Assembly (NCBI GenBank): GCA_000237975.1
Contig: CP003179.1
Location: 2,108,001 to 2,172,000, forward strand
From: Sulfobacillus acidophilus DSM 10332
Lineage (GTDB): Bacteria > Bacillota > Sulfobacillia > Sulfobacillales > Sulfobacillaceae
Length of the DNA stretch: 64,000 nucleotides
Direction of reading: 5' to 3'
The translations under genes and the position numbers were made by a program. Below are positions 1 to 64,000 of the stretch, piece after piece. Each line of letters begins with the position of its first letter. Position 1 is the first letter of the stretch. Under the pieces are notes generated by a model. The model was not told where the DNA came from and made no database searches. It saw only the letters and a list, made by a program, of their open reading frames with translations.

Positions 1-527
1 AACAGATGTTCCATGGCCTGTTTAACCGTGAAAGCCGTTGTTTCACTTCCTTCGACAGCAATGAGCGTTTGAATTCCTAGCTCGGCAGCGCAGGCAGCAC
101 CAATGGCGACGCGGTCATATGGGACGAACTTTTGATGATCATCGCCAGTACTCAAGTTTAATTCTGTTAATCCTGCATCAACGAGCGGCTCAAGACGAGC
201 CAATGCGGCTCGTCTTGACGTAGCCCAGTATCCGTTGGTTACACATCGTACCGAAAGGCCTTGCGAAGAGGCGCGTTTCACAGAGGTGACCAGGTCGCCC
301 CGTAGTAGGAAACATTCTCCCCCACTAAATACTACCATCTTTAACGTCGAAAATTCGCGAGCCCGGTCAATCACATCAAGTATATCGGGCAATGACAGGC
401 GCTGATGTAGTTGGGGTCCACATTCAAAACAACATTCCTGACATGCAGCGGTACATTGATACGTGGCAAGGATTGTCATTGTTGTGGGACCTAGCTGAAC
501 CCGATCACGAACGAAGTCTGGTACCAC
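1..527 (-). CDS. Radical SAM enzyme, C-terminus beyond the window edge
   Basis: Translated from the minus strand, this frame stays open to base 1, so only about the first 175 residues are present. The GTG start at 525-527 follows a GAGGGGG ribosome site. Near residue 22 is CTAACQECCFEC, which contains the CxxxCxxC motif that binds the 4Fe-4S cluster of radical SAM enzymes plus two extra cysteines. Further on is FSGGECFLL, matching the SAM-binding GGE motif, and then a TGDDHQKFVP stretch. The family makes a 5'-deoxyadenosyl radical and many members modify peptides. It lies downstream of three small genes on the same strand, one of which has a strange Val/Asn-rich region, so a peptide-modifying role is inferred. 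The C-terminus, where a SPASM or other domain would sit, is not visible. Confidence 0.85.
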   Translation of the reverse strand, partial: MVPDFVRDRVQLGPTTMTILATYQCTAACQECCFECGPQLHQRLSLPDILDVIDRAREFSTLKMVVFSGGECFLLRGDLVTSVKRASSQGLSVRCVTNGYWATSRRAALARLEPLVDAGLTELNLSTGDDHQKFVPYDRVAIGAACAAELGIQTLIAVEGSETTAFTVKQAMEHL

Positions 528-588
528 GATTATCCCCCTCACTTGTTCCGCGAACGTGAAATGATACTCCTCTGAACAATAGTTACGA

Positions 589-825
589 TTAACTGGCTTC
601 GGGTGCAGCCGATTCGACTGACACCGAATAGTCCAAGGCTTCGAGACGCCGAATTGCCCGGCGGACCACGGCCTGATCATCCTGCTGGTTAAAGTCCTTG
701 GCGCCAAAATCTTCGTAGACGGCCCCCGTGTGCGCAAGAACGCATAGATCGCGATCAGGATGTGGCGCCCCGGTCGCCATCGGTCGTGCGCGAGGCTTTG
801 CTGCCTTTGCAGGTGCGCGGAGCAT
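589..825 (-). CDS. Small 78-aa protein of unknown function; possible peptide precursor
   Basis: I do not recognise a family. The ATG at 823-825 has a good AAAGGAG ribosome site six bases upstream, and that site overlaps the stop codon of the preceding gene, so the two are probably translationally coupled. The N-terminus is basic and rich in Ala and Pro. The middle contains DRDLCVLAHTGAVYEDFG with a single Cys. The C-terminal half is charged and probably helical. It sits between the Val/Asn-rich protein and the radical SAM enzyme. It could be a precursor peptide or a small helper; nothing in the sequence decides between these. Confidence 0.6.
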   Translation of the reverse strand: MLRAPAKAAKPRARPMATGAPHPDRDLCVLAHTGAVYEDFGAKDFNQQDDQAVVRRAIRRLEALDYSVSVESAAPEAS

Positions 826-836
826 GAGCGTCTCCT

Positions 837-1484
837 TTAGGCCTGAATTCCTAACAATTGCTCTTTATGTTGTACCAAACTGTGGAATTCTGCGGCCATA
901 GCGTTTTGTACGGATCGTGCAAACCCAACACCACTCACCATGTAGGCAGCTTGGGCCGCGCGCTGATATCCAATCTTTTGCTCTGGCGCGGGTACCCCGA
1001 GCGGAAACACAGGGATAACTAGGGCTATCGCCGCTACAACTACTACTACCGCCCCAACCTCATAACCAACGTAGACGTTTACGTCATAGCCGAGATTAAC
1101 ATTTACACGCGTATTGACGGTTGCAGACTCCGGTTGCGCCGCGTCCAAGGTAATTAGGTGGATGGAATTCAAAATTTGCTCGCGATCCGGGATCAATCGT
1201 CTATCGCGCAATGCATTGATGAATCGGTTTGGGTCTTGATCATCGGCATCGTATTCTAGGCAGAAATGCAAGAGCTCTACGGATGCATCTGACCCGTACG
1301 ACTTAAGGGCCGTGTACCACTGGCCTGGGTTGAACTCAGATTCCTCCAGAAGATTCACTAAGCCTTCAGATGGGGCCCAATCCCCCAGTGGCAGTCTGGT
1401 CCCTACCCGCTCGACGACAGCCTCATCTCTCGTGGTGGGAATTCCGTACTTGCGATCCTGTATCAGAGGTAATTCTAATTCCAT
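837..1484 (-). CDS. Protein with alternating Val/Asn region and poly-Val segment; candidate modified peptide substrate
   Basis: About 215 residues from the chosen ATG at 1482-1484, which has AAAGGAG twelve bases upstream; an in-frame ATG at 1532 adds 16 residues but has no ribosome site. The N-terminal 110 residues are acidic and look globular. A segment starting near residue 121 alternates Asn and Val (VNTRVNVNLGYDVNVYVG) and runs into a very hydrophobic stretch (GAVVVVVAAIALVIPVF). A basic, Gln-rich tail follows. The hydrophobic part could be a simple transmembrane helix. The Val/Asn alternation also recalls the cores of polytheonamide-type peptides, whose radical SAM epimerases create alternating D-residues. 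The adjacent radical SAM gene makes that worth testing, but the protein is long for a precursor and lacks a leader I recognise. Confidence 0.65.
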   Translation of the reverse strand: MELELPLIQDRKYGIPTTRDEAVVERVGTRLPLGDWAPSEGLVNLLEESEFNPGQWYTALKSYGSDASVELLHFCLEYDADDQDPNRFINALRDRRLIPDREQILNSIHLITLDAAQPESATVNTRVNVNLGYDVNVYVGYEVGAVVVVVAAIALVIPVFPLGVPAPEQKIGYQRAAQAAYMVSGVGFARSVQNAMAAEFHSLVQHKEQLLGIQA

Positions 1485-1593
1485 GATAGTCGAAAGCTCC
1501 TTTCCGTTCCGAGGATCAATCGCGGTGCTCATAGAAGGTGAATCACTGCATAGACAACTACAATTTTCAACTGTGACCTCTGGTCATGAGACG

Positions 1594-1821
1594 TTACAGC
1601 CTGTATCGGTCTGTATCCGCCGGATAGATGTCTTCGACGTCATCCTCCAGGACGGCAATCGCGTCGAGACCGCCCTTGGCAACTGCTAGGATTTGTTGTT
1701 GAAAAAGGGCCGGGTACTCGGATTTACAGGCACGACAAACTATCACGAAGAGGATGGACATTGGTCGAACATCATAATCCGTCCATAGACGGCACTTCGG
1801 ACAAAAATACTTATTTTCCAT
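1594..1821 (-). CDS. Small zinc-ribbon protein
   Basis: A 75-residue protein starting at an ATG with AAGGAAG just upstream. Two Cys pairs, CPKC near residue 8 and CRAC near residue 30, are spaced as in a zinc ribbon. The strand between them (SILFVIVC) is hydrophobic. The C-terminal half is acidic. It is the first gene of the minus-strand locus that leads to the radical SAM enzyme, with gaps of 60 to 110 bases between genes. Zinc binding is inferred from the Cys spacing. Its role is unknown: it could bind nucleic acid, regulate, or help hold the peptide substrate. Confidence 0.65.
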   Translation of the reverse strand: MENKYFCPKCRLWTDYDVRPMSILFVIVCRACKSEYPALFQQQILAVAKGGLDAIAVLEDDVEDIYPADTDRYRL

Positions 1822-1871
1822 GGCGCTTCCTTCCGCTATCTAACTGACAAGTCCCCCTTATTTGACAGTTG

Positions 1872-1893
1872 CGAAATATTTCGTCTCCAGTAT
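1872..1893 (-). promoter_or_regulatory. Possible promoter element with palindrome upstream of the zinc-ribbon gene
   Basis: On the minus strand a TATACT (-10-like) hexamer at 1893-1888 is followed at 1883-1872 by the perfect 12-base palindrome CGAAATATTTCG, which would lie at the start of transcription. No convincing -35 was found, so this is a weak call. The rest of 1822-2075 shows no gene. Confidence 0.25.
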
Positions 1894-2075
1894 ACGAATC
1901 TCCTGCTTAAAGTCCGCTGGACTCAAATTAATTCGTTCGACACAAAGTGGCCTTATATGATAGTCCGGCAATATCGAGCACCCCGTTGCCATGCCTATTG
2001 GTTGACTATAGCGTTGGGCACTGCGATATTACCACCTACACGGCGATAGATTGAACACGGGACGCGATGGGTTTC

Positions 2076-3457
2076 CTATGGCACCGTCTGGTGCATCGCA
2101 TTAGGTTGGTCGAGAACCAACCGCTGACTTATCGCAACCATGTCAATGCCAACATTAACCCGAACACACGGTATAGTCGGTGCCTGGAGCGAGGGGCGGC
2201 CGAATTGGGCGTTACCGCTGGGTGGTAACTGCTCCCGTAGGGGACTTAGCCGTTCTAGTGGGCGCCGTCGCGTTTTTGTCACACCTTCCGTCCACAGCAT
2301 TTTGGCGCGCAAGGCCTCGAAGCTGTAGCCACGCCCCAGACGATCCGTCGCACGGATGAGATTATTGAGGCTTTCGGTATACGCGTTCGTGACCGGATGA
2401 TCAAAGTACGCCAAGATATGCGTCTCCCAATTGGCCCAAGCCGTCAGTAATTCGGCAAATGCGATACGATGTTGATCTGTTAGCGATCGTTCCCACGTCT
2501 GGAAATAGGATCGCACCTCGGCGGTATTGCCGCAATCATAGAGCCCGAAGAAGGCTTCCTTTAAGCGATGGATCTCGCCCAGAACCGGATAGTTTTTGAC
2601 CCACGTGGAGAGGAGTAAGGCTTCCCGGTCGGTCAGGTCGGCCTCCCGTTTGAGGAGGACGAATCGATCGTGCATGAGTCCCCGGCGCTGGGCCGGCGTC
2701 AGCGCGTCCCGGAGTTGCTTACGCACGTGTTCGACGGCGGCATTAGCCATTTTCAGCACATGGAACTTGTCGATCACGATGGTCGCGTCAGGGAGGCTGG
2801 CCTCGACGGCGTCTTTGTACGGACGCCACATGTCCATCGTGACCAGTCGTACGTGCTCGCGATGCGGCAATCGCATGAGGTACGCCGTCACGGTCTCCTT
2901 ATTGCGGTTCACCAGCAAATCGACCAGCGTACATTCTTGGACGTTGGTCACCACGCCCCGAGGACGGATGAGATGGATTTCATCGAGACCCAGCCATTGC
3001 GGAGTCTCGACCTTACGGTGCGCTTCTAAGGCGGTCACATGATCGTGGAAAATATCGCGTACCGTCCGTTCGGAGATACCCACCTCCTGCGCCACGTGGG
3101 TAAAGGGCCGTCGGATGGCCGCCGGTCCGATCCAGGCGACTAACCGTTCCGTCATAAACCGCCGAGCATTCACGCCGGGCAAATTCTCGTAAAAGGTCTT
3201 CCCACACGTTTTACAGCGAAAACGGCGCGTTTGGAGTAGAGACCCACGCGCTTTCCATGCATCGGCAGATCCCGGGTCCATTGCTCACGACGGCCATACC
3301 CGACGATGGCCGCACTTTCACAATGGGAACACATCGTCGGGTCTACCAGGGTCTCGGCGGCAATGTGGTAGGCGTCATCGGTCTCATCCACCGTGATGAT
3401 GCGGTAGTCGGGCAAGTTGAGCAGGTTCGGCACGGGTACTGCGATACGATCGTCCAT
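2076..3457 (-). pseudogene. ISL3-family transposase, frameshifted
   Basis: The N-terminal 75 residues (start 3457, with MCSHCESAAIVGYG, the first zinc-finger Cys pair) and the remainder (RFRCKTCGKTFYEN, then the DDE region with WLGLDEIHL, VIDKFHVLKMAN and the AYTESLNNLIR C-terminus) lie in different frames. They join near 3233-3238, where one base seems to be missing from a CTACTCC run. The rejoined protein of about 465 residues has the order normal for ISL3 transposases: zinc ribbon, helix-turn-helix, catalytic domain. All three expected acidic regions appear to be present, so the break is probably recent or a sequencing error. Programmed frameshifting is not usual for this family. Confidence 0.85.
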
Positions 3458-3488
3458 TATGCCTCCAACTAACTACGCCATCTATTCG

Positions 3489-3610
3489 ATCCATCACAAA
3501 ATCCGTTTTTAATTTAACACAACAACAGCGGGACATCCATCACAAACCCCGTTTTTGGATCCGATTGTGCCTCCGGAAAAACTAGCCGAGATCCATCACG
3601 AATCCCGCAT
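3489..3610. repeat. Three direct repeats beside the ISL3 transposase
   Basis: The core ATCCATCAC(A/G)AA is repeated at 3489, 3535 and 3591, each followed by a C/T-rich (A/C)(T/C)CCG tract; the first two copies continue into GTTTTT. Spacing is 46 and 56 bases. A looser inverse copy (CGGGACGCGATGGG) lies at 2058-2071 on the other side of the transposase, so the repeats may mark an element end with transposase-binding sites. The stretch 3611-3783 shows nothing further. Confidence 0.5.
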
Positions 3611-3783
3611 ACCCGAAATTATGTGGAGCTTTAGATTATGGTAAGGAAACGGCCACCCGCATGGCGAAGGGCCAAACGCAGCGGAACCCGTTGTGTGCAT
3701 AATCCCCCCAAGCAGGAGCGTATTCTCGAAAGCGAACGCGAATGTCAAAAAAACGGGGTCCAATCCCCGTGTCGGGTTACCAG

Positions 3784-4224
3784 CTACGACGACACCGATT
3801 TGGCCACCAAAATCTTAAAGATCCCGCTAACAACAACCTCACCGGTGTGTTTGACGACCTGCATCATGCAGGTGACTACGCCGCCCAGTGCCTTTTTATC
3901 CTGAAGGGCCTGGACCTCGAGTTCGACATGCAAGGTGTCACCGATATAGGTCGGTCGAACAAATCGAGTCCGATCCAATCCATAAAACGCTAACACGATG
4001 CCCGGTTTAAACACCATGAGTCCGGTCGCAACCGACAAGACCAACATGCCGTGCGCAATCCGCTGCCCATATCGCGTCTTGGACGCCCATTCCCGATCGG
4101 CATGCAACGGGTACCAATCGCCACTAAACGCCGAAAACATGACCAAATCGGACTCGGTGATCGTCCGACCGCGAGATTCCCAACGGTCGCCAATTTGATA
4201 GGTTTCAAACGGTCGGTCAAACAT
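3784..4224 (-). CDS. MaoC-family dehydratase
   Basis: A 146-residue single hot-dog domain protein. The segment SGDWYPLHADREWA, followed by GQRIAHGML, matches the MaoC/(R)-hydratase active-site region, which contains the catalytic Asp and His. The family hydrates enoyl-CoA or similar thioesters, for example mesaconyl-CoA or (R)-specific enoyl-CoA. The start has a GGAGGCGACCTC-type ribosome site on the minus strand. It lies 15 bases after the PEP-mutase/isocitrate-lyase gene and is surely co-transcribed with it. The pairing suggests a short branched-chain or C4/C5 acid pathway. A decayed copy of the same gene lies at 36400-36870. Confidence 0.85.
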   Translation of the reverse strand: MFDRPFETYQIGDRWESRGRTITESDLVMFSAFSGDWYPLHADREWASKTRYGQRIAHGMLVLSVATGLMVFKPGIVLAFYGLDRTRFVRPTYIGDTLHVELEVQALQDKKALGGVVTCMMQVVKHTGEVVVSGIFKILVAKSVSS

Positions 4225-4239
4225 GAGGTCGCCTCCTTC

Positions 4240-5127
4240 TCATGATCGGTACCGCTGTTCGAGTTCGTGAATTTCCGGAAGACCAATAAAGCGGAGGAAT
4301 TCATCAAACCGAACTAATTGATCCATAACCACCGCCGGTGTACCGGATCGGTAAATCACTTGGAGCACCTGGCGCATGGCCGCTGTCGCCGAAAAGAGCG
4401 TACTCAGGGGAAATATGACCAGTTTAAACCCCATTTCCACGATTTCCTTTCGACTTAAAGGGGGTGTCTTACCGCCTTCGGCCCAATTAAAAACCAAGGG
4501 CACCTCCGGAAAACTAAATGCCAGACGACGAATTTGGTCGGTATGCTCCGGAGCCTCAATAAACAGCATATCGGCCCCGGCTTCGTAATAGCGGGCCGCG
4601 CGTTCAATCGCGGCATTGAGCCCTTCCACCGCCAGCGCGTCCGTCCGGGCGATAATGACCGTATTCTGGGTGCGCGCATCTACGGCGGCCTGAAGTTTCG
4701 CCACCATTTCGCTTACCGATATGACCGCTTTCCCGCTCATATGACCACACTTTTTCGGGATCACCTGATCTTCTAGCTGGATGCCCGATACCCCGGCCCG
4801 CTCGTATTCCTTGACGGTCCGGATGACGTTTAAGGGATTGCCATAACCCGTGTCGCCGTCGGCAATCACCGGAATCCGGACCGCGTCCACTAAGCGTCGG
4901 GCTTGATCGGCCATTTCCGTTAGCGTAAGAAGCCCCACATCCGGCCGCCCTATCCGTCCCGCCGCCGTACCAAAACCCGTCATATAAACGACCGAGAAAC
5001 CGGTCTCTTCCACCAAACGCGCGCTGAGCGCATCGTAAGCACCGGGAGCCAATATGAGATCAGGACCTTCGATCAGTTCTCGCAGTCGCGTCGTTCGGTC
5101 ACCGTCAGGCGCCATCCATGAACTCAT
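4240..5127 (-). CDS. Isocitrate lyase/PEP mutase family enzyme (2-methylisocitrate lyase or oxaloacetate decarboxylase type)
   Basis: A 295-residue TIM-barrel protein. [13 protein letters not shown] at the N-terminus, VIADGDTGYGN (metal-binding Asp), EDQVIPKKCGHM (the catalytic Cys loop of lyases) and IIARTDA are all present. The KKCGHM loop favours a C-C lyase over a phosphonomutase. Known members include PrpB, 2,3-dimethylmalate lyase and oxaloacetate decarboxylase, and the sequence does not decide the substrate. It is first in a two-gene unit with the MaoC gene. The GntR gene upstream is 345 bases away, so it may or may not control this pair. A decayed paralogue lies at 41290-41770. Confidence 0.85.
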   Translation of the reverse strand: MSSWMAPDGDRTTRLRELIEGPDLILAPGAYDALSARLVEETGFSVVYMTGFGTAAGRIGRPDVGLLTLTEMADQARRLVDAVRIPVIADGDTGYGNPLNVIRTVKEYERAGVSGIQLEDQVIPKKCGHMSGKAVISVSEMVAKLQAAVDARTQNTVIIARTDALAVEGLNAAIERAARYYEAGADMLFIEAPEHTDQIRRLAFSFPEVPLVFNWAEGGKTPPLSRKEIVEMGFKLVIFPLSTLFSATAAMRQVLQVIYRSGTPAVVMDQLVRFDEFLRFIGLPEIHELEQRYRS

Positions 5128-5472
5128 GATCTATCACCTCATGCTGTCATTACACGCTAAGTCCGACAATTCGTAAAGAAAAAATCCGTGAATGACCGTT
5201 CGCACGAATAGAGTGGTTCCAGACAACGCCCCGCGGACAGGCGCCGGTTAAAGCGATACCGTTGGACTGGAGAAAATATTTTTGATCGCGTGCTTCTAAC
5301 CAATCCCGAAATACGAGGTAGTGGCCGCCAAAACATAAGGCTGTCGGACAATTCATCGAATGCTACCCGCACCAGGACCGGATCATAAGACACCGAATGG
5401 CGCTCCAGCCCGGTTTTTTACTCGAATGCCCGACTTTGTTTTCTCATTTAACGATAATTAATCTTTCGAGAC
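5128..5472. other. Gene-free intergenic region
   Basis: No supported ORF. TC(C/G)GACAATTC occurs twice in the same direction, at 5162-5172 and 5344-5354, which may be regulator half-sites for the PEP-mutase/MaoC pair. No clear promoter or terminator was recognised. Confidence 0.4.
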
Positions 5473-6198
5473 TTACTCTTCCCGTCGTATGGATAGATGC
5501 TTCAATATCGCTTCTTCTACGCTGGTGAGGTGCGTGAGCACCGCACGCTGAGCGGCTTCCACATCACCGCGGGCAACCGCTTCGGCAACTTCCCGGTGAT
5601 CCGAAATCGATTGACGCGCTCGCCCCGGAATGGCCAAACTTTGTTTTCGCACGGCCTCCAATAAATCCAATAAGTTCAGCATCAAGCGCCCCGCGACCGG
5701 GTTATGCGAGGCCATCACCAACGTGGTATGAAATATTTGATCGGCATCGGCCACATAATCCACGTCAATCACCGATTCACCGGCAACCGCCGTTTCCGCG
5801 CTTTCCGTAATGGTGATGAGTTTCTGTCGTTCTTCCGGTGTGGCGCGTTGAGCGGCCCATCCGGCCGCCGCCACCTCTAACGTCCGGCGGACTTCGAATA
5901 ATGCCGAGACCGTATCCGGACGCACCACAAAAGGTGCCCACAACGCATTGCCGAGTGCCATACCTTCGGTTCCCTGCACAAAAATCCCCCGGCCATGGTG
6001 AATGGAAATCACGCCAAGCCCGGCCAAGGTACGAAGAGCGTCACGCACAGTGGTGCGAGATACATTGAGTTGTATGGCCAACTCCCGCTCCGGCGGCAAT
6101 CGGTCACCGGGCGCGAGTTCGCCGGATTCAATTTTTCGAAGAATTTCCTGCACGATGCGTTCGCGCAAGGACAAACTTTGCGAAATCGGTTCGAACAC
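5473..6198 (-). CDS. GntR-family (FCD subfamily) regulator of the sulfolactate cluster
   Basis: Starts at a GTG (6196-6198) with AGGAGG four bases upstream; this avoids overlap with the preceding gene and gives 241 residues. The N-terminal winged helix is typical of GntR (LPPERELAIQLNVSRTTVRDAL, then GRGIFV). The C-terminal part is an all-helical FCD ligand-binding domain with the usual His and Asp residues (DADQIFHTTL). The family usually represses nearby catabolic genes and releases DNA when it binds an organic acid. It is last in the minus-strand order after ComC-, SlcC-, SuyB- and SuyA-like genes, so it probably responds to sulfolactate or a product. Candidate operators are at 9765-9780 and near 11612-11640. 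Confidence 0.85.
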   Translation of the reverse strand: MFEPISQSLSLRERIVQEILRKIESGELAPGDRLPPERELAIQLNVSRTTVRDALRTLAGLGVISIHHGRGIFVQGTEGMALGNALWAPFVVRPDTVSALFEVRRTLEVAAAGWAAQRATPEERQKLITITESAETAVAGESVIDVDYVADADQIFHTTLVMASHNPVAGRLMLNLLDLLEAVRKQSLAIPGRARQSISDHREVAEAVARGDVEAAQRAVLTHLTSVEEAILKHLSIRREE

Positions 6199-6206
6199 AA
6201 AGCCTC

Positions 6207-7292
6207 CTACTCCCGTTGGCTCGGCACCAAGGCGGGCGCCCCACACGCCACCGCTAGAGAATTGAGTTGGTTGTACAGATCGCGATCAAGCGGGATCCCT
6301 TGAGTCCGATATTGCTGACGCTGTTCTTCCGCCCGGTCGCCAGGCATTCGGACGATCTTGCCCGGCATCGGCGGAACTCCACGGAGACCCGCTTCCAATA
6401 CCGCTAACGATCGGTAAAGGTCGTCAGTCGACCCAAAACCGGACGGGTTTAGGGCCCAGAAAAAATGCCCCACATTCGCCGGCCCGCTATCATCATTATA
6501 CGGATTCTTCACCCCAGGTCCGATTCCTGCCCCGCTCAATACCGCGGAAAATATTTCAACCATGATAGCCAGAGCGTACCCTTTGGGCCCTGCCATCGGC
6601 AATACGGCGCCTTTAAGCGCTTTTTCCGCATCGGTAGTGGGATAGCCGTCCTCATCGATGGCCCATCCTTCCGGAATCGGTTGATGAAGGCGGGCCGCTT
6701 GAATAATGTTCCCCCGAGCCACCACCGACGTGGCCAAGTCAATGACCAAGGGAGGCTTGTCCTCCCCTCGCGGAAAAGCCACGGCAATCGGATTGGTGCC
6801 TAAAAAGGCGGTCCGTCCTCCCCAGGGCGGAATGCCCGGCGGGCTGTTGGTCAGGGCCAGGAGAATTTGCCCGTGACGAGCCGCTTCTTCACAATAGACA
6901 CTCATGGCTCCGGCATGGTTAGATTGCCGGACCGCAATGCCGGCCATCCCATAGAGGCGACTTAACCCCACCGCCTCTTCCATCGCCCGCCAAGCCACGA
7001 CCGGGCCCAGCCCGTTGCCGCCGTCCAGGACCCGTAAACCGGGAAAACGGGGCTCCTCCCACGTCAGTGACGGGCGAGGGTCAATCAAGCCCCGCCTGAG
7101 GCGGTTGACGTACAGCGGCAACCGACTGACGCCGTGTGTGTGACGACCGGTTAGATCCGCTTCTACCAGAACTCTGGCCGTGATATCGGCATCCTCCGGC
7201 GGCACGTCGACCGCGATAAAAAGGTGACGGACAAATTCCCGAAGCGTCGCTTCGGACACGCTGACCGTATCCACATTTGCTGACAACGCCAT
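6207..7292 (-). CDS. comC: Malate/L-lactate dehydrogenase family (ComC-like sulfolactate dehydrogenase)
   Basis: About 361 residues from the ATG at 7290-7292, which has GGGAGG nine bases upstream; a longer ORF would run back into the previous gene. The protein shows the Ldh2 fold signatures RHTHGVSRLPLYVNRL near residue 50, the NSPPGIPPWGG region and FLGTNPIAVAFP. These NAD(P)-dependent enzymes interconvert 2-hydroxy and 2-keto acids. ComC, the (R)-sulfolactate dehydrogenase, belongs to this family. Here it sits directly behind an SlcC-type dehydrogenase and SuyAB-type genes, the set known from sulfolactate degraders such as Chromohalobacter. The pair could interconvert (S)- and (R)-sulfolactate via sulfopyruvate. 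Alternatives are malate or ureidoglycolate dehydrogenase. Confidence 0.8.
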   Translation of the reverse strand: MALSANVDTVSVSEATLREFVRHLFIAVDVPPEDADITARVLVEADLTGRHTHGVSRLPLYVNRLRRGLIDPRPSLTWEEPRFPGLRVLDGGNGLGPVVAWRAMEEAVGLSRLYGMAGIAVRQSNHAGAMSVYCEEAARHGQILLALTNSPPGIPPWGGRTAFLGTNPIAVAFPRGEDKPPLVIDLATSVVARGNIIQAARLHQPIPEGWAIDEDGYPTTDAEKALKGAVLPMAGPKGYALAIMVEIFSAVLSGAGIGPGVKNPYNDDSGPANVGHFFWALNPSGFGSTDDLYRSLAVLEAGLRGVPPMPGKIVRMPGDRAEEQRQQYRTQGIPLDRDLYNQLNSLAVACGAPALVPSQRE

Positions 7293-7293
7293 C

Positions 7294-8250
7294 TTATGGT
7301 GCCTCCCTCGATACGACTGCTTGGGGTTCTTGCCCCTGTAATACGCGAACGACATCCTCCGCAACCATCCGGGCCGTCCGCCTTTGCGCTTCGGCGGTCA
7401 ACCCCGAGATGTGCGGGGTCAGAAGAACCCGCGGATGATCGGTCAACAAGTCCGGCTGCGCCGGCGGCTCCTGTTGTCGCACATCCAACGCGGCGCCCGC
7501 GATGATCCCGGTTTGAATCGACTCCCATAACGCCTTTTCATCGACGATGCCTCCGCGGGCGGTATTAATCAGATATGCCGTCGGTTTCATCATCCGCAAC
7601 CGATCGGCATTCATCAAATGGTGCGTTTGGGCCGTTAACGGGGTATGGAGCGTAACAAAATCAGAGGAAGCCAACAGATCGTCCATGGAGCGCAATTCCA
7701 CGTTGGCATCCATCGCCGCCCAATGCGTCCAAAGCTGCGCCGGATCACTGGCCACCACTCGCATCCCGAGCGCCCGTGCCCTAAGGGCCAACCGTTGCCC
7801 AATATCTCCCAGTCCGACAATCCCGAGCGTCTTGCCGTAAAGTTCAAAGCCCCCCAAGGTACGATTCCAATGCCCCTCGCGCGTGTCTTGGCTCACATCC
7901 GCCAATTGGCGGCTAAAATGAAAACAGGCGGCTAACACATATTCGGCTACCGCGATGGCATTGGCGCCGCGCGCCACCACGACGGGAATCCCGAGCGAAC
8001 GGGCCCCTCCAATATCGATATTGTCGAGACCCACCCCAAGGCGCCCGACCACCCGCACCGGGCTTCCCGCCAACAAGCTGTACGTCACCGCCGTTTGATT
8101 CCGCACCACCAACGCATCCGACTCCCGTACCCGGGTTCGCAGAGCGGCCGCATCTTTCCAGATGTGAGGATCGTAGCGAACGGTACCCGCCTCTTCTAAA
8201 ATTTCCAACCCAATCGGATCAATGAATTCGGTGACCAGAATTTCCGCCAC
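7294..8250 (-). CDS. slcC: D-2-hydroxyacid dehydrogenase (SlcC-like (S)-sulfolactate dehydrogenase)
   Basis: A 318-residue SerA-type dehydrogenase. The nucleotide-binding motif is GIVGLGDIGQRLALRA near residue 145. The catalytic Arg region is NTARGGIVDE, and the His is in LTPHISGLT. There is no ACT regulatory domain, which argues against a biosynthetic SerA. (S)-Sulfolactate dehydrogenase SlcC is of this family and is encoded with ComC and SuyAB in sulfolactate degraders. The start has a GGGAGGTG ribosome site. The gene ends one base before the next start. A strong hairpin separates it from suyB. If the substrate is not sulfolactate, another 2-hydroxy acid such as glycerate or tartronate is possible. 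Confidence 0.8.
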   Translation of the reverse strand: MAEILVTEFIDPIGLEILEEAGTVRYDPHIWKDAAALRTRVRESDALVVRNQTAVTYSLLAGSPVRVVGRLGVGLDNIDIGGARSLGIPVVVARGANAIAVAEYVLAACFHFSRQLADVSQDTREGHWNRTLGGFELYGKTLGIVGLGDIGQRLALRARALGMRVVASDPAQLWTHWAAMDANVELRSMDDLLASSDFVTLHTPLTAQTHHLMNADRLRMMKPTAYLINTARGGIVDEKALWESIQTGIIAGAALDVRQQEPPAQPDLLTDHPRVLLTPHISGLTAEAQRRTARMVAEDVVRVLQGQEPQAVVSREAP

Positions 8251-8263
8251 CCTATCACCTCCC

Positions 8264-8293
8264 CCAAAGGGCCGCCCTTCGGCGGCCCTTTGG
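8264..8293 (-). terminator. Perfect 13-bp hairpin between suyB and slcC
   Basis: The stem CCAAAGGGCCGCC (8264-8276) pairs fully with 8281-8293 around a four-base loop. No T-run follows on the minus strand; instead the slcC ribosome site follows at once. It may reduce read-through or protect the suyAB part of the transcript, rather than end transcription. Confidence 0.7.
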
Positions 8294-8299
8294 CCTCAT

Positions 8300-9460
8300 T
8301 TACGCACTCCGGTACAATTTGGTCAGCACGAACTCTTTATGCCCGAGAACCTCCGCCGCCGTCAGGCGTCCCGACAAATTACGGAACATCATCGCCAATA
8401 AGGCTTGTCCGGCTTCTTCGAGAGTCATTTCGAGCGAGAGCAAAGGAGACACGTCGACATCGATATGCTCGGCCATCGTGCGGGCAGTCTTGGGATTGGC
8501 CGTGGTCTTCAACACCGGTACCACCGGGTTCCCCACGATATTCCCTTGACCGGTGGTAAAGAAATGAAAGATCGAACCGGCAGCCCCCATGAGCGTGATG
8601 AATTCGGCGGCCGCCGACGACGAATCCATAAAGTTGAGTCCTTTTCGGGTCGGATGAACGGCCGGCTCCAAAGCGTCCACGATGGGTTTGGTGCCCGTCT
8701 TTTGAATGTTCCCGAGCGCTTTTTCCTCAATGGTACTGAGACCGCCGGCGATATTACCTTGCGTCGGTTGCGAACCCAGTAAATCAAACCCGGTATCCCG
8801 AATAAATTTTTGGTATCCCTCGTGAAGTGCCAAATATTTGGCACGCACCTCGTCGGTGGCACAGCGACGGGCGATAATGTGCTCGGCGCCGGTTATTTCG
8901 GACGTTTCCCCGAAAATGACGGTTGCGCCATGATCCACCAGCCAATCCACCGCCACCCCTAAAGCCGGATTAGACCCTAATCCCGACGTGGTGTCGGATT
9001 CCCCGCATTTGATGCTGAGAATCGCGTCACTGATGGATACCGGTTCCCGCTGCATCTCGCTGGCCTGTTGGAGATAAATCCGCGCTTGGCGCGCGGCGCG
9101 GGCGATAGTCTCGGTATCTCCCACCCCTTCAATGGCAAACCCGGTGACCGGTTTTCCGGTTTGCCGAATGCCGTCCACAATCCGTTCGGTCCAGTTGGGC
9201 TCAATACCGATGACAATGGCCGCCGCCACATTGGGATTCGACCCGGTGCCGATGAGCGTGCGGAAATGGAGCTCGAGATCATCGCCAAACTGAAGCCGCC
9301 CATAGGGATGGGGCAACGGCAAAACCCCCGGCACCAAGTGGGCAACGCCTTCCACCGCCGCATTAGAGAGATCATCTACCGGGATAATGGCGACATAATT
9401 GCGGGATCCGACGGCACCGTCCGGGCGCCGATAGCCTAAAAAGGTTGTCTCTTCGATCAT
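8300..9460 (-). CDS. suyB: (2R)-sulfolactate sulfo-lyase, large subunit (UxaA-family C-terminal domain)
   Basis: 386 residues, the size reported for SuyB (about 42 kDa). It belongs to the altronate/galactarate dehydratase superfamily: GYRRPDGAVGSRNYVAIIP at the N-terminus, LPHPYGRLQFGDD, SIKCGESDTTSGLGSNPA with the conserved Cys, and FMDSSSAAAEFITLMGAAG. The altronate dehydratase in this window (16839-18323) is a single longer protein with KCGGSDGFSG at the matching place. Here the two domains are separate genes, as in SuyA/SuyB, which cleave sulfolactate to pyruvate and sulfite using iron. The two flanking dehydrogenases support this reading. A split sugar-acid dehydratase cannot be fully excluded. 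Confidence 0.82.
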   Translation of the reverse strand: MIEETTFLGYRRPDGAVGSRNYVAIIPVDDLSNAAVEGVAHLVPGVLPLPHPYGRLQFGDDLELHFRTLIGTGSNPNVAAAIVIGIEPNWTERIVDGIRQTGKPVTGFAIEGVGDTETIARAARQARIYLQQASEMQREPVSISDAILSIKCGESDTTSGLGSNPALGVAVDWLVDHGATVIFGETSEITGAEHIIARRCATDEVRAKYLALHEGYQKFIRDTGFDLLGSQPTQGNIAGGLSTIEEKALGNIQKTGTKPIVDALEPAVHPTRKGLNFMDSSSAAAEFITLMGAAGSIFHFFTTGQGNIVGNPVVPVLKTTANPKTARTMAEHIDVDVSPLLSLEMTLEEAGQALLAMMFRNLSGRLTAAEVLGHKEFVLTKLYRSA

Positions 9461-9461
9461 A

Positions 9462-9746
9462 CTATCCCCACCTTACACTGCGAATATTGTGAACATGCAC
9501 GTGATCGCCCACCCCAATCGGTTGCGTGGCCACTCCAATCACTTCGTTATATTTGAGAACCTGATCCCCGGGATGTCGTTCGACCAGGGCCACTTTGTGT
9601 CCTAAGGGAATGGCTTGCCGGAGGGTGACCGTCACCTCGCGCCGCGATTTTTGTGTAATGCCGGTGACGGTTTCACCGGCGTTCAAATCGCGCACCGCAA
9701 CCCCGACGTGGTCTTCATCACCATGAATAAGAAATCCGTAACCCAC
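9462..9746 (-). CDS. suyA: (2R)-sulfolactate sulfo-lyase, small subunit (SAF domain)
   Basis: 94 residues starting at a GTG (9744-9746) with AAAGGAGG eight bases upstream. It is a stand-alone SAF/UxaA N-terminal domain: DHVGVAVRDLNAGE, IPLGHKVAL, VLKYNEVIGVAT and HVHNIRSVRW. The size fits the 8-10 kDa SuyA subunit. It ends one base before suyB, so the two are translated together. A perfect 16-base inverted repeat lies just upstream of its ribosome site and may be the regulator's operator. In an acidophile that oxidises sulfur compounds, the sulfite formed could feed energy metabolism; that is inference. Confidence 0.8.
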   Translation of the reverse strand: MGYGFLIHGDEDHVGVAVRDLNAGETVTGITQKSRREVTVTLRQAIPLGHKVALVERHPGDQVLKYNEVIGVATQPIGVGDHVHVHNIRSVRWG

Positions 9747-9764
9747 ATGCGCTTCCTCCTTTGT

Positions 9765-9780
9765 GGTATGTGGTCATACC
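9765..9780. promoter_or_regulatory. Candidate GntR operator upstream of suyA
   Basis: GGTATG TGGT CATACC is a perfect inverted repeat with a four-base centre, lying between the symporter gene and the suyA ribosome site. The half-site recurs upstream of the symporter pair. FCD-type GntR proteins bind short inverted repeats of this size. Confidence 0.45.
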
Positions 9781-9798
9781 TCTTAATCCATCATTCCT

Positions 9799-9826
9799 GA
9801 AGGGGACTTCGCTGTCAAGCCCCTTC
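9799..9826 (-). terminator. Hairpin directly after the symporter gene
   Basis: GAAGGGG (9799-9805) pairs with CCCCTTC (9820-9826), directly next to the symporter stop codon. There is no T-run, so it may be a weak terminator or a transcript-stabilising stem between the transport and enzyme parts of the operon. Confidence 0.45.
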
Positions 9827-11350
9827 TTAGCTTTTGGAGACCGGAGCGGCTTGGCCGCCGACCCGGGCCGTACCCCGACGCGCTTGAGGAAATGCCGCCT
9901 GTAAGAAATCGTTTAAATAATTTTCCGAGACTGCGGGCGTCAACAAGCTGACCACGACAAACACCACCAGGTTGGCCGCCAACGCGACTAATCCCGCATT
10001 AATGCCAAATAGCGGGTCATGTTTGGTCAATAACAATCCGGCACTCACCACCCAGCCGACGATAAGGCCGGCGGTCGCCCCTTGTTTCGTGGCGCGGCGC
10101 CAAAAGAGTCCCCCGATCACCACCGCCGGAAATAGTTGTGAGATAAAGTCATACGCCACCAATAGGACGACGACAATCAAAGCCGGTGCCGCCGCGGCCA
10201 AAATAAAGGCCAGCAAAGTCAAGGGAAACACCAATCCTTTGGTCAACCGATAGATCGCCGGTTCACTGGCGTTCGACGACAATGCCCCGTAGACATTTTT
10301 GGCAATCAGTCCGGCCGAGGTCATAATAATCGGGCCGGCCGGCACAATCGCCGAGAAAACCGCCGCTACCGTAAACACCGCTAAAAACCAGGTCGGAAAA
10401 GTTTTTAATGCCAACAACATAATCACGTCATTGCCGTTGACCTTAGCGGTCGTGAAAATCAACACGGCGGCTAAGCCGACCGTAATCATCATCACCTTCA
10501 CCAGCTGGTAGAGGGGCATAAACACCGCTTGCAGTTTGAGCGTACGCGGGCTTTTGGCGGTATACGCCACACCAAACCATTGCGGCCACATCCATTGGCC
10601 CATTCCCGTTACCGCGACCGTGGTAATCAACCATAGGGGACCTTGATTTTTGGACACGCCCGGTAGGACCAGATACTTCGGCAATTTTTCGATCATCGCG
10701 GTATACATGTGACCGAACGAGCCAAAATAATGGACCGGAATGACGATAAATATGGCGACCACCGCCACAAACATGAGAATATCTTTAATCATCGATTGCC
10801 AAGCGTTCCCCCGGATGCCTCCGACCAATACGGCCAAGGCCAAGACCAAAAAACCGATCAGATCGGATACCGTCTGATTAAACGCGTTATGCCCGATCAC
10901 GTGAATGACGGCTCCTAAACCTTCGATATTCAGATCGATATAGCCAATCATGATGAGCGCACTGGCCAACGCCACGAAAATCCCCAGATTTCGACTTTGG
11001 TAGCGACCGGCGAGGAAATCGGACTGGGTGACGTGACCGAACTTTTTACCGATAAGCCAAATCGCCGGAAGGATAAAAAACCCTAACGCATACGCGACAT
11101 CGTTGAGTGCCACGTTATAAAACGCCGAACTCCCCTTCGTAAACGCATACCCGGCTAATCCTTGAAAGGTAAAGGCCGTATAAATTTCGGTCCCTAGCAA
11201 AAACCACACCAAAATCGGCCCCATCAATCGGCTGTTGACCAACCAGCCTTCAAGATCCCGGCTTTGATCCTTGCCCACCAAAATGCCACCAATCGTAATC
11301 AGCACAACGGCCCCCAGGGCAATGAGTAACACAATGGCGCCCTCGCTCAT
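9827..11350 (-). CDS. Sodium:solute symporter (SSS family), probable sulfolactate importer
   Basis: 507 residues with about 13 hydrophobic segments and the SSS pattern. The region WFLLGTEIYTAFTFQGLAGYA near residue 50, VGGIRGNAWQSMIKD near residue 200 and FSAIVPAGPIIMTSAGLIAKN near residue 335 fit the family. These carriers use Na+ (or H+) to import organic acids, sugars or amino acids. It begins one base after the small membrane gene 11351-11575 and precedes suyA, so sulfolactate or a related organic anion is the likely cargo. Its C-terminal tail is short, basic and hydrophilic. Confidence 0.85.
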   Translation of the reverse strand: MSEGAIVLLIALGAVVLITIGGILVGKDQSRDLEGWLVNSRLMGPILVWFLLGTEIYTAFTFQGLAGYAFTKGSSAFYNVALNDVAYALGFFILPAIWLIGKKFGHVTQSDFLAGRYQSRNLGIFVALASALIMIGYIDLNIEGLGAVIHVIGHNAFNQTVSDLIGFLVLALAVLVGGIRGNAWQSMIKDILMFVAVVAIFIVIPVHYFGSFGHMYTAMIEKLPKYLVLPGVSKNQGPLWLITTVAVTGMGQWMWPQWFGVAYTAKSPRTLKLQAVFMPLYQLVKVMMITVGLAAVLIFTTAKVNGNDVIMLLALKTFPTWFLAVFTVAAVFSAIVPAGPIIMTSAGLIAKNVYGALSSNASEPAIYRLTKGLVFPLTLLAFILAAAAPALIVVVLLVAYDFISQLFPAVVIGGLFWRRATKQGATAGLIVGWVVSAGLLLTKHDPLFGINAGLVALAANLVVFVVVSLLTPAVSENYLNDFLQAAFPQARRGTARVGGQAAPVSKS

Positions 11351-11575
11351 TTAAAAGCCCTCCTCATCCCATTGGGGATTCACCGCTTTATCCAGAAGAT
11401 AAAGACCGCCCAAAATGAGGGGAGTCACTAACGGCACCACGGTGAACCAAAAGAGCATGGGCGGCATTCCTAAAATGGCCGGTTTGGCATGATTAAAGAA
11501 CGCGACGGATATGATGGTATAAAGGCCGTACACGGCAATCGCCGCGATAAGCCAATTTCTGACCGCCTGTTTCAA
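11351..11575 (-). CDS. Small two-helix membrane protein paired with the symporter (DUF3311-like)
   Basis: 74 residues read from a TTG start (11573-11575) with AGGAGG eight bases upstream. Two hydrophobic stretches are visible, WLIAAIAVYGLYTIISVAF and MLFWFTVVPLVTPLILGGLYLL, and the tail is acidic. Such small proteins often precede SSS carriers, as in DUF3311/DUF485 types. It ends directly before the symporter start, so the two are probably made together. A second SSS carrier in this window (44516-46063) also has a small membrane partner. Confidence 0.75.
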   Translation of the reverse strand: MKQAVRNWLIAAIAVYGLYTIISVAFFNHAKPAILGMPPMLFWFTVVPLVTPLILGGLYLLDKAVNPQWDEEGF

Positions 11576-11611
11576 TGGGCATCCCTCCTAAAAATTTACA
11601 CTACACAACAT

Positions 11612-11672
11612 TCATTGGTATGTGGACAGAGGTAGTACCATTTATCTTAAACAAGAGGATCTCGTATTGCAA
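11612..11672 (-). promoter_or_regulatory. Promoter and candidate operator of the sulfolactate operon
   Basis: On the minus strand TTGCAA (11672-11667) and TAAGAT (11649-11644) are separated by exactly 17 bases, a good sigma-A promoter. Just downstream, around 11612-11640, TGGTA and TACCA half-sites face each other, and the block TGGTATGTGG is shared with the palindrome upstream of suyA. Repressor binding here would block initiation. Confidence 0.5.
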
Positions 11673-11804
11673 TAGCGCTTTTCGCGACTGCGCCAATTGT
11701 TATTCCTGTCAGACAGATTGCCGCCGACGCCTATTATCCCGTTACCGAAGAATATGAGCGGCACAAGTGACAAATTCGGAGAATTGGGCGAAAGAACGGG
11801 AACT

Positions 11805-12383
11805 ATGGCCTATCGCAAACGGCCTTTCAATCGGGTGTTGAACCTTATACGACTCGGTGGTGCATTCGTCTCGGGGATTATCATCCTTAAGTGGTTCGGA
11901 GTGGGACCGCTGTTGCTCATCGGGGGTATGTTCTGGATAATTCGGCGATGGTACCGTGGTCGTCGTCGGCGATCGATCTTACGGCAAAGCCGGATTATCG
12001 ATATCGATCGCATGTCGGGCCGTAGGTTTGAGGAATGCCTGTTGCAGCTTTTTCGTAGCCGTGGTTGGCACGTGCACCTGACGCCGGCATCAGGCGACTA
12101 CGGCGCGGATTTGGTGGGCACCGACGAGAACGGTCAAGTAGTCGTCATTCAAGCCAAACGGTACCAAAGACCCGTGGGAGTCCGTGCACTCCAGGAGGTG
12201 CTCGGGGGTAAAATCCATTATCGGGCCTCCCGCGCACTAGTCATTACCAATAACGAATTTACCCCGAATGCCCGCACGTTGGCTCGCCAAGCCAACGTAG
12301 AATTATGGGATCGGATTCGATTAGTTGAGGAACTCGGCCGCAATACGGAACTAGGGCCTTCGAAGGGCCTCGATTTTTGGTAA
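11805..12383 (+). CDS. Membrane-anchored restriction endonuclease-like protein (Mrr catalytic domain)
   Basis: The ATG at 11805-11807 gives 192 residues; longer starts upstream lack better signals. Residues about 12-45 contain one or two hydrophobic segments (LGGAFVSGIIIL, GPLLLIGGMFWII) followed by a very basic stretch. From about residue 68 the Mrr-like PD-(D/E)xK nuclease core is seen: FEECLLQLFRSRGW, then GDYGADLVG with the metal-binding Asp, and VVVIQAKRY with the QxK motif. The C-terminal part (ALVITNNEFTPNARTLAR) is also typical. Mrr-type proteins cut modified or foreign DNA, but membrane forms like this are of unclear function. It stands alone between two operons. Confidence 0.8.
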   Translation: MAYRKRPFNRVLNLIRLGGAFVSGIIILKWFGVGPLLLIGGMFWIIRRWYRGRRRRSILRQSRIIDIDRMSGRRFEECLLQLFRSRGWHVHLTPASGDYGADLVGTDENGQVVVIQAKRYQRPVGVRALQEVLGGKIHYRASRALVITNNEFTPNARTLARQANVELWDRIRLVEELGRNTELGPSKGLDFW

Positions 12384-12686
12384 GTCGTAAGGCGTCAAGG
12401 GAAAAACGGGGAACGCCGATTGCCGGACGGCCTTACCTGGGCACGAAGCATCCTCCCGAAATCTCCCACCAAATCTCCATCGTTCCGAGCGAATTGTGTA
12501 TCGACCTCCGACGGACTAAGGCCCGTTTCGGCCATTCCCCCGTCGGCCTCCCCTATTCAAGATTCGGGGTTCGGCGCCGGTAACGCCCGCCGATATTCTC
12601 TCCCGAAACTTCTACTATAGGAGGCAGGTCAGATTGGCCGACGGGCCCCGAAAAAATGAGACGAAAGCATCCGGATCCCCGGCCCT
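12384..12686. other. Gene-free stretch
   Basis: No convincing coding frame, RNA or terminator was found. The downstream genes converge here (nuclease + and kdgK -), so a terminator would be expected; GC-rich short repeats near 12671-12683 (ATCCGGATCCCCGGCC) are the only candidate. Confidence 0.4.
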
Positions 12687-13604
12687 TTAGCCCAAAACGC
12701 CCAGAACCTCATCTCGTGTAGGGTACCCTTCCCAATCGCCGGGATGCCGGACCGCATACGCACCGACGACATGGCCCCAGGCTAAGGCGGTCGCCCAATC
12801 ACCCGTTTGCCGATAGCCCGCAATGACGCCGGCGGCCAGGCCATCCCCCGCACCGACGACATCCACGACGCTTGGCACGCGTAATGCCGGTTGCATCGCC
12901 ACCGGCTCGCCGGCCTCTACCACACGGGCCTCATGGCCGTCTTTCAAGACTAAAATCTGCTCCGGGCTAATAATCCCGTCGGCCAACAGGGCCTTCGGAT
13001 TGCGGGTTCCCGTCAGCGCTTCCCACTCGGCGGGCGACCCAAAGATAACCCGGCAAACCGGTATCATCATCCGAAGCGCTTGTTGCCAGGCGGTCGGGGA
13101 ACCCAATTTGGGACGGTAGTTAATGTCCAGGGAAACCGTGGTCGATGGTGACAGGTCACGTAGCCAAGAAACCAGACGCCCGCGAAGCCCCTCATCCAGC
13201 ATCGCCGTAATACCGGTCGTATGCACCCATCCCACCTGAGTCACCTGGTCCAGTGCGGGCGGTATCCAGTATGTGGCAGCACTCGCCCGGCGATGATAAT
13301 AGACGCGGGGTTCGTCCCCTAGGCCGTAAAATTCCTTGAAGTATAGCCCGCTCGGATGGTCATCGGTGCTCGCCAGCCAGTGGGTGTCGACCCCTTCTTG
13401 TCGCAAGATTTGACGGGCCACCCGCCCCACCGCGTTGGAGCCCACCAACCCTGTAAACCCCACCCGTTCCCCTAACCGCGCCAGGGCCACCGCCGCGTTA
13501 AATTCGGCGCCGGCCACGCTAAACGTCATCGGGCTATGGGCAAAAATCATCCCGCGTTCTCGCGGGGCTAATACCCCTAATATTTCTCCGGTCACCAGGA
13601 CCAT
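12687..13604 (-). CDS. kdgK: 2-keto-3-deoxygluconate kinase (PfkB family)
   Basis: 305 residues. The PfkB kinase features are present: GEILGVLAP and AGAEFNAAVALARLG at the N-terminus, SLDINYRPKL in the middle and the ATP/anion-hole motif VVDVVGAGDGLAAGV near residue 250, with the catalytic Asp in GAGD. The family member using 2-keto-3-deoxygluconate (KDG) fits the operon, which also encodes altronate dehydratase (making KDG) and KDPG aldolase (consuming the product). It is the last gene of the hexuronate operon. The ATG lacks a close ribosome site; the nearest, GGAGGAGAGGTG, is about 20 bases away. Confidence 0.88.
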   Translation of the reverse strand: MVLVTGEILGVLAPRERGMIFAHSPMTFSVAGAEFNAAVALARLGERVGFTGLVGSNAVGRVARQILRQEGVDTHWLASTDDHPSGLYFKEFYGLGDEPRVYYHRRASAATYWIPPALDQVTQVGWVHTTGITAMLDEGLRGRLVSWLRDLSPSTTVSLDINYRPKLGSPTAWQQALRMMIPVCRVIFGSPAEWEALTGTRNPKALLADGIISPEQILVLKDGHEARVVEAGEPVAMQPALRVPSVVDVVGAGDGLAAGVIAGYRQTGDWATALAWGHVVGAYAVRHPGDWEGYPTRDEVLGVLG

Positions 13605-13640
13605 TTCCCGATTCAGCCTGGGTCACCTCTCCTCCGTCGC

Positions 13641-14692
13641 CTACCTCGTTCGCCGAATAATATCGGCCCACTCCCAAGATTTTTCGCCCCACTCGACCGA
13701 GCATATCGGCGTTTTAGCGGTTCGCGTCAACCAGCGCCACCCGCCGTCGTCGTCTAAAAGGGCGGTATCTTCCACCTTGATCCCGGGCAGGGTAGGATTC
13801 CACGCCACCAGGTAGCCGCCGGCCAGCTCTTCCGGTGAATCCGGCCGCATGCGGATTTCCCGTGATCGATAACCCGCAACCCCACCTTGATGATGATGTT
13901 GCCATTGATCCGGATAGCCTTCCCGGGCATATTGCGTGACGGTCCGTTCCCACACGGTCGCTAACGACTCTCCGGGGATCGACGCCGCGGCCATCGCCGT
14001 GGCCACCCGGCATAAGGCGTCATATTCCCGCTCTAATGCCTCCGATACCTCATCAAAATGGACCATCCGGGTCGCCGACAACACTAATCCCCGATATCGT
14101 CCGCCCAGCGATAAGATCACCGTCTGCCCTACCCGGGTATCAGTCGGCATCACATGGCGAAAATGTCGGCGCCGGGCGTTTCCGCCAACCAAATTGACGA
14201 TCGGTTCCACGCCGCGTGTCAAAGCATGAAACGCCCAATTGACCGGCCACCGTATATTCCCGGTCCTCCGGGGTGAGCGACCGGGCGGTGGCTTCGAGCG
14301 CTTCCGCGACCGCCAATCCGCCCTCGGCCGCCCATTGACGCTGTTCTTCGTCCAAAAGGCACCGAAGCGGCAGAAGTTCCCTCTCGACCGCCGTATCCGG
14401 CACAAAGTCCGGCGGTGGTACCGGTCGCGTCCCATACCAGGCATGGATGCGTATCGGCCACGCATCGGCTCCTTCTTCCAGCCGTATCCGCTCCCCTTCA
14501 ATATTGTCCACATACAAGACGGCGTCTTCCGGCCGTCAACGCCAAGGCGGCGACGCCGGTTCCCGTCGCCCAATTGACATGAAACCGGCCGCCAAAGACC
14601 CAGGCCAACGTAGGTTCCTGCGTAATCCATAATCCCGTCCACCCTTGCCGACGAATAAGCGCCTGTAGACGTGCTAAACGGCTTTCCCTCAT
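13641..14692 (-). pseudogene. M24-family (Xaa-Pro peptidase-like) metallopeptidase with two frameshifts
   Basis: The start at 14692 (ATG overlapping the preceding stop as ATGA) gives MRESRLARLQALIRRQGWTG. That frame breaks near 14531, where YVDNIEGERIR continues in another frame. A second break near 14237 sits at a GGG run in TTGGGCG; after it the frame reads FHALTRGVEPIVNL and onward to the C-terminus. Rejoined, it is a creatinase/prolidase-type protein of about 350 residues. Both breaks are single-base events, one in a homopolymer, so assembly error is possible. Its job in a uronate operon is unclear. Confidence 0.75.
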
Positions 14693-15492
14693 GCACCCGC
14701 TTCCTTAACCCAAACATGCCGAGGGTCTTCATGAGGCGTTAGGACACGATCGCCCTCCCCCGCCATAATCCATAAGTAATATAGGCGGTACCCGGCGCCG
14801 GCCACCACCGGATGATATCCGTCCGGAATCATAAAGGTATCGCCGTCGCGCACGAGATAGGCCTCGGCGGTCATCGGCTCATAGCGGTAGTGCAGCTGAG
14901 TCCCGAATCCTTGGACCGGCGAAAGCCGGAAATGGTAGAGCTCTTCCATGTCCGCTTCAATTCCGGGTTCATAGGTGTCGTGTTTGTGCGGCGGATAGCC
15001 GGACCAATTACCGGCATCATTAATCGTCTCGCCTACCACAATCCGTTGGACTCGGCCTTCACCATTTTGGACAATGATGTCCTGTACGGTGCGCACCCAG
15101 TTATCGCGGCCCACCCGCCGTGGTTTGACCTCGTCGGGGGTCACGATAAACGGATCAAAGGCGCCCGTGGCCGGGCTTCCGGCCAGTGCCGCTTCCAGCG
15201 TGGCGTCACCGATGTTTCGTATGTGAAAATCCCGATGTGGCGGCAAATAGACCGCGGTCGCACGGTCTTTAAAAACGTTTTTGCGCTGCCCGGTAAAGGC
15301 GTGTTCATCGACGGTGACTTCCATACGACCGCTCAACAATACCACGACTTGTTCAAAATCGCCGGTCTCTCCGGTATAGGCTTCGCCAGGCGCTAATTTC
15401 ACCAATCCCAACGTCAAGTATTGCAAGACCCCGTTATCCGGTCCGACGACCGAGTGATATCCGTGATAATCTTGGGCCGTTATATGAAGCAT
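14689..15492 (-). CDS. IolB/KduI-family isomerase (cupin), candidate hexuronate isomerase
   Basis: 267 residues with two cupin-like halves. The conserved GYPPHKHD metal-binding motif near residue 165, followed by EELYHFR, marks the IolB/KduI family. IolB isomerises 5-deoxyglucuronate in inositol breakdown; KduI acts on 5-keto-4-deoxyuronate, and E. coli KduI has been linked to hexuronate conversion. No inositol genes are nearby. The operon makes every galacturonate step except the first, the UxaC isomerase. This protein sits between the uxaB and kdgK genes and may fill that gap. That assignment is inference. Confidence 0.75.
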   Translation of the reverse strand: MLHITAQDYHGYHSVVGPDNGVLQYLTLGLVKLAPGEAYTGETGDFEQVVVLLSGRMEVTVDEHAFTGQRKNVFKDRATAVYLPPHRDFHIRNIGDATLEAALAGSPATGAFDPFIVTPDEVKPRRVGRDNWVRTVQDIIVQNGEGRVQRIVVGETINDAGNWSGYPPHKHDTYEPGIEADMEELYHFRLSPVQGFGTQLHYRYEPMTAEAYLVRDGDTFMIPDGYHPVVAGAGYRLYYLWIMAGEGDRVLTPHEDPRHVWVKEAGA

Positions 15493-15498
15493 TTCCCA

Positions 15499-16842
15499 TC
15501 AGCTCCCTATCGTTTGATTTAGCGTGTGGCCAATGGCCGACTCCGGCGAGGTGCGTAGATCGTCGGAGGCCGCCTGAACCGCCGCGTCTAAGAGATCGCG
15601 CGCGGCTTCTCCTAGCGGCCAGGCGGCAAAGGGATTATCCGTCCCTTGGGTTTCCAGCCACCGCTTTTGTCCCGCCATAGCCAAGGTCAATAACGGCGGC
15701 ACGTGACCGGTCAGGTTGTGGTAATCCTGCCACGAGGGCCATAAGCGGGTGTAAACCTTCCAATCGGCGTTGAGCTGGATATCTTCCAATCGGTGCACCA
15801 AATAAGGATTGGAAAACCGCTCGAGAACCGTTTCGATAAACGCCGTCACCTCCGACTCGGCGATACCGTGTGCCGCCAGCGTGGGTAACACCTCGCGGCG
15901 AAGCAACGCATCAATAAAGGACGCCATCGTTCGATGCGTGACCGCCTCGCGCACGGTCGAAAGGCCCATCAAAAGGCCTAACCCGGCCATCGCCGTATGG
16001 GCCCCGTTCAAAACCCGCACTTTCAGTTCGCGATAAGGCTCCAAGTCCGGGACAAAATCCACGGCTAATCCGGCGTCCCGGGTCAGATGCCATCGCTCCC
16101 CGAGCGTCGGCGGTCCTTCCAGGAGCCATCGATAGTACGGCTCTCGCACGACGGCCAGGGCGTCTTCGGATAACTCCGGATGGCTGCCGTCATCGACCCA
16201 AGAGGTCACGATGCTGTCCACCAACGTGTTGTAAAATCGGTTGGCCTCGGTCACCCACTGCCGAAAGGCTGCCGGTAAATGCCACGCCTCGGCGTAGCGT
16301 AAGACGAGTGTCCGAAGCGTCGTCCCGTTTTGGTCGATTAATTCGCAGGGGACTATCTCCATCCCCCGATCCGCCGCCCCGTTAAAAGCTTGAAAACGGC
16401 GGTAGAGCCAGGCGGTAATCTTACCGGCGACCGATTGGGGAGCCTGATCGGCAACATAGCCTTCGTCGAGCCAGACGAGTCCCGCTTCGGTCGTGTTGGA
16501 TATGAGAACCTCCATCGTGGGCAAGGTGGCTGTGTCAAGAAAGGCTATCCATTCGCGGTGCGGATCGATGGTCCGACTCACGACCCTGACCGGATCGATC
16601 CGAAACACCGGATGCCCGGCTTCAATCCCACACACCACCACGGAAAATTGCCCTTGTTGGCGATTCCAGGCCTCTCGGGCGGCAGGGTTGGCGGAGCGTG
16701 GAAACACCACTACGACGCGACCGTCATAACGGCCTTGGCGCTGCAGCTGGGCTAAAATCCAATCGACGAACCCTCGTAAAAATCGCCCTTCGCCGATTTG
16801 TAAAACCCGCTCCGGCCCGACCCCCTTGGCCATCGGCATCAC
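15499..16842 (-). CDS. uxaB: Tagaturonate reductase (altronate oxidoreductase)
   Basis: 447 residues in the mannitol dehydrogenase/UxaB family. The N-terminus VLQIGEGRFLRGFVDWIL carries the nucleotide-binding region. SNTTEAGL and CELIDQNG, then NRFYNTLVDSIVTSW, match the conserved central and catalytic segments; the C-terminal half includes KVRVLNGAHTAMAGLGLL with the catalytic Lys region. UxaB reduces tagaturonate to altronate with NADH. The GTG/ATG start overlaps the uxaA stop, so the two are coupled. Downstream is the IolB/KduI-type isomerase. Confidence 0.88.
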   Translation of the reverse strand: MMPMAKGVGPERVLQIGEGRFLRGFVDWILAQLQRQGRYDGRVVVVFPRSANPAAREAWNRQQGQFSVVVCGIEAGHPVFRIDPVRVVSRTIDPHREWIAFLDTATLPTMEVLISNTTEAGLVWLDEGYVADQAPQSVAGKITAWLYRRFQAFNGAADRGMEIVPCELIDQNGTTLRTLVLRYAEAWHLPAAFRQWVTEANRFYNTLVDSIVTSWVDDGSHPELSEDALAVVREPYYRWLLEGPPTLGERWHLTRDAGLAVDFVPDLEPYRELKVRVLNGAHTAMAGLGLLMGLSTVREAVTHRTMASFIDALLRREVLPTLAAHGIAESEVTAFIETVLERFSNPYLVHRLEDIQLNADWKVYTRLWPSWQDYHNLTGHVPPLLTLAMAGQKRWLETQGTDNPFAAWPLGEAARDLLDAAVQAASDDLRTSPESAIGHTLNQTIGS

Positions 16843-18323
16843 AACGTCACCCCGTCTTTAAAAATGGCGATTTCCCGAAAGCCCCACTCTTCGTTTCGGG
16901 TCTTACGGCGTCCGGAGGCCACGTCAATGACCAGCCGGTAGAGTTCGTCGGCCATCGAGTCCAAGTCGTCGCCCGCAAATAGACGACCGGCGTCAAAATC
17001 AATCCATTGGGGTTTTCGCTGGGCCAATGCGGAATTGGTAGCCACCTTGACCGTAGGCACCGGCCCCCCCATCGGCGTGCCGCGGCCGGTGGTAAACAAT
17101 ACGACCTGTGCTCCAGCCCCCACTAAAGCCGTCACGGAAACCGGATCGTTGCCGGGGGCCTGCACCAAATTCAGGCCGGGGCGCCGTACCGCCTCGGCAT
17201 AGTCGAGCACATCCACCACCGGACATTGGCCCCCCTTTTGGATACAGCCGAGGGATTTTTCCTCCAATGTGGTGATCCCGCCGTCTTTGTTGCCGGGTGA
17301 GGGATTTTCATACACCGGCTGGTGATGAGACACGTAATATTGCTTAAAGTCGTCAATTAACGTAACCACTTTCTCAAAGGTCGCTTCATCGTGGGCCCGG
17401 TTCATTAACAAGGTTTCCGCCCCGAACATTTCCGGCACTTCCGTCAGTAACGCCGTACCACCCCGGGCCACGACCCGTTCGGCTACCAATCCGACCAGAG
17501 GATTGGCGGAAATCCCGGAAAATCCGTCCGATCCCCCACATTTAAGCCCCATGGTCAAGCGGCTGACCGGAATCGGCTGACGCCGAAAAGACAGGGCATA
17601 ATCCCGAAGTTCGGTTAAGAGGGTCAACCCGACGGTCCATTCGTCCTCTACTTCTTGGACGGTCAAATACTTAACCCGCCGATCCGACACCGATCCCACC
17701 ACGCAGGAAAAGTCGGCAATACGGTTACTCTCGCATCCCAAGCCCAGCACCAATACGCCCGCCGCATTCGGATGCCGCACCAAAGCCGCGAGAATCTTTT
17801 GGGTATGTGTCAAATCGTCCCCTAATTGGGAACAGCCATAGGGATGACTAAACGTGTAAAACCCGTCAACCCCGTCGACCGCCAACTCTTTCTCGGCTAA
17901 AGCGGCTAACCGTTCTGCGGTTTTGTTGACGCACCCCACCGTGTTGATAATCCAGATCTCATTGCGGGTGCCCACTTGCCCATCGTCTCGGACATAACCC
18001 CAGAACTCGTTCGGCAAATCGACCGAACCTGGATGCAATGGCGTCGATACCGGCTCATAGGTATACGAGCCGTCCGGCTTGAGCCCCGATGCCAAATTAT
18101 GGGCATGGACCCATTGACCCGGTTCGATCGCGCTTTTGGCCACCCCAATCGGATGTCCATATTTATAGACCGCTTGGCCGGGACGAATCGTCTTTAAGGC
18201 GACTTTATGACCTTCCGGTACCGCCTCTTGTACCGATATTCCCCGAACGCGTTCCCCAATGTTCAATGGCCGGAGAGCCACCCCAACATCGTCACGGGCA
18301 TTCAGCACCAACACCGGGTCCAT
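16839..18323 (-). CDS. uxaA: Altronate dehydratase (UxaA), fused form
   Basis: Start chosen at the ATG 18321-18323 with AGGGAGG six bases upstream, just after the eda stop; this gives 494 residues. The N-terminal SAF domain (DDVGVALRPLNIGE, VPEGHKVAL, HAHNL) is fused to the catalytic domain, with FWGYVRDDGQVGTRN, FSHPYGCSQLGDD, MGLKCGGSDGFSGISANP and the C-terminal Cys-rich-free region. The enzyme dehydrates altronate to 2-keto-3-deoxygluconate and usually needs iron. Being full length and fused, it contrasts with the split SuyA/SuyB pair at 8300-9746. Confidence 0.9.
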   Translation of the reverse strand: MDPVLVLNARDDVGVALRPLNIGERVRGISVQEAVPEGHKVALKTIRPGQAVYKYGHPIGVAKSAIEPGQWVHAHNLASGLKPDGSYTYEPVSTPLHPGSVDLPNEFWGYVRDDGQVGTRNEIWIINTVGCVNKTAERLAALAEKELAVDGVDGFYTFSHPYGCSQLGDDLTHTQKILAALVRHPNAAGVLVLGLGCESNRIADFSCVVGSVSDRRVKYLTVQEVEDEWTVGLTLLTELRDYALSFRRQPIPVSRLTMGLKCGGSDGFSGISANPLVGLVAERVVARGGTALLTEVPEMFGAETLLMNRAHDEATFEKVVTLIDDFKQYYVSHHQPVYENPSPGNKDGGITTLEEKSLGCIQKGGQCPVVDVLDYAEAVRRPGLNLVQAPGNDPVSVTALVGAGAQVVLFTTGRGTPMGGPVPTVKVATNSALAQRKPQWIDFDAGRLFAGDDLDSMADELYRLVIDVASGRRKTRNEEWGFREIAIFKDGVTL

Positions 18324-18324
18324 C

Positions 18325-18966
18325 CTACGCCTCCCTTCCGCCGGCGACCAGGGCAACCAGTTCTCGGGCTTTGGCCGTTATCTCGGCCCATCGGCCCGTC
18401 CGGATAGCCTCGGCGGGCAACAGGGCTCCTCCGACCCCGAAAACGTCGGCTCCCGCTTTCAGATAGTCCAGGATATTGGCGGCGTGAATGCCGCCCGTAA
18501 CCATGATGCGGGGCTCGCCGAAGGGCCCTCGAAGCTCCCGGATATACCCACTCCCGAGCGGCCCGGCGGGAAAGACTTTGACCATGACCGCTCCCGCCCG
18601 GGAGGCAGCCGCGATTTCGGACGGCGTCATGGCACCGGGAACATAAGGGATGTTCAACCGAACACTTTCCGCCCACAGTTCGGGGTCCCAGTGGGGTGAC
18701 ACGGCAAATGCAGCGCCCGCAGCGACGGCATCCCGGAGATGTTCACGCGTCATCACCGTCCCGGCTCCCACCCGGATCCCCGCATCCGGCGAACGGGTCA
18801 GTCCGTCAATGAGGTGAGCGGCCTCCGGATTGTCCATTGTCACCTCAATCAGCCGTACGCCTCCCGCCGCCAGCGCCTCGACCACCGACGAACCGGCAGA
18901 CGCCGGAATCCTCCTCAATACCGCGACAATTTTCTGTTCCTGCATCACTTCGAATACATGTGCCAT
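18325..18966 (-). CDS. eda: KDPG aldolase
   Basis: 213 residues from the ATG at 18964-18966. The ORF extends upstream but into the promoter/operator region, and the usual family N-terminus (KIVAVLRRI) follows this Met. VRLIEVTMDNPEA carries the catalytic Glu region, GAGTVMTREHL and FAVSPHWDPE are conserved, and MVKVFPAGPLG contains the Schiff-base Lys. Eda splits 2-keto-3-deoxy-6-phosphogluconate to pyruvate and glyceraldehyde-3-phosphate. It is the first gene of the hexuronate operon and lies directly behind the promoter/operator pair. Confidence 0.9.
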   Translation of the reverse strand: MAHVFEVMQEQKIVAVLRRIPASAGSSVVEALAAGGVRLIEVTMDNPEAAHLIDGLTRSPDAGIRVGAGTVMTREHLRDAVAAGAAFAVSPHWDPELWAESVRLNIPYVPGAMTPSEIAAASRAGAVMVKVFPAGPLGSGYIRELRGPFGEPRIMVTGGIHAANILDYLKAGADVFGVGGALLPAEAIRTGRWAEITAKARELVALVAGGREA

Positions 18967-18994
18967 AGGAAAGCCCCCCATCTGGGTTACCCCG

Positions 18995-19023
18995 ATTATA
19001 GTGTTAGGTTTAACACATTTCAA
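18995..19023 (-). promoter_or_regulatory. Hexuronate operon promoter with LacI operator in its spacer
   Basis: Minus-strand TTGAAA (19023-19018) and TATAAT (19000-18995) are 17 bases apart. Inside the spacer, 19001-19016 reads GTGTTAGGTTTAACAC, a perfect inverted repeat with a four-base centre. A repressor bound there would block RNA polymerase directly. Confidence 0.7.
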
Positions 19024-19082
19024 CACTATTTATCATCATCGTTACGGATTAATTGCATAGATTTACGGGGATTTTCGGGCGT

Positions 19083-19098
19083 ATGTTATACTTAACAT
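19083..19098. promoter_or_regulatory. LacI operator upstream of its own gene
   Basis: ATGTTATACTTAACAT is a perfect inverted repeat of the same design as 19001-19016 (TGTTA-N4-TAACA-type). A TATACT hexamer inside it may be the -10 of the lacI promoter, which suggests autoregulation. Confidence 0.6.
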
Positions 19099-19127
19099 TA
19101 TACGACCCTCGACGAGGAGGATCCCGA

Positions 19128-20135
19128 ATGGCCACGTTAACGGATGTCGCGCATAAAGCCGGCGTTTCCATCATGACCGTCTCCCGGGTGATCCGTGGAC
19201 AAGGTCCGGTGCGGGAGGCAACCCGCCAACGCGTATTGGAAGCCATGGCCGAACTCCAATATGTGCCGCGAGGTGTGGCAACCCCTACGCCCCGGCCGTC
19301 GTCTCTACATACGTTGGTCTTGATTGTCCCGGACATTACCAACCCTTTTTTCACCTTTTTAGCCCGCGGTATGGAAGACGTCGCCCGAAAACACGGATAC
19401 CAGGTACTTTTGGTCAATACCGACGAGAACGAAAATCGGGAGCGCGACGCACTCCGAATGTGCGTCGATTTGCATGTCGACGGCGTGCTGATTTGTCCCG
19501 TCGGCGACAGCTCGTCCGAGTGCTTGGCCTGGCTTCAGCAGCACACGCCGTTAGTGCTGGTAGACCGAAGCGTCAAAGGGATTGAGGCCGACTTGGTTAA
19601 AGGCAATGTCAAAGAGGCGTCCCATATCTTGGTATCCCATCTGATCGAGGCAGGCCACCGCCGCATCGGCATCGTGACCGGTCCGGCCCAAAACGAAGCG
19701 GGCCGCGAACGGCTTGACGGATACCTCGCCGCTCTCGAGGCCCACGGGATTCCGGCACGGCCGGAATATATTAGGGAAGCCAGTATGCTGCGAGACGGCG
19801 ACGCCAGGTACGTCGACGCCTTGTTGGATTTGCCGGAGCCGCCGACCGCATTGTTTGTCGCCAACGTCTTTCAATACGCCCACACCCGCCAACGGTTGGC
19901 CGCACGCAATCTTACGGTGCCGGACGATATCAGCATTGTGGCCTTTGGCAACACCGACGAGTTGGCCTCCGTCGACTCGCCATTGACCGCCGCCATTCAA
20001 CCGGCTTATAGCTACGGCTCCTTGGGTACCCAAATGCTCTTGGAACGGGTTGAAGGGTTATCACACCCGCCACGGCGAATGATCCTCGAGTCCCATTATG
20101 TTTTCCGCCAATCGGTAGCCCCGCCGCGGGCCTAA
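19128..20135 (+). CDS. LacI-family repressor of hexuronate genes
   Basis: The ATG at 19128-19130 has GAGGAGG just upstream, giving 335 residues. The N-terminal helix-turn-helix (LTDVAHKAGVSIMTVSRVI) and hinge are typical of LacI, followed by a periplasmic-binding-protein-like effector domain (IVPDITNPFFTFLARGMED, VLVDRSV, GHRRIGIVTGP). It is divergent from the eda-uxaA-uxaB operon, with two matching operators between the genes and two more upstream of the sugar porter at 20374. A KdgR/UxuR-like role with a hexuronate intermediate as inducer is inferred. A terminator follows. Confidence 0.88.
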   Translation: MATLTDVAHKAGVSIMTVSRVIRGQGPVREATRQRVLEAMAELQYVPRGVATPTPRPSSLHTLVLIVPDITNPFFTFLARGMEDVARKHGYQVLLVNTDENENRERDALRMCVDLHVDGVLICPVGDSSSECLAWLQQHTPLVLVDRSVKGIEADLVKGNVKEASHILVSHLIEAGHRRIGIVTGPAQNEAGRERLDGYLAALEAHGIPARPEYIREASMLRDGDARYVDALLDLPEPPTALFVANVFQYAHTRQRLAARNLTVPDDISIVAFGNTDELASVDSPLTAAIQPAYSYGSLGTQMLLERVEGLSHPPRRMILESHYVFRQSVAPPRA

Positions 20136-20165
20136 AGCTCCCCCGAAAAGGGGGCTTTTTTATTC
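20134..20165 (+). terminator. Rho-independent terminator after lacI
   Basis: AAAGCTCCCC and GGGGCTTTTTT form a GC-rich stem around CGAAAAG, followed by a run of six T. Confidence 0.85.
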
Positions 20166-20172
20166 CGGTAAA

Positions 20173-20295
20173 ATGTTAGATTTACCATTTTTGACATAAC
20201 AAAATTGCTCGCTTTATATTTGCTTTAGTCACCATATTCCTGATGTTTTGGGTTCTCTTACGGGTGACGGGATAAACGCGGGTGTTAATTTAACA
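20173..20295 (+). promoter_or_regulatory. Sugar porter promoter with two LacI-type sites
   Basis: TTGACA (20191-20196) and TATATT (20215-20220) are 18 bases apart. An operator with one mismatch, ATGTTAGATTTACCAT, lies at 20173-20188, touching the -35. Another short palindrome, TGTTAATTTAACA, is in the leader at 20283-20295. The rest of 20296-20373 is untranslated leader with an AGTGAGGTG ribosome site. Confidence 0.6.
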
Positions 20296-20373
20296 TGCCT
20301 GAACCTTGTGACGTTATGAACGGTTCCGTCTTAAGGGCTCTATCCGCAAATTCAAAGTGAGGTGCCATCGTGC

Positions 20374-20845
20374 ATGGAGACCACTATAACCGCTGAGCAT
20401 GGCCAATCCGGATTTATCTCACTGGTGGTAATTATCGCCTCCCTCGGCGGGTTGTTGTTCGGGTATGACACGGGCGTCATCGCCGGCGCCAACGAATTTT
20501 TAAAAGCGTTATTTCACTTGACTCCGGCCCAAACCGGATTAGTCGCCAGCAGTGTCGACTTGGGGGCAATGATCGGGGTATTGGTTGCCGGGTTTTTAGG
20601 CGACCGGGTCGGGCGTAAAAACGCGCTGTTCACCGCGGGCATCACGTTCATGTTGAGTGGCGTCGTCTCGGCGTTAGCCCCGAACGTCCCCACATTAATT
20701 GTCGGTCGCCTCATTGGCGGTATCGGGATTGGCTTAGCCTCGTTACTGTCCCCGCTCTATATTGCCGAAATCGCCCCGCCACGGATTCGGGGGCGGCTGA
20801 TCGGTTCCAACCAATTAGCCATCGTGACCGGCATTTTTATCAGAC
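20374..20845 (+). pseudogene. MFS sugar porter, truncated by an insertion element
   Basis: The ATG at 20374-20376 follows AGTGAGGTG. The first 155 residues are a clear sugar-porter family member: GGLLFGYDTGVIAGA in helix 1, GDRVGRKNALF in the loop after helix 2, and IAEIAPPRIRGRLIGSNQL with the family PESPR-type region. The reading breaks off at VTGIFI, where IS605-type sequence begins, and no continuation of the porter was found after the element at 22110. The remaining four helices are enough only for a fragment, so it is non-functional. It was probably the galacturonate importer of the regulon. Confidence 0.85.
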
Positions 20846-20901
20846 GCGCCGTAAAACCCCGCCGTTTAGGGCGGGGATATGAGGCGCTGACTCCGTAGGG
20901 G

Positions 20902-21313
20902 TCAATTCGGGGTCTCCTGTTGCGCGATGTATTGTCTGATGATCGATAGGGGCGCCCCGCCAGCGGAACCGGCAAAATAGCTCGGGGACCAGTGGCTGGC
21001 CCCACAGTGCCCGCTCGATGGTTGGATCGTGCTTCTTGTGGATCAAGCGGGACGAGATCCTCTTCAGGCTATTCCCGTCGGGAAATCGCCACTTTAGGGG
21101 GGAGGTGACCCGCAAATGCCCATGATCCCGCTCCCCGTCGAATTCCTCCCAGGTTGCTTCGAAGTCTTGACACACGGTAGACAAGATCGTCCGCAAGTCC
21201 TCCAAGATTTCCGGCGTGAAGACTAACCGCCGAGATTTCGCCACCAAGACCACGTGCACGTGTAGGGTAAAAACACCATGGCGGCCAGTTCGGTAGTCGC
21301 TTGAATTGGCCAT
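20902..21313 (-). pseudogene. tnpA: IS200/IS605 TnpA (Y1 transposase), broken
   Basis: The N-terminal frame reads GRHGVFTLHVHVVLVAKSRR and GERDHGHLRV, covering the HxH metal motif region of the single-strand transposase. The middle holds a short out-of-frame patch (the expected PPKVAIS is in another frame). Near 21000 the frame changes again: the true C-terminus SPSYFAGSAGGAPLSIIRQY, with the catalytic Tyr, reads to a stop at 20902-20904. At least three indels make it non-functional. Confidence 0.8.
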
Positions 21314-21344
21314 AGACCCAGCATATAATTGACATCACGGTTCG

Positions 21345-22085
21345 TCAAAAAAGGGGCGGTGCTCTACGCAAGAGACGACGGTCTTTCCCTTTCCCCGACA
21401 GAATGGGATGGGCCAAAGCCTCCAATGCCCGACGGGCTGCGGGAGACTTGTGAACCCGCCTGGTGAAGATCCATCGCTTTTGCCGTCGGCGGCATTGGTG
21501 CTGGCCGACGGAATCTCAACTGAAGGCGCATTTCAAACGACGCTTCCCGTTGCACTCGCAAACCGTCCAAGCCCTCATCGAAAAGTAAAAGTTCTGCGCC
21601 ACGATTGCCGGGGTGCGCACCAAACGCAAGAACGGCGATCAGCAGGCCCGGTATCCCTGGCGATTCCGCCGGTACTTTAACCCCATTTTTAAGGGGCAAG
21701 CCCTGAAAATAGAACAACAGCATCTACTCTTGCCCCTCGGCCGCGGACGCTCACCGATTCGGGCGCGTCTTCCGGACGGCTGCCGACCGGGACGATCGTT
21801 CCGGAATTGGGATATGGCGAGATCTATCTGACGGTCTCAGCACCCGCGAAGACCCTGTGCCCCGGGGATCCGGTAAAGCCGGGGGCCTCGATATTGGCAG
21901 CATTCAGTTGGGCATGGTCTCGGACGGTCAAGAAGCCTTGGCCCTCTGCGGCCGGAGTCTCCGATCAGTCAAACAGGGGCGGGCGAAAGCTGTGGCGCAG
22001 CTCCAGAAAAAACGGAGCCGCACGAAACCCGGGTCGCGGCGGCGAAAACGCCAGGTGACTGGGAGGTTACCGATGCCTACCAGAA
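21345..22085 (+). pseudogene. tnpB: TnpB (IS605 OrfB) remnant
   Basis: Pieces in different frames match TnpB: KRKNGDQQARYPWRFRRYF then GQALKIEQQHLLLPLGRGR, and after a stop, GLDIGSIQLGMVSDGQEALA with the first RuvC Asp, and SVKQGRAKAV...KKRSRTKPGSRRRK. The zinc-finger and last RuvC motifs are absent. With the 3' end missing, the overlapping guide RNA (omega RNA) region is also lost. Confidence 0.75.
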
Positions 22086-22138
22086 TGACAACGCCCGGGG
22101 GTTTTTAGGTCGACCAGACTTTTTCCGTTGTTTAAATG

Positions 22139-22202
22139 AAGTTTATCCAAACTTAATTTTTTAATTAATCTTTTTTTAAGACAGAGGATATTTTCAATAT
22201 CC
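22139..22202. promoter_or_regulatory. Candidate ROK operators upstream of the ABC/GH31 operon
   Basis: Two perfect inverted repeats precede the ROK gene: AAGTTT ATCC AAACTT at 22139-22154 and GGATATT TTC AATATCC at 22186-22202. The AT-rich stretch between them could hold a promoter, but no clear -35/-10 pair was found. XylR-type ROK proteins bind repeats of similar composition. Confidence 0.45.
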
Positions 22203-22251
22203 GTCGAAATCGCTTCATTGTACACCGCAACAAAGAAAGAAGGAGTCGGTT

Positions 22252-23427
22252 GTGCAATTTTCGCGCGTGTTGTCAAGCCAGGAAATTATCGGGCTAATCA
22301 CGTACACCCTGCGTAATTACCCCAACTTGTCCCGCGCGGAATTGGCCACCATGTTGCCGGTCACCCCTGCCACTTTAACGCATCATGTACGGGAACTCAT
22401 TGACGGGGGGTGGGTTGAGGAACAATCCGCACGACGGAATAACACCGGAGGCCGTCCGCGGATGGGCTTAACCCTTCGAAACGAGGCGGCCTATGCGATC
22501 GCGATGACCGTTAGCCCCGATCTCTTGACCGGCGCTATCGTCGATTTTGGCGGTCACATTATCGCCAAAATGCGGTTGGAACATCCCATGGGCCAAATCC
22601 CCTCATCCTTGCAAGTCATTCAACGCATGACCGATGTATTGCTTGAGCGCTACCCGCATCAGTCCGGACGGTTTGCCGGCTACGGCATCGCCATTCCCGG
22701 AATCTGGGATCCCGAAAGCGAAACTGTGGTGTTCTCTCCGAATCTGCAAGAGTGGGCTGGCATGAAACTCCGAGAATTGATCCGCAGGAGCACCGACACG
22801 GAGCCGACACTAGTAGAAAACGATGCGGATGCGGCGGCTTGGGGGGAACTATGGTTCGGAGCCGGCCGCGATGTTCAGGACATGATGTATGTGTTATGCG
22901 ACACTGGCATCGGGGCAGGGATTATCATTCAGCGGCAACTCATTCGGGGCCAGAATAATTCCATCGGCGAGATCGGCCATATTTTCGTGGACTCTTCCGA
23001 TTCGGAATTCCTGTGTGGATGCGGTCAATATGGGTGCCTTGAAGCCCTGGGGTCATTGACCGCCCTCCAACGGTATCATGCCGGCGGCATGACACTATCG
23101 TCCAGTTTGGGCCGTGTTTCTCGCTATCTGTCCATTGGCCTGGGCGGACTGATTAACGTGTTATCTCCCCAAGTCGTGGTTTTAGGCGGACGCATGCTCG
23201 CGATGTATCCGGATTTGTGGCCGGCCATTGTCCGGGATACCCGAAGCCGATTATTAAACCACTTAACCCATAAAACTCAGCTCATTCTGTCCCCGTTGGA
23301 AGATAACGCCCCCCTGCTCGGATTGGCGGGGTTGTTGTTCGAACAGGAGCTGGCCCGCTCCCAAGGTCAGGCTATCCACACCGTATCACCTTCTCAATGG
23401 CTGACTCGTCACGATCCATCACCTTAA
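22252..23427 (+). CDS. ROK-family transcriptional repressor
   Basis: 391 residues starting at a GTG with GAAGGAGT upstream. An N-terminal winged helix (LSRAELATMLPVTPATLTHHVRELI) is followed by a sugar-kinase-like ROK domain with VENDADAAAWGE and the zinc motif CGCGQYGCLEA near residue 260. The ATPase-type glycine region GIGAGIII is present. It heads the operon encoding a sugar ABC transporter and a GH31 glycosidase, so it likely senses the imported sugar. Two inverted repeats upstream are candidate autoregulatory sites. Confidence 0.87.
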   Translation: MQFSRVLSSQEIIGLITYTLRNYPNLSRAELATMLPVTPATLTHHVRELIDGGWVEEQSARRNNTGGRPRMGLTLRNEAAYAIAMTVSPDLLTGAIVDFGGHIIAKMRLEHPMGQIPSSLQVIQRMTDVLLERYPHQSGRFAGYGIAIPGIWDPESETVVFSPNLQEWAGMKLRELIRRSTDTEPTLVENDADAAAWGELWFGAGRDVQDMMYVLCDTGIGAGIIIQRQLIRGQNNSIGEIGHIFVDSSDSEFLCGCGQYGCLEALGSLTALQRYHAGGMTLSSSLGRVSRYLSIGLGGLINVLSPQVVVLGGRMLAMYPDLWPAIVRDTRSRLLNHLTHKTQLILSPLEDNAPLLGLAGLLFEQELARSQGQAIHTVSPSQWLTRHDPSP

Positions 23428-23507
23428 CCGGACGGATCAAACTCTTTATCGGATGCCCGCCAATATATCAGAATTTTCTCTTTTATGATGAAAGGAGTGT
23501 GTCCTCC

Positions 23508-24815
23508 GTGAACAACATTCTTGTCCGCTCGGCCGCCGGGCTGGCGGCACTGACCACGTTATCACTGGCCGGTTGCGGCCAAACGAGCACCCCGACCCCC
23601 AGTTCAGCGGGGTCTTCAGAACCAGTGACTATCACCTGGTATGCGAGTCCGATTGCCGGAGTGGGTATTCGAAGCGACATGATACGTTTATTTGAAAAAT
23701 CCTACCCGAATATCCGGGTCAAATTGATCACCGCCCCGACTAACACCGATACCAACCGGGCGGCTCTAACCACGCAAATTTCCAGCGGTTCGGCTACACC
23801 GGATGTGTTTATGGGCGATGTCGTCTGGCCGGCCCAATTCGCCAGTGCCAACCTTGCCTTGGACCTGTCCAAATATTTGCCGTCCAGCTTTTGGAGCCGG
23901 TTTGCTCCCGGTCTGGTTCAAGGCGCCAGCTACCGGGGCCAAGTCTATGGCGCTCCGTTTTTCATGGATGCCGGGTTCCTTTATTACCGTAAAGACTTGC
24001 TGGCCGAAGCACATCTTCCCGTCCCCCACACCTGGGCACAATTAATCCAGGACTCCCAAACTCTGCAAAGAGACGGATTGGTGCGTTATGGGTTTGTCTG
24101 GGAAGGCAATGCCTACGAAGGCCTGACTTGTGACTGGATGGAATATATGACGGATGCGGGAGGAAAAATTCTTAACGCTGCAGGTACTCGCTCCGAAATC
24201 AATTCCCCCGCTTCCTTAAAGGCCTTGACGCTCATGCGTTCGTTTATTACCTCCGGCGTATCCCCGGCCGCGGTGACAACTTTTGAGGAACCCCAAGCGA
24301 TGGCAGTCTTTGACGCCGGTCAGGCAGCCTTTTTGCGGAATTGGGACTACGCCTGGTCCAACTCGAATGACCCAACCGATTCCAAAGTCGTCGGTAAAGT
24401 CGGCGTTGCCCCCCTGCCGACGTTTTCGGCCGGTCAATATCCCGGATATTCAAACATCGGCGGATGGGATATCTACATTAACCCCCATAGCCAGCATATC
24501 CCCCAGGATCTGACTTTCATAAAATGGATTACCGGAACCCAGGCTCAAACCGTTCTAGCGACCAAATTCTCCGAAATCCCAACCAACTATGCAGTGCAAA
24601 AAAATCCTGCGGTGCGCCAGATCAATCCCGTCTTGGCGGCAGTTAGTCAAGTACGACTGATCGCCCGGCCGGCAGGCACCCCCGCGTACCCCAAAGTCAG
24701 TCAGGCGATCTACTCTAATATCAACGCCGCGCTAAACGGGTCCGTCAGTCCTCAAACGGCCCTCCAACAGGCCCAAGCCCAAATTAACCAGGCTATTTCC
24801 CAAAATTCGTTATAA
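23508..24815 (+). CDS. Sugar ABC transporter substrate-binding lipoprotein
   Basis: Start at the GTG 23508-23510 with AAAGGAG ten bases upstream; 435 residues. A signal peptide ends in LSLAGC, with the lipid-carrying Cys at residue 23. The mature part is a family 1 extracellular solute-binding protein: SGSATPDVFMGDVVWPAQFA, GAPFFMDAGFLYYRKDLLAEA and NWDYAWSNSND resemble maltose/oligosaccharide receptors. It precedes two MalF/MalG-type permeases and a GH31 enzyme, so an alpha-linked oligosaccharide is likely. No ATPase gene is in the operon; a shared MsmX-type ATPase would be needed. Confidence 0.88.
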   Translation: MNNILVRSAAGLAALTTLSLAGCGQTSTPTPSSAGSSEPVTITWYASPIAGVGIRSDMIRLFEKSYPNIRVKLITAPTNTDTNRAALTTQISSGSATPDVFMGDVVWPAQFASANLALDLSKYLPSSFWSRFAPGLVQGASYRGQVYGAPFFMDAGFLYYRKDLLAEAHLPVPHTWAQLIQDSQTLQRDGLVRYGFVWEGNAYEGLTCDWMEYMTDAGGKILNAAGTRSEINSPASLKALTLMRSFITSGVSPAAVTTFEEPQAMAVFDAGQAAFLRNWDYAWSNSNDPTDSKVVGKVGVAPLPTFSAGQYPGYSNIGGWDIYINPHSQHIPQDLTFIKWITGTQAQTVLATKFSEIPTNYAVQKNPAVRQINPVLAAVSQVRLIARPAGTPAYPKVSQAIYSNINAALNGSVSPQTALQQAQAQINQAISQNSL

Positions 24816-24823
24816 CGGATATC

Positions 24824-24843
24824 GGGGAGGGGTCTCCCTCCCC
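24824..24843 (+). terminator. Hairpin between receptor and permease genes
   Basis: GGGGAGGG (24824-24831) pairs perfectly with CCCTCCCC (24836-24843). Stems in this position commonly raise receptor levels over permease levels by protecting the upstream transcript or by partial termination. Confidence 0.6.
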
Positions 24844-24869
24844 CACTTTACCCAGAGGAGATACCGGGC

Positions 24870-25799
24870 ATGAAAATACTGATGCCGCATTCTCGTCGCC
24901 GACGTCTTGCCGCTCGATATCTGGTGTACCAGGGGTGGGCGTTCGCATTGCCGGGGTTGTTGATAATTATCGCTATCACAATCTTCCCGATTCTCTACTC
25001 GATCTATATCAGCTTTAACCACGTCGCGTTGACGACCAACGGCTTTCAACTGTTTTGGGTGGGGTTGCATAACTACCGCATTGTACTGTCTAATAGCCTC
25101 TTCCGCTATTCCTTGGTATTTACGGTGATCTACACGATTGTCACGGTAATGGTGGAATTGGTTCTGGGGATGGGAGTCGCGCTGGTGTTAAACGCGATCA
25201 CCACCGGGAGAGGTTTTATGTTGGCACTGTTGTTGTTACCCTGGTCGTTGATTACCGTCATCTCGGCCGAAGTGTGGAGTTACATCTATAACGGGGTTTA
25301 TGGAGTGCTGAACGCCTTATTAATAGGGATCGGGTTGCTTCACCATCCGGTGACCTGGCTCGGTACGCCTGTATTGGCCATCGCCTCCATGATGGTAGCC
25401 GATATTTGGAAAACTACGCCTTTTGTCGCCATCATTTTGCTGGCCGGATTGCAGATGATTCCTGACGAACTCTATGAGGCGGCATCGATAGACGGGGCAT
25501 CGCCCGGATATATTTTCTGGAAGATCACCGTCCCTTTGTTGCGCCCGACTATTGCCTTATCGGTGTTGTTCCGTGTGCTTCAAGCGTTCGGCGTCTTTGA
25601 CTTGCCGTTCGTTTTGACCGGAGGCGGCCCCGGTCATGCGACCGAGTCGTTGGCCATGCTCGGTTACCAGGTGATGTTTCAAGATTTGAATATGGGGCGC
25701 GGCGCCGCCATCGCCGCCAGCACCACTCTGATTGTCCTTCTGGCCAGTCTGTTTGTGCTTCGTGTGTTCCGGGCCCAAGTCGAGGAGGAAGCGTCATGA
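24870..25799 (+). CDS. Sugar ABC transporter permease, MalF type
   Basis: 309 residues with six membrane helices. The EAA loop that contacts the ATPase reads YEAASIDGASPGYIFWKITVPLLRP near residue 205. The N-terminus is basic and cytoplasmic. The stop overlaps the start of the next permease (ATGA-type overlap at 25796-25799), so the two are translated together and would form the transport channel. The neighbouring receptor and GH31 gene suggest an oligosaccharide. Confidence 0.9.
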   Translation: MKILMPHSRRRRLAARYLVYQGWAFALPGLLIIIAITIFPILYSIYISFNHVALTTNGFQLFWVGLHNYRIVLSNSLFRYSLVFTVIYTIVTVMVELVLGMGVALVLNAITTGRGFMLALLLLPWSLITVISAEVWSYIYNGVYGVLNALLIGIGLLHHPVTWLGTPVLAIASMMVADIWKTTPFVAIILLAGLQMIPDELYEAASIDGASPGYIFWKITVPLLRPTIALSVLFRVLQAFGVFDLPFVLTGGGPGHATESLAMLGYQVMFQDLNMGRGAAIAASTTLIVLLASLFVLRVFRAQVEEEAS

Positions 25800-26626
25800 A
25801 CGCAGTGACACGGCGTCGGTTGTGGTTGAGTTTTTGGGCCACGGTAGTGATCGTCTTCACATTGGCCCCGTTATATTGGATGGTAGCCACTTCGTTTAAA
25901 AGTTATTTCACTCTCGGTCTGTTTCCTCCGAGCCCGTTCCCGAATCCCCCGACCTTGCAAAATTACCGTCAGGCCTTCGTGGTCTATCATTTTCAGGGCT
26001 ATATCGAAAACAGCGTAATCGTAGCAGTGTCGACCACCATTTTGGTTTTGTTTTTTGGGTCATTGGCCGGATACGCATTAGGTCGGCTGCCGATTAGGGG
26101 AAAAACCGTGATTTTGGTCGCTTTATTAATGATATCGGTTTTTCCCGAGATTGCAGTCATCTCCCCGCTCTATATGTTAATGCGGTCAATAGGGTGGCTG
26201 AATAGTTATCAAGCTCTCATCGTACCCTATACGGCGTTCAATCTGCCGTTTGCCATTTGGATTTTACGTAATTACTTCCTATCCATTCCGAAAGAAATGG
26301 AGGAGGCCGCACGTATCGACGGGGCATCCGGTTGGCGTACGCTGTTTCAGGTCATTTTGCCGCAGGCGACGTCAGGACTGTTTACCGCCGGTGTCTTTAC
26401 CTTTACGGCCGCCTGGACGGAATTTCTGATGGCATTAACTTTTAACGCCTCGCCGCAATTTCGCACCATTCCGGTCGGAATCGCCTTATTCGGGGCCCAA
26501 TTTGTCATCCCTTACGGAACGTTGTTTGCCGCGTCGACCGTTGCCGTACTGCCCATTGCTCTCGGTGTGCTGATTTTCCGCCGAGCCGTGGTATCCGGGT
26601 TAACTCAAGGCGCAGTGAAAGGATAG
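25796..26626 (+). CDS. Sugar ABC transporter permease, MalG type
   Basis: 276 residues with six membrane helices. The EAA loop reads EEAARIDGASGWRTLFQVILPQA near residue 165, preceded by PFAIWILRNYF. Like MalG, it is shorter than its partner and ends in a basic tail. It completes the membrane channel with the product of the preceding gene. Confidence 0.9.
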   Translation: MNAVTRRRLWLSFWATVVIVFTLAPLYWMVATSFKSYFTLGLFPPSPFPNPPTLQNYRQAFVVYHFQGYIENSVIVAVSTTILVLFFGSLAGYALGRLPIRGKTVILVALLMISVFPEIAVISPLYMLMRSIGWLNSYQALIVPYTAFNLPFAIWILRNYFLSIPKEMEEAARIDGASGWRTLFQVILPQATSGLFTAGVFTFTAAWTEFLMALTFNASPQFRTIPVGIALFGAQFVIPYGTLFAASTVAVLPIALGVLIFRRAVVSGLTQGAVKG

Positions 26627-26660
26627 CGTTCCCCGACTCTACCATCATGTGAGGTGCTCT

Positions 26661-29069
26661 ATGAAACCGTTATCCTATCTCCCTCCCCGCAACAGCCGGC
26701 CGATCGGCCGGATCGTCCGCGCCGAAATCGGCGCAGACCAATTATCGGTTAATCTGTCGTCCGACACCGATACGTTGTCGGTCACCATTTATAATACGCG
26801 CATCGTGCGTATTCAGTGGCACAACGGACCCGACATTTTCCACCAGGTAGTCCAGCCGTTGTTGGATCCCCAACTGACCCCGGAAACGCTACAACTGAAA
26901 ACCGTTTCGGACGGGTTTGTGATCACCGGCGGGGTAGCAACGATCACCGTATTGTCGGATGGAAGTGTTCGGATCACTGCCCCGGACGCCTCAGCCGACC
27001 TGGGCGGCTGGGGCGCGTCTGGCACAGCCCGATTCGTTCAGATGTTGCTAGCGCCATCCGAACGGGTCTTTGGTCTGGGAGAAAAAACCGGCGGGCTCGA
27101 TAAACGGGGTCGGCGGTGGACCCAGTGGACCACCGATGTGCATCCACATACTCCCGATACCGACGAAATGTATCAGGCGGTGCCGATGATGCTCATGGCC
27201 CGTCCGGGGGGGGCTCGGGGACTGTTTTTGGCGAATACGTTCCGCACCTATTTCGATCTGACGTCCCCCGAAATCGCAACGATCGCCGCCGACGACGGAC
27301 CTTTGGCGATTTATTGTTATTTAGGTCCGACGGTAGCCGACGTATTAGACCAGCATACACGCGTCACCGGGCGGCCTACCTTGCCCCCCCGATGGGCATT
27401 GGGTTTTCAGCAAAGTCGGTATAGTTATAGAACCCAAACACGGGTACGCCAGGTGGCCGCCGAATATCGCCGCCGCGGCATTCCGCTCGACGTGATTTAC
27501 CTGGATATCGATTATATGAAAGGTTACCGCCTGTTTACCTGGGATGCCGATCGGTTCCCCGATCCCGCCGCTCTGACAAAGGAATTAGCCGATCAAGGCA
27601 TTCGCGTGGTAGCCATTGTCGATCCCGGCGTTAAAATTGATGAAACCTACGCCGTGTATCAGTCCGGGTCGGCACACGACGCCTGGATCGCCTATGCCAA
27701 TGGTGAACCGTTCCAAAGTCAAGTCTGGCCCGGTCTCTGTGTCTTTCCGGATTTTTTGCGGTCGTCAATCCGCGAATGGTGGGGTTCCCTCAATCGCGAG
27801 TGGGTCATGGCCTACGGCATCGGCGGTATCTGGAACGACATGAATGAACCCGCTCTGTTCGGGATTGACCCGCGCCATCCGGAAATCGGCGGACATGCCA
27901 CCGATGTCGGCATCGTCCATCGCAACGGGGAAGACAACCCGGTCCCCCATTGGGGGGTGCATAACGTTTACGCGCTATTGCAAGCCGCAGGGACCGTTGA
28001 GGGACTTATGGCCGATCAAGACACCCGACCGTTTCTTTTAAGCCGGTCCGGTTTTGCCGGTATTCAACATTGGGCCGCCGTGTGGACCGGGGACAATAGC
28101 AGTTGGTGGGAGCATTTAAAGATGGCGATCCCTATGTGTATCAATTTGGGCTTGTCTGGTATCCCCTTCGTCGGGCCGGATATTGGAGGATTTTTTGGTG
28201 CCCCCAGTCCGGAACTTTTTGCACGCTGGATTCAAATGGGAGTCTTCTTTCCATTTGCCCGAATCCATAGCGATATCGGTACCCCGGACCAGGAGCCTTG
28301 GGCGTTCGGCCCGGACGTTGAGGCGATCGCCAAGCGGTATATCGGCTATCGTTACCGGCTGCTCCCCTATCTGGAAACGCTGTTTGAGGAGGCGCACCGC
28401 ACCGGTACCCCAATCATGCGGCCGCTATTCTGGGAATTTCCCGATGACGCCGCGGCCTATACCGTCGAAGACCAATTCTTATTGGGACCGATGTTATTAA
28501 TTGCCCCGGTAACGGAACCCGGTTCCACACAACGTGTGGTATATTTGCCGGAAACCGATTGGTATGATCCATGGACTCGCCGGATATTATCGCCAGGATG
28601 GCACCCGATCGAATCTCCAATCGACCGGTTACCGATCTTTATCCGTTCCGGCGGAATCGTTCCGCTTGGTCCGCAGGTCGATTCCACCGCCCGACTGCGA
28701 TCCCGTTGGGAGCACGGTGAGGATGGGCCCGATGAGATCTGGATCATCCGCGGCCAGGGCGCTTTGACTTGCTATAGCGACGACGGTGAAACTTTCGCCA
28801 TGGCCCGCGGGTATTGGCGACGAATCGCCGTCACAGTCACCCCGGAAGCGGCCGACACGATCATCACGGTCACCGGACAATGGCCGGATGTCGTCACCCC
28901 TCCAACCAAACACCTTCGGTTGCGCATTTCGCCGTATACCACTCGCCCCACCTCCATCTCGCTAGACGGCCAAGCGGCCGACGGGACTTGGATTCCGGAA
29001 CATGCATGCCTGGAGATGACACTTCCGCCGCTCCAACGGAATCGCCCGGTTCACATTGTCATCCGTTAA
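26661..29069 (+). CDS. GH31 alpha-glycosidase (alpha-glucosidase or alpha-xylosidase)
   Basis: About 802 residues from the ATG at 26661, which has GAGGTG upstream. The GH31 (beta/alpha)8 catalytic domain is clear: LPPRWALGFQQSRYSY, DVIYLDIDYM, the nucleophile Asp393 in WNDMNEPA, and the acid/base Asp478 in WTGDNSSWWEHL. A small N-terminal beta-domain precedes it (about residues 1-200) and beta-domains follow. No signal peptide is seen, so it acts in the cytoplasm on imported sugar. The family includes alpha-glucosidases, alpha-xylosidases and others, and reading does not fix the substrate. A strong terminator follows. Confidence 0.88.
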   Translation: MKPLSYLPPRNSRPIGRIVRAEIGADQLSVNLSSDTDTLSVTIYNTRIVRIQWHNGPDIFHQVVQPLLDPQLTPETLQLKTVSDGFVITGGVATITVLSDGSVRITAPDASADLGGWGASGTARFVQMLLAPSERVFGLGEKTGGLDKRGRRWTQWTTDVHPHTPDTDEMYQAVPMMLMARPGGARGLFLANTFRTYFDLTSPEIATIAADDGPLAIYCYLGPTVADVLDQHTRVTGRPTLPPRWALGFQQSRYSYRTQTRVRQVAAEYRRRGIPLDVIYLDIDYMKGYRLFTWDADRFPDPAALTKELADQGIRVVAIVDPGVKIDETYAVYQSGSAHDAWIAYANGEPFQSQVWPGLCVFPDFLRSSIREWWGSLNREWVMAYGIGGIWNDMNEPALFGIDPRHPEIGGHATDVGIVHRNGEDNPVPHWGVHNVYALLQAAGTVEGLMADQDTRPFLLSRSGFAGIQHWAAVWTGDNSSWWEHLKMAIPMCINLGLSGIPFVGPDIGGFFGAPSPELFARWIQMGVFFPFARIHSDIGTPDQEPWAFGPDVEAIAKRYIGYRYRLLPYLETLFEEAHRTGTPIMRPLFWEFPDDAAAYTVEDQFLLGPMLLIAPVTEPGSTQRVVYLPETDWYDPWTRRILSPGWHPIESPIDRLPIFIRSGGIVPLGPQVDSTARLRSRWEHGEDGPDEIWIIRGQGALTCYSDDGETFAMARGYWRRIAVTVTPEAADTIITVTGQWPDVVTPPTKHLRLRISPYTTRPTSISLDGQAADGTWIPEHACLEMTLPPLQRNRPVHIVIR

Positions 29070-29073
29070 GGAA

Positions 29074-29106
29074 AGCCCTGGGTATAACCCAGGGCTCATA
29101 GTTTTT
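29074..29106 (+). terminator. Terminator after the GH31 operon
   Basis: AGCCCTGGGT (29074-29083) pairs perfectly with ACCCAGGGCT (29087-29096) around ATA, followed by CATAGTTTTT. Confidence 0.85.
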
Positions 29107-29709
29107 CGGCGAGTTAATATGGGCCGCGCGGATATGCTCGGCCACGTGTTCATGATAAAATTTGCAGCATGGCACAAGTTATGCACGGTGCCCTCAATGT
29201 GGATCCGGGTAACGTGTGCCGGACACCGGGGCCGACTGACTTACGGCCTCGTGACGGGAAAAAACGGGACCGCCATGGAATTCACCCCTAGAAGGAAAAG
29301 ACCCGCCAGTCATGCCCCAGACGCGAACTAACGGCCCCAATATCATCGGCGACACCACTACCCCGCTATTGGAGGCCATGCTGTTCCCGGCGGTGGCCCG
29401 ATAGGGAACCGGGCCGCCTCCAGTCGGTTCCCCCGGTGGCAAAACCAAGCGACGGATTATCAGGCGTTTCCCTCCATGTGCCCGGTATCAAGCCGAGTTG
29501 ATTGATACCCTACGTCCAACAACGGATGAGCCGATGGGACCGGTTGCTCCAATGTGTGGGACTGTTAGGCCGGGGAGCCCCTATCGCTCCCGTGTAGGCG
29601 GAGGACTCGGGATACCTAGCCTGATTAAGGATATCCTAGGACTTTGGAGAACATCCCGAACGTCTAATTGAACATCCCGCCGATCCGTGATCATCGATTG
29701 CAGTCGGCC
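29107..29709. other. Gene-free, apparently decayed stretch
   Basis: Both strands carry only short, mutually overlapping frames with no ribosome site or recognisable motif. Base composition is like coding DNA, so it may be an old degraded gene, but I could not name one. Confidence 0.4.
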
Positions 29710-29988
29710 TTATCGGCGGGGCCGCTCTATGGGCGGCGGGTGGGTGGGGTGTCGACGCAAAAAATGCTCCCCGTCCCGCGTCAGTTGATAGTACGTGTGG
29801 TTCCGGTGTTTTACCGCCTTGAGGCGCCGATGATAATGCCGCGCCAAACGGATACTGAGCAACTTGGCGTAATCTGGTCCCAACGCCTTAAGATACGCCA
29901 AAATCGCTCGATCCAGCGCATCCGTACCCTCGACAATCGGGCCGACCGGGCTAATCCGGTCATCGCCCTCCGACGAGCCGCCTTGCAT
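29710..29988 (-). CDS. Small basic protein, possible winged-helix regulator
   Basis: 92 residues starting at an ATG with GGAGGTG seven bases upstream. The region DALDRAILAYLKALGPDYAKL then SIRLARHYHRRLKAVKHRNH followed by YYQLTRDGEHFLRRH resembles a small winged helix (helices plus a beta-hairpin ending in a Gly turn). The ends are Pro-rich. It follows the anti-sigma gene by 37 bases and probably shares its transcript. Its role is unknown. Confidence 0.6.
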   Translation of the reverse strand: MQGGSSEGDDRISPVGPIVEGTDALDRAILAYLKALGPDYAKLLSIRLARHYHRRLKAVKHRNHTYYQLTRDGEHFLRRHPTHPPPIERPRR

Positions 29989-30025
29989 CGACCGTCACCT
30001 CCGATCCCCAAGGCACATGGCTCAT

Positions 30026-30694
30026 TTATTGCACCGAGCCAGCCACCAGTACAGGGGTAGTCGGCATACGGGTTCCGCCGGCAGGTTCCACGGTGACGGC
30101 AAATTCCGTCGCTTGGGGCGGCCGACCGGTCAACACCACCGGGCGGTTGCCAAAAAGGCCGGCCGGTTGGGGGCGCCCCCCAATCACCCACCACCCCTCA
30201 TAAATATGCCCGCTCGGCAGCGACGGCAGATGATCCGCCCAAATCACCGCCTGACGGCCGTGGACGACCAAGACGGCATGATAGGGGCTCCTGACCGGTG
30301 AGGTCAGTTCTACGACGTGTCCTTGGCTCATCAACGCCAACACCGTTTCTTTTTGGGTCGCTTCCTGATGAAACCGGTAAGCCAGTCCCCAGCCGCTCAT
30401 CGCGAGGATGGCCGCGGCGGCCCAACCGATCCAACGGATCGATGATGGCCGAAATTTTCCCGGCGAGGTTGCCGCCAGTCGGGCGGCAAACGCTTGCCGC
30501 AAGGGTTCGTGCCCACTCCAATCGGGCTCGACCGGACCGGGTTCCATCGAGGTCAAAATTGCTCGATAATCGTCCCAAGCCGCACGGCACTCCTCGCAGG
30601 CGGCCAGATGGTCCGATACCTCGTGGCGAAGTTCCGGGGGAACTTCGTCGGCCGCCCACAGCGGTAAATTGAGTTGAATCTCTTCATGATTCAA
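30026..30694 (-). CDS. Anti-sigma factor (zinc-finger N-terminus, RskA-like C-terminal domain)
   Basis: 222 residues. The N-terminal ZAS motif is present: a conserved His near residue 24 and HLAACEEC, giving the H-x3-C-x2-C pattern. A transmembrane helix (WIGWAAAAILAMSGWGLAY) lies near residue 90. The C-terminal extracytoplasmic part looks like the RskA domain (VIWADHLPSLPSGHIYEGWWV). It overlaps the sigma gene by four bases (ATGA), the usual arrangement for an ECF pair in which the anti-sigma holds its sigma at the membrane until a signal frees it. Confidence 0.88.
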   Translation of the reverse strand: MNHEEIQLNLPLWAADEVPPELRHEVSDHLAACEECRAAWDDYRAILTSMEPGPVEPDWSGHEPLRQAFAARLAATSPGKFRPSSIRWIGWAAAAILAMSGWGLAYRFHQEATQKETVLALMSQGHVVELTSPVRSPYHAVLVVHGRQAVIWADHLPSLPSGHIYEGWWVIGGRPQPAGLFGNRPVVLTGRPPQATEFAVTVEPAGGTRMPTTPVLVAGSVQ

Positions 30695-31242
30695 TAGGCA
30701 TCGACCCCCACCATGCGCCGCAGTTTCTCGAGACCCAGCCGTAACCGGGTTTTGGCGGTGCCTACCGGAATTTGTTGTCGTCGAGCCGCTTGTTCGGCCG
30801 TTTGGCCCCGTATATAGACGGCCGCTATCATGGCTTTTTGGGCGTCGGGCAACTGATCCAACGCGTCGTATAAAGCATCTTGGGCACTACGGGCCACGAC
30901 CGCCTGCTCGACATTGTTGGAAGACGTCACTGCCTCCCCCGCCGCGTCCCATTCCACCGTCGCCGTTTCTTTGGCCAGGCGGCGCAAACGGTCGATAGCG
31001 CGGCTGCGGGCGATGGTCATCAACCATACGGTCGCCGACGCCCGGCCGGCGTCATACAGGCACGCCGTTTTCCACACTTGCCAAAAGACGTCCTGAATCA
31101 CTTCGTCCGCCTGCATCCGATCATGAATCAATTTACGACAATAGCCCGCCACCAGCCCGAAATACCGGTCATAAAACGCCATCATCGCGTCTTGATCGCC
31201 CGCCGCAATCCGGGTCAGAAGCTCTTGATCGGTATCCCCCAT
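30691..31242 (-). CDS. ECF sigma factor, SigK-like
   Basis: 183 residues from the ATG at 31240-31242. Region 2 reads YDRYFGLVAGYCRKLI, then DEVIQDVFWQVWK, and MTIARSRAIDRLRR; region 4 reads AVYIRGQTAEQAARRQQIPVGTAKTRLRLGLEKL. These are the promoter-melting and -35-binding parts. The companion anti-sigma follows in overlap. Its neighbours are a membrane protein, a repeat-rich surface protein and a sortase, so an envelope or redox stress role is plausible but unproven. Confidence 0.88.
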   Translation of the reverse strand: MGDTDQELLTRIAAGDQDAMMAFYDRYFGLVAGYCRKLIHDRMQADEVIQDVFWQVWKTACLYDAGRASATVWLMTIARSRAIDRLRRLAKETATVEWDAAGEAVTSSNNVEQAVVARSAQDALYDALDQLPDAQKAMIAAVYIRGQTAEQAARRQQIPVGTAKTRLRLGLEKLRRMVGVDAY

Positions 31243-31366
31243 ACCATGGCTCCGTTGCGCGAATTTATTTACGGGACGAGATTCGCCAAGAGTCCCCAAA
31301 TCTCCTTTAATTTGCACCGACGGTCCGCTAACCATCTCCCGACTACACGCCGCGTTTCGTTATCGA

Positions 31367-32218
31367 TTAGCCGAAGCACGGTCGACCGCGGGATGGGAAT
31401 CCTCCGGCCCCACACCCAGAGGGCGAGTCCGACTGGGCGGTGTTCGGATCGGTGCCGGTTCCGCCGAGGACGCCAAAATCCAAACCAATCCACCACATGA
31501 CAGCCAACACCCACGCCGTCAACAGAACCGTCCCGCCGTTCTCCGAGCGAATCTCCCATAAGACCGCCAACCCGAACCAGACCGCGCCTATCAAAAAGCC
31601 TCCAAATACGCGGTGCGATTGTAAAAACATTCCGGCATCATAAATCGGGGCGGATATCCAGACCGGTTGCGGCGTGCCGGCCATTTGGCGCAATATGGTC
31701 CCCAACCCTCGAGACGCCACTGCGCTCAGAACCAGTCCGGTGCACCAAAATGCCCGGATGAGATTCAGCGTGCCGGCTTCCAAAGCATCCGGGGCCCACA
31801 GCAACAGGGCGGACCAAATGCCGTATATCAGCGCCGAACCGGGTGCCCCGGTCAGCAGACTGGCCGATCGCGTCAAAAGCCCGCCCAATCCTTCGCCGAA
31901 TATCCAGACCCCGAGCCCCCATACGAGCGAGAGCCGAGGCCCCAACGGATTCCCCGCATACCGGACACCAATAATAAGGTGCCGATGGCAAGCCGGAGGC
32001 CGGCCGCGCCGACATTGGACCATATGCCACCGACTTGCCACCAGTGAATGCCCCAATGCAGCAGCCAGGCCACCGGTTGCGGTTGTCCGACTGCAGCCGG
32101 TTCCAACACCTGTTGCCGGAATGCCGGCCCGAACATGGCCGGCTGTAATTGCAACAGACCGTCCAAAAGCCACCAAACGCCGAGTACCCCGGGAAACCCG
32201 TACCGCCTCGCTGTTCAT
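31367..32218 (-). pseudogene. Polytopic membrane protein with two frameshifts
   Basis: The ATG at 32216-32218 follows AGGGGGA but its frame soon gives low-complexity Arg-rich sequence. In a second frame, from about 32200 to 31925, hydrophobic segments appear (GVLGVWWLLDGLLQLQPAMFG, then RLAIGTLLLVSGMRG). In the third part SLVWGLGVWIFGEGLGGLL and onward continue in the first frame to 31367. The rejoined protein would be of about 280 residues with six or more membrane helices. I do not recognise a characterised family. It lies just upstream of the ECF sigma gene on the same strand. Confidence 0.6.
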
Positions 32219-32289
32219 CCCCGTCCCCCTTTCTGGACCATCAAGCGGAAAAGGGGCCTCCGTCGACGGAAGCCCCCGATCCACGTCGG

Positions 32290-34552
32290 TTATCGCGTCC
32301 GCGGACGACGAGCCACCAGGGTACCGGTTACCAACAGGGCCGCGCCGATCCCCATCACGGGCAATAACGGAAACCCGGTCACCGGGGATGTCGCCCCCGG
32401 CATCACGGTCGGCGGCGGCGACTGGTCGGCGGCCGCAAATTTGGCGGGAAATTGACTGACGATCCCTTGGGCCAGATATTGCCCGGCGGTAAACATCGTG
32501 TTGTAGGCGTCGGTCATGGTCGAGACCGCCGCCGGGTCGTTACCCGCGACGGCCTGGTTAAAAGCCGTCGTAATTTGATTGATGTGATCCTGGAGCACGG
32601 TCGATAACGTATTATCGGCCAAATAGGGATTGGCTTGCGACAAGAAGGCGCTAAACCGGTTCTTATAGAGGGTCAACGACGCCTGCGCCTGATTGGCGCC
32701 GACCGTGTCCCCGGCTTTGACGTCCCTGGCGTAGGTAAAGAAATATTGATGCTTATTCCACAGTTGCTCAAACGCCTGCCCCGCGGCCGTACCATAGATA
32801 CCGGATATTGCGCCGGTCAACTGGGCGGTGTTTTGGTCCATTACGTTCATGAACACGGCCGAGGCCATCGGGTTGTTGCTGTAGTCGGCCAGCATCCCCC
32901 CTTCCAGGGCGCCCGCGTGCATCCCGAGCAACCCATCCAGTGTGGCCACCAAATTGCCGGTCGGCGTGTTGGGCGACGAGTGGGCAAAAGCGCTCGGAAA
33001 TTGGGCGGCAAATCCTGTAGCCAGATAGTCGCCGGCGGTAAACATCAGCTGATAGTCTTGGGCGACCTGCTGTGCCGCACCGGCCGGATTACCGGCGGCA
33101 AAGTCGTTAAATGCGGCCGTCATTTGGTTGATATGATCTTGCAACATGGCCGACAAGGTGCCGGCACTGAAATGCGGGTTCAGTTGCGCCAACACTTGGG
33201 CAAACTGATTCTTGTACGCGGTCAGGGTGGCCTGGTTGTGAGCCGCCACCGCCGCATCGGCGGCATAGGTAAAGAATTCCTGGTGATGGTTCCATAAGGC
33301 TTCAAACTGCTGACCGGCGGCCTGGCCGTATATGCCGGCGACTGCCGACGTCAACGCTTGGGTGTTTTGGTCCATTTGCGCCATGTATCCGTCGTAAGCC
33401 GCGGTATTGCCGGAATAAAGGGCTTGCATGGCTAATTCCAGCAATATCGCGTGCTCTCCCAGCAATTGATCCAACGTCGCCCGCAGGTTACCGGCCGGCG
33501 TGCCGGTGGCGGTGTTGCCGAATTTGGCCGGGAACTGGGTGACAATCCCCTGCGCTAGGTAACCGCCGGCGGTAAACATCAACTGATAATCCTGCATCAG
33601 TACGGCAGCGGCCGCCGTTTGATTCCCGGCGACGTAATCCTGGAACGCTTGGGTGATTTGATTGATGTGATCCTGGAGCACCGTCGACAATGTGTTTTCG
33701 TTAAAGTTCGGGTTGGCGCCGGCCAAAAACCGGCTAAATTGATTTTTGTACTGCGTCAACGCGGCTTGAGCGGCATTGGCGGCCGCCGTGTTGCCCGATT
33801 TGACCGCTTCGACGTAGGTAAAGAATTCTTGATGGTGGTCCCACAGGCTTTGAAATTCCTGTCCTGCGGCCGTGCCGTAGACACTGCTGACGGCTGTTGT
33901 CAGGGCCTGGCATCCATCTGGCTCATGTACGCCTGATACAGTCCGGTGTTGCCCGCATACAGCGCTGCATAGCCAACTCCAACAGCACGGCATGCTCGCC
34001 TAATAGCTGATCAAGCTCGGCTTGAAGGTTCACGGCCGGCGTATCTGTCGTGGTCTCCGCGACCTTTTGCGGGAATTGGGCACTAATCCCTCCTGCCAAA
34101 TAATCGCCGGCGGTAAACATCAGGTTATCGGCCTGCACCAGTTCCGCCGCAGCACCGTTATCGTTTCCGGTCGTATAATCATTAAACGCCTGGGTAATTT
34201 GGTTAATGTGGTCTTGAAGAACTGACGACAGGGTGCTTTCGCTCAAATGCGGATTGGCCCCGGCCAGAAATTGGCTGTACTGGTTTTTATAGAACGTCAA
34301 CAGGTTCTGGGCCTGATTCTCCCCTTTGACGGCCGCCACATAATTAAAGAAATAGCGGTGCTGGTTCCAAAGTTGTTCAAATGTCTGCCCGGCTTTGACA
34401 CCATAAAGATGCGTCACGGCCGCGGTCAATGCGGCGGTGTTTTGCATCATCGCCTGGTCAAGCGCGTTGGCCAGCGGCTGATTGCCGACATACACGGCAT
34501 CCATACGCATTGCCAACAATAAGGCATGCTCGCTCAACAACTGATCCAACGT
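32290..34552 (-). pseudogene. Surface protein of four helical repeats with sortase-like C-terminal anchor, frameshifted
   Basis: Four repeats of about 165 residues share LDQLLGEHAxLLE, QNTxALTxAVxxIYG, FEQLWNxHxxFFTY, YKNQFSxFLAxANP, TLSxVLQDHINQ and MFTAGxYLAxGI. Helical prediction by eye suggests a four-helix bundle with conserved His residues that might bind metal. A frameshift plus a short deletion near 33905-33960 separates repeat 1 from the rest, and no signal peptide or start is found before 34552. The C-terminus, SPVTG then a hydrophobic helix and RRPRTR, looks like a sortase sorting signal. A sortase gene lies next door. Confidence 0.7.
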
Positions 34553-34692
34553 GGCGCGTAAATTGACCGCCGGCCGATACGTCGTCGAGACCGAAACCGA
34601 TCTCTCACGGGCAAAAATTTTTCCGACCCCGGCGCAAATCGTTTGCCCGCCCGGTTACGTATGGGTCAATAAACCCTTAAGGAGGATGCCCT

Positions 34693-35763
34693 GTGCCTCG
34701 TCATCGTCTCTGGGGATTCGTTTTGGCCGGATTAGGAGCGGGACTGTTGTCGCTACCTATCTGGATTGGCCCGGCAGCCCGGGTCGCTGCCCAAAAGCTC
34801 CCGCGGGCCACGCCGGGGCAACCGGTGACGGACCGCGTGCGCACGACAGCCGTTCCCCGGTTACCGGAACCGCCTACCGGCTACGAGGTCGCCGATTTGA
34901 TCATTCCGGCACTTCAGTTAAATGTTCCGGTTCTCCAAGGAACCGCGTTCGGGCAATTATTATTTGCGCCCGGCCACTATGCCGGATCCGTGCTGCCCGG
35001 CGAATCGGGAGCCAGTGTTATCGCCGCCCATAACGATACGTTTTTTCATCATTTGGACCGGCTTCACCCCGGCAGCTTGATTATTGTTCAAACCGAGCAA
35101 GGCATCTTTCGTTTCGCTGTCACCCGTTCGGCGGTAGTATCCGACACGGCCGGATTGCCCGACACGTCGACCCCGACGCTGGATCTGGAAGCTTGCTATC
35201 CCTTAAACGCGTTATATTTCACGCCGAAACGGTACATCGTGTTCAGCCGTCTCATCGGGGCAGACAGAGCCCCCGCCAACCCGCTACCGTCCGCACCGAC
35301 GGCGGGCAACCCGTTCTCCGCCGCCATACCGGCCGCTATCACGGACCATTATTCGTTGGCGTTGAGTAATAACTCGCTACCGATGGGCCAATTAACTTAT
35401 GCCGCCCCGGATACGCCGGCCGTCGTCCGATTTGAAGAATCGCCCCGGCCCTTACAGGCAGAAACGGTGGCGATAGCGCTCTGGCTCGCCTATGTGGACG
35501 CCGTACGTTCGGGCGATGTCGAAGCGCTAACGGCGCTGGTTCCCGGTGCCAACCAGTCGTCCAATCCGTATTGGCTCGCCCGGTCCGTGATTTTTGAAGC
35601 GCCGTTAAACGTCACCCTCGCGGTCAGTCCGGGCGGCATTCCGACATCCTTCACGCTGTCCGATGATCTAATCCGCGTGAACGGAGCTCCCTATCAAACC
35701 ACCATGGCGATTCGGATCGACCAAAACCGGCTATCGATCGTGGCGGTCGTCACACGGCCATAA
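34693..35763 (+). CDS. Sortase (class D/E-like)
   Basis: 356 residues from a GTG with AAGGAGG upstream. An N-terminal signal or anchor helix (FVLAGLGAGLLSLPIWIGPAA) precedes the catalytic domain. LIIPALQLNVPVLQG, the catalytic His113 in IAAHNDTFF, Cys168 in LDLEACYPLNALYF and Arg180 in PKRYIVFS match the sortase triad. A further 170-residue domain of unknown function follows. The neighbouring four-repeat protein with an SPVTG-helix-Arg tail is the likely substrate, though its gene is frameshifted. Confidence 0.85.
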   Translation: MPRHRLWGFVLAGLGAGLLSLPIWIGPAARVAAQKLPRATPGQPVTDRVRTTAVPRLPEPPTGYEVADLIIPALQLNVPVLQGTAFGQLLFAPGHYAGSVLPGESGASVIAAHNDTFFHHLDRLHPGSLIIVQTEQGIFRFAVTRSAVVSDTAGLPDTSTPTLDLEACYPLNALYFTPKRYIVFSRLIGADRAPANPLPSAPTAGNPFSAAIPAAITDHYSLALSNNSLPMGQLTYAAPDTPAVVRFEESPRPLQAETVAIALWLAYVDAVRSGDVEALTALVPGANQSSNPYWLARSVIFEAPLNVTLAVSPGGIPTSFTLSDDLIRVNGAPYQTTMAIRIDQNRLSIVAVVTRP

Positions 35764-35770
35764 CAGAAAA

Positions 35771-35798
35771 AGCCTCGCCGGCAAATGACGGCAAGGCT
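35771..35798. terminator. Bidirectional terminator-like stem
   Basis: AGCCTCGCCG (35771-35780) pairs with CGGCAAGGCT (35789-35798) with one wobble. It lies between the convergent sortase and His-rich genes, with short A and T runs beside it. Confidence 0.6.
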
Positions 35799-35811
35799 CC
35801 TGGAGAAGGAC

Positions 35812-36267
35812 TTAATGATCCCCCTTGGAATGGTTGGCGTTGTCGTGCGATTGGTGATCGGATCCCTGATGGTCTCCGGAATGGTCTTTCCCGGCCACAT
35901 TCAGGTGCGCCTCGATGCCGGTCGCGACCCAGGCTTTGTTTTTGGCCATCACTTGGGCCGTGACCTGCAACTGGTGGTTGTTCAAAGCCGCCATAATACC
36001 CGCGGCGGTTCCTTGGGCTTCCAACGAAATCCGCGTGGTCGGCGCCAAATCGATCGTCACCAGTTTTCCGGACGTCGTTTTAATTTCGATGGACGGTCCG
36101 GTCAACGAGCCGCTTTCAAAAACGCCTCGAAAAACCTGATGGGCATGATCGCCGTGATCGCCCGGATCGGGATGGTCATGGGCAAACGCGACGCCCGAAA
36201 CCAATACCAGGCCGCCGGCGATCGCCATGCCGGCCAGCTTTGTGGCGAAGTGTGCCAGTTCCGTCAC
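35812..36267 (-). CDS. Secreted His-rich protein
   Basis: 151 residues. A signal peptide runs to VSGVAFAHD (cleavage after AFA is likely). His-rich ends flank a central beta-like domain: HDHPDPGDHGDHAH near residue 30 and a His/Asp-rich tail of about 25 residues. The middle part (FRGVFESGSLTGPSIEIKTTSG) resembles DUF5666-like domains. Metal binding is suggested by composition only. Confidence 0.7.
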   Translation of the reverse strand: MTELAHFATKLAGMAIAGGLVLVSGVAFAHDHPDPGDHGDHAHQVFRGVFESGSLTGPSIEIKTTSGKLVTIDLAPTTRISLEAQGTAAGIMAALNNHQLQVTAQVMAKNKAWVATGIEAHLNVAGKDHSGDHQGSDHQSHDNANHSKGDH

Positions 36268-36399
36268 CTTCTTTCACTGATTTTCGTCACCAGGGAGAAT
36301 AATTCGGTTTGATATGCCGGACTCCTTTTTTCATAAGGGACTTTTTCATCGGGCCGAACATCCGTTGACACACACCTTTTCAGTATCCCGCATCCCCGG

Positions 36400-36870
36400 A
36401 CGTACCATACCCGAGGCCCAACGGTCCGCTTGACTTCGCCACTAACACCCGAATGGTTCCGACCGCGACCGGTTTCTCGGCATCTTTCGTAATTCGCGGA
36501 TCACAGGCGACAACACCGCCAGGACCTTTTTCCAGTAAACCCGTTACCGTCAACCGCACCCGAATCGTATTCCCAATATACGTCGGGACCACAAACCTGA
36601 GCCGGGCAATGCCGCAAAAAGCCAAAACGATGCCAGGTTAAAACTCCATAAGGCCGGTCGCCACCAACGGCAGCAACGTACCATGGATAATTCGCTGGAC
36701 CAAAAAGACTCCGGACAGCCCATTCCCTATGAAGCGGATACCAGTCCCCGCTTAAGGCCGCAAAAGGACCAAATCGCTTTCGGTTATCGTACGTCCCCGG
36801 GTTTCCCATGCATCGCCCGTTTGATAACGGCAAACACGCGATTGAACATCTCGCGTACTCTTTCGGGCTA
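36400..36870 (-). pseudogene. Degraded copy of the MaoC dehydratase gene
   Basis: Fragments in several frames match the intact protein at 3784-4224: FAALSGDWYPLH, then ARLRFVVPTYIGNTIRVRLTV and the C-terminal IRVLVAKSS. Frameshifts and small gaps break every part, and no start is usable. With 41290-41770 it forms a decayed second copy of the MaoC/PEP-mutase pair. Confidence 0.75.
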
Positions 36871-36933
36871 AATGTCACGAAGTCTAAAGAGGTACCATAA
36901 CCCAAACCTTCGATCAATTATCACTTATGACAC

Positions 36934-36976
36934 TTGACACGCGCAAACCACGAGATAATATGGAAACGTATCCATA
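36934..36976 (+). promoter_or_regulatory. Promoter with LacI-type operator for the ribose-type ABC operon
   Basis: TTGACA (36934-36939) and TAATAT (36956-36961) are 16 bases apart. The palindrome TATGGAAACGTATCCATA at 36959-36976 overlaps the -10 and the start site, so the LacI product encoded at the end of the operon probably represses it. Confidence 0.65.
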
Positions 36977-37001
36977 GATGATCTGTGAAGGGGTGTCTTT
37001 G

Positions 37002-38066
37002 ATGAAAAAACGGACCATAGGGTTACTAATGGGTTCCCTACTGGCCAGCACCGTGATCGCCGGCTGCGGCAGCTCCTCATCGGGCGCCCATGCGTCGGCG
37101 CCCAGCAAAGACTTAGTGTACTTCATTTTTACCGGATATAGCGCCCCGTACTTTGCCCCCATGGCCCAAGCCGTTCAACAAGCCGCCAAGTATTATCCAG
37201 ACCTTAACTTAAAAATTGTTAACGCTAACGGCTCTCCGTCTCAGGAGATTACGGATATAAATGAGGCGGTAGCCAACGGCGCCAAGGGAATAATTTTAAA
37301 TCCGGTCAACGGATCTGTTACAAATGCCGCCGTTCAGGCCATGAAACAAGGCGTCCCGGTCATCACTATCGATCGGGACGTGAATAACCCTCAAGGCCGG
37401 GATGTTTTTATCGGAGATAACGACAAACAGTTGGGTATTTTGCAAACCCAGTATGCCCTACAATATCTTCAATCACATAATGTACCCAAACCATGGAATG
37501 TTGCCGTCTTACAGGGGACACTTGGTTCAAGTACAGCCATCGACCGTCTAGCCGGGGCCATGGAGGCGTTAAAGCCCTACTTAGCCAACGGATCGGTCAA
37601 GGTAGTGTTAAACGAATCGGCTAACTTTGAGACCGATACGGCTCTAACCGTCATGTCAGAATTTCTTGCCAAGACCACCAACGTCCAGCTGGTCATTGCA
37701 TCCAACGACGCCATGGCGTTGGGCGCGATTACGGCATTACAAAACGCCGGACTGAAACCCGGCCAAAATGTTCTGGTGGTCGGTGCCGATGCGCAACCTC
37801 AAAGCCTTACGGATGTGGCAAACGGAACGCAACTCGATACGGTGACCCATTCTCCGTTCGTGGAAGCGTACTGGGCCGTAGAAGCGATGGATAATCTCCT
37901 TCAATATCACATTAAGCCCCCCACAAAATATCTTCACGGCGATATCATTATCCCCATGACGCTGGTAACCAAACAAAATGTGGGGCAGGTTGCGGGATGG
38001 GGGACCCCCCAAGTAGTACCTCCGTTGCCGTACGGGCATGCTTCCGCACACACCGTAACCCAATAA
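37002..38066 (+). CDS. Ribose-type sugar ABC transporter substrate-binding lipoprotein
   Basis: Start at the ATG 37002-37004 (GAAGGGG upstream), 354 residues; a longer frame starts at 36978. The signal peptide ends in TVIAGC, with lipid Cys at residue 22. The mature part is a RbsB-like type 1 periplasmic binding protein: SAPYFAPMAQAVQQAAK, DINEAVANGAKGIILNPVN, VPVITIDRDVN and LVIASNDAMALGAITAL. It precedes an ABC ATPase and RbsC-like permease, with a stem-loop in between. Substrate likely a monosaccharide; not defined. Confidence 0.88.
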   Translation: MKKRTIGLLMGSLLASTVIAGCGSSSSGAHASAPSKDLVYFIFTGYSAPYFAPMAQAVQQAAKYYPDLNLKIVNANGSPSQEITDINEAVANGAKGIILNPVNGSVTNAAVQAMKQGVPVITIDRDVNNPQGRDVFIGDNDKQLGILQTQYALQYLQSHNVPKPWNVAVLQGTLGSSTAIDRLAGAMEALKPYLANGSVKVVLNESANFETDTALTVMSEFLAKTTNVQLVIASNDAMALGAITALQNAGLKPGQNVLVVGADAQPQSLTDVANGTQLDTVTHSPFVEAYWAVEAMDNLLQYHIKPPTKYLHGDIIIPMTLVTKQNVGQVAGWGTPQVVPPLPYGHASAHTVTQ

Positions 38067-38072
38067 TTCGTC

Positions 38073-38105
38073 AGAAGGCCTTAGATTCATAGGCTAAGGC
38101 CTTCT
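38073..38105 (+). terminator. Stem-loop between receptor and ATPase genes
   Basis: AGAAGGCCTTAG (38073-38084) pairs perfectly with CTAAGGCCTTCT (38094-38105). Short T stretch only, so partial termination or transcript protection is likely. Confidence 0.65.
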
Positions 38106-38123
38106 TAACCGGAGGATAAATCA

Positions 38124-38897
38124 ATGGACAACGAATCTCCCCAAACTCCGTTGTTATCGATACGCAACTTATCGAAATCTTTCGGGCCGATTAAGGCCGT
38201 CAACAACGTGAGTCTCGACATCATGGTTGGAGAGGTGGTCGGTCTTGTCGGTGATAATGCAGCGGGAAAATCCACATTTCTAAGTCTCTTAACCGGGTAC
38301 CATCGAAAAGATACCGGAGAGTTTATATACCGGGGGAAACCTGTTTCGGTGTCGTCCCCGCGTGAAAGCAGGAATCGGCTGAAGATTGAAATGGTATACC
38401 AAAATCTCTCTCTCGCCCCTGATTTACCGGTGTGGCAAAACATGTTTTTAGGCGAAGAACGGCGCCGCTTCGGCGTCTTTAACGATCGGAAAGCCATGGT
38501 CTCCGATGCCGATAAGGTTCTGCAGGAACTTAACGCCAAAGCCCGAGCCACCGACATTGTAGGGACCTTGTCAGGGGGAGAACAACAACTGGTCGCCATT
38601 GGACGGGCCCTGTTGTTCGAACGGGATTTGATCATTATGGACGAACCGACCGCTGCCATTTCGGTAGCAAAAATCGAAGACGTGCTCCGCTTGATTGTAC
38701 AGCTTAAAAGCCGTGGAAAATCCGTGATATTGGTGAGCCACCGATTGGAAGACGTGTTAACCGTGGCAGACCGTATCGTAGTTTTTTCCCACGGAACCGT
38801 CAAATCTATTTTACCTAACCGTCATCTTAATATCTCCGACCTTATCCAAGTCATGTTCGATCGAAAAAAGGAGGCCACGGATAATGCAGAAAATTAG
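38124..38897 (+). CDS. Sugar ABC transporter ATPase, single nucleotide-binding domain
   Basis: 257 residues with Walker A GDNAAGKST near residue 44, signature LSGGEQQLVAIGRAL near residue 152, Walker B LIIMDEPTA near residue 171 and switch His in LVSHR. Ribose ATPases such as RbsA normally have two such domains (about 500 residues); this one has one, like FrcA-type proteins, so it should work as a dimer. It overlaps the permease gene by 14 bases. Confidence 0.88.
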   Translation: MDNESPQTPLLSIRNLSKSFGPIKAVNNVSLDIMVGEVVGLVGDNAAGKSTFLSLLTGYHRKDTGEFIYRGKPVSVSSPRESRNRLKIEMVYQNLSLAPDLPVWQNMFLGEERRRFGVFNDRKAMVSDADKVLQELNAKARATDIVGTLSGGEQQLVAIGRALLFERDLIIMDEPTAAISVAKIEDVLRLIVQLKSRGKSVILVSHRLEDVLTVADRIVVFSHGTVKSILPNRHLNISDLIQVMFDRKKEATDNAEN

Positions 38898-39846
38898 TCA
38901 ACGGATTTTTGGGGCCTCCGGTAGCGTGAAGCGACCCATTTTGTTCATCATATTAGCACTCATCATCTCCGGTGCGATAGCTCCTTCGTTCTTGACATCA
39001 CGGAATTTGAGCGCCCTATTGGTCAGCACCAGTTTTCTGGTGGTCGTGACGGTCGGTGAAGCCTTGGTGATCATGACCGGCATGATTGACCTGGGGGTTG
39101 AAAGTATTCTGGCTTCCGGTGGAATGCTGGTCGCCTTTTTAACGGTGATGCATCATATTTCCGGAAGTGTGTCTATCGTCTTAACGTTATTGGTCGGTTT
39201 GGTTGTCGGCCTCGTTGTCGGACTTTTGGTCACGAAAGGGCGTATTCCGTCGTTTATTGTAACCTTGGGGACATACTGGGGGCTTAAAGGCATTGCTCTT
39301 CTGTTTAACGGCGGTAACTATATCAGTCCCAATAACGGCGAATTCGGTTTCTCCGGATTAGCCGGCCATATTTTGGGCATTCCCACCCTCGTGATCATCA
39401 TGATAGTTATCGTAACCCTCGCACAAATCGTCCTCAGTTATACCCCGATCGGAACGTGGATCAAGAGTGTCGGTTCCAATGAGCTCTCCGCGAAAACTGT
39501 GGGACTCAACGTAGATGCTCTCAAAATTGCGACCTTTATGATTTCCGGTGTTTTAGCGGCGTTTGCCGGGGTTCTCATCGCGGCCTGGCAAGGATCCATG
39601 TACCCCACTACAGGAGCCGGGTATTCCTTGCAGGCTATCGCCGCAGTCATTTTAGGCGGTATCCCCTTTACCGGAGGGCGAGGAACTATCGTAGGTGCGG
39701 CCATAGGCGCACTAATTATCGGCCTTATCAGTGATATGATTGTTCTGTTGGGGTTACCGTCCCTATATGAATATATTTTCGTCGCGATAATCTTGGTGAT
39801 TGCCGGCCTTCAGGCACGGGCGGCCGGTTCGGGGATTGTGAAGTAA
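38884..39846 (+). CDS. Sugar ABC transporter permease, RbsC type
   Basis: 320 residues with about eight to ten membrane helices and the RbsC-family patterns: VGEALVIMTGMIDLGVESILASGG, IPSFIVTLGTYWGLKG, VGSNELSAKTVGLNV and AIAAVILGGIPFTGGRGTIVGA. It starts inside the end of the ATPase gene, so expression is coupled. The LacI gene follows two bases later. Confidence 0.88.
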   Translation: MQKISQRIFGASGSVKRPILFIILALIISGAIAPSFLTSRNLSALLVSTSFLVVVTVGEALVIMTGMIDLGVESILASGGMLVAFLTVMHHISGSVSIVLTLLVGLVVGLVVGLLVTKGRIPSFIVTLGTYWGLKGIALLFNGGNYISPNNGEFGFSGLAGHILGIPTLVIIMIVIVTLAQIVLSYTPIGTWIKSVGSNELSAKTVGLNVDALKIATFMISGVLAAFAGVLIAAWQGSMYPTTGAGYSLQAIAAVILGGIPFTGGRGTIVGAAIGALIIGLISDMIVLLGLPSLYEYIFVAIILVIAGLQARAAGSGIVK

Positions 39847-39848
39847 CG

Positions 39849-40841
39849 ATGGCTACCATTAAAGACATTGCACGACGTGCCGGCGTTGGCGTTGCAACCG
39901 TCTCCCGGGCTCTTAATCGGACCGGATATGTCAAGCCAACGACATTGAAAAAGATTTTAGTAGCCGCAGACGAGTTGGGTTATGTCCCCAATAGACAAGC
40001 TCGCGCCATGGTGAATGGTGCCACCATGACGCTAGGCATTTTGATTCCGGACATGGACAACTCATTATTCATGAGGATTGTCCGTGGCATAAACGACGCC
40101 GCTTATCCACTAGGATATTCTTTATTGGTGATGGATTCCCGAGGCAATCCAGAATGGGAACGACAAATCCTTCGGACTATGCTCGAACTGCGGGCTGACG
40201 GAGTCATTTTATTTGCTACCCCAGGAACCCCGGACTTAATTCCGACTATTGAGGGTACACCGCTAGTCGTTTTGGACCGGTTAATTCCTGGTTCGTCAGT
40301 ACCTCAAATATCGGTCGACCACTACTGGGGAGCACGGCAAGCAGTGGAATTACTTCTAAAGGAATGCCGTTATCCGCCTGCCTTTTTATCCGGTCCGTCG
40401 ATGGTGACCAGTTCAACGCCACGACTGCAGGGATATTTAGACGCTTTAGAGCATGCGGGGTTTAGCAGTCGGGAATCACGGATTGCCCCAGGAAATTTCA
40501 CGTATGAAGGGGGTTACCATGGAATGCGATCTTTACTTACCGCCATTTCCACCTCTCTTCCCTTGGACGGCGTATTTGCGGCCAACGACCTGTCTGCGTT
40601 AGGGGCGCTACGCGCTATCCGCGAGTCAGGATATGTCTGTCCCGATGATATCCGCGTCGTTGGGTTTGACGATATCGAGGCGGCCCGATACGTGAATCCG
40701 TCGCTCACTACGATCCGTCAACCCATGGACCAAATCGGCCAAACCGCGCTGCGGATGTTATTGGCACAAATTCGTGGTCACGAATTAAAAGACCGGCTTG
40801 TAACGCTGCCCGGACAGCTGATTCGACGGGAATCGTGCTAA
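39849..40841 (+). CDS. LacI-family repressor of the ribose-type ABC operon
   Basis: 330 residues. The N-terminus TIKDIARRAGVGVATVSRALN is a typical LacI helix-turn-helix, followed by an effector domain (LIPDMDNSLFMRIVRGIND, PLVVLDRLI, FAANDLSALGALRAI). It is the last gene of the operon, and the palindrome at 36959-36976 overlapping the promoter is its probable operator. Confidence 0.88.
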   Translation: MATIKDIARRAGVGVATVSRALNRTGYVKPTTLKKILVAADELGYVPNRQARAMVNGATMTLGILIPDMDNSLFMRIVRGINDAAYPLGYSLLVMDSRGNPEWERQILRTMLELRADGVILFATPGTPDLIPTIEGTPLVVLDRLIPGSSVPQISVDHYWGARQAVELLLKECRYPPAFLSGPSMVTSSTPRLQGYLDALEHAGFSSRESRIAPGNFTYEGGYHGMRSLLTAISTSLPLDGVFAANDLSALGALRAIRESGYVCPDDIRVVGFDDIEAARYVNPSLTTIRQPMDQIGQTALRMLLAQIRGHELKDRLVTLPGQLIRRESC

Positions 40842-41289
40842 GTTCCAGGTTCCTGAAGGATTTTGATCGGTTTGTTGCCGCTGTCAGAGCACGTAATATC
40901 GTCGATTTCGCCTAATGGCGGCCGCGTCGGGCTAATGCCCGGGTCCAACCGTCGAATCCTTAACTTTCGCTTAGTAGTCTTATGAATTGGAAGTTCATGA
41001 TGCCGAACATGACCCGACAGTGTAAACCCGTCTGCTTGCTCGTCGTTGCAAGGTACTTTGGGTTGATCCGGTACCTTGGCGTGTTATGAACCGCAAGAGG
41101 TAAAAGCCGGGCAAACGAATTGTGTGCGTCGGTCGTTTCGAAGGATCTATTCTGTTGTTTTTGCCTAAAACGCTCCTCGCTTGTGGCAGAGCTAGCGGCC
41201 GTCCCCACTGAGAAACTCATGCATCGCCGCATAGCCGTGGGATCAATAAGAATCAAACTGGCATCACCCCGTGCTTTCTCCACGGTTGT
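40842..41289. other. Gene-free decayed region
   Basis: No coding frame with a ribosome site. A minus-strand frame of about 107 codons at 40960-41283 has no recognised family. This is probably degraded DNA at the edge of the decayed PEP-mutase copy. Confidence 0.35.
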
Positions 41290-41770
41290 TCAACCCGCTT
41301 TCCCGCGGACGAATCACCTCGTCGATTAAGACCGCTCCAGGCGCGATATCCGGATGCATGGCGAGGTTTAATCCCTCTGCCGCTAACGCGTCCGTTCGAG
41401 CAATGACGACCCGATCGGTGACCCAAGCGTTGAAGGAGACATGGCTCTTGGCCACCGTCTCGTTGACCGAAACGACCGCCTTGCCGATCATATGCCCGCA
41501 TTTTTTCGGCGCGACCTGATCTTCCAATGGAATTCCGGAACCCCCCGCCCGGATTGCCGTAGCCCGTGTCGGCATCATCGGTAATGCGACGGCATCGACG
41601 ATGCGCCGGGTGTTATCCGACCAATTCGGTCAGCGTCAAAAGCCCGACATCGGGTCAACCCAAACGGGAGGCGGCCGTTCCGAAACCCGTCATGTACACG
41701 ACCGAAAAACCGGCTTCTTCGATCAATCGGGCGCTTAACGCATCATAGGCGCAAGGCGCACGACGCGCTT
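41290..41770 (-). pseudogene. Degraded copy of the PEP-mutase/isocitrate-lyase-type gene
   Basis: Minus-strand fragments match the intact gene at 4240-5127: LEDQVAPKKCGHM with the catalytic loop, VVIARTDALAAEGLN, and near 41690-41762 the N-terminal segment with VVYMTGFGT-like sequence. Frames change several times and the C-terminal third is missing. It is in the same orientation and order relative to the MaoC remnant at 36400-36870 as in the intact pair, with the ABC/LacI operon between. Confidence 0.8.
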
Positions 41771-41994
41771 AAATTTCGGCTCGTCAACGGGCGATCCGGC
41801 CGGTCGCCTTTTCCGTTCCTAACTCAATAACACCATTCCCTTGTCCCTGTCATCCACTACCGGATTTTCCCGTGCTAGGGCATGTGCCGATGGGACGCAA
41901 AGGGGGTGAGGCCCCTCGGCCCTCTGGATGGCCCGAAAGGATGTTGTGTACAATTAACAAAAACCGCACAAGTGACGAATGGAAGTGACCCTTC

Positions 41995-44247
41995 ATGAAA
42001 TCGACTCGTGAACCCGAGCGGCTATCGCCGCTAGTTGCCGATCTCGGAGCCATGCGCCGGCGTCGCGGAATATCGCAGGCGGAACTGGCCCGACGTGCCG
42101 GGTGCACCCGCAGTTTTGTCCACGCCATGGAACATGGCGTAACCATACCGTCCCTTCCACGCCTTACGGCCCTCGGCGACGCCCTAGGCCTGCGATTAGT
42201 CTGGGAGCCCCAAGCCGGTCACCGCGGGCGGGAATGGGCAACCCTTCGTTTCGATACGATAACCTTAGATGAGGTTCCCGGCATGGTATGCACCGTAGCG
42301 CAATCGATCTTACCAGCCGAACAGGTCCAATTTGATATGGCTCCCGGCTATCCTTATTCTTTGGGGGAATCGCCATCACGTCCACTTACAATGGACAGCC
42401 ATCACTACATTCTCCAATTTCGTGCCGGACGACTAATCGTCGAGCGTTCATTTTTATTGGACACCGAGGCCGATGCCCTACTAGAAAAGGCATGGGCTAC
42501 CGTCGACGCCTGGCTCGAAAACTACCGTGCAGCCTATCAGGCCCGAATTTTTCGCATGCTGTTCGACACGGCCACCCGATTAAGCGAAGAAAGGGACCCC
42601 ACCCCGCTTTTGCAACAAGCCGTCAACCGGGCCCGGGAATTCCTGCAATCGGATTTATCTTATGTGACCCTGATGGATCGCGATCGAAATACCGTTCATA
42701 TGAAAGTGGCATCCGGTCACCGACACCCTGACTTCCTTCGTATTGTGCTTCCTCTCGGTGTCGGTTTAGGCGGCCGGGTGGCCCGCGACCGAACGCCGTT
42801 AGCTGTTCCCGACTATTTGAATGCCGACACGCTGGACCATGATCCGCAGACTGATGCCATCGTGCGGCAAGAAGGTATTCGAGCTATTTTAGGAGTGCCG
42901 TTAATTGTTCGTAATAATGTCTTAGGCGTGATGTTTGCGGCCAAGCGAGAACCGGCCCGGTTTACCGATTTGGAAGTGACCTTGCTACAATCGTTGGCCG
43001 ATTTTTCCGCATTGGCCTTAGACAACGCCGAGGCGTTCCGACATCTGCAACACTTGGCGGACTATCGCGCTTTAGCCCAGACGGACGCCGAATCCGGTAT
43101 GCGCCTTTACAAGTTGGCGCTTAATCTGGAGCGTATGGCTGCAACCAGCTTAACCGAACACCTGGATTTGTCCCATATGCTAGGGGTATTGCGAGAGCTT
43201 CTTCAACGCGACGTCATACTCACCGATCTGGCTTACAGGCCGATGGTCCCGCTCTCTGTGGTCGCACCCCGCAATTGGATCCGGGAACGCCAAGGGGAGA
43301 CTTTAGCGGTCACCAGTGCACAAAAACGGACGTTTCAAGCATCAGACCGTCTTTTGGTCCTCCCGGTCATTGTCCGCGGCCGAGTCTCCGGATGGCTTTG
43401 GGTTGAACAAGACGGGGATCCCATACCGCCCGCTTTGCGCCATTCGTTAGAGACGGTGGCGCGCATCATCGGCTTATATCTGTCTACCGAGACGCACCGC
43501 TCGGAGGTGGGCCAGGACGTGATCACTCAACTGGTAACCAATGCGTATCCTGGCCCGGCTCGTACCCTGAACCGATGGCCCATATTACAAGCTGACCATA
43601 GATCCTATCTCCTGTATCTAAAAACCTCGAATACCTTAAACCGCCCGATATACTTACAACAGTTATTACAACACCTCATCCACGAGCGGCCGGACGATTT
43701 GCTGGGCCTTTATCAAGACTATCTCATCGGCATCACCGCCGACTCCGACGAACACCGCTTGGCAGACACGCTCGCCCGAATTGCTCAGGAAACCGGCTGG
43801 GACCGTCGGTCACTGGTTGTCGTCCCAGGAGACCGGACCCCGGATCCGGCCGTTACTGCCCAAACGATTCGACAGGCCATTGGGGAACTGGATATCTTGG
43901 CCGACGTCCTTAAACACTCGATAACGCCGGCCCGGCGGTTAAAACTCGTATGGGATGTTTCCCGCGGAAATGTTGAACGACTGGATACCCTCATGCGCGA
44001 GCATTTGTCGCCTATCTCGGACGACCCGGATCTGCTGAACACGCTATACACCTATTTTTCGTTGGGGCAAAACCAAAAACAGACAGCCAAAGCACTCGCC
44101 ATCCATTTGAACACCCTTCGGTACCGCTTGGATAAGGCACGGGACAAGCTGGGAGACGTATTCCACGACCCGGTCAAACGGCTATCCCTAGAGCTGGCGC
44201 TCACAATATGGGACACCATATCGTGGAACCGTCTTCCCCCCTCATAA
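41995..44247 (+). CDS. Regulator with XRE, GAF and PucR-type HTH domains
   Basis: 750 residues. Residues about 13-65 are an XRE/HTH_3 domain (GISQAELARRAGCTRSFVHAMEHG). After a linker, residues about 185-345 form a GAF sensor domain (DLSYVTLMDRDRNTVHMK, then GLGGRVARD and LGVPLIVRNNVLGVMF). The C-terminal 60 residues are a PucR/CdaR HTH (YFSLGQNQKQTAKALAIHLNTLRYRLDKA). PucR-like proteins usually have only the C-terminal DNA-binding domain, so two are unusual. It sits just upstream of a symporter/acyl-CoA synthetase operon in the same direction and probably activates it. Confidence 0.85.
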   Translation: MKSTREPERLSPLVADLGAMRRRRGISQAELARRAGCTRSFVHAMEHGVTIPSLPRLTALGDALGLRLVWEPQAGHRGREWATLRFDTITLDEVPGMVCTVAQSILPAEQVQFDMAPGYPYSLGESPSRPLTMDSHHYILQFRAGRLIVERSFLLDTEADALLEKAWATVDAWLENYRAAYQARIFRMLFDTATRLSEERDPTPLLQQAVNRAREFLQSDLSYVTLMDRDRNTVHMKVASGHRHPDFLRIVLPLGVGLGGRVARDRTPLAVPDYLNADTLDHDPQTDAIVRQEGIRAILGVPLIVRNNVLGVMFAAKREPARFTDLEVTLLQSLADFSALALDNAEAFRHLQHLADYRALAQTDAESGMRLYKLALNLERMAATSLTEHLDLSHMLGVLRELLQRDVILTDLAYRPMVPLSVVAPRNWIRERQGETLAVTSAQKRTFQASDRLLVLPVIVRGRVSGWLWVEQDGDPIPPALRHSLETVARIIGLYLSTETHRSEVGQDVITQLVTNAYPGPARTLNRWPILQADHRSYLLYLKTSNTLNRPIYLQQLLQHLIHERPDDLLGLYQDYLIGITADSDEHRLADTLARIAQETGWDRRSLVVVPGDRTPDPAVTAQTIRQAIGELDILADVLKHSITPARRLKLVWDVSRGNVERLDTLMREHLSPISDDPDLLNTLYTYFSLGQNQKQTAKALAIHLNTLRYRLDKARDKLGDVFHDPVKRLSLELALTIWDTISWNRLPPS

Positions 44248-44354
44248 ATTTATCATCGGAATTTTGTGTCGACTTGCCGAAGACAGATTAACTCTAATTG
44301 TCGTAGTTTATTGCTGTCGTCTCATTCTCGTTTCCCCGTGTTAGGAGGTTTTTT

Positions 44355-44519
44355 ATGCCAGGACTTACGGTATTGATCTTAATCATTCTGGGTTGGCTGG
44401 TGTTTAACTGGTTACCGGGGTACCTTCTGTTGAAGCGGGCAGATCGTGGTGATCAAATCAGTCAAGCCATCATCCGGCGCTACGCGAAAAACCCATCGGG
44501 CGAGGAGGCCGGCTTATGA
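44355..44519 (+). CDS. 54-aa single-helix membrane peptide paired with symporter
   Basis: The ATG at 44355-44357 follows TAGGAGG. One strong hydrophobic helix (LTVLILIILGWLVFNWLPGYLLL) is followed by a charged tail. It ends in an ATGA overlap with the symporter start at 44516, so the two are co-translated. Another SSS carrier in this window (9827-11350) also has a small membrane partner, though unrelated in sequence by eye. Confidence 0.75.
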   Translation: MPGLTVLILIILGWLVFNWLPGYLLLKRADRGDQISQAIIRRYAKNPSGEEAGL

Positions 44520-46063
44520 ACCTTCATGCACCCACTAGTATGGCAGTCACCGTCGTCATCTATTTCGCCGTCGTTATCGGATTGGGCCTTTGGGCCAGCC
44601 GCGGGACGCGTAACTTGGCCGATTATTATATCGCCGGCCGAAACGCCCCGCGCTGGGTTGCCATTATTTCCGGCAGTGCCGCGGTGATGAGCGGGTTCGG
44701 GTTGGTCGGTCTACCGGGATTGGCTTACGCTTACGGCGGTGTCGTCTTCTTTTTGCAGGTCTTCGCCATCCTCGGATTTAGCGTCGCCGCGTTTTTGGCT
44801 TCCCGGAAAATGCGCACATTGACGGAGGTTAAAGAAGCCTATACCGTGCCGGATGCCATGGCGCTCCGCTACCCGTCCATGCCTCGGGTCATGCGTATCG
44901 TCGGGATTTTGGGATTGATTGTCGGTATGCTCGGCTATCTATCGGTTGAATTTCAAGCTTTAGGCGTCGTGCTGTCTTCACTGCTACCTATATCGTATTG
45001 GTCCGGTGTCCTTTTAGGTACCGCCATCGTAGCCGTTTACACGATCGTTGGGGGTATCCGGGCCGGAATTTGGACGGATTTGTTTCAATTTTCCCTGGAA
45101 ATGCTGGCCGGCATCACGGTCATCATCACCGTCTTTATCCTGGTCGGTAACCCGGCCCACATTTTGGCCGTTTTGGCCCGATCGCCAGGTACCTGGCGAT
45201 ATCACGCGGCCCCCTGGTGGCCGGCCGGCACCGCCGGATTGGGCATGGGAGCGGCGATTGCCTGGGCATTTGAATTCGGTCTCGGCGGCGCCGGTCAACC
45301 GCAGCTGCTAGCCAAGTACTACGTACACCGCCGCGTGGAAAACACCCGCTATCAAGCCTTAGGGAATGGCCTGACCTATTCTATCGCGGCCTTCATGATA
45401 TTTAGCGGACTTGGACTGGCGGCGCTATCGGCCACCCATCGGGCTCCGGTGCTTAGTAACCCGGACTATGCCGCACCGTACTTTTTCATTCACTATATTC
45501 CCACTTGGCTAAGCGGGATCGTGTTTACCGCCTTGATTGCCGCGTCCATGGCCACGGTCAACGGATTTTCCAATATTGCCTCTGCCGCGATAACCCGGGA
45601 TTTCATGCAAGGCGTGTTGGGACTTCAGTTCACCAATAAGCAAGGGCTTTTATGGGGACGTCTGTGGACCTTTCTGCTATTGGCGATTGCGCTCTTGGTC
45701 ACCTACTGGCGGTCGAGCCTCATCGGCATTGCCGGAACCGAGGCTTGGGGACTTTTGGCCGCGGTTTTTCTGCCTGCCGTTGCTATTGGCCTCAATTGGC
45801 GGCGCGGCACTGGATGGGGAGTGGTCGTTTCGGGCCTGATTGCCATTGTCGGCGGCACCCTGGTCACGGTCACCAACTGGAATCCCGGCGGGTTCTTCGG
45901 CATCGCCGTAATTATTGCCGCATCCATAATGGCTTATTGGATCATCTCGCTGGTTACCCCGGCCGAAGTGCTCGACCCGGCTATGGAGGCTATCGTCGGC
46001 ATGGGTTCGGTGCCTCCTCCGGTGACCGCAGTGGCGGCCAGCGACCCGATATCAACCCCGTAA
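44516..46063 (+). CDS. Sodium:solute symporter (SSS family)
   Basis: 515 residues with about 13 membrane helices. SRGTRNLADYYIAGRNAPRW near residue 24, SGSAAVMSGFGLVGLPGLAY, VGGIRAGIWTDLFQ and ALIAASMATVNGFSNIASAAITRD match the family's conserved sites. The next gene is an acyl-CoA synthetase, so a carboxylic acid that is then activated to a CoA ester is the likely substrate. A cUUCGg-type stem follows the gene. Confidence 0.88.
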   Translation: MNLHAPTSMAVTVVIYFAVVIGLGLWASRGTRNLADYYIAGRNAPRWVAIISGSAAVMSGFGLVGLPGLAYAYGGVVFFLQVFAILGFSVAAFLASRKMRTLTEVKEAYTVPDAMALRYPSMPRVMRIVGILGLIVGMLGYLSVEFQALGVVLSSLLPISYWSGVLLGTAIVAVYTIVGGIRAGIWTDLFQFSLEMLAGITVIITVFILVGNPAHILAVLARSPGTWRYHAAPWWPAGTAGLGMGAAIAWAFEFGLGGAGQPQLLAKYYVHRRVENTRYQALGNGLTYSIAAFMIFSGLGLAALSATHRAPVLSNPDYAAPYFFIHYIPTWLSGIVFTALIAASMATVNGFSNIASAAITRDFMQGVLGLQFTNKQGLLWGRLWTFLLLAIALLVTYWRSSLIGIAGTEAWGLLAAVFLPAVAIGLNWRRGTGWGVVVSGLIAIVGGTLVTVTNWNPGGFFGIAVIIAASIMAYWIISLVTPAEVLDPAMEAIVGMGSVPPPVTAVAASDPISTP

Positions 46064-46068
46064 TGGTC

Positions 46069-46086
46069 GGGGGCCTTCGGGCCCCC
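46069..46086 (+). terminator. Stem with TTCG loop between symporter and synthetase
   Basis: GGGGGCC (46069-46075) and GGCCCCC (46080-46086) pair around TTCG, an extra-stable loop. No T-run follows; the synthetase start is about 30 bases on. Confidence 0.6.
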
Positions 46087-46114
46087 TCATCAACATCTTG
46101 GAGGCGCTACAACT

Positions 46115-47737
46115 ATGAATGATCGATATGCCGAACATTACCGCCGATTCCAATGGACCATACCGGCCGTATTCAATATCGGAGAGGCCGTTTTATCGGG
46201 AAAAGACCCGCAGGCGGTCGCCGTCTGGGATGTCGCCGACGATTTGACCACCCGGCGGTATACCTTCGGGGACCTAGCCCAAGACGCTCGGCGCTTGGCC
46301 AACGTCTATCAATCGCTGGGCGTCGAACCGGGAGACCGTATCGGCATTTTGCTCTCACAGAGTGTCGAACTAGTGGTGTCCCACATTGCCGCTTATTTGG
46401 TCGGCGCTATTGCCGTCCCGCTATTCGCCCTCTTTGGTGAGGATGCGATTACCTACCGGGTCAACGACGCGGGGTGTCGCATTTTGGTGGCCGACGGTAT
46501 GGACTGGCCTCGGTTGGCACCGATCCGCGATCAATGGTCTACCGTCCACCATATCATTTTGACCCGGCAACCGGATGGTCCAGCAGAAAACACCCTTCTC
46601 TGGGATACGTTACTCACCGGGGCCTCCGACCGGTTTAATCCCCGTCCCACCGGTGCGGACGATCCCGCCGTCATTATCTATACGTCGGGTACCACCGGCT
46701 CCCCCAAAGGGGCGCTCCATGCCCATCGGGTCCTCTTGGGCCACTTGCCCGGCGTGGTGATGCCGCACCAACAATTTCCCCAACCGGGCGACGTCATGTG
46801 GACACCCGCCGACTGGGCATGGATTGGCGGGCTATTGGACGTATTGCTGCCGAGCCTTTACGCCGGCGTTCCGGTGGTAGCGTTTCGCCCCCGAAAATTT
46901 GATCCCGAACGGACCCTCGACTTACTTCAACGTCTGCCCATCCGAAACGTTTTCTTTCCGCCAACAGCGTTACGTCTATTGCGGACGTATACGGATCGGC
47001 CCCGCGACGGGGTTGCTCTCCGTACGTTAGCCAGCGGTGGCGAATCGTTGGGAGCCGATATGATCGACTGGATCCGCCGGGTCTTCGGCGTGACACCGGC
47101 CGAATTTTACGGCCAGACGGAAGCCAACCTCTTGGTCGCCAATGCCCCGGACATTTTCCCGCCGACACCCGGGTCAATGGGCCGCCCGGTTTGGGGCCAC
47201 GATATCCGGATCGTTCAAGAAAACGGGGAGGAAGCCCCCATCGGCGAGGTCGGGGAGATCACGGTCACATTGCCCGATCCGGTGGCCTTTTTGCATTACT
47301 GGAACCGCCCGGAAGCCACCGAAGCCAAAACCGCCGGCGGCCGGGTGCATACTGGCGACTTGGGCCGGCAGGATGAGCGCGGTTACCTCTATTTTGTTGG
47401 ACGGGTCGACGATGTCATTAATTCCTCAGGTTACCGAATCGGGCCCACCGAAATCGAATCGGTCATCGCCTCCCATCCGGCGGTCGCGCTCAATGCAGTC
47501 GTCGGTAAGCCGGATCCCATTCGGGGCGAAATCGTCAAAGCGTTTATCGTACCGACCACCCCCACGATAGACCGGGACCGGGTAGCGAGAGAAATTCAGG
47601 ATATGGTGCGAAAACGGCTGGGCGCCCACGAATATCCCCGGGAAATCGAATTTGTCGATACTTTGCCGATGACCACCACCGGAAAAATTCAACGCAACGT
47701 CCTTCGGCAGCGTGAAAGCGCCCGAAAACCCTCATGA
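46115..47737 (+). CDS. AMP-forming acyl-CoA synthetase
   Basis: 540 residues in the ANL superfamily. The P-loop YTSGTTGSPKGALHAH is near residue 190, followed by FYGQTEANL, GDLGRQDERGYLYFVGRVDDVI with the hinge, and TTTGKIQRNVLR with the catalytic Lys near residue 528. The sequence resembles short and medium-chain (acetyl-/ACSM-type) synthetases. With the symporter upstream it likely activates an imported carboxylic acid. The substrate is not clear from the sequence. It ends at a terminator shared with the convergent XdhC gene. Confidence 0.87.
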   Translation: MNDRYAEHYRRFQWTIPAVFNIGEAVLSGKDPQAVAVWDVADDLTTRRYTFGDLAQDARRLANVYQSLGVEPGDRIGILLSQSVELVVSHIAAYLVGAIAVPLFALFGEDAITYRVNDAGCRILVADGMDWPRLAPIRDQWSTVHHIILTRQPDGPAENTLLWDTLLTGASDRFNPRPTGADDPAVIIYTSGTTGSPKGALHAHRVLLGHLPGVVMPHQQFPQPGDVMWTPADWAWIGGLLDVLLPSLYAGVPVVAFRPRKFDPERTLDLLQRLPIRNVFFPPTALRLLRTYTDRPRDGVALRTLASGGESLGADMIDWIRRVFGVTPAEFYGQTEANLLVANAPDIFPPTPGSMGRPVWGHDIRIVQENGEEAPIGEVGEITVTLPDPVAFLHYWNRPEATEAKTAGGRVHTGDLGRQDERGYLYFVGRVDDVINSSGYRIGPTEIESVIASHPAVALNAVVGKPDPIRGEIVKAFIVPTTPTIDRDRVAREIQDMVRKRLGAHEYPREIEFVDTLPMTTTGKIQRNVLRQRESARKPS

Positions 47738-47743
47738 CGACGG

Positions 47744-47764
47744 CGGGGTGCCACCGGCACCCCG
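47744..47764. terminator. Stem between convergent genes
   Basis: CGGGGTGCC (47744-47752) pairs perfectly with GGCACCCCG (47756-47764) around ACC. It separates the acyl-CoA synthetase (+) from the XdhC gene (-). Confidence 0.65.
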
Positions 47765-47786
47765 TAATCTCTCGGCCCCGCCGAAC

Positions 47787-48803
47787 TCAGGCATGAATTT
47801 GCGCCCGGCCGTTCAGTGGGCGTCCCGAGCCTCCCCGGCGCACCGCCATCAATTCCGCCACGATACTGACGGCCACCTCGTCCGGGGTTTCCGCCCCCAG
47901 GTCAAGCCCCACCGGGGCATGGATGGGTAAATCGAGAGAATTCACCTCGATGTGCGCCAGCATTTCGTCGGTCCGTTGCCGCGGCCCCAAAATCCCCACA
48001 AACCGGGGCTGACTTCGGGACGCCAACCGTATCGCGTCCTCGTCCCGCCGTTTATGATGGTTCATAATCACCCAATAACTGCCCATAACCTCTTCCGGAT
48101 CGACTTGGCCGGGTTCCGACACCCAATGCTCGGCCTCCGGAAACCGGGTCCCGTTATTGACCTGCGGTCGTGGGTCCAACACCGCCACCGTAAATCCCGC
48201 CCATCGCGCCAAACGGGCGACGGGCTCGGCATCATGACCGGCACCACAGAGGATCACCCGGTCGGCCGGTCGCATCACGTCCCACCAATACCCGTGACGG
48301 ACGCCCGATTCCGGGCCTGACCATGTCTCTGACCATCGCACCCAGTCCGGCACGTCACCCGTTCGCCAATCCCTGGTCATGAGAAAACGGCGCCCTTGTG
48401 GGATTTCGGCCCCCCACCACACCAACCGATCCTGTTTCACGGCTTGGCCAAACGCTTGCCAAAACGGCTCGTCCGGAACAACCGGTTCAAGCCAAATATC
48501 GACCGAACCCTTACACCCGATCCCGAGTCCCCACATGTCATCTTCCGCCAATTCATAATGGTGCAGACTGGCTTTCTTTGTCCGGAAGACATGTTCTGCC
48601 TGAAGAAACAATTCGCCTTCGAGACAACCGCCGCTAAGGGTTCCGCGCATCCGGCCGTCCTCACAAATAATCATTTTGGCCCCGGGCCGGCGATATGCCG
48701 ACCCGCGAACGCTCACCAAGGTAGCCAGTACCGAGGCGTGGCCTTGACGGCTCGTCTCCTCGACAAATTCCCATAGGGAGCGGGCTTCCATAATACTCGA
48801 CAT
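47787..48803 (-). CDS. XdhC/CoxI-family molybdenum cofactor maturation protein
   Basis: 338 residues. N-terminal XdhC domain: ASVLATLVSVRGSAYRRPGAKM, then GTLSGGCLEGELFLQAEHV. C-terminal Rossmann-like half: VILCGAGHDAEPVARLARWAGFTVAVLDPR, typical of XdhC C-termini. These proteins bind molybdopterin and load sulfurated cofactor into xanthine dehydrogenase/CODH-type enzymes. It lies at the end of the operon that encodes such an enzyme (52640-55441). Confidence 0.87.
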   Translation of the reverse strand: MSSIMEARSLWEFVEETSRQGHASVLATLVSVRGSAYRRPGAKMIICEDGRMRGTLSGGCLEGELFLQAEHVFRTKKASLHHYELAEDDMWGLGIGCKGSVDIWLEPVVPDEPFWQAFGQAVKQDRLVWWGAEIPQGRRFLMTRDWRTGDVPDWVRWSETWSGPESGVRHGYWWDVMRPADRVILCGAGHDAEPVARLARWAGFTVAVLDPRPQVNNGTRFPEAEHWVSEPGQVDPEEVMGSYWVIMNHHKRRDEDAIRLASRSQPRFVGILGPRQRTDEMLAHIEVNSLDLPIHAPVGLDLGAETPDEVAVSIVAELMAVRRGGSGRPLNGRAQIHA

Positions 48804-48886
48804 GCGTTATTCCCCCATGCCATCGAAAGTGTCGTAATCCCGGCGCATCCATTCCGACATCCTTCCGACTGCGCTGCGAACGGCCG

Positions 48887-50365
48887 TTAGGCATACCTTT
48901 TCGGCATACGCCGCGGATCGGCAATCTGTTCATATGCGTAGGCCAACGCGAGAAGCTTCGGTTCGTCATACGGTTTACCGATTAATTCGACGCCCACGGG
49001 CAGCCCGTCATCGGTTAACCCGCCCGGCATCGACAGAGCCGGCAGCCCGGATTGAGACGCAATCAGCGTATTGGTAGGAAACGTCATGGTGGTCCATTTG
49101 CCGGCATACAGATCGTCCCATGTGGGAGGAAGCACCTGGACGTCGGGAAACAATAGGGCATCCAGCCGCTTTTGAGCCAGCACATTTAAAATAGCCTCGC
49201 GAAAACGCATTTGGGAATGCCGACGCCGGAAATAATCCGGGAGCGTCTCCGGCTCCTCCGGACCCGCCGCAATATCATGGAACAAGTCCAGCATTTCATG
49301 AAATTGCCGCTGCCGATAGATCTCGTCAAACGTCAGGCCGCCAGTCTCGGGTTTGGTCCGCAAAAACCGATCGATGTCCGATTTCGACTGAAGCGCATAC
49401 ATGGCCGTCTCCGCCAAAAACGCGTCCAGATCAGGAACGGCCACCGGGTCAATGATTTCGGCGCCCGCATCTTTCATAGCCAAAAGGGTTTCGGTTACTC
49501 GCGCATTGACCGGAGCCGATTCCGCGGCATGTTCCGGCCCGAACGCTTGCCGGAGGACGCCGATGCGGGTACCTTTCAAGGCATTTTCCGAAAGCGCCGC
49601 CGAGCCGGCACCCGCCTGGTGATAAAGCGCGGCGACCGTCATCGGATCCGACGGATCATATCCGACTAACCCGTCGAAAAGCCGGGCTAAATCCTTGACC
49701 GTCCGGGCCATCGGTCCCGGGGTATCCTGAAAATGTACCAAGGGGGACAGGCCCGTGCGGCTAATCATGCCGGTGGTGACCCTTAAGCCAAAAATGCCCG
49801 TAAACGACGCGGGTACCCGGACGGACCCGCCCGTATCCTCACCGATTCCGATCATACCGAGATTTGTCGTCACGGCAACCGCCGTCCCGCTACTGGAGCC
49901 CCCCGGCTCCCGACTCAATGCGAAGGGATTTTTGGTCTCCCCGGAGACGGACGAAAAGGAAAACCAACTCGCCGCAAAGTCAGGCATGGCGGACTTGGCT
50001 AAGATGACGGCTCCAGCGTCGCGCAGCTTTTTGATAATCGTGGCGTCCTCCGAGGGCACGTAAGAATCAAAAACGACCGAGCCGAACGTCGTGCGAATCC
50101 CGCGGGTTTCCACCTGGTCTTTGACAACGACGGGTACGCCGTGGAGAGGACCGACCAAGCCGCCCCGTTTTCGGTAATCCTCATCCAGCCGTTTAGCGTC
50201 ATCCCTGGCATCGGGATTAACGGTAACCACGGCATGAAGTTCCGGATTATACTGTTCGATCCGTGCCAGGTACCCGTCTACGACTTCCTCCACGGTTGCT
50301 TCATGCGACTCGATGGCCGAATGAAGCCCTTCAACGGTGCATTCCAACAGATCAAACGAAGCCAT
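48887..50365 (-). CDS. Amidase (amidase signature family)
   Basis: 492 residues from the ATG at 50363-50365 with GGAGGTG seven bases upstream. The catalytic Ser-Ser-Lys set is present: VVVKDQVET with the Lys, REPGGSSSGTAVAV with a Ser, and GEDTGGSVRVPASFTG with the Ser nucleophile region. These enzymes hydrolyse linear or cyclic amides. In this operon, next to PxpA and a molybdenum hydroxylase, ring-opened amide products are likely substrates; GatA-type tRNA amidotransferase is unlikely since GatB and GatC are absent. Confidence 0.87.
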   Translation of the reverse strand: MASFDLLECTVEGLHSAIESHEATVEEVVDGYLARIEQYNPELHAVVTVNPDARDDAKRLDEDYRKRGGLVGPLHGVPVVVKDQVETRGIRTTFGSVVFDSYVPSEDATIIKKLRDAGAVILAKSAMPDFAASWFSFSSVSGETKNPFALSREPGGSSSGTAVAVTTNLGMIGIGEDTGGSVRVPASFTGIFGLRVTTGMISRTGLSPLVHFQDTPGPMARTVKDLARLFDGLVGYDPSDPMTVAALYHQAGAGSAALSENALKGTRIGVLRQAFGPEHAAESAPVNARVTETLLAMKDAGAEIIDPVAVPDLDAFLAETAMYALQSKSDIDRFLRTKPETGGLTFDEIYRQRQFHEMLDLFHDIAAGPEEPETLPDYFRRRHSQMRFREAILNVLAQKRLDALLFPDVQVLPPTWDDLYAGKWTTMTFPTNTLIASQSGLPALSMPGGLTDDGLPVGVELIGKPYDEPKLLALAYAYEQIADPRRMPKRYA

Positions 50366-50503
50366 AAAAAACACCTCCATCATCGGACAGATTCAAGGAA
50401 ACCCCATCCCCAGACCACCTGGGCCGGCGGCCAGGAGATTTTTCGGTTCCGAGTCGCCCCACAGAATTTAAGTTGTTCCATTTACGGCGCAGGTTCCTTG
50501 CCG

Positions 50504-51259
50504 TCAGGACCCGACGGCAATTTCGGCATCCCGCAAGGTCTCCCGCAATATGCGGGCGATCGCGGACGCGTCCGGCGTATCCGAATGAATGCACACGGTA
50601 TCCGCCGCCAGAGAAATTTTCTGCCCGTCAGCCCCGATAAACTCCCCATGGGTGACGAGGCTCAGAACGCGTTGTGCCATTTGCCGCGGATTTCCCGTTT
50701 CTTCCACGGTCCACCCGAACATCTTGACGCCCGTATCCGCATAATACGGTCGGTCGACGAAATATTCGGAAACCGGCACGAGCCCGTAATGGCTGGCGGC
50801 CTTGGCGGTTTCGCTATTTGCGATAGTGTAAATCTTTAAGTGGGGATAGAGCTCCGCCACCTCCTTTAAAATGACGGCCGATAACGTATAGTCGGTTAAC
50901 GCCATCATATATAAGGCGCCGTGAAATTTTAGATGGTTCAGTGCCATCCCTTCCAATCGCAACACGGCATCCAAGGCCCCCATTTGATACACGGTGTAAT
51001 CGCGGGCTTCTTCCGGCGAAACCGAAATATACCGCCGGCCGAACCCGAGCTTGTCGGGAAACCCGACATGCGCGCCGACATGCACCCCATAGCGCTTCGC
51101 CAGCTGAACCGTTCGCCGCATAACCGACGGGTCTCCCCCGTGAAACCCGCATGCGACGTTCGCCGAAGAGATATACGGCATCAACTGCTCGTCGGCGCCG
51201 TACCGATAGACCCCAAAGCTTTCCCCCATGTCACTGTTGACGTCAATGCGATGCCTCAC
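50504..51259 (-). CDS. pxpA: LamB/YcsF family protein, 5-oxoprolinase subunit A homologue
   Basis: 251 residues. RIDVNSDMGESFGVYRYG at the N-terminus, NVACGFHGGDPSVMRRTV and VGAHVGFPDKLGFGRR are the family signatures. With PxpB and PxpC the protein opens 5-oxoproline using ATP, but neither partner is here. It overlaps the CoxM-type gene by four bases. In this operon it may open a lactam formed from a heterocycle by the hydroxylase. That is inference. Confidence 0.85.
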   Translation of the reverse strand: MRHRIDVNSDMGESFGVYRYGADEQLMPYISSANVACGFHGGDPSVMRRTVQLAKRYGVHVGAHVGFPDKLGFGRRYISVSPEEARDYTVYQMGALDAVLRLEGMALNHLKFHGALYMMALTDYTLSAVILKEVAELYPHLKIYTIANSETAKAASHYGLVPVSEYFVDRPYYADTGVKMFGWTVEETGNPRQMAQRVLSLVTHGEFIGADGQKISLAADTVCIHSDTPDASAIARILRETLRDAEIAVGS

Positions 51260-52143
51260 GCTTTAGCCCCCTCGACGCGCCCCTGGCCGTCCTCAGAAAA
51301 TGTTTCGACCAGCGCCCGACGAACGAGGGCTTTGACCACCGCCAGCCGGTACTCCGCCGAGGCTTCCGCGTCATCCATCGGATCACAGGCCGTCGCCGCC
51401 AGCTCTCCGGCTTGACGAAACAGAGTATCGTCGGGAAACTGGCCGACCAGGCTGTCTTCGGCCCGGCGGGCCCGTATCGGTGTCAGAGATGCCCCGTTGA
51501 TGCCGATGCGTACATCTCGAATCAGCCCGTGATCGTCGGCCACAATCCGCAAGGCTACGCCGCAGATGGCCAAATCGCCGTCGTCGCGCAAGGTGTGCTT
51601 CAGGTACATCGTTTTCGCATGCGCAGGTTGCGGAGGGATGATGATACGGGTCAATAATTCGTCGGGCTGAATATCCGTCGACATGTAATCCAGGAAGAAC
51701 TGGTCAATCGGCACTCGTCGCGACCGCGTCCGGTTTCGCAATTCCACGTGGGCATCCGACACGATGAGACTGGCCGGCGGATCGGAGCCGGGTTCCCCGT
51801 GCGCGATATTTCCTCCCCAGGTCCCCAAATTCCGGATCTGGCGCGCGGCCACCTTACGGGCGGTTCGAGGCAACAACGGGGCATAGTCGCTAAGAACGGG
51901 GTCCGTCGCGATGCGTTGATGCGTCACCATACTCCCGATGGAAAGACTGCCGTCCGGTTCTATGGCAATGTGGCGGAGTTCCTCCAGGGCGCTGAGACTC
52001 ATAATCGTATCGGGGTGCAGTAGCCCGAGCCTCAACATCACCAGCAAAGACTGCCCTCCGGCCATGATTTTGACGGTCTCTCCCTGATTTTTCTCCAGAT
52101 ACTCCAAAGCCTCTCCGAGATCATGGGGACGAAAATATCTCAT
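51256..52143 (-). CDS. FAD-binding subunit of molybdenum hydroxylase (CoxM type)
   Basis: 295 residues. MAGGQSLLVMLRLG near residue 27 and GTWGGNIAHGEPGSDPPA near residue 106 are the two FAD-binding motifs of CoxM/XdhB-type subunits. It passes electrons from the iron-sulfur centres to an acceptor. It overlaps the PxpA gene and follows CoxG by 23 bases. Confidence 0.88.
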   Translation of the reverse strand: MRYFRPHDLGEALEYLEKNQGETVKIMAGGQSLLVMLRLGLLHPDTIMSLSALEELRHIAIEPDGSLSIGSMVTHQRIATDPVLSDYAPLLPRTARKVAARQIRNLGTWGGNIAHGEPGSDPPASLIVSDAHVELRNRTRSRRVPIDQFFLDYMSTDIQPDELLTRIIIPPQPAHAKTMYLKHTLRDDGDLAICGVALRIVADDHGLIRDVRIGINGASLTPIRARRAEDSLVGQFPDDTLFRQAGELAATACDPMDDAEASAEYRLAVVKALVRRALVETFSEDGQGRVEGAKA

Positions 52144-52166
52144 ACGACGCGCCTCCTCGTAAGTCT

Positions 52167-52643
52167 TTAATCCGACGGCAGCGGTTGGGCCGCGTCCCGT
52201 TCGACAAACGCCTGCAGGTTCGTGGCAAAATCGCGCATCATGGTCCGCATTTTCGGCCGGATCAATCCCCAGCCCAACGACGCGATTTTTCCGCGCAGAT
52301 CCACCTCGGAATCGAGGACGATTTCGGTCCCCTCCGCTAAAGGATGAAGGGCGATGTCTTGGACCAATTTGACCGACGACCCGGTTCTTTCGTCCGTGAG
52401 ATGACTTTGCATGCGAAACCCGGCATGCGTAACGTTCGGTTCCCCCAACTCCAAAAGACCTTTGAACGAAAGCGCCAACGGACCCACCTTGACTTCGACG
52501 ACGAGCCGATACCGGTATTGATCCTCCGCCGCAATTTCCCGCACACCCGGTAGACAGCGCGCCACTTCGTCAAAGCGACGTGCCATGATGTCTTGTAATT
52601 GAGGACCGGGGACGGCGACGACAATCGACTCATGCACATTCAT
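52167..52643 (-). CDS. CoxG-family protein (SRPBCC fold)
   Basis: 158 residues. VAVPGPQLQDIMARRFDEVARCLPGV is typical of CoxG, followed by the beta-strands of a START/SRPBCC fold (VEVKVGPLALSFKG, EIVLDSEVDLRGKIASLGWG). Family members help recruit or anchor CO dehydrogenase-type enzymes to the membrane or bind quinones. The C-terminal membrane anchor seen in some CoxG is absent. It overlaps the CoxSL gene by four bases. Confidence 0.85.
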   Translation of the reverse strand: MNVHESIVVAVPGPQLQDIMARRFDEVARCLPGVREIAAEDQYRYRLVVEVKVGPLALSFKGLLELGEPNVTHAGFRMQSHLTDERTGSSVKLVQDIALHPLAEGTEIVLDSEVDLRGKIASLGWGLIRPKMRTMMRDFATNLQAFVERDAAQPLPSD

Positions 52644-55441
52644 AGGGATGACACCTCCCGATTTTGGGCACTTGGCAATCCTTGCAAAATTTTCTCGGGG
52701 GTAATCGGCAGCGACGTTATGCGTACCCCGGTCGCGTTATAAATCGCGTTGGCAATCGCGGGGGCCGTGGGCACCATCCCCATTTCGGCCAATCCTTTGG
52801 ACCCGTAAACGCCCCGGGGATCATCGGTCTCCACCCAAATCGCCGTGATCGGGGGAACGGTCATGACGGTTGGAATTTTATAGGTACCGAATCGGGTGTT
52901 CAGGGGCTGTCCTTCGGCAAATTTGATGTCTTCATATAAGGCGTACCCAATCCCTTGCATCACGCCCCCCTCGACCTGTCCTTCCGCTCCCACGGGATTA
53001 ATCACATTGCCGCAGTCGGTCGCGGCGACAACTTGGACAACCGTGATTTTTCCGGTGTCGGGATCCACTTCCACCTCCACCGCGTGGCAACCAAAGGAGT
53101 AACTCATGGCAAAATCGCCGACCCCCGTTTCGGGATCCGGCAGCGAACACGGGGCGTCGAAATGAGCGCTGGCCATCACGTGTGACCCGCCTCCGTCCCG
53201 AAACATCATCCCGGTAACCAAATCGGCCAGAAGAATCCGGCGCTCGGGACGAGAGGCGTCAAATACCGCCTTGTCCTGAAAAACGATGCGGTTCGGATCG
53301 CAATCCAGTTGGGTGGCCGCCTCCCGGCTTAACGTGGCTTTGACGGCTTGGCAGGCTTGCCGCACCGCATTGCCTCCGAGCGTGGTGGCCCGACTCCCAA
53401 ACGTGCCAAGGTCAGGCGGCGTAGCATCGGAGTCGCTCAAGAGGATGGTCACATCCTCTAGATCAACCCCCAATTCTTCGGCCGCAATTTGCGACAGGGT
53501 GGTCGAGCAGCCGGTCCCCATTTCGACCACTCCGGCAAGCACGGTCACCGATCCGTCCTCGTTCACTTTCACGGTCGCGCCGCAAAAGTCGGCATTGGCT
53601 TCGGGGTGAAATTTTCCGCTGGTAAAGTGGGTGCCGACCGCATAGCCGATGCCGCGCAGTTTACCAGGCGCCGACGTCCTCCCGGCAGTCCGGTGAATGG
53701 CGTCGACCGCTTTGGTCAAAGCCTCGCGGGCTCCGTTGGTCGTCAGCATCGGCCCCGAAATCGCCTTATCCCCGGGCTCTGTGAGGTTTTTCAGGCGAAA
53801 CGTCAACGGGTCCATTTCCAGCCGTTCGGCAATCATATCGGCTTGGCTTTCGGCGGCAAAAGTAAACTGCGGACTGCCAAAGCCCCGAAACGCCCCACCA
53901 ATCGGGGTGTTGGTATACACCACGTACCCGTCATATTGATAGTGCGGAATCCGGTAGACGGCACCACCGAGCATCGATTGCGTCAACGATACGCCGGGCC
54001 CGTAACTGGTGTAGGCGCCGTTGTCCAAAATCACCGTGGCTTGGCGGGCCGTAATGGTCCCGTCCTTCTTGACCCCGGTTTTCAGGTAGATAATCTCCTT
54101 ATGACGCGTACGGCTGCCGATGAACTCTTCGTCCCGGTCGTGGGCCATCTTCACCGGTCGCCCCGTCAGTCGCGATAGCCAGAGCGCGCATACGTGAATG
54201 GCATGGACTTCACTTTTGCTGCCAAATCCGCCGCCTAAGTAGGGGGCGACAATCCGGATCTTGCTGGCGGGTACGTCGAAGATATGGGACAAATGATATC
54301 GCATGAAAAAGGTCGATTGGGTCGAATCGTATAACGTAATTTTCCCCGACGCGTCCCAATGGCCGATACAGACATGAGGTTCCATGCAGGCATGCGCCTG
54401 TTTGGTCGTTTCGAACCGGTCCTCGAAAATATAGTCGGCCTCGGCAAAGCCCTGGGCCACATCCCCGCCGACCACACGATTATGCGCAGCGATATTCCGT
54501 TCAACCTCGTGAATGAGCGGAGCGTCTTCTTTCATGGCGTCCTCGGGATCGATCACAAACGGCAATTCCTCATATTGCACCTCGATCAATTGAATCGCCC
54601 GTTCCGCCGTGGCCTCATCGACCGCCGCCACCGCCGCCACGGCATCTCCGACGTATCGAACCTTGTCCCTGGCCAGCCCGGTTTCGTCCGCGATAAACGC
54701 TCCGAACGGCTTAATGGCCAAATCGTGGCCGGTAATTACGGCGAACACCCCAGGCAACCGACGCGCCGCTTCCGTGTCGATGGCCACAATCCGGGCGTGA
54801 GGCAAGGGACTGCGCAAGATTTTGCCATAGAGCATGCCGGGCAGGGTCATATCGACCACGTACTGCGCCTTGCCGGTCACTTTCACCCGCCCGTCGACCC
54901 GCAATTTGCTGTGCCCGGCGACCCGCTTTCCCGACAGCGCCACCCGGCCCCGTTCCAACGACCTCTTCGGAGCGGACACACCGGCAACCGCGGCAATCGC
55001 GTCGACGATTTTGACATACCCGGTACACCGGCATAAATTGCCCTTGATCGCTTCTTTGATATCGTCTAGAGTCGGCTGGGGATTTTCGTCCAATAAGGCC
55101 CGCGCGGACATAACCATCCCGGGGGTGCACATGCCGCATTGGGCCGCCCCATGCTCCAAAAAGGCCTGTTGTATGGGATCCAACCGACCCGCCTGTTCCA
55201 GTCCCTCGATGGTGCGAATGGCCCGACCTTCGGCCTCGACCGCCAAAATCAGGCAGCTTTTGACCGCCTGGCCGTCCAATTGAACGGTACAGGACCCGCA
55301 GTACCCGTCATTACAACTTTTCTTGGTGCCCCGTAGCCCCAAGTCCTCCCGAAGCACGTCTTGCAGCGTTCGGGCCGGATCCCTTAAGAGGACCGGCAGC
55401 GACATTCCATTCACGTTCAACACCACTTCCACCGCCATCAT
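52640..55441 (-). CDS. Molybdenum hydroxylase: fused iron-sulfur (CoxS) and molybdopterin (CoxL) subunits
   Basis: Start taken at the ATG 55439-55441 with GGGAGG four bases upstream (a second ATG is adjacent); 933 residues. Residues 1-155 are a CoxS domain with two 2Fe-2S clusters: CNDGYCGSC and CGMCTPGM...CRCTGY. The rest is a CoxL/XdhA domain with GGGFGSKSEVHAIHVC, GGAFRGFGSPQ and, near the end, YGSKGLAEMG with the catalytic Glu. The AFRGFG loop is like xanthine dehydrogenase types, not the AYxCSFR loop of form I CO dehydrogenase. The enzyme therefore probably hydroxylates an N-heterocycle. The S-L fusion is uncommon; usually these are separate proteins. Confidence 0.88.
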   Translation of the reverse strand: MMAVEVVLNVNGMSLPVLLRDPARTLQDVLREDLGLRGTKKSCNDGYCGSCTVQLDGQAVKSCLILAVEAEGRAIRTIEGLEQAGRLDPIQQAFLEHGAAQCGMCTPGMVMSARALLDENPQPTLDDIKEAIKGNLCRCTGYVKIVDAIAAVAGVSAPKRSLERGRVALSGKRVAGHSKLRVDGRVKVTGKAQYVVDMTLPGMLYGKILRSPLPHARIVAIDTEAARRLPGVFAVITGHDLAIKPFGAFIADETGLARDKVRYVGDAVAAVAAVDEATAERAIQLIEVQYEELPFVIDPEDAMKEDAPLIHEVERNIAAHNRVVGGDVAQGFAEADYIFEDRFETTKQAHACMEPHVCIGHWDASGKITLYDSTQSTFFMRYHLSHIFDVPASKIRIVAPYLGGGFGSKSEVHAIHVCALWLSRLTGRPVKMAHDRDEEFIGSRTRHKEIIYLKTGVKKDGTITARQATVILDNGAYTSYGPGVSLTQSMLGGAVYRIPHYQYDGYVVYTNTPIGGAFRGFGSPQFTFAAESQADMIAERLEMDPLTFRLKNLTEPGDKAISGPMLTTNGAREALTKAVDAIHRTAGRTSAPGKLRGIGYAVGTHFTSGKFHPEANADFCGATVKVNEDGSVTVLAGVVEMGTGCSTTLSQIAAEELGVDLEDVTILLSDSDATPPDLGTFGSRATTLGGNAVRQACQAVKATLSREAATQLDCDPNRIVFQDKAVFDASRPERRILLADLVTGMMFRDGGGSHVMASAHFDAPCSLPDPETGVGDFAMSYSFGCHAVEVEVDPDTGKITVVQVVAATDCGNVINPVGAEGQVEGGVMQGIGYALYEDIKFAEGQPLNTRFGTYKIPTVMTVPPITAIWVETDDPRGVYGSKGLAEMGMVPTAPAIANAIYNATGVRITSLPITPEKILQGLPSAQNREVSSL

Positions 55442-55467
55442 TGACCCTCCCATCACCCTGTTGGGCG

Positions 55468-57417
55468 TTATAACCAACCGCTGACGCGCCCGAGAAGCCG
55501 TAACGGTTTATCGATTTCCTCAAGGCTCCGTACGGTGCAAAAGCGTTCGGAACCGACCCACCGAAGAGCCCAAAGGCCGTAAAGGTCTAAGCGTTGCCCG
55601 CCCGCGCCGCGCGTGTTCATAAATGTCATCGCCCCGGTCTGCGGAATTTGACAAATGTACAATCCCGGCAACGCTCTGGCCAAGCCGGCCAGCTTATGAA
55701 AATCGCGCTCGCCGCGTGTCGGCATGCAATCGCTCATCAAAAGCAGTTCCAGGTCGGACAGCCGGTCGCCGAGTTTTCGGGCGTATCGAAAGGCTGCCGA
55801 CAAATCGGTACTGCGTCCTTCTTTCAGGTGAAGCAACAAATCCACGACAAAGGGGTAGGCTCGCGGCTCGTCGATATGCTTCAACACCGTCACTTGATGG
55901 TCGAACACGTAAACCCCGTAATCTATCGAGTCGTCCAAGGTGTGTTGCGCCAACACCGTCACAATGCTGACGGCTATCGCCAGCTTTTCCCCGGCCATGG
56001 ATCCCGAATGGTCGATAAAGAGAGCCAGACGTCGCTTAAAGCCCCGTTTTCCGCGCACCCGGATCGCCTCTCCTGGATCCGGCTGGCTTATCACGGCTTG
56101 CAACGTGGCCAAGGGATCCAATACCCCGGTTGGATGAAGGTGCCAGGGGACCGAACGGGTTCCACGTTTTTGGCCGCCGCCCGAAACGAACACCCCGCCG
56201 TCCATGCGGCCATGATACCGCCGTGCCCAACGTTGGGCCGATTCCCGATCAATCCAGGCCTCATCGCGCCGAGGCGCCGTCATAGCCGTTTCAAGGGTTG
56301 TCCCAAATTGAAGACCCGTCTCCCGATCCGAAGGCTTTTGCTCGCTTCGCCCGCGTACCCCTCCCTGTCCCCCCCGCCAGGCCAGATCGATGACGGTCGG
56401 CGATTGACGTTGTTCACCCGACACCTCTCCGCCCCGGGCCCAATCCGGCGCGTCTCCGCCCCGATCCTTGACAAGGCCGGCGCCTTGGGACTCGCCGATG
56501 GACCGTGCGGCTCCGGATGCTTCCCATTTCTCTCCGGGACCGGGATCCGGCGGACGCTGAAGCCCCGACAAAATCTCCAAAACGATCTCGCGGGCAGTCC
56601 GTTCACTAGACGGCTTTACGGCAATGCGACCGATTAACGCGGCGACGGCGGCTTCCTCGACGAACCCGGTTTCCTTCGAAAATCCGGCCAGCAACCCCAA
56701 AAAATCGATGGCGCCCCGAATCGATGCCCCATACCGTAGATCCGGATGCACACGGGACTGTCGCACCAGATCGACCGCAAACCCAATCCAGGGGGCGGGC
56801 CACTCCGGATGATGCCGACGTACAATCTCCAGTTCTTCCGGCCGGGATTGATAGTCGACCGTAATCACGACAAACCGGTCAAGCACGGCGCGAGACAGCC
56901 GCTCGGTTCCCACGTCGTCGAGCGGGTTACTGGACCCGACCACGGAAAAACCCGACACGGCGGTAATGCGCCCGAAGTGGGGGATATCCACATACCCGTC
57001 CGATAATGCGGTCAGTAATACGTTCAAAGACGACGCCGGGGCACGATTTAATTCTTCGATATATAAAATGCCCCCCTGTTGCATGGCCTGCGTCAACGGT
57101 CCGGGAACAAAATGGTCAGGATGGTAACCCGCTTTAAGCACCATTGACGGGTCGAAGGTGCCTATCAGCCCGTGTGCCGTGAGCTGTTCATCCCCGGTCA
57201 CCTGGTAAATGCCCGGCTCATGCTCCCTTTGGTAACCCGCTTCGTCTACCAAAGCCCGAAGCAACGTGGTTTTGGATGTCCCCGGCGCTCCGACCATCAA
57301 GACGGGCCGACCGGCCCGTAACGCGGCCAACAGCAGCCGAATCTCGGTTTTACGCCCCACTATGCGCTCTTGTAGACGTGTTAACGTCGCTTCCGAAATA
57401 GACTCATAGGGTGACAT
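55468..57417 (-). CDS. MoxR-type AAA ATPase fused to a VWA domain (CoxD-CoxE fusion)
   Basis: 649 residues. The N-terminal AAA module has Walker A GAPGTSKTT near residue 43, Walker B ILYIEELNRAP near residue 115, and sensor regions (SSNPLDDVGTERLSRAVLDRF). A Gly/Arg-rich linker of about 130 residues follows, then a VWA domain from about residue 460 with MIDAS motif DHSGSMAG and later LLLMSDCMP. CoxD (MoxR) and CoxE (VWA) act in maturation of the CO dehydrogenase metal centre; here both are one protein. It lies just before the hydroxylase gene, so a maturation role is likely. Confidence 0.85.
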   Translation of the reverse strand: MSPYESISEATLTRLQERIVGRKTEIRLLLAALRAGRPVLMVGAPGTSKTTLLRALVDEAGYQREHEPGIYQVTGDEQLTAHGLIGTFDPSMVLKAGYHPDHFVPGPLTQAMQQGGILYIEELNRAPASSLNVLLTALSDGYVDIPHFGRITAVSGFSVVGSSNPLDDVGTERLSRAVLDRFVVITVDYQSRPEELEIVRRHHPEWPAPWIGFAVDLVRQSRVHPDLRYGASIRGAIDFLGLLAGFSKETGFVEEAAVAALIGRIAVKPSSERTAREIVLEILSGLQRPPDPGPGEKWEASGAARSIGESQGAGLVKDRGGDAPDWARGGEVSGEQRQSPTVIDLAWRGGQGGVRGRSEQKPSDRETGLQFGTTLETAMTAPRRDEAWIDRESAQRWARRYHGRMDGGVFVSGGGQKRGTRSVPWHLHPTGVLDPLATLQAVISQPDPGEAIRVRGKRGFKRRLALFIDHSGSMAGEKLAIAVSIVTVLAQHTLDDSIDYGVYVFDHQVTVLKHIDEPRAYPFVVDLLLHLKEGRSTDLSAAFRYARKLGDRLSDLELLLMSDCMPTRGERDFHKLAGLARALPGLYICQIPQTGAMTFMNTRGAGGQRLDLYGLWALRWVGSERFCTVRSLEEIDKPLRLLGRVSGWL

Positions 57418-57539
57418 ACGTGGCTCCTCATCGCGTAATCGGTTTCGGGGAAGCGAAGCTCCGTGAATCCCCGGTAAACGGTCACCGGATAAAACCTCGG
57501 AATGCTATAATGGGAATACTCGGTGTTCGGTCCCGTTAG

Positions 57540-57566
57540 CCTTCGGGGGAGGGCGTCCCCCGAAGG
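57540..57566 (-). terminator. Perfect 11-bp stem between permease and MoxR-VWA genes
   Basis: CCTTCGGGGGA (57540-57550) pairs with TCCCCCGAAGG (57556-57566). No T-run on the minus strand, so it may modulate rather than end transcription. Confidence 0.6.
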
Positions 57567-57579
57567 TTCCAACGGAAGC

Positions 57580-58887
57580 TCATAAATCTTCAGGTCGGGT
57601 TGTCGACGCGATAGGGACGTTCCGCATGGCCATTTGGCTAATCAGAAGATACGTCACGCCGGAAGTGACCATTCCGGTCAATACCGTGGATAATCCCGGA
57701 GCCTGAAAATTGACAATCAACGCCACCAGCGACCCAACAGCCCAGGCGATGAACGGTCGGACACGGAAGCTTTCGAGGGTCGTGTCTGCCGTCTTATGAT
57801 TCATAAACAGGTACTGGTCGAGGATGATGATGCTGCCGATGGGCGGGACCAAGACACCGAGGATATTGAGCCAGTCGATAAAGTAGTTCCATATCCCCAA
57901 CACCGCCCCGGTGATCCCGACCGCTCCCAAAATCACGGCCATCACCCGCATGTTCATGTTGCGTCCGACAATATGCGACCACCCGACCGACGCATTGTAA
58001 AGGCAATGGGAACAGACGGATCCCAAGTTGATAAACAGAAAGGCCACCGCGATGGCGATCCAAATCCCGCCTTGCTGCGCAATGGTGGAAAACACGTTGC
58101 CGGGATTTTGGGGCATGGCCGCCACCAAAACGCCCCCGATGATCATGGCGGTCAAATTGGCCAGCGGAAACGCCGCAAACGTTGCGCCGACCGCATGCTT
58201 TCGGTTTTGGGCCCATCGCGTGAAATCCGCCGTCATGGTACCGGCGTCCGCGAACAGGGCAATCACGATTGTCAGGGCCAGCCCAAACGATATATGTTGG
58301 CCCGGGATGCCCGCGTAATTCCATACCGAGTGAGCGTGGCCGCGAAGCACGATATTCACCGCGTAAAGCCCCAAAATGACGAACAACGGCGCCGATATGG
58401 CTCCAATCACCGACAGGGCACGGATCCCAATAATGGTAATCCCCATGTAGAGAATCCCGGCTATGAGAGTCGCCACAAACACGTTGCTCCCAAACGCCTC
58501 ATGCATGCTGACGCCGGTCAACCCGGTTTGAACCGCGTACCAGCCGACCAGGATGGAAGAAAGGAGCCCCGCCGCCAGCGAATACCCCTTCCGCCCAAAA
58601 GTCAACGACGCCAACAACGCGAAATTCAATCCGGTTTGGGCGCCCCGTGCGCTCAGCAAACCAACGTAGGCAAACATGACCAGATTCCCTAGAATCATGG
58701 CCAATAAGCCTCGTTGAAACCCGAGACCATGCACCAAGGCGGCACCGGTGATGGCGCCGGTGATAATCATGGGAAACCCCAGCCACACCAACGCCACCGA
58801 AATAAAGGATTTTCGATGGGACCGCGGAACGGCCGAATGCTCGAATTCCGCTTCCAGTAAATGGTGTTCTTGTGTCACAGCGCTCAT
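57580..58887 (-). CDS. NCS1-family permease (cytosine/purine/hydantoin type)
   Basis: About 435 residues from the ATG at 58885-58887 with GGGAGG eight bases upstream. Twelve hydrophobic segments; SFISVALVWLGFPMIITGAITGAALVHGLG at the N-terminus and ADAGTMTADFTRWAQN in the middle are typical of CodB-like carriers. Such proteins bring in cytosine, purines, hydantoins or allantoin with H+ or Na+. It precedes the hydroxylase and ring-opening genes, so it probably imports their N-heterocyclic substrate. Confidence 0.87.
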   Translation of the reverse strand: MSAVTQEHHLLEAEFEHSAVPRSHRKSFISVALVWLGFPMIITGAITGAALVHGLGFQRGLLAMILGNLVMFAYVGLLSARGAQTGLNFALLASLTFGRKGYSLAAGLLSSILVGWYAVQTGLTGVSMHEAFGSNVFVATLIAGILYMGITIIGIRALSVIGAISAPLFVILGLYAVNIVLRGHAHSVWNYAGIPGQHISFGLALTIVIALFADAGTMTADFTRWAQNRKHAVGATFAAFPLANLTAMIIGGVLVAAMPQNPGNVFSTIAQQGGIWIAIAVAFLFINLGSVCSHCLYNASVGWSHIVGRNMNMRVMAVILGAVGITGAVLGIWNYFIDWLNILGVLVPPIGSIIILDQYLFMNHKTADTTLESFRVRPFIAWAVGSLVALIVNFQAPGLSTVLTGMVTSGVTYLLISQMAMRNVPIASTTRPEDL

Positions 58888-58973
58888 GGTATTCGCCTCC
58901 CTTCTGAACTTGACGGCCAATCAACACGATACCCGCATGGAAAAGGCAACCACCCCCTTTACTGGCGTTTGGA

Positions 58974-59624
58974 TTAGCGATGACCGGTATCGGACATCAA
59001 TGCCTGGACAACGATTTCCGCCGTATGATTCAGGTGTCGAAGCACTTCGTTTTGCGCTCGATCCACATCGCGTTCTTCCAACGCGAGAAGAATTTCTCGA
59101 TGTTGCCACTGCGCCTCGCCAAAAGAATCCACCGACAACGTATAAAGGCGCATATAGGGATCGATGGCCCCCCAGAGATTCTCAATGAAGTTGAGGAGAT
59201 GTTCCGAATCGGCATAGGCATAAATGGTCGTGTGAAACCGACGATTCAGCTCGCGCCAGGTGTCAAGGTCGGTACCGTTGTCCATCTGATCAACAATGGC
59301 TTTCAATCGCGCGATCGCTTCGCCGTCAATCCGTGCGATGGCCCATTCAATCGCGAGCGATTCCAGACGGCCACGGATTTCGAAAATTTTGTGCACCTCT
59401 TCCGCGGAAAGGCTTCGCACGATAATGGCACGCCGTTTAAAGATTAACAATCCGTCGGCATGTAGGCGCTGTAATGCCTCCCGGATCGGGGTCGTGCTCA
59501 CCCCGTACCGGTCGGCCAACCCGCGAATGGTGATTTTTTCTCCGGGTTCGAGACGTCTTTCTCGAATGTCGCTTTTGATCTGTTGATACACTTTATCTTG
59601 CACGGACTCGACTTGGATGATCAC
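58974..59624 (-). CDS. GntR-family (FCD) regulator of the hydroxylase operon
   Basis: 216 residues from a GTG (59622-59624) with GGGAGG six bases upstream. The winged helix reads EKITIRGLADRYGVSTTPIREALQRL, and the FCD domain follows (RFHTTIYAYADSEHLLNFIENLW). It is the first gene of the long minus-strand operon to XdhC. A perfect palindrome at 59644-59661, just upstream, is its likely autoregulatory operator. The ligand is probably the imported substrate or a breakdown product. Confidence 0.87.
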   Translation of the reverse strand: MIIQVESVQDKVYQQIKSDIRERRLEPGEKITIRGLADRYGVSTTPIREALQRLHADGLLIFKRRAIIVRSLSAEEVHKIFEIRGRLESLAIEWAIARIDGEAIARLKAIVDQMDNGTDLDTWRELNRRFHTTIYAYADSEHLLNFIENLWGAIDPYMRLYTLSVDSFGEAQWQHREILLALEERDVDRAQNEVLRHLNHTAEIVVQALMSDTGHR

Positions 59625-59643
59625 GCTAGACCTCCCGACGTAC

Positions 59644-59661
59644 GATCACAAATATGTGATC
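59644..59661. promoter_or_regulatory. Candidate GntR operator
   Basis: GATCACA AATA TGTGATC is a perfect inverted repeat 20 bases upstream of the gntR start; a further GATCACAAATG half follows. No gene lies in 59625-59916; the rest of that stretch shows no other clear signal. Confidence 0.6.
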
Positions 59662-59916
59662 ACAAATGTTAGAAACGGAAACAAAAATGATAGCGCGTAC
59701 TTGGTTGGATTCTTACCCGTCGTTGGCGTATGGCGTAGGTGAGTTCACCCAACATATAGCATGACCTTACGTAACTAGCAATAACCATTTCGTATCTTTG
59801 TAAGCCATTACATCGCACCTTACATTTGTTGGCCGATTTTGTTAAATTCTTCGTCATCAATACAAACTCTGTCCAACGAAAAAATGGGGTCCCGTTCCTC
59901 CCCTCCCCCCGGCCAA

Positions 59917-59944
59917 TAAAAAACCCCGGGGCGGTTACCCCGGG
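59917..59944 (-). terminator. Rho-independent terminator after the amidohydrolase operon
   Basis: On the minus strand CCCGGGG (59944-59938) and CCCCGGG pair around a six-base loop, followed by a run of seven T (59923-59917). Confidence 0.85.
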
Positions 59945-59969
59945 ATTTGGTTTCGGCGTCACCCGCACC

Positions 59970-60908
59970 TCAACGGGTGTGGGAGACCGTGTCAGCGGTA
60001 TAGGTCCGCGAAATTTTGGCCACCACCGTATAGTAGGTGTCCACCAGATTCGCAATAGTGAGCTTAGCCGTCTGACTCACCAGCTGGTATGCATCCCACT
60101 TCGCGTACTGAAATTCACTTTGCAGCCACTCGACCATTTCCGCCAAGGCAATTCGTGCGGCGTCCTCTAAAGGACGCGCGCTGCCGATGGTCATGATGTC
60201 TTCCGGGGAAACGATGCGTGGCCACATTATCGGACGGTTCTTGATAAGTCCGAACCGGACGGTTACCTTGCCACTGACTTCCAACGCCACCCCGCAGGCT
60301 TCACCCTCCCCCTGCGCGACGTGACAATCCCCAGTAGAAAAATAGGCGCCCGGGACATTGACCGGCAAATAGACGGTATTACCCGCACACACGTCCGGAA
60401 CATCCATGTTGCCTCCATGCATATGGGGGGTCAAGGACGACAAGGCTTCCAAATCCGGAGCCGTCCCGATGGTGCCCATAAAGGGCCGCGGTTTTACGGA
60501 GAACCGGTCGTTATATGCCCACGTTCCGTCCGGCTGTCGGCGATAGATCCATACCAGCTCCGGCAAGGGGTCCTGCAATGTGCGGGTCATCATGGTGGAG
60601 GTAAGCCCTCCAAAATACGGCACCAAACAACTTACCGCCCAATCCCGCGTCGGCTCGATATCCAAAAGCTCCACCACCAGCGTATCGCCGGGCTCTGCAC
60701 CTTCGATATAAATGGGGCCGGTTTGCGGATTGAGGTATTTTCCTAATACTTGGCTGGGCAACGTATCCGGCCCGGTAATACGACCTTCGAACGCGTCTTC
60801 GGTATAAATCGCCACGATTTCTCCCGGCGACACGCGAGCAATCGGCTCATGATATCGTCCAAACACATAAGGATGGTCGCCCGGTTGAATAATTTCGCGA
60901 ATAGCCAT
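59970..60908 (-). CDS. Acetamidase/formamidase family protein
   Basis: 312 residues from the ATG at 60906-60908 with GGAGGTG six bases upstream. The signature GDCHVAQGEGEACGVALEV lies near residue 200, and PHMHGGNMDVPDV and the GPIYIEGAEPGDTLVVELLDI segment fit FmdA/AmdA-type enzymes that hydrolyse formamide or acetamide to ammonia and an acid. It is last of three minus-strand genes with an APC permease and a DmpA-type peptidase, before a strong terminator. Confidence 0.85.
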   Translation of the reverse strand: MAIREIIQPGDHPYVFGRYHEPIARVSPGEIVAIYTEDAFEGRITGPDTLPSQVLGKYLNPQTGPIYIEGAEPGDTLVVELLDIEPTRDWAVSCLVPYFGGLTSTMMTRTLQDPLPELVWIYRRQPDGTWAYNDRFSVKPRPFMGTIGTAPDLEALSSLTPHMHGGNMDVPDVCAGNTVYLPVNVPGAYFSTGDCHVAQGEGEACGVALEVSGKVTVRFGLIKNRPIMWPRIVSPEDIMTIGSARPLEDAARIALAEMVEWLQSEFQYAKWDAYQLVSQTAKLTIANLVDTYYTVVAKISRTYTADTVSHTR

Positions 60909-60920
60909 GGGGAGCACCTC

Positions 60921-62354
60921 CTATTTTACGGGTCTAGCCGAGGATTTGGCGGGTTCCTCCACCAAAGAGGTCGACACATGCCAAAGGCCGGGTTGACGGC
61001 GTGCCCACACCAGATAATATAAAAATCCTCCGCCAAAGATGGCGGCACACGTCTCGAGGTCCCCGGACGTTTGTTGTGAAATGGCTAAAATGACGCCGGC
61101 CAACGCAACTAGGGGCGGAACGGGCCAAATCCACATTTTAAACGGGAGCTCGCCCGTTTTGAGTCGGCCCACACGATGGACGATGGCCGAAATTGCCACT
61201 AAAGCGTAAAGAATGATGATCATCACGGAGGTGAAGGTAATCGCGGCGACCGCCGACCCGAGCAACGTCAATCCGATCCCCAAGACACCAACAACCAATA
61301 CCGAGACCCAAGGGGTACGATAGCGGGAATGGATCAACGTCAATGCCCGATTAACCGGCGCCGGCCACGACTGGTCTCGCCCGGTGGAATAAATCACGCG
61401 CGAAAATTGCAGCACAATGGCCAACGTCGCGTTAATGACAGCCAAAATCACGCCGAGAATCACGATGGTGGCCCCGGTAGGTCCTATCGCATGTTCCACA
61501 TAGTATTCGATCGGCAGCGAAGCGCCGTAAAAAGCACGGATGGTCCCGTCCGCCAAAATCACGGCAAAGGCCGGCACTACCTGAAACAATACCCCGAGAC
61601 TGGCGGCATTCATTACCGATTTTCCGACGTTACGCGCTGATCCGTCAGTTTCTTCACTGAAATTGATGGCGCTGTCATACCCGTTGTAGGAAAACAACGC
61701 TACCGAAATCGCGGCCAAAATCACGGCCGCTTTTACAGGACTGACATGAGACGCATTAAAGGACACGGGATGAATCAACAGTGAAAACGGCGTTAACGGA
61801 TGAACCAGCCCGACTATGGTAACCAACACCATCACCGCCAGCTCCACGCTCAAAAAAATGCCGGTGATATTGGCGTTGGTTTTAACGCGCAACACGGCAA
61901 GAATGGTCACCAACGCCATTAAAATGGTTGCCCAGATATTAGCGTTAATACCGGGGACCAGGGTTTGAATGTAGCCTCCGATGCCCAACGCAATCGATGC
62001 GGGCAAGAAAATCGCTTGAACCACATAGTCCACCATGGCCAAAAAACCGATAGGTTTTCCCAACACACGGGTGACAATAGCGTAAAGGCCTCCGGCAAAC
62101 GGATAGCGGGAACCCAATTCCGCCATGCTAAAGGCTACCGACAGCGCAATAATCCCGGCCAGCAAGAATGTCCAGCCTGCCCCCGTTCCCGTCATGGGAA
62201 AAATTTGCGCCGCAATCACGAAAAATGACGCCGCCGGCGTAATGTCCGATAACGCGAGACCGACGGTTTGCAAAACGGTCAGGCTTCTGGCCAAGTCTTG
62301 GCGATACCCGGCTTTTTTCAGGATCTCTTCGGAACTCACGTCATGATGAGGCAT
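60921..62354 (-). CDS. APC-family amino acid or amine permease
   Basis: 477 residues with twelve hydrophobic segments. SDITPAASFFVIAAQIFPMTGTGAGW near residue 40 and AFSMAELGSRYPFAGGLYAIVTRVLG near residue 80 are the substrate-binding and helix 3 regions of APC transporters. SEETDGSARNVGKSVMNA is conserved. Likely cargo is an amino acid or a short amide; the neighbouring amidase and aminopeptidase support this. Confidence 0.86.
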   Translation of the reverse strand: MPHHDVSSEEILKKAGYRQDLARSLTVLQTVGLALSDITPAASFFVIAAQIFPMTGTGAGWTFLLAGIIALSVAFSMAELGSRYPFAGGLYAIVTRVLGKPIGFLAMVDYVVQAIFLPASIALGIGGYIQTLVPGINANIWATILMALVTILAVLRVKTNANITGIFLSVELAVMVLVTIVGLVHPLTPFSLLIHPVSFNASHVSPVKAAVILAAISVALFSYNGYDSAINFSEETDGSARNVGKSVMNAASLGVLFQVVPAFAVILADGTIRAFYGASLPIEYYVEHAIGPTGATIVILGVILAVINATLAIVLQFSRVIYSTGRDQSWPAPVNRALTLIHSRYRTPWVSVLVVGVLGIGLTLLGSAVAAITFTSVMIIILYALVAISAIVHRVGRLKTGELPFKMWIWPVPPLVALAGVILAISQQTSGDLETCAAIFGGGFLYYLVWARRQPGLWHVSTSLVEEPAKSSARPVK

Positions 62355-62357
62355 CCC

Positions 62358-63437
62358 TTATATCCCTCCCGGCAACGATGTTAATAAAGGCAAAACCGAG
62401 TCGATCGGAAAACGTTCCAATACGTGCCCGTTTCGGCCATGGGTGGTCGTCGCCTGGACCATGGCGTTATACACCGCTTCTGCACTGGCTTCGACAACCG
62501 CGTCGAATAGTTGATCAATGGGAGACCCCAATGTCCAAAATTGCCCGTCGACCAGGTGTTCGGTAGGTAACGGAACCGCTGATTCCCGCGGAACCATGGT
62601 GGCGGTGGAAAATGCGATAAAGAGTTCCCCTGATCCATCATTGCCTACCGATCCCGTCCGGACGAGCCCCAGTCCCACCCGTTTTGCCAAGCGCTTTAAC
62701 TGGTTCGGTAACAAAGGGGCGTCGGTCGCGACGACACCGATACACGACCCCTCTTTTTGATAGGGCGGCATCCCGCCGGTTAGCCATCGCCCTACCGGAA
62801 GGCCTTGAACCAAGAGTTGATGCCGGTACCCAAAATTGGTATTGACCAATACCCCCACGACATATTGCCGAGAACCGATGGAAACGACCCGAGAGGCGGT
62901 TCCGATCCCCCCTTTATAGCCGAATAATTGGGTTCCGGTTCCGGCCCCGACAGCCCCTTCCAACGGCGTGTCGGTCGACGCATGGGCCAGCGCCTCTTGA
63001 AACACCTCAAGCGGTGTAGCCCCCGCCCGATTGTCGTTAAGAAATCCGTCGTCGCATTCCGCAACAACCGGCATGACCACGTCGACATCTCCGGCCGCTG
63101 GATCGAGTCTGGTCAAGTAATCGACCACCGCTTCAAATCCGATTCCGATGCTCCGTGAATTGCATAGCACAATCGGAGCACCCAAAAGGCCCCACTCGTC
63201 AATCACCGCCCGACCGGTCATAATCCCGTATCCGTTAAGGATCCAGGTTCCTGCATAAACCCGTTGTCGGAAGGGATTGCCGTCGTGAGGCCAGATCGCC
63301 GTGACACCCGACCGATGCACCGGGTTGTCGGTCCAATACGTCGCGTGCCCGACCCGCACGCCGGGCACGTCGGTAATGGCATTTTTCGGACCGGGCGGTA
63401 GAAAACCCACATCCAAGCCATAATCACGAAACCGCAT
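62358..63437 (-). CDS. DmpA/P1-family aminopeptidase
   Basis: 359 residues. ITDVPGVRVGHATYW at the N-terminus, GAGTGTQLFGYKGGIGTASR in the middle and the self-cleavage site Gly-Ser in KEGSCIGVVATDAPLLP near residue 236 are typical of DmpA (L-aminopeptidase/D-esterase). The enzyme cuts itself before the Ser to give an active N-terminal nucleophile. It is the first gene of this short operon; 63438-63627 upstream holds its leader and no further gene. Confidence 0.87.
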   Translation of the reverse strand: MRFRDYGLDVGFLPPGPKNAITDVPGVRVGHATYWTDNPVHRSGVTAIWPHDGNPFRQRVYAGTWILNGYGIMTGRAVIDEWGLLGAPIVLCNSRSIGIGFEAVVDYLTRLDPAAGDVDVVMPVVAECDDGFLNDNRAGATPLEVFQEALAHASTDTPLEGAVGAGTGTQLFGYKGGIGTASRVVSIGSRQYVVGVLVNTNFGYRHQLLVQGLPVGRWLTGGMPPYQKEGSCIGVVATDAPLLPNQLKRLAKRVGLGLVRTGSVGNDGSGELFIAFSTATMVPRESAVPLPTEHLVDGQFWTLGSPIDQLFDAVVEASAEAVYNAMVQATTTHGRNGHVLERFPIDSVLPLLTSLPGGI

Positions 63438-63627
63438 GATAACACCCCTTTAAAAAAAGGCCGGGTTCCTCGGAAAAGAGCCATAAAATCAGAGGAATAT
63501 GACGACAAATTCTACACTGAGTATCAGACTCCTTTCGACATTTTGCACAATTGTTTCGGGTTGGATTCGACAAACTGTAAGGACACCCCCACAGAACAGA
63601 TAAAGGGCTCCATATACGTCCGACCGG

Positions 63628-64000
63628 CTAAACCGGCCCGGCCGCCGCCGACATCCTATGAAGTCGCCTCATCAGCCCTTCGGCAAATTGTTGGGTGTCC
63701 GCCATGATGTTTTTCATGACCTCGCGGGGCTTTTGCCCGTGATGACTGTCTATCCGATTCCACCAGATGCGCCGTAATTCGGTTCCCACATTGACTTTTC
63801 GGATTCCCGCGTCAACCAGCCGGGAAAGAACCTCGTCAGGAACCCCGCTGCCCCCGTGCAGCACGAAGGGCGTATCCGGCAGGTGTTGGTGGAAGGTTTT
63901 AAGCCGTTCGATATCGATGTCTTGCGGCGTCCGATTTTGACCGTGAACGGTGCCGACTGATACCGCCAACATATCGACCGGACACACCGACATAAACCGT
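63628..64000 (-). CDS. Class II aldolase (fructose-bisphosphate/tagatose type), C-terminal part
   Basis: The frame is open beyond the window edge, so only the last 124 residues are present. DMLAVSVGTVHGQN, then PFVLHGGSGVPDEVLSRLVDAGIRKVNVGTELR match the C-terminal barrel with the metal-binding His in HGGSG and the phosphate-binding KVNVGTEL of class II aldolases. The substrate (fructose- or tagatose-bisphosphate) cannot be told from this part. Confidence 0.85.
   Translation of the reverse strand, partial: RFMSVCPVDMLAVSVGTVHGQNRTPQDIDIERLKTFHQHLPDTPFVLHGGSGVPDEVLSRLVDAGIRKVNVGTELRRIWWNRIDSHHGQKPREVMKNIMADTQQFAEGLMRRLHRMSAAAGPV

What the first reader, a model, noticed from the sequence alone, without database searches (positions are those of the whole stretch)
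1..1821. Possible new radical SAM peptide-modification locus
Four minus-strand genes lie in a row: a small zinc-ribbon protein, a Val/Asn-rich protein, a 78-aa peptide and a radical SAM enzyme with CxxxCxxC plus two extra Cys. I do not recognise this set as a known RiPP class. The radical SAM gene and the peptide-like genes are close and in the same direction. The sequence shows the genes and motifs; the peptide-modifying role is inference.
Basis: partly seen in the sequence, partly recalled or inferred. Interest (0 to 1): 0.75.

Follow-up and report, generated by a model that had tools for sequence, protein, structure and literature searches.

The report
Epimerase-linked peptide toxin-like gene cluster
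The window starts inside a gene cluster in which a radical SAM enzyme of the kind that flips amino acids from L to D form sits beside a precursor protein with an alternating valine/asparagine core; relatives with the same layout occur in at least nine bacterial phyla and look like a family of membrane-active peptides not described in the literature I could search.

Summary
The genes are real, but the set needs redrawing. The radical SAM enzyme runs past the window start (358 aa). It is of the EpeE (YydG) epimerase type: the family's best solved match is EpeE (Z 28, TM 0.71-0.79; next family Z 18.6), and all eight metal/catalytic cysteines are kept, including EpeE's H-donor Cys. Its likely substrate is the 231-aa Val/Asn-rich protein. 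The 78-aa ORF is the tail of an IS110 transposase (83% DNA identity to a genomic copy), absent in relatives. Downstream, outside the window, lie a DUF5808-like peptide, a YhfC-like membrane protein and an ABC exporter. All 40 enzymes of the clade (nine phyla) have a 160-390 aa precursor candidate beside them, often with a YGxP leader motif and a V/A/N-rich alternating core. Some clusters add a methyltransferase (best solved match recalled as AerE), found with the Asn-richest cores, or B12 C-methyltransferases. Best reading: a RiPP family joining an epipeptide-type epimerase to a proteusin/polytheonamide-like substrate, probably making D-residue membrane-active peptides. D-residues, activity and product are inferred; the window precursor's homology to the others rests on position and layout.

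The parts
3..527 (-). Radical SAM enzyme, EpeE-type (first 175 of 358 aa; continues outside the window to G000:C1:2107451)
   Evidence: PF04055, TIGR04078 best NCBIfam match; EpeE best in PDB by sequence and by fold of a 57% identical relative; Shine-Dalgarno-like GAGGGGG before GTG 527
589..825 (-). 78-aa ORF: 3' remnant of an IS110 transposase gene (DNA match 589-779), lying between precursor and enzyme
   Evidence: Five other matches in the genome inside 417-465 aa frames; 83% DNA identity over 192 bp; the full copy is IS110 (NF033542 2.6e-77); absent in relatives
837..1532 (-). 231-aa precursor candidate
   Evidence: Position beside the enzyme as in 39 relatives; YGIP motif; alternating core; helical leader and tail in the model
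1008..1127 (-). Core of the precursor (residues 136-175), V/N then V-rich; proposed epimerization region
   Evidence: z 3.46, p 0.001 for alternation; highest V/I/N content of 15 ORFs around; low confidence in the model
1437..1448 (-). Leader motif YGIP (residues 29-32)
   Evidence: 19 of 37 clade precursors have [YF]GxP in the first 50 residues against 2.1% of other ORFs
1594..1821 (-). 75-aa protein with two CxxC pairs, role unknown
   Evidence: Homologue near the S. harzensis cluster on the other strand; no family hit

Best explanation
The locus is a RiPP cluster. An EpeE-type radical SAM epimerase takes the alpha-H from residues of the V/N-rich core of the 231-aa precursor with a 5'-deoxyadenosyl radical; Cys245 gives an H back from the other face and leaves D-residues, probably several at every second position. 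Leader and tail are then removed (candidate: the YhfC-like membrane protein) and the core is exported by the 579-aa ABC transporter. The product is most likely a membrane-active peptide used against other bacteria; the DUF5808-like 65-aa protein is an immunity candidate. Shown: gene order, enzyme type and fold, conserved cysteines, precursor candidates beside the relatives, core alternation. Inferred: D-residues and their pattern, processing, export, activity and immunity.
For: TIGR04078 best match; EpeE is the best PDB match by sequence and by fold, Z 28 against 18.6 for the next family; C25/C29/C32, C226, C244-C245, C309/C312 shared with EpeE across the family; 40 of 40 clade members have a precursor candidate adjacent; YGxP motif 19/37 against 2.1% background; alternation; ABC exporter shared with S. 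harzensis, 65-aa protein shared with two sisters; SdpI or DUF1648/DUF5808 proteins in sister clusters; methyltransferase with the Asn-richest cores.
Against: The match to TIGR04078 is far below its cut-off. With the core masked, the window's precursor does not score above shuffles against the other precursors. Precursor candidates were chosen by position and composition, so the 40/40 count is not blind. Several cores in relatives do not alternate. An IS110 remnant sits between precursor and enzyme, so the window's own copy may be poorly expressed.
Confidence: 0.68

Rival explanations
1. The enzyme is EpeE-like in fold but does other radical chemistry on the Val-rich core, for example cyclopropylglycine formation from Val (as TvgB does) or a crosslink.
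For: Val-rich repeats are known substrates of such chemistry (TvgB, PMC9062424); identity to EpeE is only about 15% over the fold alignment.
Against: The second Cys of the CC pair, the H donor of EpeE, is kept in all but one of the enzymes aligned; EpeE stands far above other maturases in fold comparison; no TVGG-like repeat in the cores.
Confidence: 0.15
2. The 231-aa protein is not the substrate; it is a membrane or structural protein next to the enzyme, which acts on another peptide.
For: Its hydrophobic stretch could be one transmembrane helix; homology to the other precursors is weak once the core is masked; no family hit.
Against: In S. harzensis and WH4.bin53 the counterpart directly precedes or overlaps the enzyme gene. 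The protein carries YGIP, a FIxxL-LI leader segment and an alternating core. The only other small ORF between is an IS tail.
Confidence: 0.1
3. The cluster is a decayed remnant: IS elements have cut it off and nothing is made.
For: IS110 tail between precursor and enzyme, transposase genes on both sides, a broken copy in related genome G002, patchy occurrence (3 of 154 genomes of the class).
Against: Precursor, enzyme and exporter frames are intact and the enzyme keeps all catalytic residues.
Confidence: 0.2

Closest known systems
Epipeptides (epeXEPAB/yydFGHIJ, Bacillus subtilis)
   Same: Enzyme type, fold and cysteines; order precursor, epimerase, membrane protein, ABC transporter resembles epeX-E-P-AB (PMC12871923).
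   Different: EPE comes from a short precursor with two D-residues and is a 17-aa peptide (PMC12871923, PMC8326336); here the precursor has 231 aa with a long alternating core and a tail after it, and the enzyme falls in another clade.
Proteusins, above all polytheonamide/aeronamide (PoyA/PoyD, Aer)
   Same: Long structured leader, V- and N-rich core with every-second-residue pattern, and in some relatives an Asn-amide type methyltransferase and B12 C-methyltransferases (PMC11285071).
   Different: [quoted passage not shown] no nitrile hydratase-like leader hit; a tail follows the core.
SdpC (SDP) toxin family with SdpI immunity
   Same: Four precursors hit TIGR04032 in the same profile region (8e-6 to 0.09); SdpI or DUF1648 proteins lie in several clusters; the core is internal, with a tail after it.
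   Different: All hits are far below the cut-off; the window's precursor has none; a radical SAM gene is not part of the SDP operon (own knowledge).

Membership tests
EpeE-type radical SAM epimerase | Radical SAM CxxxCxxC, auxiliary-cluster cysteines and the H-donor Cys (EpeE C223) | tested here: met
   All eight positions aligned and shared with EpeE
EpeE-type radical SAM epimerase | Fold of EpeE | tested here: met
   Model of the 57% identical Alicyclobacillus enzyme: Z 28, TM 0.71-0.79 to 8ai1-8ai6
EpeE-type radical SAM epimerase | TIGR04078 above its cut-off (300 bits) | tested here: not met
   78.9 bits; so not a YydG equivalog
EpeE-type radical SAM epimerase | L-to-D conversion in the substrate | not testable with these tools
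   Needs co-expression and chiral analysis
Epipeptide (EpeX/EpeE) | Short precursor of the EpeX kind directly before the epimerase | tested here: not met
   Precursor candidate is 231 aa with core inside, no family hit
Proteusin | Nitrile hydratase-like leader and PoyD-type epimerase | tested here: not met
   No such leader family among NCBIfam hits of the window's precursor; enzyme is EpeE-like
Proteusin | Every-second-residue epimerization of the core | not testable with these tools
   Only the sequence alternation was tested
SdpC toxin family | TIGR04032 above cut-off (99.2 bits) | tested here: not met
   No hit for the window's precursor; best relative 25.8 bits

The most novel reading that the evidence does not exclude
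A second, independent route to polytheonamide-like D/L-alternating beta-helical peptides: EpeE-type epimerases acting repeatedly on long precursors, in some clusters with Asn-amide N-methylation and B12 C-methylation, spread over at least nine phyla and perhaps descended from SdpC-like toxins.
Probability: 0.4. Interest if true: 0.88.

Novelty: new variant of a known kind. Interest (0 to 1): 0.7.

Why it matters
EpeE-type enzymes are known from short epipeptides with two D-residues, and channel-forming D/L peptides from PoyD-type proteusins. A family that joins the first enzyme type to the second kind of substrate would link two RiPP classes whose epimerases are held to be unrelated, give dozens of small testable clusters in cultivable bacteria (Thermus, Streptococcus, Photorhabdus, Enterococcus, Xanthomonas), and make it testable how an EpeE fold chooses single or repeated epimerization sites.

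Tried and rejected
78-aa ORF as precursor: rejected, IS110 tail. Search for the 231-aa protein in 61 related genomes by sequence: only itself, so counterparts were found by position beside the enzyme. Core-masked profile tests of the window's precursor: not significant. Foldseek of the precursor model: no match. TIGR04032 search of 299 genomes of the phylum: one irrelevant hit. 78-aa ORF in plasmids: none. Promoter scan: no more than chance; terminator-like sites 11 against 5.5 expected, not followed. Radical SAM hits in G052, G058, G051 were not pursued. Comparison of alignment A3 with its own first member is not evidence. A paper search for 7RC2 found no text that names it.

Full report
WHERE IT IS. 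The window is G000:C1:2108001-2172000 of a 3.56-Mb genome in two contigs. The contig sizes fit Sulfobacillus acidophilus DSM 10332 as I remember it (recollection, not tested). The minus-strand genes of the finding continue beyond the window start, so I took the adjoining stretch (L004; window position = L004 position minus 10000). The order in the direction of transcription is: 75-aa two-CxxC protein, 231-aa V/N-rich protein, 78-aa ORF, radical SAM enzyme (358 aa), 65-aa peptide with one hydrophobic segment, a membrane protein of about 230 aa, ABC transporter (579 aa). An ISL3 transposase gene lies upstream and transposase-like genes lie downstream (read by eye).

THE 78-AA ORF IS AN IS REMNANT. 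It has five other matches in the genome, each inside a 417-465 aa frame. At DNA level 192 bp are 83% identical to one copy, whose protein is an IS110 transposase (NF033542, 2.6e-77). In the two closest relatives the counterpart of the 231-aa gene runs directly up to or into the enzyme gene, with no such ORF between.

THE ENZYME. The best NCBIfam match is the YydG epimerase (78.9 bits, cut-off 300). The best PDB sequence match is EpeE of B. subtilis. An AlphaFold model of the Alicyclobacillus relative (57% identical; chosen because the window's own enzyme is not wholly in the window) has pLDDT 92. It matches EpeE far better than anything else: Foldseek E 9e-17 with TM 0.71-0.79, and Z 28 over 313 residues against 18.6 for SuiB. 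In an alignment of 53 sequences C25, C29, C32, C226, C244, C245, C309 and C312 are shared with EpeE; the 33 enzymes keep them without exception, and the one departure is L077, with Ser for the second of the CC pair. C245 aligns with EpeE C223, the residue changed in the C223A structures. A critical Cys as H-atom donor is the described feature of these epimerases (PMC8326336). The tree puts the window's enzyme in a 40-row clade (100/99) apart from EpeE and from the second YydG-like enzyme of the same genome; EpeE is a long branch there and its row is a fragment read from printed alignments.

THE SUBSTRATE. All 40 members of the clade, from Bacillota, Pseudomonadota, Actinomycetota, Bacteroidota, Verrucomicrobiota, Acidobacteriota, Elusimicrobiota, Ignavibacteriota and Deinococcota, have a 160-390 aa protein beside them that I take as precursor. 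I picked these by position and by V/A-rich content, so the count is not blind; in L059 and L075 the core is less clear, in L034 the precursor is the start of a much longer frame, and in L052 it is cut by the contig end. Of 37 tested, 19 have [YF]GxP within the first 50 residues, against 2.1% of 910 other ORFs. Many Gram-negative ones begin with MKRR and a signal-like segment. A 40-residue window chosen by composition alone alternates more than shuffles (mean z 0.95, combined 6.2 over 42 partly related sequences; leader windows -0.2). The window's own precursor has z 3.46 (p 0.001). The clearest cores are those of Thermus plasmid pTA14 (NANWKVNANVHYNVNTNLNVSTNANFNYNANYNYN) and Eleftheria. The V/I/N maximum ranks first among the ORFs of the locus in 24 of 39 cases. 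A model of the window's precursor gives confident leader helices (within 56-123) and tail helices (189-226) and an unsure core. The weak point is direct homology: with the core masked the window's precursor does not score above shuffles in a profile search; pairwise, the tail against S. harzensis and the leader against Alicyclobacillus give p about 0.01 each (six comparisons).

ACCESSORY GENES. The window's cluster and S. harzensis share the ABC exporter (8e-129). The 65-aa protein has relatives beside two sister enzymes (8e-44 and 2e-11) and is weakly DUF5808-like (0.043). Sister clusters hold an SdpI protein (5e-12) or a DUF1648/DUF5808 protein, and Thermus has an SdpI protein directly after the enzyme. 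The membrane protein is weakly YhfC-like (0.0076). Six loci of the wider set hold a homologous methyltransferase. It is HemK/PrmC-related, enzymes that methylate side-chain amides, and its only strong PDB match is 7rc2-7rc6 (5e-15), which I remember as AerE of aeronamide; I could not confirm this with the tools. Precursors beside it carry more Asn (mean 8.4 against 2.1 in the 50-residue window, permutation p 0.0002, n = 5). PoyE and AerE methylate Asn side chains of the channel-forming proteusins (PMC11285071). RiPP B12 C-methyltransferases stand in L035 and L083. No homologue of the methyltransferase was found in the window's genome.

READING. EpeE-type enzyme, exporter, immunity-like proteins and alternating cores together point to a D-residue peptide that acts on membranes, by analogy with epipeptides (EpeE converts two residues, PMC12871923) and polytheonamide (PoyD, every second residue, PMC8326336). 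What is shown is gene content, fold, residues and statistics. Epimerization, its pattern, cleavage, export and activity are inferred. Failing the epipeptide and proteusin membership tests lowers 'it is one of these', not 'it works like these'. The cluster is rare and patchy near home (3 of 154 genomes of the class), with a broken copy in G002, as expected of a mobile competition trait.

NOVELTY. In the held literature I found no description of EpeE-type enzymes with such precursors. Subscription journals are mostly missing, so earlier notice is possible. I rate it a new variant of a known kind (RiPPs with radical SAM epimerases).

Noticed in passing
L022 5490-8716 (G000:C1 about 685.5-688.7 kb): A second YydG-like cluster in the same genome: 116-aa precursor candidate ending GYGLPAIALLLVVVALYVWVVG, radical SAM enzyme (TIGR04078 122.8 bits), ABC ATPase and permease. 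Hydrogenibacillus (L085) and Thermogemmatispora (L079) have related enzymes with the same transporter pair, and L085 a similar 120-aa precursor.
   Followed up: partly
L034 9132-17003: In Paenibacillus ginsengarvi the precursor candidate is the N-terminus of a frame of more than 2600 aa with CarboxypepD_reg-like, malectin and MG2 domains.
   Followed up: no
L037 11140-15531, L047, L054: Photorhabdus and Intestinirhabdus clusters have an NRPS gene (condensation, AMP-binding, PP-binding) right after precursor and a small protein; L047 has two precursors.
   Followed up: no
L072 6955-7971: Granulicella precursor candidate with a region of more than 100 residues that alternates hydrophobic and acidic or other polar residues.
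   Followed up: no
L081, L082, L076, L078, L087: More distant enzymes of the set stand beside proteins with Pro/Ile-rich repeats (Fibrobacter) or Glu/Thr/Ser-rich stretches (Nitrospiraceae, Desulfobacterales, Chloroflexaceae), perhaps other substrates of the same enzyme type.
   Followed up: no
L110 6248-7270 and L111 6284-7594: Homologous serine hydrolases of the beta-lactamase/DD-peptidase kind lie in the Thermus and Eleftheria clusters; such enzymes can act at D-residues.
   Followed up: no
L018 5797-6764: A broken copy (enzyme in two pieces with stops, precursor fragment) in related genome G002: the cluster is lost as well as gained in this family.
   Followed up: partly
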